Below, piece after piece: positions 1-21,158 of a stretch of 21,158 nt of DNA; position 1 is the first letter of the stretch, and each line of letters opens with the position of its first letter. Position numbers and translations under genes: made by a program. The notes under the pieces were generated by a model. The model was not told the DNA's origin, made no database searches, and worked only from the letters and a program-made list of their open reading frames with translations. Source of the stretch: a virus; IMG/VR virus record IMGVR_UViG_3300008107_000771, positions 1 to 21,158 of that record. One strand, 5' to 3'.

Positions 1-555
1 GCTGGTACATTCGACTTGGACACTGACTCTAACGGTCGTTGGTCTGTTGAGCGTTTCAAAGGTCTGATCTTCCAAGTTGAACGTGATGCTAACGTTATCG
101 CAAAAGAAACTCGTCGTGGTAAGGGCAACGTGATGATCGTATCATCTGACGTTGCATCCGCTATGGCTATGGCTGGTGTGTTGCAATACACTCCTGCTCT
201 TTCTACTGATCTACAAGTTGACGATACAGGCAATACCTTTGCTGGTCTATTACACGGTCGTATCAAAGTGTATATCGATCCATACTTCGGTGGATACACA
301 TCCAACCAAGAATTGGTAACAATCGGTTATAAGGGTTCTTCTCCTTATGACGCTGGTCTATTCTACTGCCCATACGTTCCTCTACAAATGGTTCGTGCAG
401 TTGACCAGTACACCTTCCAACCAAAGATTGGTTTCAAGACACGTTACGGCATGGTTGCAAACCCATTCGCCGCAGGTTCAGATGCAGACCTAGGTCAGTT
501 GTACTCTAAGCGCAACACCTACTACCGTATCTTCCGTGTTGCTAACTTGATGTAA
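1..555 (+). CDS. 23: Major capsid protein gp23, C-terminal part (5' partial)
   Basis: This is the C-terminal ~184 residues of the T4-type major capsid protein, which forms the hexamers of the head shell. The frame is open from base 1, so the gene begins upstream; the TTG at 16 is an internal Leu codon, not a start. Family hallmarks are visible: RWSVERFKGLIFQVERDAN, IAKETRRGKGN, the DDTGNTFAGLLHGRIKVYIDPY segment (given in part), SPYDAGLFYCPYVPLQMVRA and QPKIGFKTRYGMVANPFA. These match my memory of T4 gp23. The codon choice looks more optimised (CGT for Arg, GGT for Gly) than in neighbouring early genes, as expected for the most abundant phage protein. The gene is followed by a strong terminator at 592-623. 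The end at TAA 553-555 follows the usual family terminus (RVANLM). Identification is secure; only the length is incomplete. Confidence 0.97.
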   Translation, partial: AGTFDLDTDSNGRWSVERFKGLIFQVERDANVIAKETRRGKGNVMIVSSDVASAMAMAGVLQYTPALSTDLQVDDTGNTFAGLLHGRIKVYIDPYFGGYTSNQELVTIGYKGSSPYDAGLFYCPYVPLQMVRAVDQYTFQPKIGFKTRYGMVANPFAAGSDADLGQLYSKRNTYYRIFRVANLM

Positions 556-591
556 TTTCAAGTAAAAGAAGCCACCGTAGAGTGGTACTTT

Positions 592-623
592 AAAAGAGGA
601 GCAGAAATGCTCCTCTTTTTTTA
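592..623 (+). terminator. Rho-independent terminator after gp23
   Basis: A 12-bp perfect stem (592-603 with 608-619) is capped by a GAAA loop, and the 3' arm runs into a T tract (616-622). It lies 37 bases after the capsid stop codon and would insulate the tail-tube-like gene from capsid transcription. Confidence 0.93.
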
Positions 624-626
624 TTC

Positions 627-633
627 CTAAATA
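627..633 (+). promoter_or_regulatory. Candidate T4-type late promoter CTAAATA
   Basis: CTAAATA lies 22 bases upstream of the ATG at 656, just after the capsid terminator. T4 late promoters are TATAAATA boxes read by gp55, and T4-like cyanophages use a similar CTAAATA motif. The same seven bases recur at a matching distance before the genes at 4583 and 18394. It is followed by an AAAAGGAG ribosome binding site. Confidence 0.6.
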
Positions 634-655
634 CTGGAGTCAAAAAGGAGATAAT

Positions 656-1153
656 ATGAGTGGAGCAATCACAACTCACCCTAGTTCAACAAACTTAGTA
701 CAACCCACAAAATATGTGCTTTCGATTCCAGAAATAAATGAAACAGTTTATTTTTGTCAGAAAGCAAACATTCCAGGCGTTTCACTCGGTATGGCAGTAC
801 AGCCAACACCGAATCTTGACATATACCATTCAGGTACAAAAATTGAATATAACACTTTCGACATTACGTTTTTGGTAAATGAAGATTTATCGGCATGGCT
901 GTCGATTTATAACTGGATGAAAGACCTATCGTCTGTTGAAATGAGCTACAACAAAAGAAAAGAAAGTACAAAACAGGCAATACTTACAGTAATGTCAAAT
1001 CAGAACAATCCAAAATTACGAGTTAAATTGAATAATATTTTTCCAATGTCACTCAGTGATTTAGAATTTGATACCACACTTTCAGCAGAAGAACATATTA
1101 CAGCTACAGCATCATTCAGATATGATTGGTTTGACATTGAAAAAATATCGTGA
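656..1153 (+). CDS. Tail tube-like structural protein (gp19/gp54-type fold)
   Basis: This 165-residue protein sits directly after the capsid gene. Its composition and length fit the T4 gp19 tail tube family (about 163 aa). A conserved-looking core reads LSIPEINETVYFCQKANIPG, then a NTFDITFLVNEDLSAW strand and a NWMKDLSS turn, with a C-terminal TASFRYDWFDIEKI beta strand, all typical of phage tail-tube beta proteins. It would form, or cap, the inner tube of the contractile tail. The ATG is preceded by AAAAGGAG with good spacing and by a terminator plus CTAAATA late promoter, consistent with late expression as its own unit. In T4-like cyanophages the gene in this position is often the tail completion protein gp3, so gp3 is the main alternative. 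No signal peptide or membrane segment is visible. Confidence 0.62.
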   Translation: MSGAITTHPSSTNLVQPTKYVLSIPEINETVYFCQKANIPGVSLGMAVQPTPNLDIYHSGTKIEYNTFDITFLVNEDLSAWLSIYNWMKDLSSVEMSYNKRKESTKQAILTVMSNQNNPKLRVKLNNIFPMSLSDLEFDTTLSAEEHITATASFRYDWFDIEKIS

Positions 1154-1159
1154 TATAAT
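1131..1159 (+). promoter_or_regulatory. Perfect-consensus sigma70 promoter for uvsY-uvsW
   Basis: TTGACA (1131-1136), 17-bp spacer, TATAAT (1154-1159), with TG one base before the -10 (extended -10, TGATATAAT). The -35 lies inside the end of the preceding tail gene. The predicted start is near 1166, and GGAG plus ATG follow at 1184. Hence uvsY and uvsW can be transcribed early by host RNA polymerase, independently of the late tail gene upstream. Confidence 0.88.
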
Positions 1160-1183
1160 GTAGTTTTATAATGGAGATTTATA

Positions 1184-1624
1184 ATGACCAAACTTGATGA
1201 AATATTAAAATACTGGGAAGAAGATTCTGTAATTGATTCCACGGAACCAGGAAAAGAACTGCTAAAAATACCTACACTACATAATAAGTATCTGAAGATT
1301 CTTGTGAATCACAGACTTGCCATGAAAAGAGTTAACTTTGAATATTCACGTATGCGTAAAATCAAAGAAGAATATTATAATGGCGCACTCTCACAAGAAG
1401 AACTGGAAGAATATGGTTGGGAACCTTTTCTGTTGACAGTAAAGACCAAACATGGAATTGAAAAATACATTGAATCGGACGCAGAACTTATTCGGTTCTT
1501 AGAAAAGAAAATGTATCATGATGAAGCAATTGCCGTGTGTGAATCTATACTACAAGAACTCAGAAGTAGAACTTTCCAATTGAAAGATTATATTGCATGG
1601 GAAAGATTCATCGGTGGAAACTAA
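1184..1624 (+). CDS. uvsY: UvsY-like recombination mediator
   Basis: A 146-residue acidic and basic helical protein, close to the 137 aa of T4 UvsY. The N-terminal pattern LDEILKYWEEDSVIDSTEPG followed by ELLKIPTLHNKYLKIL matches the family start (short helix, Asp-x-x-Ile-Asp-x-Thr, then a conserved helix). UvsY loads the recombinase UvsX onto gp32-coated single-stranded DNA during recombination-dependent replication and repair. Its gene lies immediately before uvsW, as in T4-like cyanophages. A consensus promoter ends 25 bases upstream, and TGGAG precedes the ATG. The reading frame overlaps the likely uvsW start (GTG at 1614), so the two are probably translationally coupled. Assignment rests on the N-terminal pattern, length and synteny; UvsY proteins diverge rapidly. 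Confidence 0.85.
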   Translation: MTKLDEILKYWEEDSVIDSTEPGKELLKIPTLHNKYLKILVNHRLAMKRVNFEYSRMRKIKEEYYNGALSQEELEEYGWEPFLLTVKTKHGIEKYIESDAELIRFLEKKMYHDEAIAVCESILQELRSRTFQLKDYIAWERFIGGN

Positions 1625-3140
1625 AATAATTGTAACAAAAAGAAACGAATCATATGTAAAAGTAAAGTGTGAACGTTCGGCAGCACAAGAACTTTCAGAT
1701 TACTTTACTTTTTACGTACCTGGTCATCAATTTACACCAGCATTTAGGAATAAAATCTGGGACGGTAAGATAAGATTGTTTGACTTGCGTACATTTGAAC
1801 TGTATCACGGTCTACTTCCTTACATAGAAACATTTTGTTCTGAACGGGAATATACACTGGAGTATGGAGACCCTAGACCAGATTTGACTGAAGATTATCC
1901 TGTTTATCATGCAGATAAGTTTATCACAAGTCTTTCTCTACAGTCAAGAAATAAAAATATTGAAGTAAGAGATTACCAAAAGAATGCATACGTACATGCC
2001 ATGAGAAAACAGAGATGTTTGTTGTTATCACCAACAGCATCAGGTAAATCTCTTATCATTTATCTTATCATACGGCAGTTACTGGACTATAAGTGTCAGA
2101 AGGGTCTTATTATTGTACCAACCACATCACTGGTGGAGCAACTATACACAGACTTCACAGACTATTCTACTGGAAATGGTTGGGACGTGGCAACCAGTGT
2201 TCATCGTATTTACCAAGGTAGAGATAAAAATACTGAACTTCCACTCACCATTTCAACATGGCAGTCAGTCTACACACAACCTAAAGAATACTTTGAACAA
2301 TTTGATTTTGTCATTGGTGATGAAGCACACCTTTTTAAAGCACAATCTCTGACAAGTATACTTTCACAATGTATAAATGCAAGATACAGAATTGGTTTGA
2401 CTGGCACTCTCGATGGAACAAAGACACATAAACTTGTGCTTGAAGGTCTTTTTGGTCAAGTAGAAAAGGTGACAACTACCAAAGAACTCATGGACAACAA
2501 ACAACTTGCGGATTTTACAATACAGTGTTTGATTCTGAAACATGATGATGAAATCTGCAAATTAATGAGAGATAAAACTTATCAGGAAGAAATTGAATAT
2601 TTGATATTAAATGAAAATAGAAACAAGTTCATCAAAAATCTTGCGGTATCAATGAAAGGAAACAGTCTAATCCTTTACCAATATGTTGACAAACATGGCA
2701 AAATACTATATGATATGATAACTAATACCAAGAATATTGGTGATAGGAAGGTCTTCTTTGTTTATGGTAAAACTGATACTGAAACAAGGGAGGAAGTAAG
2801 ACGTATAACGGAAGATGAAAATGACGCTATTATTGTGGCTAGTTATGGTACTTTTAGCACTGGAATTAACATTAGGAATCTCCATAATATTATATTCGCA
2901 TCTCCATCCAAATCAAGAGTTCGAAATCTCCAATCTATTGGACGAGGTTTACGAATCGGTGACAGCAAAACTGAAGCTGTTTTATACGACATAGCAGATG
3001 ATCTTCGACATAAGAATCATATGAATTTTACTCTTAAACATTTTATAGAACGAACAAAGATATATAATGAGGAGAAGTTCACTTACAAACTCTATAAGAT
3101 AGGACTAAAAAATGGAAGCAATAAAACTATTACGCCTTAA
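1614..3140 (+). CDS. uvsW: UvsW-like DNA/RNA helicase (superfamily 2)
   Basis: UvsW unwinds branched DNA and R-loops and drives the switch from origin-dependent to recombination-dependent replication. Starting at GTG 1614 the product is 508 aa, close to T4 UvsW (~503). This start gives METKIIVTKRNESYVKV, which aligns with the T4 N-terminus, and it has GGGAAAG upstream; the ATG at 1593 would add seven residues. Visible in order: an N-terminal domain (about 1-95) with FYVPGHQFTPAFRNKIWDGK; motif Q region VRDYQKNA; Walker A SPTASGKS (about 139-146); motif II GDEAH; motif III GLTGT; motif V SYGTFSTGINIRNL; and motif VI QSIGRGLR. All ATPase motifs look intact. It overlaps uvsY by 11 bases and the next gene by 29 bases, indicating one transcript from the promoter at 1131. 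Confidence 0.95.
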   Translation: METKIIVTKRNESYVKVKCERSAAQELSDYFTFYVPGHQFTPAFRNKIWDGKIRLFDLRTFELYHGLLPYIETFCSEREYTLEYGDPRPDLTEDYPVYHADKFITSLSLQSRNKNIEVRDYQKNAYVHAMRKQRCLLLSPTASGKSLIIYLIIRQLLDYKCQKGLIIVPTTSLVEQLYTDFTDYSTGNGWDVATSVHRIYQGRDKNTELPLTISTWQSVYTQPKEYFEQFDFVIGDEAHLFKAQSLTSILSQCINARYRIGLTGTLDGTKTHKLVLEGLFGQVEKVTTTKELMDNKQLADFTIQCLILKHDDEICKLMRDKTYQEEIEYLILNENRNKFIKNLAVSMKGNSLILYQYVDKHGKILYDMITNTKNIGDRKVFFVYGKTDTETREEVRRITEDENDAIIVASYGTFSTGINIRNLHNIIFASPSKSRVRNLQSIGRGLRIGDSKTEAVLYDIADDLRHKNHMNFTLKHFIERTKIYNEEKFTYKLYKIGLKNGSNKTITP

Positions 3141-3504
3141 ATCAGGTGAAGATATCATTTCTTATTTTGAACAAGTAGATAAGTTAAATTTTGTTTTAAG
3201 GGAACCTATGGTCGTTCTCGTTAAAAACGATATGAAATCGGGTAAACAAATTATTATGATGGATCATTGGTTGCCAGTACCTCTTATAAAGTACAATGAA
3301 GCATTTATCACTGAAAGTGAGATTGTAACAATTATGGAACCAACACCTGAGTTCACAGAGTATTTCGAAAATGCTGTTACCACTATAAACAAAGCTAAAA
3401 TAGTAAGAGAAGAAAACATCGAGGTGAACGACATGGAAATGTCCAAAGAGATGATTCATATGATGTTGGACACTGTTGGTCCAGATACATCTATAGTTCA
3501 TTAA
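3112..3504 (+). CDS. Conserved phage protein, possibly LSm/Hfq-like fold
   Basis: A 130-residue protein whose first ~80 residues (IKLLRLKSGEDIISYF...) look like the short beta-barrel start seen in LSm/Hfq-like proteins common in T4-like marine phages: a Leu-Lys-Ser-Gly-Glu-Asp turn, alternating hydrophobic strands (LNFVLREPMVVLV) and a GKQIIMMDHWLP loop. The remainder is acidic and helical and probably forms a separate tail. The gene starts 29 bases inside uvsW and ends 76 bases before gene 55, so it sits between recombination and late-transcription functions. If the fold is right, an RNA-binding or adaptor role is possible, but this is inference; no catalytic motif is seen. A small weak hairpin (CTACA...TGTAG, near 3519-3536) lies downstream, without a T tract. 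Confidence 0.6.
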   Translation: MEAIKLLRLKSGEDIISYFEQVDKLNFVLREPMVVLVKNDMKSGKQIIMMDHWLPVPLIKYNEAFITESEIVTIMEPTPEFTEYFENAVTTINKAKIVREENIEVNDMEMSKEMIHMMLDTVGPDTSIVH

Positions 3505-3580
3505 TAATCATGCACAGGCTACATACTGGACTGTAGACCTTTGTCAAGTGGAAGTCAAGCAATTTTAAGGTAAACATATC

Positions 3581-4144
3581 ATGGAACAAGAAACAACACC
3601 AATCCCAGCAACAAAGACGAGGAAGCATTACATCAACAATGCAGATTTCTGTCAAGCACTATTAACATACCAAGCGGCAGTAGCAGAATCTAAAAAGACT
3701 GGTGCACCAAAACCAAAAATTCCCAACTACATCGGTGAATGCTTTATGAAAATTGCTGAAGGGCTTTCACATAAACCAAACTTCATCAACTATACTTACA
3801 GAGATGAAATGGTTGGTGATGGTATCGAAAACTGTCTGATGTACTTTGAAAACTTTGATGTTTCGAAATCAAGTAATCCTTTTGCATACTTTACACAGAT
3901 CATTTACTTTGCTTTCTTACGCAGAATTCAAAAAGAAAAGAAACAACTGTATGTCAAGTACAAGGCAACAGAACAGTTTGGTATTTTCAATGAATCCGAA
4001 ATGATGGGTTATGACGATGTTGCCGCAAAGCCTTTTGAACTGTATGAGAATATTTCCGAATTCATCGAAACGTTTGAAGAAACCAAAAAGAAGAAAAAGG
4101 AAATAAAGAAGAACAAAGGTATCGAAAAGTTTTTGGAAGATTGA
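3581..4144 (+). CDS. 55: Late-transcription sigma factor gp55
   Basis: gp55 is the phage sigma-like factor that directs host RNA polymerase to late promoters and is activated by the sliding clamp (gp45) tracking on DNA. The 187-aa length matches T4 gp55 (185). Diagnostic stretches are IAEGLSHKPNFINYTYRDEM, VGDGIENCLMYFENFD (sigma region 2-like) and NPFAYFTQIIYFAFLRRIQKE, the family's DNA/core-binding block. The C-terminus ends in a lysine-rich linker then GIEKFLED, a hydrophobic-acidic tail of the kind that docks into the gp45 clamp. The gene stops one base before the next start (4146). Its own clamp partner is encoded at 12107. Candidate target promoters (CTAAATA/TATAAATA) occur in this window. 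Confidence 0.93.
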   Translation: MEQETTPIPATKTRKHYINNADFCQALLTYQAAVAESKKTGAPKPKIPNYIGECFMKIAEGLSHKPNFINYTYRDEMVGDGIENCLMYFENFDVSKSSNPFAYFTQIIYFAFLRRIQKEKKQLYVKYKATEQFGIFNESEMMGYDDVAAKPFELYENISEFIETFEETKKKKKEIKKNKGIEKFLED

Positions 4145-4145
4145 T

Positions 4146-4562
4146 ATGAAAATTGGACTCACCTGCTCTTGTTTTGATTTATTCCATGCTGGTCATGTGT
4201 TGATGCTAGAAGAAGCAAAGCAACAATGTGATTACCTAATTGTTGCATTACAGACAGACCCAACGCTTGATAGACCGGAGAAGAACAAACCGGTACAGTC
4301 CGTCTATGAACGGTATGCACAACTCAAAGGTTGCAAGTATGTTGATGAAATTATACCGTATTCCACTGAAGAAGACCTTTTAAACCTATTGACTTCAGTG
4401 AATTATGATGTTAGGATACTTGGTGAAGAATATCGGATCAAACCGTTTACTGGCAAACATCTAGATAAGGAATATTACTATAATACCCGCAACCACAAAT
4501 ATAGTAGCACTGAATTGAGGAAACGAATTGAAAGTAGTGAAAGCACCAAAATGTCTAAATAA
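4146..4562 (+). CDS. Cytidylyltransferase-like nucleotidyltransferase (TagD-type)
   Basis: A compact 138-aa enzyme of the HxGH nucleotidyltransferase superfamily. The CTP-binding signature CFDLFHAGH (residues 9-17, His14 and His17) follows the first beta strand MKIGLTCS. The second signature, YSSTELRKRI (119-128), matches the family's [IL]-S-[ST]-T-x-x-[IV]-x-x-R-I loop. Length and motifs fit glycerol-3-phosphate cytidylyltransferases (TagD, ~130 aa), which make CDP-glycerol; similar genes occur in T4-like cyanophages. The true substrate cannot be read from sequence, and phosphopantetheine or sugar-phosphate substrates are possible. The gene starts one base after gene 55 ends (coupled translation). 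Its last codons contain the candidate late promoter of the HNH gene (4555-4561). Confidence 0.85.
   Translation: MKIGLTCSCFDLFHAGHVLMLEEAKQQCDYLIVALQTDPTLDRPEKNKPVQSVYERYAQLKGCKYVDEIIPYSTEEDLLNLLTSVNYDVRILGEEYRIKPFTGKHLDKEYYYNTRNHKYSSTELRKRIESSESTKMSK
4555..4561 (+). promoter_or_regulatory. Candidate late promoter CTAAATA before the HNH gene
   Basis: CTAAATA overlaps the stop codon of the upstream nucleotidyltransferase and lies 21 bases before the HNH start codon, the same geometry as at 627 and 18367. It is preceded by T rather than the C found at those two sites. Confidence 0.45.
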
Positions 4563-4582
4563 AGGAACACTTTGGAGCACCA

Positions 4583-5113
4583 ATGTCTAATCAATTTCCA
4601 AAAACCTCATCAATTAACCGTAAAAATGCTATAGACTGTGGACAAAAAATTTATGATGGTGTGCCTTGTAAAACTTGCGGTTCGACAAAGAAACATGTTT
4701 CCAGTTATAGTTGTGTGAATTGCAACGTCAAACGTAATTTACCTAAACTTTATGACAAAGAGTTAATGTCGAAATATAGGACAAAAGATAAAGTTGATCT
4801 TTATTGGAAAAATAATCCAGATAAATTTAAAGCAAAAAACGACAAATATAACAATTCAGAAAAAGGTAAAATTGTCAATGCTAACAAAGCGGCAAAAAGG
4901 AGAGCTAGTGTCCGAAATCAATTGCCAGTCGATGCGGATTTAGATATAATCAAAAGTATATATGAAGAATGCCGGAGATTGTGTGTAGAAACTGGTGTTA
5001 TACATGAGGTGGATCATATTATTCCTATTGCAAAAGGTGGACTTCATCACCAAGATAATTTACAAATTCTTACTATGACACAAAACAGAAAAAAGGGTTC
5101 CAACATATTATGA
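4583..5113 (+). CDS. Free-standing HNH endonuclease with N-terminal zinc finger
   Basis: A 176-aa nuclease-like protein. Near residues 29-47 a CKTCG...CVNC pair of Cys-x-x-Cys motifs probably binds zinc. A basic middle (about 60-110) is rich in Lys, Asn and Tyr and likely contacts DNA. The C-terminal HNH core reads EVDHIIPIAKGGLHHQDNLQ followed by ILTMTQNRKKG, giving the Asp-His, the Asn of DNLQ and the Asn-Arg-x-Lys end of the family. Such free-standing HNH genes act as homing endonucleases in T-even-like phages. It lies between the nucleotidyltransferase and gene 47 and overlaps gene 47 by four bases (ATGA). Codon use is more AT-rich than in flanking genes, suggesting later insertion. It has its own CTAAATA late-promoter candidate and a GGAG-type ribosome site. 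Confidence 0.88.
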   Translation: MSNQFPKTSSINRKNAIDCGQKIYDGVPCKTCGSTKKHVSSYSCVNCNVKRNLPKLYDKELMSKYRTKDKVDLYWKNNPDKFKAKNDKYNNSEKGKIVNANKAAKRRASVRNQLPVDADLDIIKSIYEECRRLCVETGVIHEVDHIIPIAKGGLHHQDNLQILTMTQNRKKGSNIL

Positions 5114-5880
5114 AGGTCGCAATTATTACCGATATTCATTTTGGTGCCAGAAATGACTCGCTCCACTTTTTGGATTTCTATGAAAAGTTTTATGATGAAA
5201 CATTTTTTCCTGCTATTGATTCTGCCGGAATTAATACTCTGCTCATTCTTGGTGACACGTTTGATCGCCGCAAATATGTAAACTTCTATTCTCTGCAACG
5301 TGCAAAGAAGATGTTCTTTGGTAAATTAGCCGCACGTGACATTAAGGTCCACATGCTGGTAGGTAATCACGATACCTATTACAAGAACACAAACGATGTT
5401 AATTCACCAAGACTTGTTCTGGAAGAATATGAGAACATCAATATCATAAAGAATCCGACCACACTACAAATTGAAGACATTTCGATTTGCATGATGCCAT
5501 GGATTTGCCCAGAAAACTATGACGATTCTATGGCAACACTCAAAGATACTAATGCAACAATCTGCATGGGACATTTTGAGATTGAAGGTTTATCACATTT
5601 GAAAGCAACTTATGTTAAAGTTGTTGTTGTGAATAAAACAAATCCATACCTTTTTGACACATTTATTAATAATGTATATCTTGCGAATCCAATTGACATT
5701 ACAATTGCTGAGGACTTTACTGAGTTGGAAGACATTGAGGACAATGATGTGGATCAAGCTGAAGATACCACAACAATACTCAACAAATATGTTGACAACT
5801 TGACAACTGATTTAAAAAAAGATAAAATAAAAACTCTATTAAAAGAGTTATATGTTGAAGCATTGAACGAGGAATCATAA
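5110..5880 (+). CDS. 47: gp47-like (SbcD/Mre11) nuclease subunit with missing central region
   Basis: gp47 is the phosphoesterase partner of gp46; the pair resects DNA ends for recombination. The N-terminal half is a clear family member: DIH (8-10), LGDTFDRRK (47-55), LVGNHDTYYKN (83-93) and MPWICPEN (129-136), ending in CMGHFEIEG (152-160). The C-terminal half resembles the end of T4 gp47 (strand YVKVVVVNKTNPYLFDTFIN, acidic linker, helix TTILNKYVDNL). The protein is only 256 aa, whereas T4 gp47 is about 340. Comparison from memory places the missing ~80-90 residues right after residue 160. That region normally holds the GHxH metal-binding motif and the GTPW loop, and neither occurs here. 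The frame stays open. It is coupled to the HNH gene (ATGA) and to the next gene (taATG). Confidence 0.88.
   Translation: MKVAIITDIHFGARNDSLHFLDFYEKFYDETFFPAIDSAGINTLLILGDTFDRRKYVNFYSLQRAKKMFFGKLAARDIKVHMLVGNHDTYYKNTNDVNSPRLVLEEYENINIIKNPTTLQIEDISICMMPWICPENYDDSMATLKDTNATICMGHFEIEGLSHLKATYVKVVVVNKTNPYLFDTFINNVYLANPIDITIAEDFTELEDIEDNDVDQAEDTTTILNKYVDNLTTDLKKDKIKTLLKELYVEALNEES
5800..5828 (+). promoter_or_regulatory. Possible internal sigma70 promoter at the end of gene 47
   Basis: TTGACA (5800-5805), 17-bp spacer, TAAAAT (5823-5828), inside the 3' end of gene 47 and 51 bases before the oxygenase start at 5880. It could provide separate early transcription of the oxygenase and gene 46. AT-rich coding DNA can produce such matches by chance. 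Confidence 0.45.
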
Positions 5881-6515
5881 TGAGTTCACCGACAAAAATG
5901 GTAAATAATCAATTGGTCGAAAAAATGTTTTTCGTACCAGCTTTCATTGTTGACAATGAAATGTTTTCTTCGGAAGAATGTGATTACATATCAAATTATT
6001 TTCAGAACAATTATACCTTACATCCGGGCGAAGAATATTCCGATATAACTGGTATACCCGAACAGAGGCGCACTAACGTTGTTTTGGTGAGTCAACCAAA
6101 TGAATATACCAATTGGATGTGGGAAAAATTTAATAATTTAATTGCATACTATAACGACCTATATTTTAATTTTGATTTATATGGCTTCAATTATTTACAG
6201 TATGCAAAATATAATATTGGAGATAAGCATGAGTTTCATATGGATTTACCTTTAAACGGAAAAATTATAGAACACAGTCTACTCGAACATCTACGTAAAC
6301 TCTCGGTGATTTTATTGTTAAATGAGCCTGGTGTGGATTTTGAGGGTGGCAATTTTCAAATCAATCACTTCTCTGAAAACTTTCCATGGGAAACAAATTT
6401 GAAAAAAGGTTCGGTTATTTTGTTTCCTTCTTTTATGTTGCACCGAGTGGCACCCATTTTGTCTGGTAACAGGCAATCTATCTCCGTTTGGGCTGTTGGA
6501 CCTAAGTTTAAATAA
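5880..6515 (+). CDS. 2-oxoglutarate/Fe(II)-dependent oxygenase (prolyl-4-hydroxylase-like)
   Basis: A 211-aa enzyme of the double-stranded beta-helix oxygenase superfamily, which couples oxidation of 2-oxoglutarate to hydroxylation of a substrate. The iron triad is complete: His120-x-Asp122 (in HEFHMDLP) and the distal His188 (in SFMLHRVAPI). The 2-oxoglutarate-binding Arg198 follows ten residues later in GNRQSISVWAVG, the usual spacing. FEGGNFQI (154-161) and LKKGSVILFPS (174-184) are the standard family strands. Similar genes are common in T4-like cyanophages; substrates are generally unknown (protein prolines, nucleobases or sugars are possible). It is embedded between genes 47 and 46 through one-base taATG overlaps on both sides, so it is translated with the recombination nuclease subunits. 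A functional link to them is not demonstrated. Confidence 0.88.
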   Translation: MSSPTKMVNNQLVEKMFFVPAFIVDNEMFSSEECDYISNYFQNNYTLHPGEEYSDITGIPEQRRTNVVLVSQPNEYTNWMWEKFNNLIAYYNDLYFNFDLYGFNYLQYAKYNIGDKHEFHMDLPLNGKIIEHSLLEHLRKLSVILLLNEPGVDFEGGNFQINHFSENFPWETNLKKGSVILFPSFMLHRVAPILSGNRQSISVWAVGPKFK

Positions 6516-8230
6516 TGATTATTTTCAAAAAATGTCGTTGGAAGAATTTTCTTTCAACCGGTAACGCATTCACCGAAATTGACCTAACTCGTTCAACCAA
6601 CACCTTGATTGTTGGTCATAATGGTGCCGGTAAATCCAGCATCTTGGACGCACTCACTTTTGGTCTTTTCGGTAAACCCTTTCGCAAAATTAATAAACCA
6701 CAACTTGTAAACTCGATTAACAATTCGAATACTGTAGTTGAGATTGAATTCAGTATTGGTAAAAAACAATACAAGGTAACACGAGGTATCAAGCCCAACG
6801 TTTTTGAAATTCATTGTGATGGTGTATTGGTAAATCAAGATGCAAAGTCAAAAGATTATCAAGAACACCTTGAAAGATTCATCCTTAAACTGAATTACAA
6901 ATCATTCACTCAAGTTGTCATTCTTGGGTCAGCTTCTTTTGTTCCTTTCATGCAGTTATCTCCTGCTGACCGTAGAGCAATCATTGAAGATTTACTTGAC
7001 ATTCAGATTTTTTCTTCAATGAATGTAATAGTAAAAAATAAAATTTCAAATATTAAAGATAGTCAGAAGACTGTTGAATATGATATGAAACTTATTGCAG
7101 AAAAGATTGAACTTCAGAAACTGAACATAGAGGAACATAAGAAAAACAATCTTGTTGAAATCGAAAAGAAGGTTACTGAACTGAACACGAATGCTGAAGC
7201 CGTTAAAACTACGTTAAAAAATATTGGACTAATACAAAAGCATGTTGATATTTTATCCAATAGAGTATTAGATGAAACTACAATTGCTACAAAAAATAAA
7301 AAGCTATTACAGATTGAAGCCAAGTTTGAAAATAACATTGGTAAGTTGAGAAAAGAAATTGCTTTTTATGAAGACAATGATAATTGTCCGACTTGCCAGC
7401 AGACCATCACTGATGACCATAAGACAACACATGTGTCGGAAAAGAAAACTAAAATTCAGGAGATTTCTGAGGCACAAGATAAACTTAAAGGGGAGTTACA
7501 AAAGGTCACTGACCGTATTGAGGTAATAAATGGTATTCAAAAACATATTCGAGATCATCAAACTGAACTTGTAAAATTGAATACACAGATTACAAGTATC
7601 AATCAATATAATGTTAAACTTTTGACTCAGATAGATGAATTGAAAAAGAAATCGAATTCAGGTGAAGAAGACAATACTAAACTTAAATCATTAAAGGAAG
7701 AAATGTCTGCTTCAATTGCAACTGGTAAAGAACTTGCAGAAGAAAAACAATATCATGAGTTTGCTGCAACTTTGTTAAAAGATACAGGCATCAAAACAAA
7801 AATCATTAAACAATATTTGCCTGTCATGAATAAATTGATTAACAAATACTTGACTGCTATGGACTTTTTTGTTAACTTCAATTTGAACGAATCATTTGAA
7901 GAATCCATTAAGTCTCGTCACCGTGATGAATTTTCTTATGCATCATTCTCTGAAGGTGAAAAGATGCGTATCGACTTGGCATTGCTATTCACATGGAGAC
8001 AAATTGCTAAGATGAAAAATTCGGTTAGTACAAATCTTTTGATTCTCGATGAAGTGTTCGATTCTTCTCTTGATGGTGTTGGTACAGAAGAATTCTTAAA
8101 ACTTTTGAACAGCCTAGATAATACTACAAATGTTTTTGTAATCTCACATAAAGGTGACCAGCTTTTCGATAAGTTCCGGTCTGTAATTAAATTTGAAAAA
8201 GTGAAAAACTTCTCACAGGTGGCAAAATGA
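6515..8230 (+). CDS. 46: gp46-like (SbcC/Rad50) recombination ATPase
   Basis: The 571-aa ATPase subunit that partners gp47 in end resection (T4 gp46: 560 aa). Visible from N to C: Walker A GHNGAGKSS (34-42); Q-loop region FTQVVILGSASFVPF; two long coiled-coil arms (about 165-285 and 305-420) rich in Lys, Glu and Leu; the zinc hook CPTC in DNCPTCQQT (about 291-294); ABC signature FSEGEKMRIDLALLF (about 477-491); Walker B LLILDEVFDSSLD (about 508-520); and a His switch in VISHKGD. All catalytic elements are intact, unlike those in the neighbouring gp47. Translation is coupled on both sides: taATG with the oxygenase and ATGA with the deformylase. Confidence 0.96.
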   Translation: MIIFKKCRWKNFLSTGNAFTEIDLTRSTNTLIVGHNGAGKSSILDALTFGLFGKPFRKINKPQLVNSINNSNTVVEIEFSIGKKQYKVTRGIKPNVFEIHCDGVLVNQDAKSKDYQEHLERFILKLNYKSFTQVVILGSASFVPFMQLSPADRRAIIEDLLDIQIFSSMNVIVKNKISNIKDSQKTVEYDMKLIAEKIELQKLNIEEHKKNNLVEIEKKVTELNTNAEAVKTTLKNIGLIQKHVDILSNRVLDETTIATKNKKLLQIEAKFENNIGKLRKEIAFYEDNDNCPTCQQTITDDHKTTHVSEKKTKIQEISEAQDKLKGELQKVTDRIEVINGIQKHIRDHQTELVKLNTQITSINQYNVKLLTQIDELKKKSNSGEEDNTKLKSLKEEMSASIATGKELAEEKQYHEFAATLLKDTGIKTKIIKQYLPVMNKLINKYLTAMDFFVNFNLNESFEESIKSRHRDEFSYASFSEGEKMRIDLALLFTWRQIAKMKNSVSTNLLILDEVFDSSLDGVGTEEFLKLLNSLDNTTNVFVISHKGDQLFDKFRSVIKFEKVKNFSQVAK

Positions 8231-8862
8231 ATGATAAAAATGATTTTCTAGTAATTGATACTGATGCATGGAAAAAAGATTTACCTGTAATCAGCAAAAA
8301 AATTGAAATTTTTACTCTTGTACCAGAAATACATCCAGCTTTAAAGTCAGCACTACCAGAATTTGACTTTGCTAATCCACCAGTTAATCCCTCAGAGTTC
8401 GCAAGTTCTCTTGTTGAAACATGTAAGAAGCACAACGGGCTAGGTCTTTCTGCCAATCAATGCGGATACAATTACAGAGTATTCGTCATGGGTTCTGGTG
8501 ATGAATATGTGGCATTCTTTAATCCAAAAATCATTTCCGTTTCGGAAGAAAAAATTAAAATGGAAGAAGGTTGCCTTTCATTTATGGATTTATTCCTAAA
8601 CATTGAGCGCCCTACTAAAATTGAGGTAGAATACCAAGATTTCACTGGTACATTGAAGACTGCTACGTTTGCCGGATTAACTGCACGTTGTTTCCAACAT
8701 GAGCTTGACCACATGAACGGAGTAGTGTATACTATGCATGTGAAGCCATTAGCTATGCAAATGGCAATGAAAAAGAGATCGAAACTTGCCGTTCAAAGAC
8801 GAAAGTTACAACAGATGATGATTAACAAAGTGAAAGAAAAATTTAATGTCAAACGTTTCTGA
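8227..8862 (+). CDS. def: Peptide deformylase
   Basis: Removes the N-formyl group from nascent proteins. All three family motifs are present: GLGLSANQ (71-78, motif 1 GΦGΦAAxQ with Ser in place of the first Ala), EEGCLSF (113-119, motif 2, metal-ligand Cys116), and HELDH (158-162, motif 3, His ligands and catalytic Glu). The length (211 aa) exceeds many phage deformylases because of a ~35-residue N-terminal extension and a basic C-terminal tail (MKKRSKLAVQRRK...). T4-like cyanophages often carry def, where it has been proposed to sustain protein maturation during infection. It overlaps gene 46 by four bases (ATGA) and the DruA-like gene by 17 bases, so it belongs to the same transcript as the recombination genes. 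Confidence 0.95.
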   Translation: MNDKNDFLVIDTDAWKKDLPVISKKIEIFTLVPEIHPALKSALPEFDFANPPVNPSEFASSLVETCKKHNGLGLSANQCGYNYRVFVMGSGDEYVAFFNPKIISVSEEKIKMEEGCLSFMDLFLNIERPTKIEVEYQDFTGTLKTATFAGLTARCFQHELDHMNGVVYTMHVKPLAMQMAMKKRSKLAVQRRKLQQMMINKVKEKFNVKRF

Positions 8863-10201
8863 AGGTGAAAATGAAAAGTGGCCAGTACATGTGCAAAAGC
8901 AATGGGAAGTTTGGTCCGAAAACAATCCAAAAAGTTCATTTGAGCATGTGGATATTGATGAATTGAAACGCATTCTCATTGAAGACTTGACCTATGCATC
9001 CAACATGGATGTTAAAGAATACACACTCTATCAGAAATGGTGTGAAGTTCAGGAGAAGTTTCCCACAAAAACTAACAATACTTTTTGGGGTGAAGAAAAG
9101 GTTCTCATCGATCCTGAACAAGGTAAGTATATTGACATTGCAAAGAACAACATCTGGATACCAGAATCACCTGATGACTTCATGAACTTACGTCCCGTCA
9201 TGGAATTCACTGATGACTCCGGACACAATTTCACGACAGGAATTGATGGTACAACCATAAAAAGCGACAAAAAGCGCACCAAAGACCTTCCTGTATTGTG
9301 GAACACGACACGTACCTTTATCTCTACGATGAAGAACAACTCGAACATTGGTCGCAATCTCAACTTCATTGTCAAAGATGATGTAACTGGTAAATATCTT
9401 GGTGTCATTTGTATTTCTTCCGACTTCTTAGATTTGACACCACGTGATACTGCGATTGGTTGGGAACGTGAAAAGAAAACACAAGGTGGTATGATTAACC
9501 ATACTGCGATTGGTTCTTCTATTGTTCCACTTCAACCACTCGGTTTCAATTACATGGGTGGAAAACTACTTGCATTGCTTTGCCTATCTGATACCGTTCA
9601 ACGACTATGGAAAGAAAAGTACGGTGACGTTCTTGCAGGAGTCACAACCACTTCTCTTTATGGAAACACTAAAGCTGGTGGACTTTCTCAATATGATGGT
9701 CTTGAATATTGGAACAAAATGGGTTTTTCTTCCGGTTCGGTTGCCTTTGAACCTCGTAAATCTACACTAAACATGCTTTGGAACTGGCTCAAAGAAAACC
9801 ACACAGACAAATACTTTGAATGGTGGGAAGCGAAGAATGATAAAGGTCTTCCGTTTAAACGTGACCACAAGAATCGTTCGCTACATTTCTTGTATCCAAA
9901 ACTTGGTATTCCAAAAGAGTTGACCCGCACCGCACATCAACGTGGTATCTATTTCTCACCACTCTACAATAATACCAATGAGTTTCTCCGTGGAGAAATT
10001 GCAGAGGACCAACTCGTAAAATCTTTTGATACTTCCGAACAAGCATTGTCTGACCTCTGGAAAGCCAAATATGCCAAAGGTCGTATTCGTCAGCTACAGA
10101 AGAAAAACAACGTTTCATATGAAACCTTGTTCTATGACGATTTGGTATACTTGACATGGGAAGAAACCAAAGCAAAATATTTGCCGCAAGTAGGACGGTA
10201 A
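8846..10201 (+). CDS. DruA-like protein (DUF4338-like)
   Basis: A 451-aa protein whose centre resembles DUF4338, the domain of DruA from the Druantia anti-phage system. The matching segment (about 155-300) reads NLNFIVKD..TGKYLGVI, a PRDTAIGWE turn, then NHTAIGS.IVP, GFNYMGGKLLALLCLSD, and LAGVTTTSLYG followed by YWNKMGF.SG. This order (ligand-like strand, RDxxIGW, conserved Asn, GGKLLAL, TT.SLYG, W..G) is the family pattern as I remember it. Biochemistry of the domain is not settled. A phage copy might block a host system, compete with it, or do an unrelated nucleic-acid job. N-terminal residues 1-110 and C-terminal 300-451 have no pattern I recognise. The ribosome site is weak (AAAGAAAAA), and the start overlaps def, suggesting translational coupling. 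Confidence 0.72.
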   Translation: MSNVSEGENEKWPVHVQKQWEVWSENNPKSSFEHVDIDELKRILIEDLTYASNMDVKEYTLYQKWCEVQEKFPTKTNNTFWGEEKVLIDPEQGKYIDIAKNNIWIPESPDDFMNLRPVMEFTDDSGHNFTTGIDGTTIKSDKKRTKDLPVLWNTTRTFISTMKNNSNIGRNLNFIVKDDVTGKYLGVICISSDFLDLTPRDTAIGWEREKKTQGGMINHTAIGSSIVPLQPLGFNYMGGKLLALLCLSDTVQRLWKEKYGDVLAGVTTTSLYGNTKAGGLSQYDGLEYWNKMGFSSGSVAFEPRKSTLNMLWNWLKENHTDKYFEWWEAKNDKGLPFKRDHKNRSLHFLYPKLGIPKELTRTAHQRGIYFSPLYNNTNEFLRGEIAEDQLVKSFDTSEQALSDLWKAKYAKGRIRQLQKKNNVSYETLFYDDLVYLTWEETKAKYLPQVGR

Positions 10202-10226
10202 ATGTACAAGTGTACCAATAAAACAC

Positions 10227-10255
10227 TTGACTTTTATCCTACATAATTGTATACT
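10227..10255 (+). promoter_or_regulatory. Sigma70 promoter of the HTH cassette
   Basis: TTGACT (10227-10232), 17-bp spacer, TATACT (10250-10255), 23 bases after the DruA-like stop. The predicted start near 10262 coincides with a 5-bp hairpin (TGCTC/GAGCA, 10262-10275, loop AGAT), so the mRNA would begin with a protective 5' stem-loop. Confidence 0.85.
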
Positions 10256-10304
10256 GTGATTTGCTCAGATGAGCAGTGTTCTTAACTTTAAAATGGAGTT
10301 TATT

Positions 10305-10577
10305 ATGAAAAAATTAACCGTTAAACAAAAAATGTTGCAAGCCCTTTCCAAAAAAGAGGGATACAACACCTTCAGCGTAGCCCAGGCTCGTTCACGTTTT
10401 GGTATCACCAACGTTGCCGCACGTATTGCGGAATTGCGTAGCGAAGGTTATGCTATCTACACAAACATCAAGTCTCGTGCAGATGGTTCTAAGGTTGCTG
10501 TTTACCGTCTTGGTTCACCATCCAAGTCTTTCAAAGCACAATGCCGTGCTATGGGCGTTCGTCCACAAACCGTTTAA
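10305..10577 (+). CDS. Small winged-helix/helix-turn-helix protein
   Basis: A 90-aa basic protein. ATG 10305 is chosen because ATGGAG stands seven bases upstream; an in-frame ATG at 10269 would add 12 residues but falls within the 5' hairpin region. The pattern LTVKQKMLQALSKKEGYNTF..AQARSRFGI.NVAARIAELRSEGYAIYT is that of small phage winged-helix proteins (helix, turn, recognition helix with AARIAELR, then a wing strand). The tail (SKSFKAQCRAMGVR) is basic. It is likely a DNA-binding regulator; the target is unknown. It is monocistronic, with its own near-consensus promoter, a hairpin at the predicted 5' end and a strong terminator. Codon use (CGT, GGT, GCC) suggests high expression. This is one of the few single-gene transcripts in the window. 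Confidence 0.8.
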   Translation: MKKLTVKQKMLQALSKKEGYNTFSVAQARSRFGITNVAARIAELRSEGYAIYTNIKSRADGSKVAVYRLGSPSKSFKAQCRAMGVRPQTV

Positions 10578-10592
10578 TATCGGTTTGATACG

Positions 10593-10632
10593 GGAGAGCA
10601 CCGTTCTTTGAGAATGGTCTCTCCTTTTTTTT
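10593..10632 (+). terminator. Rho-independent terminator after the HTH gene
   Basis: GGAGAG (10593-10598) pairs with CTCTCC (10619-10624), extended inside by ACC/GGT and TTCT/AGAA with one bulged C and one G-T pair, and is followed by eight T residues (10625-10632). A second inverted repeat, AAACCG/CGGTTT (10567-10586), straddles the stop codon just upstream. Confidence 0.92.
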
Positions 10633-10647
10633 ATTTTTGGAGTACAA

Positions 10648-11445
10648 ATGGAAATTTCAATTAAAACAGAAGAACTTAGAAAAAATAAGCTGTTTGTTGC
10701 CACACCGATGTATGGTGGGCAAAACCATGGACTCTATATGAAGGCATGTCTTGACTTACAAGGTATGTGTATTCAATATGGAATCGAAGTCAAATTCTCA
10801 TTCTTGTTTAATGAGTCTTTGATTACACGTGCAAGAAATTATTTGGTAGATGAATTCTTGAATCGTTCAGACTGTACACATATGTTGTTCATTGATTCTG
10901 ATATCAACTTTAATCCACAAGATGTGATTGCAATGTTGGCGCTAGATAAAGACGTTATTGGTGGACCTTATCCTAAGAAGGCTATCAAGTGGACCAACGT
11001 AAAGAAAGCGGTTCAAATGCATCCTGACATTGAGCCTCATGCATTGGAAAAAGTCACTGGTGACTATGTGTTTAATCCAGTAAAAGGTACCGCACAGTTT
11101 TCTGTATCTGAACCACTTGAAGTTATGGAAATCGGAACTGGCTTCATGATGATTAAGCGTGACGTTTTCCCTAAGTTTGCCGCACAATATCCACAACTGA
11201 AATATAAACCAGATCATGTTGGTCAAGCACACTTTGACGGTTCCCGTTACATTCATGCATACTTTGATACAGTGATTGATCCAGTTTCCGAACGTTACTT
11301 GTCAGAAGATTACATGTTCTGTCAATGGTGGCGTAACATGGGTGGTCAAATCTGGTTATGCCCATGGATGAAAACTCAGCACATTGGTACCTATCACTTC
11401 CAAGGCGATATGCCTGCTGTTGCCAATTTTGTCGGAGAAATGTAA
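10648..11445 (+). CDS. GT-A type glycosyltransferase-like protein
   Basis: A 265-aa protein with a nucleotide-sugar-binding Rossmann-like N-terminus: KLFVATPMYGG (14-24), ESLITRARNYLVDEFL (56-71) and the metal-binding DxD motif in MLFIDSDINF (79-88, DSD 83-85), followed by DVIGGPYPKK. Later blocks (IGTGFMMIKRDVF, then SEDYMFCQWWRNMGGQIWLCP with an acidic ED pair, and a terminal HIGTYHFQGD) match a glycosyltransferase family found in many T4-like phages of aquatic bacteria. It may modify phage DNA, virion proteins or host surface sugars; the substrate cannot be read. It has a TGGAG ribosome site after the terminator at 10632. No obvious promoter lies between, so it may depend on read-through. 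It is coupled to the dNMP kinase gene by taATG. Confidence 0.8.
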   Translation: MEISIKTEELRKNKLFVATPMYGGQNHGLYMKACLDLQGMCIQYGIEVKFSFLFNESLITRARNYLVDEFLNRSDCTHMLFIDSDINFNPQDVIAMLALDKDVIGGPYPKKAIKWTNVKKAVQMHPDIEPHALEKVTGDYVFNPVKGTAQFSVSEPLEVMEIGTGFMMIKRDVFPKFAAQYPQLKYKPDHVGQAHFDGSRYIHAYFDTVIDPVSERYLSEDYMFCQWWRNMGGQIWLCPWMKTQHIGTYHFQGDMPAVANFVGEM

Positions 11446-12107
11446 TGATTGTTGGTTTACTTGGATTTATCGGTTCAGGTAAAGGTACAGCAGGTGACAT
11501 TCTTAAAGATATGGGTTTTACTCCTATCAGCTTTGCGAAAGGTGTTAAGGATGTTACCGCTGAAATGTTTGGATGGCCACGACACTTGCTTGAAGGTGAT
11601 ACACAACATTCTCGTGACTGGAGAGAAAAACCTGACAAATTTTGGTCATATGAATTTGGTAAAGAATTCACTCCACGTTTAGCACTTCAACTTATGGGCA
11701 CAGAGGTTGGGCGTGATGTGTTCCATAAAGACTTCTGGGTCATTAAATTAAAAAATTATATTGATAATGCGACAGAACAAAATTATGTAGTCACTGATGT
11801 TAGGTTTCAAAATGAAATTGATTTCATCAATCGACAAGGTGGTACGTTGATTGAAATTAAACGTGGAGTCACTCCACACTGGTATGATGTTGCCGCAAAA
11901 GCAAATCGTGGTGACCATAAGGCAGAAAAATTTATGCTTGAGCAATCAGGTATACATGAATCTGAATGGAGATGGGTTGGTGGCAACATCGACCACACAA
12001 TTGATAATAATGAAAGTCTGGAAGATTTGAAGAAAAAACTTACAAAATGCTTGACCGAGTCCTTTGGTCCTGATATAATTGGTGAGTCTACTAAAGGAGT
12101 ATTGTAA
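11445..12107 (+). CDS. 1: Deoxynucleoside monophosphate kinase (gp1-like)
   Basis: Phosphorylates dNMPs to dNDPs for DNA synthesis. From ATG 11445 the product is 220 aa (T4 gp1: 241). This start gives MIVGLLGFIGSGKGTAGDIL, so the P-loop GFIGSGKGT (7-15) lies where kinases of this family place it, and GTCGGAGAA precedes it; a longer frame upstream runs out of frame through the glycosyltransferase gene. Other family features: FAKGVKDVTAEMFGWPR, the LQLMGTEVGRDVF block, and VVTDVRFQNEIDFI, the conserved Asp-x-Arg strand for base/phosphate binding. The last residues, IDNNESLEDLKKKL, form the terminal helix. The clamp promoter at 12051 sits inside the 3' end. It overlaps gene 45 by one base (taATG). 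Confidence 0.92.
   Translation: MIVGLLGFIGSGKGTAGDILKDMGFTPISFAKGVKDVTAEMFGWPRHLLEGDTQHSRDWREKPDKFWSYEFGKEFTPRLALQLMGTEVGRDVFHKDFWVIKLKNYIDNATEQNYVVTDVRFQNEIDFINRQGGTLIEIKRGVTPHWYDVAAKANRGDHKAEKFMLEQSGIHESEWRWVGGNIDHTIDNNESLEDLKKKLTKCLTESFGPDIIGESTKGVL
12051..12079 (+). promoter_or_regulatory. Sigma70 promoter for the clamp gene
   Basis: TTGACC (12051-12056), 17-bp spacer, TATAAT (12074-12079), with the extended form TGATATAAT. It lies inside the end of the dNMP kinase gene, 27 bases before the gene 45 start, and AAAGGAG follows. The same nine-base -10 occurs at 1151 and 13410. Confidence 0.85.
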
Positions 12108-12790
12108 TGAAACTATCCGCAAACACTATGAACATTTTGAAAAACTTTGCAACTATTAACGAGGGTATCTACGTTAAAGCTGGAAATGTTATCGAAACTA
12201 TTTCAAAACAAAAAAATATTCTTGCCAAAGCTGAACTGACCGATACGTTTGATGCAGAATTTGGTATTCATGACTTGAATAACTTTTTAGGTAACGTAAC
12301 ACTGTCACGTGATGCACAACCTGAAATCGAAGTTGAAGAAAAGAATATCATCATTAAAGGACTTGCTGGACGTTCCAGCACCAAGTATCGGAAAGCATCG
12401 AAAGAAACTATTCTCGTTCCACCAGATAAAACCATCTCAATGGATACGGCAGAAATCAAGTTTTCTATTGATGCACAAGACTTGGAATGGATTTTTAAAG
12501 TTGCATCAGCACTGGGTTCTCCTAACATTGCGTTTGTTTCCGATGGTGAAAGTGTGAACATTGAAACATTCGATGCAAAAGATGATGCGTCACATGTGAA
12601 CTCAACAAAACTAAATGTTTCCGGTAACGGTAAAACCTATCGTATGGTTTTCGCTACAGAAAATTTACGTTTTGTTCCTGGTGCATATGATGTTACTATT
12701 GCATCCAAGGGTATTGGACATTTTAAGAACATTGCCATGTCTGTCGAATATTGGGTAACAACTGAAACTGGTTCTAAGTACGAAGGATAA
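12107..12790 (+). CDS. 45: Sliding clamp gp45
   Basis: The trimeric ring that tethers DNA polymerase and, in T4-like phages, also acts as the mobile activator of late transcription through gp55. The 227-aa length equals T4 gp45 (228). The N-terminus MKLSANTMNILKNFATINEGIYVKAGN is close to T4 (MKLSKDTTALLKNFATIN), an unusually good match, and the later segments FDAEFGIHDLNNFLG and VPGAYDVTIASKG match the family's domain strands. The start overlaps the kinase stop (taATG) with AAAGGAG upstream, plus its own near-consensus promoter. In T4 the equivalent mRNA is a RegA target, and RegA is encoded downstream at 14766; that regulation here is inference. Confidence 0.96.
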   Translation: MKLSANTMNILKNFATINEGIYVKAGNVIETISKQKNILAKAELTDTFDAEFGIHDLNNFLGNVTLSRDAQPEIEVEEKNIIIKGLAGRSSTKYRKASKETILVPPDKTISMDTAEIKFSIDAQDLEWIFKVASALGSPNIAFVSDGESVNIETFDAKDDASHVNSTKLNVSGNGKTYRMVFATENLRFVPGAYDVTIASKGIGHFKNIAMSVEYWVTTETGSKYEG

Positions 12791-12792
12791 TT

Positions 12793-13068
12793 ATGACTGC
12801 TGTGACTACTCTCTATGGTTCTTTCGATGAGAATCAACTCAAATCTATTCGTGATGCACTGTCAGAAATTTCTAACGAAATGTCGTTGATTGACTCACAC
12901 AAAGAAGCTATCAAAGATGTTATCGATGCACTCTATGATAACTTCAAGATTCCTAAAAAAGTTCTCCGCCGTATGGCAAAGACACATCACAAGCAATCGT
13001 TCCAAGAAGAAGTGACCGAAGACAATGAATTCGAAGCACTTTATATTGGTATGACTGAAACAAAATGA
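12793..13068 (+). CDS. dsbA: DsbA-like late-transcription DNA-binding protein
   Basis: A 91-aa acidic, helical protein. Its C-terminal two thirds resemble T4 DsbA (89 aa), a double-stranded DNA-binding protein that stimulates late transcription: HKEAIKDVIDALYDNFKIPK, then KVLRRMAKTHHKQSFQEEV and a closing EFEALY segment parallel the T4 pattern of a short helix, a YHK motif and an acidic EExxELYDTV end. The comparison is from memory and the identity is modest. It lies two bases after gene 45, appropriate for a protein working with clamp-dependent transcription, and overlaps the next gene by ATGA. The alternative is an unassigned small clamp-operon protein. Confidence 0.65.
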   Translation: MTAVTTLYGSFDENQLKSIRDALSEISNEMSLIDSHKEAIKDVIDALYDNFKIPKKVLRRMAKTHHKQSFQEEVTEDNEFEALYIGMTETK

Positions 13069-13412
13069 ACCCAACAAGCCGTAGAAATTTTGCAAAAAGT
13101 CTAGGGCTGGTTGGTCTACTTGCAGTTGGTGTTGAAGGTTATAAACAAGTCAAAGAACGAATTGTTTATAAACAAGATGAACTTCCAACTGCTGAGTTAG
13201 AAAAACAACTTGAAGGTAAACCCGTGTTGCAATTGCAGGCAACATATGGTGAAGTATTACCACCGCAACAGAGTAGTTATGGAAACTATTTTTTTATTGG
13301 TTCCGGTCCAAATTACAAACCTGGAACTGAAAAACATGTTGCTGTGAATATTGTACCAGGTCCTGATGGTAAACTTTATGTCAAAGAGAATGACTCTTGG
13401 CGTAAAATCTGA
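13065..13412 (+). CDS. Small protein with twin-arginine-type signal sequence
   Basis: A 115-aa protein of unknown function. Residues 4-11 (TSRRNFAK) match the Tat consensus S/T-R-R-x-F-x-K, followed by an uncharged hydrophobic stretch (SLGLVGLLAVGV, 12-23) and then a polar region, as in a Tat leader; no clear AxA cleavage site follows, so it may be a membrane anchor. The mature part contains a charged helix (residues ~28-50), a Pro/Gln/Tyr/Gly-rich turn (EVLPPQQSSYGNYFFIGSGP) and a final PGPDGKLYVKENDSWRKI. If exported, it would act in the envelope, which is odd for a gene placed between the clamp and clamp-loader genes. It overlaps the DsbA-like gene by ATGA. The gp44 promoter lies across its stop codon. 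Confidence 0.72.
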   Translation: MNPTSRRNFAKSLGLVGLLAVGVEGYKQVKERIVYKQDELPTAELEKQLEGKPVLQLQATYGEVLPPQQSSYGNYFFIGSGPNYKPGTEKHVAVNIVPGPDGKLYVKENDSWRKI

Positions 13413-13418
13413 TATAAT
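13390..13418 (+). promoter_or_regulatory. Extended -10 promoter for genes 44-62-regA
   Basis: TATAAT (13413-13418) in the extended form TGATATAAT, with a weak -35 ATGACT (13390-13395) 17 bp upstream. The next 27 bases to the gene 44 start closely resemble those following the uvsY promoter, including the TGGAG position, so this looks like a repeated promoter-leader cassette. Confidence 0.78.
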
Positions 13419-13442
13419 ATTATTTTATGATGGAGAATGTGA

Positions 13443-14384
13443 ATGGAAAGCAACCAAATGCTTTGGGTGGAAAAGTATCGTCCCCATAAAATTGAGGACT
13501 GTATTCTTCCGGATTCGATTAAAACTACCTTTCAGGAATATGTCAATAAAAAAGAAATCCCGAATTTGTTACTTGCTGGCTCCGCAGGTGTCGGTAAAAC
13601 CACAATCGCAAAAGCACTCTGTGAAGAAGTCGGTTGCGACTTTATTGTCATCAACGGATCAGACGAAAGCGGCATCGACACATTCCGAAACAAAATCAAA
13701 AACTATGCTTCATCAATGAGTCTTTCTGGTGGCCGCAAGGTCATCATTATTGATGAAGCAGATTATCTAAATCCAAACTCAACTCAGCCTGCACTCCGTG
13801 GTGCCATTGAAGAATTCTCGGTAAACTGTTCCTTTATCTTTACCTGTAACTACAAAACTCGTATTATTGAACCTCTACATTCTCGTTGTTCTGTTGTTGA
13901 ATTTAAGATTCAAAACGATCAAAAAGCAAAGATGGCGGCACAATTCTTTAAACGAGTTGAATGGATTCTTTCACAAGAAGGTATTACTTACGATAAACAA
14001 GTTGTTGCCGCTGTTGTGATGAAACACTTTCCGGATAATCGGAGAGTTCTAAATGAATTACAGCGTTACTCGGTATCAGGTACAATTGACAAGGGCATCC
14101 TTGCCGTTATCGCTGATGTTCAAATTTCAGACTTAATCAAAGCCATCAAAGGTAAAGATTTTAGTTCCGCACGTAAGTGGGTTACTAACAATCTCGATTC
14201 TGATTCTGCAACAATTTTACGTAAGATTTATGATTCGATGTACGACTTTTTGAAACCAGATAGTATTCCACCTGCTGTATTGGTTCTTGCAAAGTATCAG
14301 TATCAATCCGCCTTTGTTGCTGACCAAGAAATCAATATGATGGCCTGTTTAACCGAACTCATGGTCGAATGTGAGTTCAAATGA
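13443..14384 (+). CDS. 44: Clamp loader ATPase gp44
   Basis: The large (ATPase) subunit of the clamp loader, which opens gp45 and places it on primed DNA. At 313 aa it matches T4 gp44 (319). Features: the conserved N-terminal LWVEKYRPHKIEDCILP (7-23), Walker A LLAGSAGVGKTTIA (43-56), Walker B IIIDEADYL (101-109), sensor 1 FIFTCNYK (131-138) and the SRC arginine-finger motif LHSRCSVVEF (145-154), followed by the helical collar domain. The ATG has TGGAG upstream. The end overlaps the likely gp62 start region: TGA 14382-14384 precedes the ATG at 14386 by one base. Confidence 0.96.
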   Translation: MESNQMLWVEKYRPHKIEDCILPDSIKTTFQEYVNKKEIPNLLLAGSAGVGKTTIAKALCEEVGCDFIVINGSDESGIDTFRNKIKNYASSMSLSGGRKVIIIDEADYLNPNSTQPALRGAIEEFSVNCSFIFTCNYKTRIIEPLHSRCSVVEFKIQNDQKAKMAAQFFKRVEWILSQEGITYDKQVVAAVVMKHFPDNRRVLNELQRYSVSGTIDKGILAVIADVQISDLIKAIKGKDFSSARKWVTNNLDSDSATILRKIYDSMYDFLKPDSIPPAVLVLAKYQYQSAFVADQEINMMACLTELMVECEFK

Positions 14385-14385
14385 T

Positions 14386-14766
14386 ATGGCTGATCTATTC
14401 AAAGAAATCATTCCGTCCATTCTACAAACAAAGAAAGATGTACTAGAAACTGAAAAAGACTATGTACCTTTTCTTGTGAATCGTTCACTCTCATATCATA
14501 TGGATTGCATCTTGTATGCAAACCAGATGAATATAAATCACTCTTTACCTCAAAAACTTCAATACCAATATCTTCTAAATACCGTTAGGCCGATGAAACG
14601 CAAATTCGAAAAATGGCAAAAAACATCGGTTGTAAAAGATTTAGAGTGTGTGAAAGAATACTTTGGCTATTCGGACGAGAAAGCCAAAGAAGCTCTACGC
14701 ATTTTATCTGATGAAGATATCACTTTGATAAAAGAAAAAATAGAAAAAGGTGGAGTGAAAAAGTAA
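14386..14766 (+). CDS. 62: Clamp loader small subunit gp62
   Basis: The non-ATPase subunit that forms the clamp loader with four gp44 copies. I start it at ATG 14386, giving MADLFKEIIPSILQTKKDV, rather than the GTG at 14371, because the short start resembles cyanophage gp62 proteins. The product is 126 aa, much shorter than T4 gp62 (187 aa) but typical of the short cyanophage-type version. Recognisable blocks are YVPFLVNRSLSYHMDCILYANQMN (given in part), a LPQKLQYQYLLNTVRPMKRK segment, and the terminal GYSDEKAKEALRILSDEDI. It is sandwiched between gene 44 and regA (taATG overlap), the conserved T4 order. Confidence 0.9.
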   Translation: MADLFKEIIPSILQTKKDVLETEKDYVPFLVNRSLSYHMDCILYANQMNINHSLPQKLQYQYLLNTVRPMKRKFEKWQKTSVVKDLECVKEYFGYSDEKAKEALRILSDEDITLIKEKIEKGGVKK

Positions 14767-15176
14767 TGATTAAAATAGAAGATATGGTAGAGGTAACACT
14801 AAATGAAAAAGACGACTTTCTAAAAGTTCGTGAGACACTTACACGCATTGGTGTTGCATCAAAAAAAGAAAAAATACTTTACCAATCTTGCCATATTCTA
14901 CACAAGCAAGGTAAGTATTATATTGTACACTTCAAAGAACTATTCTCTTTGGACGGTAAACCCACAGACCTCACCGAGAATGATATTGCTCGGAGAAATA
15001 CGGTAACCAATCTTTTGTCCGATTGGGAACTATTGAAAATTGTCAAGGAAGATTCGACTAAAGAACCAACGGTTTCTCTTTCTCAAGTGAAAATTATTTC
15101 ACACAAGGAAAAGAATGATTGGGAATTGGTACCTAAGTACAATATAGGTAAAAAGCCGCAAACTCCTTATAAATAA
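14766..15176 (+). CDS. regA: RegA translational repressor
   Basis: RegA binds ribosome-binding regions of early phage mRNAs and blocks their translation. The 136-aa product aligns well with T4 RegA (122 aa): FLKVRETLTRIGVASKKEKI, LYQSCHILHKQGKYYIVHFKEL, DLTENDIARRNTVTNLLSDW and the C-terminal WELVPKYNIGKKPQ are nearly family-consensus. An eight-residue N-terminal addition (MIKIEDMV) precedes the usual start. It is coupled to gene 62 by taATG. Its stop codon lies inside a TATAAATA late-promoter match. In T4 and cyanophages the DNA polymerase gene 43 follows regA; here a structured non-coding region and hsp20 follow instead. Confidence 0.96.
   Translation: MIKIEDMVEVTLNEKDDFLKVRETLTRIGVASKKEKILYQSCHILHKQGKYYIVHFKELFSLDGKPTDLTENDIARRNTVTNLLSDWELLKIVKEDSTKEPTVSLSQVKIISHKEKNDWELVPKYNIGKKPQTPYK
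15168..15175 (+). promoter_or_regulatory. Candidate late promoter TATAAATA over the regA stop codon
   Basis: An exact T4 late-promoter box TATAAATA overlaps the regA TAA (15174-15176). Transcription would begin a few bases downstream, at the start of the structured leader of hsp20. Confidence 0.62.
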
Positions 15177-15391
15177 GATTATCCCCGAGATGGGAACTAC
15201 CATGCCGCTGAAGGGTAGTTAAATATCCAGCGGTGCCGATTTTGCCCACCTTAGGGCTGTTTGATGCTACGGTAAAAGGCGTCCGTGTAATTACACCTCT
15301 GACACGAAAGTTCAGACCAGTATAAGGTAAGCTGGACAACCCGCCATGCCTTCGGGGTGGCATTATAAACTCGCTTTAATTAGGGGAAACT
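15177..15391 (+). ncRNA. Highly structured non-coding leader (or ncRNA) upstream of hsp20
   Basis: These 215 bases between regA and hsp20 hold no plausible gene but many compatible helices. A: an H-type pseudoknot, AACTACC (15195-15201) with GGTAGTT (15214-15220), whose loop strand CCGCTG (15205-15210) pairs with CAGCGG (15228-15233). B: GCCC/GGGC (15244-15257). C: CGTGT/ACACG (15284-15306). D: GTTCAG/CTGGAC (15310-15337, one G-T pair). E: a hairpin 15343-15361 capped by a classic C(TTCG)G loop with one bulged G. The 5' TCCCC (15182-15186) can pair with GGGGA of the hsp20 ribosome site (15383-15387). No run of T follows helix E, so a leader is more likely than a terminated RNA. It matches no riboswitch or ribozyme consensus I could recall. 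Confidence 0.62.
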
Positions 15392-15862
15392 ATGACACAT
15401 CTATCATTGCCATACGGCAAATCTTTGCTTCCGTCCACTGTCGGTTTCGACCGACTTCTGAGCACCTTTGAAGAATTTGATAATCTTCTTCAAACTGGTG
15501 CCAAAATCCAAACTTATCCACCATACAACATTGTCAAAGAAGATGATGAAAACTACACGATTGAAATTGCGGTATCCGGTTTCAAGCGTGATGAAATCGA
15601 AATCACTTCAGAAGGTGGAAAACTTTATGTGAACGGAGCCATCAAAACAGCCAGAACCTCAGACAAGTATCTACATCGTGGTATCGGTACAAGGGATTTT
15701 TCTCATAAATTTGTACTATCGGATACTATCGTTGTAAGAGATGCCGATATCATGGACGGTTTATTGGTCATCAATCTGGTAAACATCATTCCAGAAGAAA
15801 AAAAACCACGTAAAATCGACATTGGTTGTAGTAAAAATACAACAGATGACTTGACAAAATAA
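15392..15862 (+). CDS. hsp20: Small heat-shock protein (Hsp20/IbpA-like)
   Basis: A 156-aa ATP-independent holdase chaperone. The alpha-crystallin domain covers about residues 45-140: YPPYNIVKEDDENYTIEIAV at its start, then SGFKRDEIEITSEGGKLYV, RGIGTRDFSHKFVLSDTIVV (the family's R-x-F.R/H-x-F-x-L strand) and the DADIMDGLLVINL strand. The N-terminal arm (LPYGKSLLPSTVGFDRLLSTF) resembles IbpA. Hsp20 genes are common in T4-like cyanophages. The ATG has TAGGGGAA upstream and is preceded by the ~215-base structured leader, which could control translation (RNA-thermometer control is known for other hsp20 genes). The next promoter (15851) lies across its last codons. Confidence 0.94.
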   Translation: MTHLSLPYGKSLLPSTVGFDRLLSTFEEFDNLLQTGAKIQTYPPYNIVKEDDENYTIEIAVSGFKRDEIEITSEGGKLYVNGAIKTARTSDKYLHRGIGTRDFSHKFVLSDTIVVRDADIMDGLLVINLVNIIPEEKKPRKIDIGCSKNTTDDLTK

Positions 15863-15879
15863 CGTGGGTCTGTTAGAAT
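15851..15879 (+). promoter_or_regulatory. Consensus-like sigma70 promoter
   Basis: TTGACA (15851-15856), 17-bp spacer, TAGAAT (15874-15879), in the end of hsp20. It would serve the small gene at 15906 and the phosphoesterase. The -10 lies inside the left arm of the inverted repeat at 15872-15904. Confidence 0.82.
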
Positions 15880-15904
15880 CCTTGTAAACCACTCGGATTC
15901 TAAC
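15872..15904 (+). repeat. 10-bp perfect inverted repeat over a -10 box (operator-like)
   Basis: GTTAGAATCC (15872-15881) and GGATTCTAAC (15895-15904) are exact inverted copies separated by 13 bases. The left arm contains the -10 and the right arm ends one base before the ATG at 15906, covering the GGA that is the only ribosome-site-like sequence. It could be a protein operator or, in read-through mRNA from hsp20, a hairpin hiding the start. Confidence 0.75.
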
Positions 15905-15905
15905 T

Positions 15906-16097
15906 ATGAAAACTGAAACACCAATCAAAGTAAAAAACAAATTCGCACCGACAGAAGTATATTATTCTTTCGCTACGTGGCCATCTAAAGAAATTGATGG
16001 AGTTGTGTTTTTGCCGGTGGTTAAACATCCACCATCTCATAATATGACGCAAACAATACATTATATGCGTAAAGACTCTTTGGAGAAAACAAAATGA
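15906..16097 (+). CDS. Small hypothetical protein
   Basis: A 63-residue basic protein (MKTETPIKVKNKFAPTEVYY, then FATWPSKEIDGVVFLPVVKH) with no recognised domain, signal or membrane segment. Support for it being real comes from its own promoter (15851-15879), its start directly after the operator-like repeat, and an ATGA overlap with the phosphoesterase gene. The order suggests it is translated together with that enzyme. The ribosome site is poor (GGATTCTAACT), consistent with control through the inverted repeat. Aromatic and proline content indicates a small folded domain rather than random coding. Confidence 0.65.
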   Translation: MKTETPIKVKNKFAPTEVYYSFATWPSKEIDGVVFLPVVKHPPSHNMTQTIHYMRKDSLEKTK

Positions 16098-16945
16098 AAG
16101 TTGCCCTTTGCTCTGACATCCACTTGGAATTCGGTGCCATCTCACTTGAAAATACTGAAAATGCGGACGTGTTGCTTCTGTCTGGTGACATTTGTGTTGC
16201 GAAAGACTTCAACAAGACGGACATGTACGGAATCAATGATTCCGACAAAATGATCCGTATATACAATTTTTTCAAAGAATGTAGCGAAAGGTTTCCTCAT
16301 GTTATTTACATCGCCGGGAATCATGAACATTATCACGGTGATTTTCGTTTTACTCATAGAACTATCCGTCATGGGCTTGCTGATTTTACCAATGTTCATT
16401 TTCTAGAAAAAGAATTTTTAGAGATTGGTGATACAATGTTCTTTGGTGCCACTTTGTGGACTGACATGAACAAGGAAGATCCAAACACACTCTACGGTAT
16501 CAAGGGTTATATGAACGATTATCGTATCATTACTGATGCGGATAACCCTGTGACATTTAAAGATGCTGATGGTAAATTTCACACACGTACAGGCAAATTT
16601 AGTCCTGAAGAATCTGTGCGTCAACACAAAGAGACTTTGAAATTGCTTGATGGAGCAATTGGTTCTCTTTCTACTGCCAAATGGGTTGTTGTTGGTCATC
16701 ATGCACCTAGCAAAATGTCAACAAAGCCCCAGTATGAGAATGATGTGATGGTGAACGGTGCATACAGTTCCGATTTGTCCGAATTCATTTTGGATCATCC
16801 TCAAATCAAACTGTGGACACACGGACACACTCATCATAATTTTGATTACATGATTGGTTCCACCCGTATCGTTGCCAATCCACGTGGTTATATCAACTAC
16901 GAAGAACAAGCAGATAATTTTGAATTGCAATTTATTGAGGTTTAA
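16094..16945 (+). CDS. Calcineurin-like metallophosphoesterase
   Basis: A 283-aa two-metal phosphoesterase with a complete motif set: DIH (8-10) in ALCSDIHLEFG, SGDI (30-33), the AGNHEHY block (74-80), VVVGHHAPS (about 198-206) and the GHTHHN block (about 245-250), all metal ligands of the superfamily. Between the third and fourth motifs there is a long insert with TLWTDMNKEDPN and a GKFHTRTGKF segment. Similar genes appear in many phages; substrates may be nucleotides, cyclic nucleotides or phosphoproteins and cannot be decided here. It contrasts with gp47 at 5110, which belongs to the same superfamily but lacks the later motifs. It follows the small gene at 15906 (ATGA) and is two bases ahead of the next gene. 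Confidence 0.9.
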   Translation: MKVALCSDIHLEFGAISLENTENADVLLLSGDICVAKDFNKTDMYGINDSDKMIRIYNFFKECSERFPHVIYIAGNHEHYHGDFRFTHRTIRHGLADFTNVHFLEKEFLEIGDTMFFGATLWTDMNKEDPNTLYGIKGYMNDYRIITDADNPVTFKDADGKFHTRTGKFSPEESVRQHKETLKLLDGAIGSLSTAKWVVVGHHAPSKMSTKPQYENDVMVNGAYSSDLSEFILDHPQIKLWTHGHTHHNFDYMIGSTRIVANPRGYINYEEQADNFELQFIEV

Positions 16946-16947
16946 TT

Positions 16948-17229
16948 ATGCCACTATATGAAATTGATGTGTTGGTTACTTTTCGTAATAAGTATATTAT
17001 CGAAGCTGATGCCCTTGAACATGCTTTTGATGAATTAGTAATGACTGAACATAATCGTGAATTTGAAGAAATTTCTCAAAAGTTTCTTGGTGAACAAATC
17101 ATTGATGGACGAGAGACTACGATTGAGGGAGTAAAAGAAACTATCAATCGATTGAAAGAAGATAAGCATGAACTCTGTTCTTATTGGATGGAAGATAAAC
17201 TCATTCATAAGATCGATTACACTAAATAA
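16948..17229 (+). CDS. Hypothetical protein, phage-conserved type
   Basis: A 93-aa protein starting with a beta-strand pattern (YEIDVLVTFRNKYIIEADAL) and a helix (EHAFDELVMTEHNREFEEIS), followed by an acidic helical end. I do not recognise a domain with certainty; the start resembles small phage proteins with an alpha/beta sandwich. The ATG is two bases after the phosphoesterase stop and overlapped by TTGAGG, so co-translation is likely. Its last codons (ACT AAA TAA) contain CTAAATA (17222-17228) just ahead of tRNA-Arg, which may be chance. Confidence 0.7.
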   Translation: MPLYEIDVLVTFRNKYIIEADALEHAFDELVMTEHNREFEEISQKFLGEQIIDGRETTIEGVKETINRLKEDKHELCSYWMEDKLIHKIDYTK

Positions 17230-17234
17230 AATTT

Positions 17235-17309
17235 CCGGTGTTAGTATAATGGATAATACAGTAGGCTTCTACCCTACGAATATGGGTTCGATTCCTGTAC
17301 GCCGGACCA
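17235..17309 (+). tRNA. trnR-UCU: tRNA-Arg (anticodon UCU, CCA encoded)
   Basis: Acceptor CCGGTGT (17235-17241) pairs with ACGCCGG (17299-17305, one G-T pair); discriminator A, then encoded CCA (17307-17309). D arm GTAT/ATAC; anticodon stem GTAGG/CCTAC with loop CTTCTAC (UCU at 17268-17270); T loop TTCGATT. It reads AGA, a codon frequent in AT-rich phage genes. It stands alone between two protein genes, apart from the main cluster. Confidence 0.95.
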
Positions 17310-17324
17310 AAATAGGGAAAAATT

Positions 17325-17774
17325 ATGTCAATTACATTACAAAATCTTGAGAGTGCTTTGGCCGGTGAGTCAATGGCACATATCAAGTATCGTTACTTTG
17401 CTAAACTTGCAAGGGCAGAAGGATACGAAGAAGTTGCACAACACTTTGAACATACTGCCAACCAAGAAATTCTACATGCATGGGGACACCTCGAATTGCT
17501 GATTGGTAAACCAACCACTAAAGAATGCTTAGAACTTGCCATTGCCGGTGAAACTTATGAGTACACAGAGATGTATCCTGGTTTCGTAATGCGAGCCAAG
17601 GCTGAACAAAACATTGAAGCCGTAAAAGAATTCAATGAACAAGGTCGTGAATCTTTAGAACACGCCATGCAATTTAAAGCACTATTAGAAAAAGCTGAAA
17701 AGCGTTTTGCCGCTTTGGCTAAGGTCGAAAAACGCCACGCCGAAGCATACACACAAGTATTGGAGAACATGTAA
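17325..17774 (+). CDS. Rubrerythrin, diiron domain only
   Basis: A 149-aa ferritin-like four-helix protein of the rubrerythrin family, which reduces peroxide in microaerobic bacteria. The pattern is clear: LESALAGESMAHIKYRYFAK (7-26), HFEHTANQEILHAWGHLELL (with ExxH), a second pair LAIAGETYEYTEMYPGF with E-x-x-x-Y, and a final ExxH in KVEKRHAEAY. These supply the iron-ligand Glu and His residues. Typical rubrerythrins (~190 aa) continue into a rubredoxin-like domain; this one stops, and a separate rubredoxin gene follows by a one-base overlap (taATG). The ATG has AGGGA upstream, just after tRNA-Arg. Phage-encoded rubrerythrin is uncommon in my knowledge. Confidence 0.9.
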   Translation: MSITLQNLESALAGESMAHIKYRYFAKLARAEGYEEVAQHFEHTANQEILHAWGHLELLIGKPTTKECLELAIAGETYEYTEMYPGFVMRAKAEQNIEAVKEFNEQGRESLEHAMQFKALLEKAEKRFAALAKVEKRHAEAYTQVLENM

Positions 17775-17902
17775 TGGATCACGTTTGCATTGTTTGTGGA
17801 CACGTCCACGATGAAGAATTAGAAGGATCATGGGACACTTTACCTGATGACTTTTTGTGTCCAGAATGTGGTGTCGGTAAAGAAGATTATGAAACTTTTT
17901 GA
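17774..17902 (+). CDS. Small rubredoxin
   Basis: A 42-residue iron-sulphur (one Fe, four Cys) electron carrier. Both Cys pairs are present: Cys5-x-x-Cys8-Gly and Cys29-Pro-x-Cys32-Gly, in the signature LPDDFLCPECGVGKEDYE, which is that of true rubredoxins. It is shorter than the usual ~52 residues because the loop between the pairs is contracted (EELEGSWDT, missing the usual PxxG region). It starts at ATG 17774 overlapping the rubrerythrin stop (TAATG), so the two are made together. The likely role is electron donor to the diiron rubrerythrin, in effect a rubrerythrin split into two proteins. Confidence 0.9.
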   Translation: MDHVCIVCGHVHDEELEGSWDTLPDDFLCPECGVGKEDYETF

Positions 17903-17908
17903 TTTCAC

Positions 17909-18340
17909 ATGAAACGAAAATTCATTGATGCATATATGAAAACGGCCGAGGTGTTCGCAGAATTATCCTCAGCCCGTAGACTTCATGTTGGTGCGATTGT
18001 CGTAAAAGATGATCGCATCATTTCTATTGGTTATAATGGAATGCCGTCCGGTTGGGACAATAATTGTGAGGATGATTTTGGCTTAGATTTTTCAGGTAAA
18101 CAAACTCTAGTAACAAAGCCGGAGGTACTACATGCAGAAACCAATGCCATCGCCAAATTGGCGAAATCTACTGAATCCGGTGATGGTGCTTCTATCTTTA
18201 TCACTCATGCCCCTTGCCTTGATTGCGCCAAACTTGTTTATCAAAGCGGTATCGATTCTGTGTATTATCGCAATACTTATCGTTCTGATTCAGGTATTGA
18301 GTTCCTAGTAAGAGCAGGTGTTCGGGTACAACAAGTATAA
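17909..18340 (+). CDS. cd: dCMP deaminase
   Basis: Converts dCMP to dUMP, feeding thymidylate synthesis for phage DNA. The 143-aa protein carries the zinc deaminase signatures HAETNAI (about residues 73-79; zinc His and catalytic Glu) and APCLDCAKLV (about 98-107; two zinc Cys). The N-terminal SARRLHVGAIVVKDDRIISIGYNGMPSG block is the standard deoxycytidylate deaminase start (quoted in parts: RLHVGAIVVKDDRI, GYNGMPSG). T4 Cd is longer (~190 aa); this compact form is nearer to bacterial-type enzymes. The gene lies six bases after rubredoxin. No good ribosome site is seen upstream, so coupling is possible. It acts with the dNMP kinase at 11445 in nucleotide supply. Confidence 0.93.
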   Translation: MKRKFIDAYMKTAEVFAELSSARRLHVGAIVVKDDRIISIGYNGMPSGWDNNCEDDFGLDFSGKQTLVTKPEVLHAETNAIAKLAKSTESGDGASIFITHAPCLDCAKLVYQSGIDSVYYRNTYRSDSGIEFLVRAGVRVQQV

Positions 18341-18366
18341 TTTCACATTATGAAATCTCCAAGTAC

Positions 18367-18373
18367 CTAAATA
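18367..18373 (+). promoter_or_regulatory. Candidate late promoter CTAAATA before the SprT-like gene
   Basis: CCTAAATA ends 20 bases before ATG 18394, and CTGGAG precedes the start. The eight-base CCTAAATA, the CTGGAG and the ATG distance match the site at 626-633. Confidence 0.55.
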
Positions 18374-18393
18374 TCATAGCTACTGGAGATAAC

Positions 18394-18933
18394 ATGCAAG
18401 TCAGAATTGTCAACTGTCCAGATAAAGATTTCAAACCTTTCGTGAAAAGGTCTGTAAACTTTTACGCTGAAAATTTGATACCCAGTAAGCGTCTGCGAGA
18501 CAACATATGTCTGACAGTCAAATTCAATTCAAAAATCAACGTCTGGGCGTTTGCTTCAATAGAAGAATATAATGCTTCAAATAAACCAAGAGAGTTTCTA
18601 ATCGAAATTCATCCTTGGATTGGAGCCGCAGAAATACTAAAAACTCTTGCACATGAAATGGTGCATATAAAACAGTTTGCTAATGGAGAGACAAACGAGA
18701 CTCTTTCAAAGTGGAAGGGCATGTCAATCGATTCTGATGCCATAGATTACTATCAACATCCTTGGGAACTTGAAGCATATAGTTTAGAAACTGGACTATG
18801 GACAAAGTTTGCAGTTAAAGAAGAATTATGGAACGTGTTTGGTGATGTTGGAAATCCTGATGCACCGATAGAAAAAAAAGATATAAAATGGAAATATTTG
18901 AATGACGAAGACCGCACTACTCCTAACAGGTAA
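18394..18933 (+). CDS. SprT-like zinc metalloprotease-type protein
   Basis: A 179-aa protein with the zinc-protease motif HEMVHIKQ (HExxH at 87-91) preceded by IGAAEILKTLA, as in SprT-family proteins. A likely third ligand is the Glu in HPWELEAYSLE (about 122-132), 30-plus residues later. SprT/Spartan relatives remove DNA-crosslinked proteins in cells; phage versions are common in T4-like cyanophages, with unknown function. The start is supported by CTGGAG upstream and a CTAAATA late-promoter candidate, implying late expression. Its last 32 bases overlap the next gene in another frame. Confidence 0.83.
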   Translation: MQVRIVNCPDKDFKPFVKRSVNFYAENLIPSKRLRDNICLTVKFNSKINVWAFASIEEYNASNKPREFLIEIHPWIGAAEILKTLAHEMVHIKQFANGETNETLSKWKGMSIDSDAIDYYQHPWELEAYSLETGLWTKFAVKEELWNVFGDVGNPDAPIEKKDIKWKYLNDEDRTTPNR

Positions 18934-19630
18934 CCCACGATTTTCAATAGACTTTGATTCACAGTTAAAAAATCTAACAAACTCAGACATTGAAATTTTC
19001 ATTGCGTTTTGGCGGAGGCCAGAAGGTGTTGATCCAAAACTATCTCTGAACTGGTGTAATCTAAAAGATGGTTCGGAAGTTTATAAAAGATTATTGCCGG
19101 AGTTACCTTCAAATTATAGAATTACTATTTGTGAAGTGTTTAACGATTCTTTTGCAGGTCAAATCCCGCAAGATTATGAACCATACAATAGCACTCCAGT
19201 AAATGTGTGGCAACAATATAAATTGTTAAAACATGCATATCAAGCAATACACCAATTAGGCTATTTCGATTTGGTCGTGCGTTCTCGCACCGACTTAGGG
19301 CTTAGTGAACCGATTGATTTGAAATTAGCACACTCATGCTTACTACAGACCCCAAATTGCATATACACACCGAACAACCAACGTTACGGATATTATCCAA
19401 ATTTTAATGACCAGTTCGCAATAGGTTTACCACACATCATGGAAATCTATTGCAATGCGGTAGATACGTTCGACACCTTGTACCGTCAAGGTGTCAAATA
19501 CAATCCAGAATATTTGTTACAGACACATTTAGCAAATTATGGAATCTCCTGGCCAGAAACCTCATGGGAAATTGTCCGTGATCCTGCACACTATGTACCA
19601 ATTCAACATGGTAAATGGAAAGAAATTTAA
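18902..19630 (+). CDS. Glycosyltransferase-like protein
   Basis: A 242-aa protein whose start, MTKTALLLTGNPRFSIDFDS, resembles small GT-type sugar transferases (beta strand, then a basic loop). IEIFIAFWRRPEG gives a second strand, and YFDLVVRSRTDLGLSEPIDL contains the R-x-R-T-D motif typical of DxD-like acceptor sites in viral and bacterial polysaccharide enzymes. The C-terminal half has aromatic residues (NQRYGYYPNFNDQFAIGLPH). I cannot name a substrate, and the assignment is by pattern only. The ATG at 18902 begins inside the SprT-like gene (32-base overlap), with AAATGGAAAT as the only upstream purine run. It is the last protein gene before the non-coding RNA and tRNA region. Confidence 0.6.
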   Translation: MTKTALLLTGNPRFSIDFDSQLKNLTNSDIEIFIAFWRRPEGVDPKLSLNWCNLKDGSEVYKRLLPELPSNYRITICEVFNDSFAGQIPQDYEPYNSTPVNVWQQYKLLKHAYQAIHQLGYFDLVVRSRTDLGLSEPIDLKLAHSCLLQTPNCIYTPNNQRYGYYPNFNDQFAIGLPHIMEIYCNAVDTFDTLYRQGVKYNPEYLLQTHLANYGISWPETSWEIVRDPAHYVPIQHGKWKEI

Positions 19631-19649
19631 AAATAATTTAAAAAAAGTC

Positions 19650-19678
19650 TTGCCAACAGAAAAAAAAGCCTATATAAT
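19650..19678 (+). promoter_or_regulatory. Sigma70 promoter of the ncRNA gene
   Basis: TTGCCA (19650-19655), 17-bp spacer, TATAAT (19673-19678). An A/T-rich stretch (19621-19648, mostly A) upstream looks like an UP element. The predicted start is 19684-19686. Confidence 0.83.
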
Positions 19679-19684
19679 AACACT

Positions 19685-19859
19685 ATGAAAAACTTCTCCT
19701 TAACCCTCTCCAAATTAGCCTCGCTGATAGAGTATCGCACACCGTTTATTGGTAGCGATAATCAGTCATGGGCGCACGGAAGGGTTAGTGGAATCAAGTA
19801 ATACATAAAAGTAAACTAAAGTTTCACAACCCTCACAACGAAAGTTCTGAGGGTTTTTT
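19685..19859 (+). ncRNA. Stand-alone structured small RNA, about 175 nt
   Basis: A complete small transcription unit: promoter (19650-19678), 175 bases, terminator (19828-19859). The RNA folds well by hand. P1: TAACCCT, one bulged C, TCC (19701-19711) pairs with GGA-AGGGTTA (19778-19787). Within it, CTGAT (19724-19728) pairs with ATCAG (19761-19765) and TATCGC (19733-19738) with GCGATA (19755-19760), stacked with a four-base bulge on the 5' side, closed by ACC/GGT (19741-19753). CTCCTTA near the 5' end (19696-19702) is complementary to Shine-Dalgarno sequences. A 38-codon frame begins at ATG 19685, but it would start at or next to the RNA 5' end without a ribosome site. No known RNA family was recognised. 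Confidence 0.75.
19828..19859 (+). terminator. Rho-independent terminator of the small RNA
   Basis: AACCCTCA (19828-19835) pairs with TGAGGGTT (19848-19855), continued after a C/C mismatch by AAC/GTT and capped by GAAA (19840-19843). Six T residues follow (19854-19859). Confidence 0.92.
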
Positions 19860-19868
19860 GTTTGGAAG

Positions 19869-19886
19869 TGTTGTAATCTTACAACA
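19869..19886 (+). repeat. 18-bp palindrome TGTTGTA-N4-TACAACA upstream of tRNA promoter 1
   Basis: TGTTGTA (19869-19875) and TACAACA (19880-19886) are exact inverted copies with four bases between. It ends six bases before the -35 of the tRNA promoter. An identical-arm copy precedes the second tRNA promoter at 20948, which suggests a shared protein-binding site. Confidence 0.6.
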
Positions 19887-19892
19887 GCATGG

Positions 19893-19920
19893 TTGACAAA
19901 CAGATTGGTTCTGTTACAAT
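19893..19920 (+). promoter_or_regulatory. Sigma70 promoter of tRNA unit 1
   Basis: TTGACA (19893-19898), 16-bp spacer, TACAAT (19915-19920). The predicted start near 19927 leads directly into the leader repeat and tRNA-Gln. Confidence 0.86.
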
Positions 19921-19929
19921 ACATGTATC

Positions 19930-19974
19930 GATTGAGAAATCAATCATTGTTCTTTAAAAAGTTAAGTGTAATTT
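19930..19974 (+). promoter_or_regulatory. rRNA-like leader, copy 1 (hairpin plus boxA-like element)
   Basis: A 6-bp hairpin GATTGA/TCAATC with GAAA loop (19930-19945) is followed by TGTTCTTTAAAAAG (19948-19961), similar to the boxA antitermination element of rrn leaders (E. coli TGCTCTTTAACA; betaproteobacterial leaders have GTTCTTTAAAAA). The order hairpin then boxA is that of rrn boxB-boxA. A near-identical copy lies at 21018-21063. Confidence 0.7.
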
Positions 19975-19976
19975 GA

Positions 19977-20050
19977 TCCCGAGTAGTGTAGTGGTAACAC
20001 ACCAGACTTTGACTCTGTTATTGTAGGTTCGATTCCTACCTCGGGTGCCA
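19977..20050 (+). tRNA. trnQ-UUG: tRNA-Gln (anticodon UUG, CCA encoded)
   Basis: Acceptor TCCCGAG pairs with CTCGGGT except for an open first pair (U1), a feature common in tRNA-Gln; discriminator G, CCA at 20048-20050. D arm GTGT/ACAC, loop CTTTGAC with anticodon TTG, T arm GTAGG-TTCGATT-CCTAC. It is the first tRNA of unit 1. Confidence 0.94.
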
Positions 20051-20159
20051 TATAAAAACACATTACCTCGCAGTATAGCCGAATCTGTATGTGACTCCTA
20101 GTTGTAACCAAGCGTGAGAACTTGGGGAGTGCGATTCTCATAAGTGTGTTTTTATATGG
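20048..20159 (+). ncRNA. Long stem RNA element between tRNA-Gln and tRNA-Ser
   Basis: CCATATAAAAACACA (20048-20062) and TGTGTTTTTATATGG (20145-20159) form a perfect 15-bp stem starting at the CCA end of tRNA-Gln. Inside, GAATC/GATTC (20081-20085 with 20133-20137), ACTCC/GGAGT (20094-20098 with 20126-20130) and CCAAG/CTTGG (20108-20112 with 20121-20125) make a nested hairpin. It is no canonical tRNA: no GG in a D loop, no TTCRA T loop (only TGCGATT) and no CCA. It recalls the stable non-tRNA RNAs C and D within the T4 tRNA cluster. Confidence 0.65.
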
Positions 20160-20226
20160 TGTTTAATCCCGTGGTTAACTCCACCAGACCGATACGTTTA
20201 GAGCGTGTTGAAGTAAGGGACACCAT
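20156..20226 (+). ncRNA. Second structured RNA element before tRNA-Ser
   Basis: ATGGTG (20156-20161) pairs with CACCAT (20221-20226), stacked on TCCC/GGGA (20167-20170 with 20217-20220) with a five-base bulge. Two inner hairpins follow: GTGG/CCAC (20171-20184) and ATACG/CGTGT (20192-20208). The overall Y shape has no T arm. The left strand overlaps the right arm of the preceding element by four bases, so the two outer helices compete at their ends. Confidence 0.55.
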
Positions 20227-20234
20227 TTAATTTT

Positions 20235-20326
20235 GGAAACGTGGCAGAGTCCGGTTTATTGCTACAGTCTTGAAAACTGTCGATTCAGAAATGGGTCCGT
20301 GAGTTCGAATCTCACCGTTTCCACCA
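20235..20326 (+). tRNA. trnS-UGA: tRNA-Ser (anticodon UGA, CCA encoded)
   Basis: Acceptor GGAAACG/CGTTTCC is perfect; discriminator A and CCA (20324-20326). Anticodon stem ACAGT/ACTGT with loop CTTGAAA (TGA at 20271-20273), a long variable arm as expected for Ser, and T arm GTGAG-TTCGAAT-CTCAC. The discriminator A differs from the usual bacterial G73 for Ser. It reads UCA and related codons. Confidence 0.94.
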
Positions 20327-20341
20327 ATTTTAGGAGTTCTT

Positions 20342-20518
20342 ATGAACGAAGATTTAGTTTATCGTTTGAGAAAACGTGCTGAAATTCGCAGACAAATTAC
20401 TACAAGGAAGTCGGTGCAAGAAAATGCACCAGATAGAATTGCAGATTTGCTAGAAGAAGCGGCAAATAGAATTGAAGAATTGGAGAGTGGGCAGGACGGT
20501 AATGCACCGGTTTGCTAA
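20342..20518 (+). CDS. 58-aa protein ending inside tRNA-Ser(GCU)
   Basis: Starts at ATG 20342 with a good TAGGAG site (20331-20336). The product begins MNEDLVYRLRKRAEIRRQIT and contains a coiled helix, APDRIADLLEEAANRIEELE, of a type common in small phage proteins; the function is unknown. The last 37 bases overlap the tRNA-Ser gene at 20482, and the stop codon TAA (20516-20518) is formed by the anticodon-loop bases following GC. The same transcript must therefore be either translated or cut by RNase P at 20482, which would limit expression. The position just after tRNA-Ser(UGA) and the ribosome site make it a likely real gene. Confidence 0.72.
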   Translation: MNEDLVYRLRKRAEIRRQITTRKSVQENAPDRIADLLEEAANRIEELESGQDGNAPVC

Positions 20519-20571
20519 ACCGCAGGCTTCAGGAATGAGGTCACTGGGTTCGACTCCCAGACTCTCCACCA
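20482..20571 (+). tRNA. trnS-GCU: tRNA-Ser (anticodon GCU, CCA encoded)
   Basis: Acceptor GGAGAGT/ACTCTCC is perfect, discriminator A, CCA at 20569-20571. Anticodon loop TTGCTAA with GCT, long class II variable arm, T arm CTGGG-TTCGACT-CCCAG. It reads AGC/AGU. The 5' 37 bases are shared with the coding sequence that ends at 20518. Confidence 0.93.
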
Positions 20572-20572
20572 T

Positions 20573-20664
20573 GCCCCTATAGTTTAACGGTAAAACGGCG
20601 GATTTATATCCCGTAAGCAACAGATAATTGGTTCATCTGGGTTCGATTCCCGGTGGGGGTACCA
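20573..20664 (+). tRNA. Class II tRNA of uncertain identity (anticodon UAU by position)
   Basis: Acceptor GCCCCTA/TGGGGGT (two G-T pairs), discriminator A, CCA at 20662-20664. D arm GTTT/AAAC; T arm CTGGG-TTCGATT-CCCGG. The anticodon arm GCGGA-TTTATAT-CCCGT leaves A31-C39 unpaired and puts TAT in the anticodon position (would read AUA, Ile). A 22-base variable region with an AAC/GTT hairpin is class II, normal for Leu, Ser or Tyr but not Ile. A shifted loop (TTA or ATA) is possible but pairs worse. Confidence 0.85.
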
Positions 20665-20675
20665 AAAGGATTTTT

Positions 20676-20876
20676 ATGTACAAAGTAATTGGTAAAGAAG
20701 AAACATTCAAAGTTCTTACACTTGCTGAAGCAATGAACATTGCCAAGCATATGAATGAGTTCGTGAGAATTGTTGGAAAAGATTTTGAAATTGTTGGCAT
20801 CTTTGGTGTTGACTCTGTGGAAGATCCAAACTATGATGGTTGGATTTCACGTAAGAAAGATAAAATGTCGGTGTGA
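20676..20876 (+). CDS. 66-aa hypothetical protein ending inside tRNA-Cys
   Basis: ATG 20676 follows AAAAGGA with suitable spacing, 11 bases after the preceding tRNA; a longer upstream frame would start within that tRNA and is not credible. The product begins MYKVIGKEETFKVLTLAEAM and continues with a beta-alpha-beta-like pattern (FVRIVGKDFEIVGIFGVDSV) and a basic end (ISRKKDKMSV). No domain is recognised. The last 10 bases overlap tRNA-Cys, with the TGA stop at 20874-20876 just beyond the acceptor strand of the tRNA. The same arrangement occurs with the gene at 20342. Confidence 0.75.
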   Translation: MYKVIGKEETFKVLTLAEAMNIAKHMNEFVRIVGKDFEIVGIFGVDSVEDPNYDGWISRKKDKMSV

Positions 20877-20942
20877 CCCGAATGGCTAGGGAACGGATTG
20901 CAACCCCGTTACATGCAGGTTCAACTCCTGTCACCGACTCCA
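20867..20942 (+). tRNA. trnC-GCA: tRNA-Cys (anticodon GCA, CCA encoded)
   Basis: Acceptor GTCGGTG/CACCGAC is perfect; discriminator U (T), typical for Cys; CCA at 20940-20942. Anticodon loop TTGCAAC with GCA and the stem ACGGA/CCCGT leaving A31-C39 open, T arm GCAGG-TTCAACT-CCTGT. The 5' ten bases are shared with the small gene ending at 20876. Confidence 0.94.
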
Positions 20943-20947
20943 AGATG

Positions 20948-20965
20948 TGTTGTATTTTTACAACA
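20948..20965 (+). repeat. 18-bp palindrome TGTTGTA-N4-TACAACA upstream of tRNA promoter 2
   Basis: Arms (20948-20954 and 20959-20965) are identical to those at 19869-19886, with four bases between. It sits 15 bases before the -35 of the second tRNA promoter. It could also act as a weak hairpin after tRNA-Cys. Confidence 0.6.
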
Positions 20966-20980
20966 ACGTGCAAATAGATG

Positions 20981-21008
20981 TTGACAAAACCTCTGGTTGT
21001 GTTATACT
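20981..21008 (+). promoter_or_regulatory. Sigma70 promoter of tRNA unit 2
   Basis: TTGACA (20981-20986), 16-bp spacer, TATACT (21003-21008). The same geometry as at 19893, leading into the second leader copy. Confidence 0.86.
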
Positions 21009-21017
21009 CTATGCATA

Positions 21018-21063
21018 GATTGAGAAATCAATCAAATGTTCTTTAAAAAGTTAAGTGTAATTT
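21018..21063 (+). promoter_or_regulatory. rRNA-like leader, copy 2 (hairpin plus boxA-like element)
   Basis: The same GATTGA/TCAATC hairpin with GAAA loop (21018-21033), then TGTTCTTTAAAAAG and AAGTGTAATTT, nearly identical to 19930-19974 with one inserted base and one substitution after the hairpin. It precedes tRNA-Glu. Confidence 0.7.
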
Positions 21064-21067
21064 TTGT

Positions 21068-21142
21068 GCTCCTGTCGTCTACTGGCTAGGACGCTGCCCT
21101 TTCAAGGCGGAGAAGACGGATCGAAACCGTTCGGGAGTACCA
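21068..21142 (+). tRNA. trnE-UUC: tRNA-Glu (anticodon UUC, CCA encoded)
   Basis: Acceptor GCTCCTG/CGGGAGT (with two G-T pairs), discriminator A, CCA at 21140-21142. Anticodon loop CTTTCAA with TTC, D arm GTC..GAC with GGCTAGG loop as in other tRNA-Glu, T loop ATCGAAA in a GACGG/CCGTT arm. It is the first tRNA of unit 2, which runs on beyond the window. Confidence 0.92.
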
Positions 21143-21158
21143 TATGTTTAGTGTTATC

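Follow-up and report, generated by a model that had tools for sequence, protein, structure and literature searches.

In bacteria, small heat-shock genes are known to carry RNA thermometers, and the locus described here has a gene of this kind in a phage. The window, by which we mean the whole 21,158-nucleotide stretch of viral DNA that was analyzed, contains a 215-base non-coding gap between the end of regA (15176) and the start of hsp20 (15392), at the place where the original prediction had put a riboswitch-like leader of hsp20. An Rfam search of the whole window returned tRNAs only, and a permissive search of the gap gave just two sub-threshold matches, one of them to ROSE_3 (15343-15397). 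The folding energy of the gap is by itself unremarkable (z = -1.44); structure in 15177-15391 is proven by its homologues and not by folding energy. Sequence comparison identifies this region as a real folded RNA, which would open the mRNA of a phage small heat-shock protein. Readings of the leader as a group I intron, ribozyme, or tmRNA found no support from Rfam or ARAGORN. The coordinates of the leader elements and of the neighboring genes are collected in Table 1.

Table 1. Leader elements and neighboring genes at the hsp20 locus, in window positions
Feature	Position	Strand	Basis or detail
Clamp loader ATPase gp44	13443-14384		T4-type gene
131-aa ORF at the place of gp62	14371-14766		Assigned by position only
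regA	14766-15176		T4-type gene
Predicted T4-type late promoter box TATAAATA, overlapping the regA end	15168-15175	+	Sequence
Predicted start of leader transcript	~15180-15182		
Module A, 5' hairpin UCCC...GGGA (relatives AUCYC/GGGAU)	15182-15195	+	Conserved GGGAUGGG and complementary 5' arm in alignment
Module A, H-type pseudoknot with A-rich loop between stems	15195-15235	+	Shuffles, homologue variants, S1 covariation
Pseudoknot stem S1, AACUACC with GGUAGUU	15195-15201 with 15214-15220		
Pseudoknot stem S2, UGCCGCUG with CAGCGGUG	15203-15210 with 15228-15235		6-bp core is the second stem of the original prediction
Module B and hairpin I, single covariance-model match	15241-15364	+	Model R1, 130.8 bits
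Helix H1, CCC-ACCUUA-GGG, loop almost invariant	15245-15256	+	Invariant columns; helix 1 of B1 covariation test
Helix H2 (15257-15260/15269-15272) and PK1 (H2 loop GAUGCU 15263-15268 with GGCGUC 15278-15283)	15257-15283	+	B1 helices 2 and 3, 99% of cells paired
PK2, CGUG 15284-15287 with CACG 15303-15306	15284-15306	+	B1 helix 4
Helix H4 (15298-15302/15312-15316)	15298-15316	+	B1 helix 5; 5/5 pairs changed on both sides, 100% paired
Helix H5 (15317-15321/15331-15335), loop with conserved GUAA	15317-15335	+	B1 helix 6; 3/5 pairs doubly changed, 100% paired
Hairpin I (module C), GCCAU/GUGGC stem, bulged G15348, CC-UUCG-GG	15343-15361	+	B1 helix 7
Model R2 match	15343-15388		41.1 bits, E = 1.2e-11; window outside the R2 training set
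Hairpin II, ROSE-like, predicted to sequester SD AGGGG (15382-15386)	15370-15386	+	Model R2 match and CUYGCUU motif
hsp20, 156 aa, presumed controlled gene	15392-15862	+	Pfam HSP20, E = 1.1e-15; PHROG 432 Hsp20

Elsewhere in the window lie seven tRNA genes (17235-21142), including a tRNA-Ile with anticodon TAT, and an open reading frame (4583-5113) that by eye resembles a free-standing HNH endonuclease. The latter adjoins a gp47-like recombination nuclease frame (5110-5880) of 256 aa only, possibly through a deletion or an assembly fault; compared with T4 gp47, it presumably is without an internal part.

An Hsp20 protein query against viral contigs yielded 80 loci, and their comparison shows conservation and a modular build in the sequence ahead of hsp20. 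The original prediction had called for homologous leaders and a covariation check: homologues were found, covariation is strong in modules A and B, and nearly every predicted helix of the leader is backed by compensatory changes across tens of homologues. It had also named a lack of covariation, or a coding gene in place of the leader in relatives, as grounds for abandoning the idea, and neither was found. The leader is composed of module A, module B, hairpin I (module C), and the ribosome-site hairpin II, and relatives have the order A, B, hairpin I with a UUCG loop, and then ACUCGCUU..AGGAG. Among phages whose Hsp20 proteins are 92-95% identical to that of the window, module A is present at locus L004 and missing at L002 and L012, and loci L052-L054 have module A with module B missing, from which we conclude that the modules come and go. 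Both are gained and lost independently and were seen only in uncultured contigs. Scanning with a pattern that combined module B and hairpin I gave at least 119 stretches, downstream of which, among the matches listed, lies either a diverse hsp20 or a gene of a helical protein family of 72-98 aa. Module B always stands in one fixed arrangement with hairpin I, a ribosome site, and a gene for a chaperone or small protein. No Rfam match at gathering level, to a riboswitch or otherwise, fell on module A or B within 15177-15391, and these are previously undescribed structured RNA modules with strong covariation.

Five loci (L007, L048, L134, L186, and L254) have an extra module of ~60 nt (CTACTGCAATTGCGCTCCCTA..TAGGTGAT..) between A and B; it is nearly identical where hsp20 differs and was seen in 8 contigs in a scan of the collection. 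The helical family of 72-98 aa, sharing the leader 3' of module B, was observed at L091, L092, L114, L139, L147, L159, and others. The name “phasin” for this small co-regulated protein rested on likeness by eye and was dropped, there being no Pfam, PHROG, or NCBIfam support.

The H-type pseudoknot of the original prediction is present in module A. Its score was reached by 0 of 2000 dinucleotide shuffles of the window, and the same topology occurs in 50 distinct sequences from relatives with at least 15 S1 and at least 35 S2 pairing variants, a count for which the parser demands pairing and the control is the 0 of 2000 window shuffles. In the alignment, 89.5% of S1 cells are paired, compared with 68.7% after shuffling (covariation equaled by 0 of 500 shuffles), with three rows out of register. 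A different fate befell the proposed switch in which TCCCC near the 5' end pairs with GGGGA of the ribosome site: it is possible in the window and occurs in the minimum-energy fold, but it is not conserved. An AGGGG ribosome site is found in 1 of 70 homologous leaders, and the mean match of the 5' end to the Shine-Dalgarno (SD) sequence is 4.31, versus 4.32 with shuffled ends.

Module B, together with hairpin I, gives the sole R1 match in the window, whose sequence was included in R1 training. In subtype B1 (n = 42), a structure with two pseudoknots has 99.7% of its cells paired and 12 of 34 pairs changed on both sides; 0 of 500 shuffles match any of these measures, and sliding the partners by 1-3 columns lowers pairing to <48%. 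The UUCG hairpin and further helices described from the single sequence are thus real. Subtype B2 (n = 23) has 94.9% of cells paired and 13 of 32 pairs changed on both sides, and R1, built on B1 alone, also detects a B2 leader (48 bits), so that the two divergent subtypes constitute one family. Its unpaired stretches ACCUUAGGRC and GUAA are nearly invariant. The individual pseudoknots differ in support: PK1 is consistent with the alignment rather than proven, with changes on one side only, and PK2 rests on one highly variable pair (UA in 19, AU in 11, GC in 7, and GU in 5 sequences, with 23 double changes). Two further pairings, one of the ACCUUA loop with UAAGGU of the H5 loop and one of CCUUA with the SD, can be drawn by eye for part of the sequences but fail in the other subtypes, and both were set aside. 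A three-pair hairpin, GUGUAAUUACAC, was likewise rejected; it is paired in 77.8% only, its innermost pair covaries, and PK2 is better for the outer bases.

In hairpin I, the fold has been kept while the sequence varies, as judged from 44 distinct outer (stem-1) and 30 distinct inner (stem-2) pairings in the minimal leaders. The hairpin with a bulged G occurs in 81 of 88 distinct minimal leaders, compared with 12.6% of shuffles; the corresponding counts for hairpins with an A, C, or T bulge are 12, 3, and 6 leaders. A role as terminator was rejected, no conserved T run being present after it.

The original prediction had held the layout to be unlike ROSE elements, and this view is reversed by the 3' 50 bases. 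Hairpin II in the window sets CUCGCU imperfectly opposite AGGGG through the predicted pairs C15370-G15386, U15371-G15385, C15372-G15384, C15374-G15383, and U15375-A15382, with G15373 bulged; in relatives, CUYGCU of the CUYGCUU motif faces AGGAG, giving C-G, U-A, Y-G, a bulged G, C-G, and U-A. Published descriptions give the ROSE motif as U(U/C)GCU with a bulged G and include a ROSE-like layout of two hairpins, found in the 61- to 62-nt Pseudomonas ibpA leaders, where the first hairpin is stable and the second melts (PMC3669281; PMC11342760). The phage leader has this motif opposite the SD, the stable hairpin (hairpin I) 5' of it, and a 5' UTR position on a small heat-shock gene, and ROSE_3 aligns exactly there. 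The pair flanking the ROSE core matches in 55.7% of cases, compared with 40.5% by chance (p < 0.0005). By eye, SD and anti-SD have changed together in S-TIM5 (CCACGCUU with AAGGUGG) and S-CREM2 (GCUUGCCU with AGGGAGC); the CUYGCU/SD pairing otherwise has little covariation of its own because the SD is conserved.

In minimal leaders the SD is predicted to be buried, with a mean unpaired probability of 0.14 at 20°C versus 0.36 with the upstream part shuffled. Warming from 10 to 42°C raises the computed unpaired value only from 0.13 to 0.22, and an Rfam-level ROSE_3 element likewise changes little in computation (0.01 to 0.13). The window scores 12.3 bits and the best phage (C48C1) 26.8 bits against Rfam ROSE_3 (RF02523), both far below its gathering cut-off of 43. 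In the reciprocal direction, the best match of our model in a Pseudomonas record is that record's Rfam ROSE_3 element, in register and weak (9.3 bits). The FourU arrangement, UUUU paired with AGGA of the SD, is not seen; the conserved anti-SD is CUYGCU. We classify the leader as ROSE-like by motif, layout, and gene context, and by score it is not a ROSE_3 member. One record, OQ572409.1 (Pseudomonas phage Y7, UNVERIFIED), has a full Rfam ROSE_3 element (69.2 bits) as its hsp20 leader, and because of this full match the hsp20 stretch is probably bacterial DNA inside a phage record.

At its 5' end, the leader is preceded just upstream by the TATAAATA box of a predicted T4-type late transcription unit, likewise in relatives. 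The T4 late consensus is TATAAAT, as applied to cyanophages (PMC3037559); most homologous leaders have a TAAATA box no more than 260 nt away, and the commonest distance from ATAAATA to the first base of the stem in minimal leaders is 3-5 nt. The conserved leader ends in a ROSE-like ribosome-site hairpin and is predicted to begin, as part of a late phage mRNA, at a T4-type late box.

We scanned viral contigs for ATAAATA-N-CTYGCTT-N-AGGAG, with the other modules not required. The next gene was hsp20 by profile in 105 of the 123 matches, compared with 0 of 122 in a control scan with the reversed heptamer, and the remaining matches mostly precede truncated hsp20, dnaK, groES, or small helical proteins. 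A covariance model, R2, was built from six minimal leaders; alignments A6 and A7, made from many minimal leaders, were left out of it because their SD columns did not line up. All 12 of the complete genomes of cultured phages that were tested (2.6 Mb in total, mostly cyanophages, with P-SSM2 and S-MbCM100 also in the R2 training set) have their best R2 match immediately 5' of the annotated hsp20, with one further weak match, in S-CREM2. Carriers include P-SSM2, Syn19, S-H38, Pelagibacter phage Mosig, and the jumbo phages PA5oct and Phosso. On 264 kb of unrelated viral DNA R2 found nothing better than E = 0.2, and no such leader was found in Vibrio phage PWH3a-P1. Direct DNA similarity to cultured phages was nowhere convincing; these leaders were reached only by motif and covariance searches. 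In uncultured genomes R2 also marks dnaK, groES, and small-protein genes: a 215-kb contig (G011) carries the leader three times, once each in front of dnaK, hsp20, and a small-protein gene, and contigs G010 and G012 carry it twice each. The association of the leader with phage chaperone (hsp20, dnaK, and groES) and small-protein genes is specific.

Module B is more restricted, being missing from all 12 cultured genomes (searched with R1) and from some close contigs. A bacterial or prophage origin of the leader was rejected: the module B search spanned 84,980 bacterial and archaeal species and gave one match, a chance one apparently in coding sequence.

Several gene neighborhoods were recorded in passing. 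Locus L340 (775-4057) is a viral proteostasis operon, dnaK-hsp20-clpS-heme oxygenase, with a ROSE-like leader inside it. Locus L407 (10774-14158) has groES-groEL-hsp20-clpS and then a gene similar to the heme oxygenase gene of L340, with one leader before groES and another before hsp20. G001, the contig of the close relative L012, has a second ROSE-like leader at ~73055 on the minus strand, and the gene after it begins MFATDTFIDTVQ, resembling the small-protein family.

The observations favor the model that the region is probably a ROSE-like thermometer for translation of a phage chaperone, with extra structural modules at its 5' end. Transcription would start at the late box, and the RNA would fold at once into the stable 5' modules A, B, and hairpin I. 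The weak hairpin II would then hold the SD against CUYGCU with its bulged G, keeping ribosomes off in the cold and opening on warming, as ROSE-like thermometers of bacterial small heat-shock genes do; thermosensing by hairpin II is in this way inferred from known ROSE biology. Modules A and B may protect the 5' end and insulate, or help to fold, the thermosensing hairpin, which is a guess. Against a thermometer, the hosts of lake or sea phages may rarely meet heat shock.

In an unlikely alternative, hairpins I and II would be the binding site of a phage protein, Hsp20 or some other, that keeps translation down until unfolded clients titrate it. The signal would then be protein aggregation in virion assembly rather than temperature, and the dnaK, groES, and small-protein leaders would form a phage chaperone regulon. 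E. coli IbpA represses its own mRNA via its 5' UTR. The nearly invariant bulged G of hairpin I, on stems free to vary, is what a protein-binding hairpin would display, and the several proteostasis genes per phage that have the leader (three in G011, two each in G010 and G012) point the same way; set against this, the bulge could serve folding only. Quite unlikely in our estimation is a constitutive high-expression leader, in which 5' structures stabilize a late mRNA and CUYGCUU/AGGAG is a strong ribosome site, on a plan similar to that of the T7 gene 10 leader with its 5' hairpin, enhancer, and SD. The structures do begin a few bases past the late box, a stable 5' hairpin stabilizes mRNA, as has been suggested for ibpA (PMC3669281), and in T7 g10 an A/U-rich enhancer precedes the SD of the ribosome site (PMC8748333). 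However, the motif specifically marks chaperone and small-protein genes and is not a general feature of late genes, and the SD is predicted to be buried, not exposed.

We regard as very unlikely a ligand-binding riboswitch aptamer, formed by module B and perhaps A, in front of the thermometer. The complex pseudoknotted fold, the nearly invariant unpaired stretches, and the two divergent subtypes would suit an aptamer, but Rfam gave no match, module B is missing from the tested cultured relatives and some close contigs, no conserved alternative pairing of module B with the SD was seen, and there is no link to a metabolic gene; for the riboswitch-like character in the original prediction we found no evidence of a ligand. 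Its further suggestion of a new regulatory RNA class or a non-coding RNA is supported in the first part, as a cis-acting structured hsp20 leader with modules A and B outside Rfam, and found no evidence in the second. Processing or termination into a free non-coding RNA is highly improbable: module B does have much structure, and its conservation exceeds that expected of a simple spacer, but its arrangement with the downstream hairpin I, ribosome site, and chaperone or small-protein gene is fixed, and no conserved T run comes after hairpin I.

Beyond this locus, a wider reading, which we consider unlikely as a whole, is a chaperone regulon (hsp20, dnaK, groES-groEL, and the small helical family) shared by T4-like phages of seas and fresh waters and by two or more jumbo phages, placed under a ROSE-like leader that would answer folding stress during virion production. 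In some uncultured phages, modules A and B would be a later addition, a new pseudoknotted sensor RNA through which a second signal is integrated. Hsp20 is a core cyanophage gene whose role is still guessed at (PMC3037559), and the conserved leader makes it testable in cultured phage-host pairs whether phage chaperones are tuned to temperature or to folding stress. Modules A and B, as new structured RNA families, would be useful as Rfam entries and structure targets.

Isolated RNA thermometers have been described in phages, for example in lambda cIII (PMC4166951) and in blyA of prophage SP-beta (PMC10586365); our searches of the open-access literature turned up no phage chaperone gene with a ROSE-type element. 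FourU thermometers share the idea of an SD-occluding hairpin, whereas the anti-SD of the phage leader is CUYGCU with a bulged G instead of UUUU. Module A shares with the autoregulatory pseudoknot of T4 gene 32 the H type and a place close to the 5' end of an mRNA in a T4-like phage, but module A occurs on hsp20 and small-protein leaders, and no gene 32 occurrence was noticed in our scans. The T7 gene 10 leader has a structured 5' start. This feature, an A/U-rich stretch, and a strong SD are shared with the phage leader, but the g10 ribosome site drives robust expression (PMC8748333), whereas the SD here is predicted to be buried. Classical ROSE elements (RF00435, of Bradyrhizobium hspA, and ROSE_2, of enterobacterial ibpA) have several stable 5' hairpins before a thermosensing 3' hairpin with U(U/C)GCU, a plan that the phage leader follows with upstream parts that are pseudoknotted and unrelated in sequence; neither Rfam model matched the window or the tested phages. 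The ROSE-like thermometer of Pseudomonas ibpA (ROSE_3, RF02523; PMC3669281) shares the small heat-shock 5' UTR, the stable hairpin I, of similar sequence (AUGCC..GGGUC), and a hairpin II pairing U(U/C)GCU with the SD around a bulged G, and the minimal phage leaders are about equal to it in length. The phage version differs in its Rfam score below the cut-off, in standing under a predicted T4-type late promoter, in also preceding dnaK, groES, and small-protein genes, and, in the window, in the addition of modules A and B in front.
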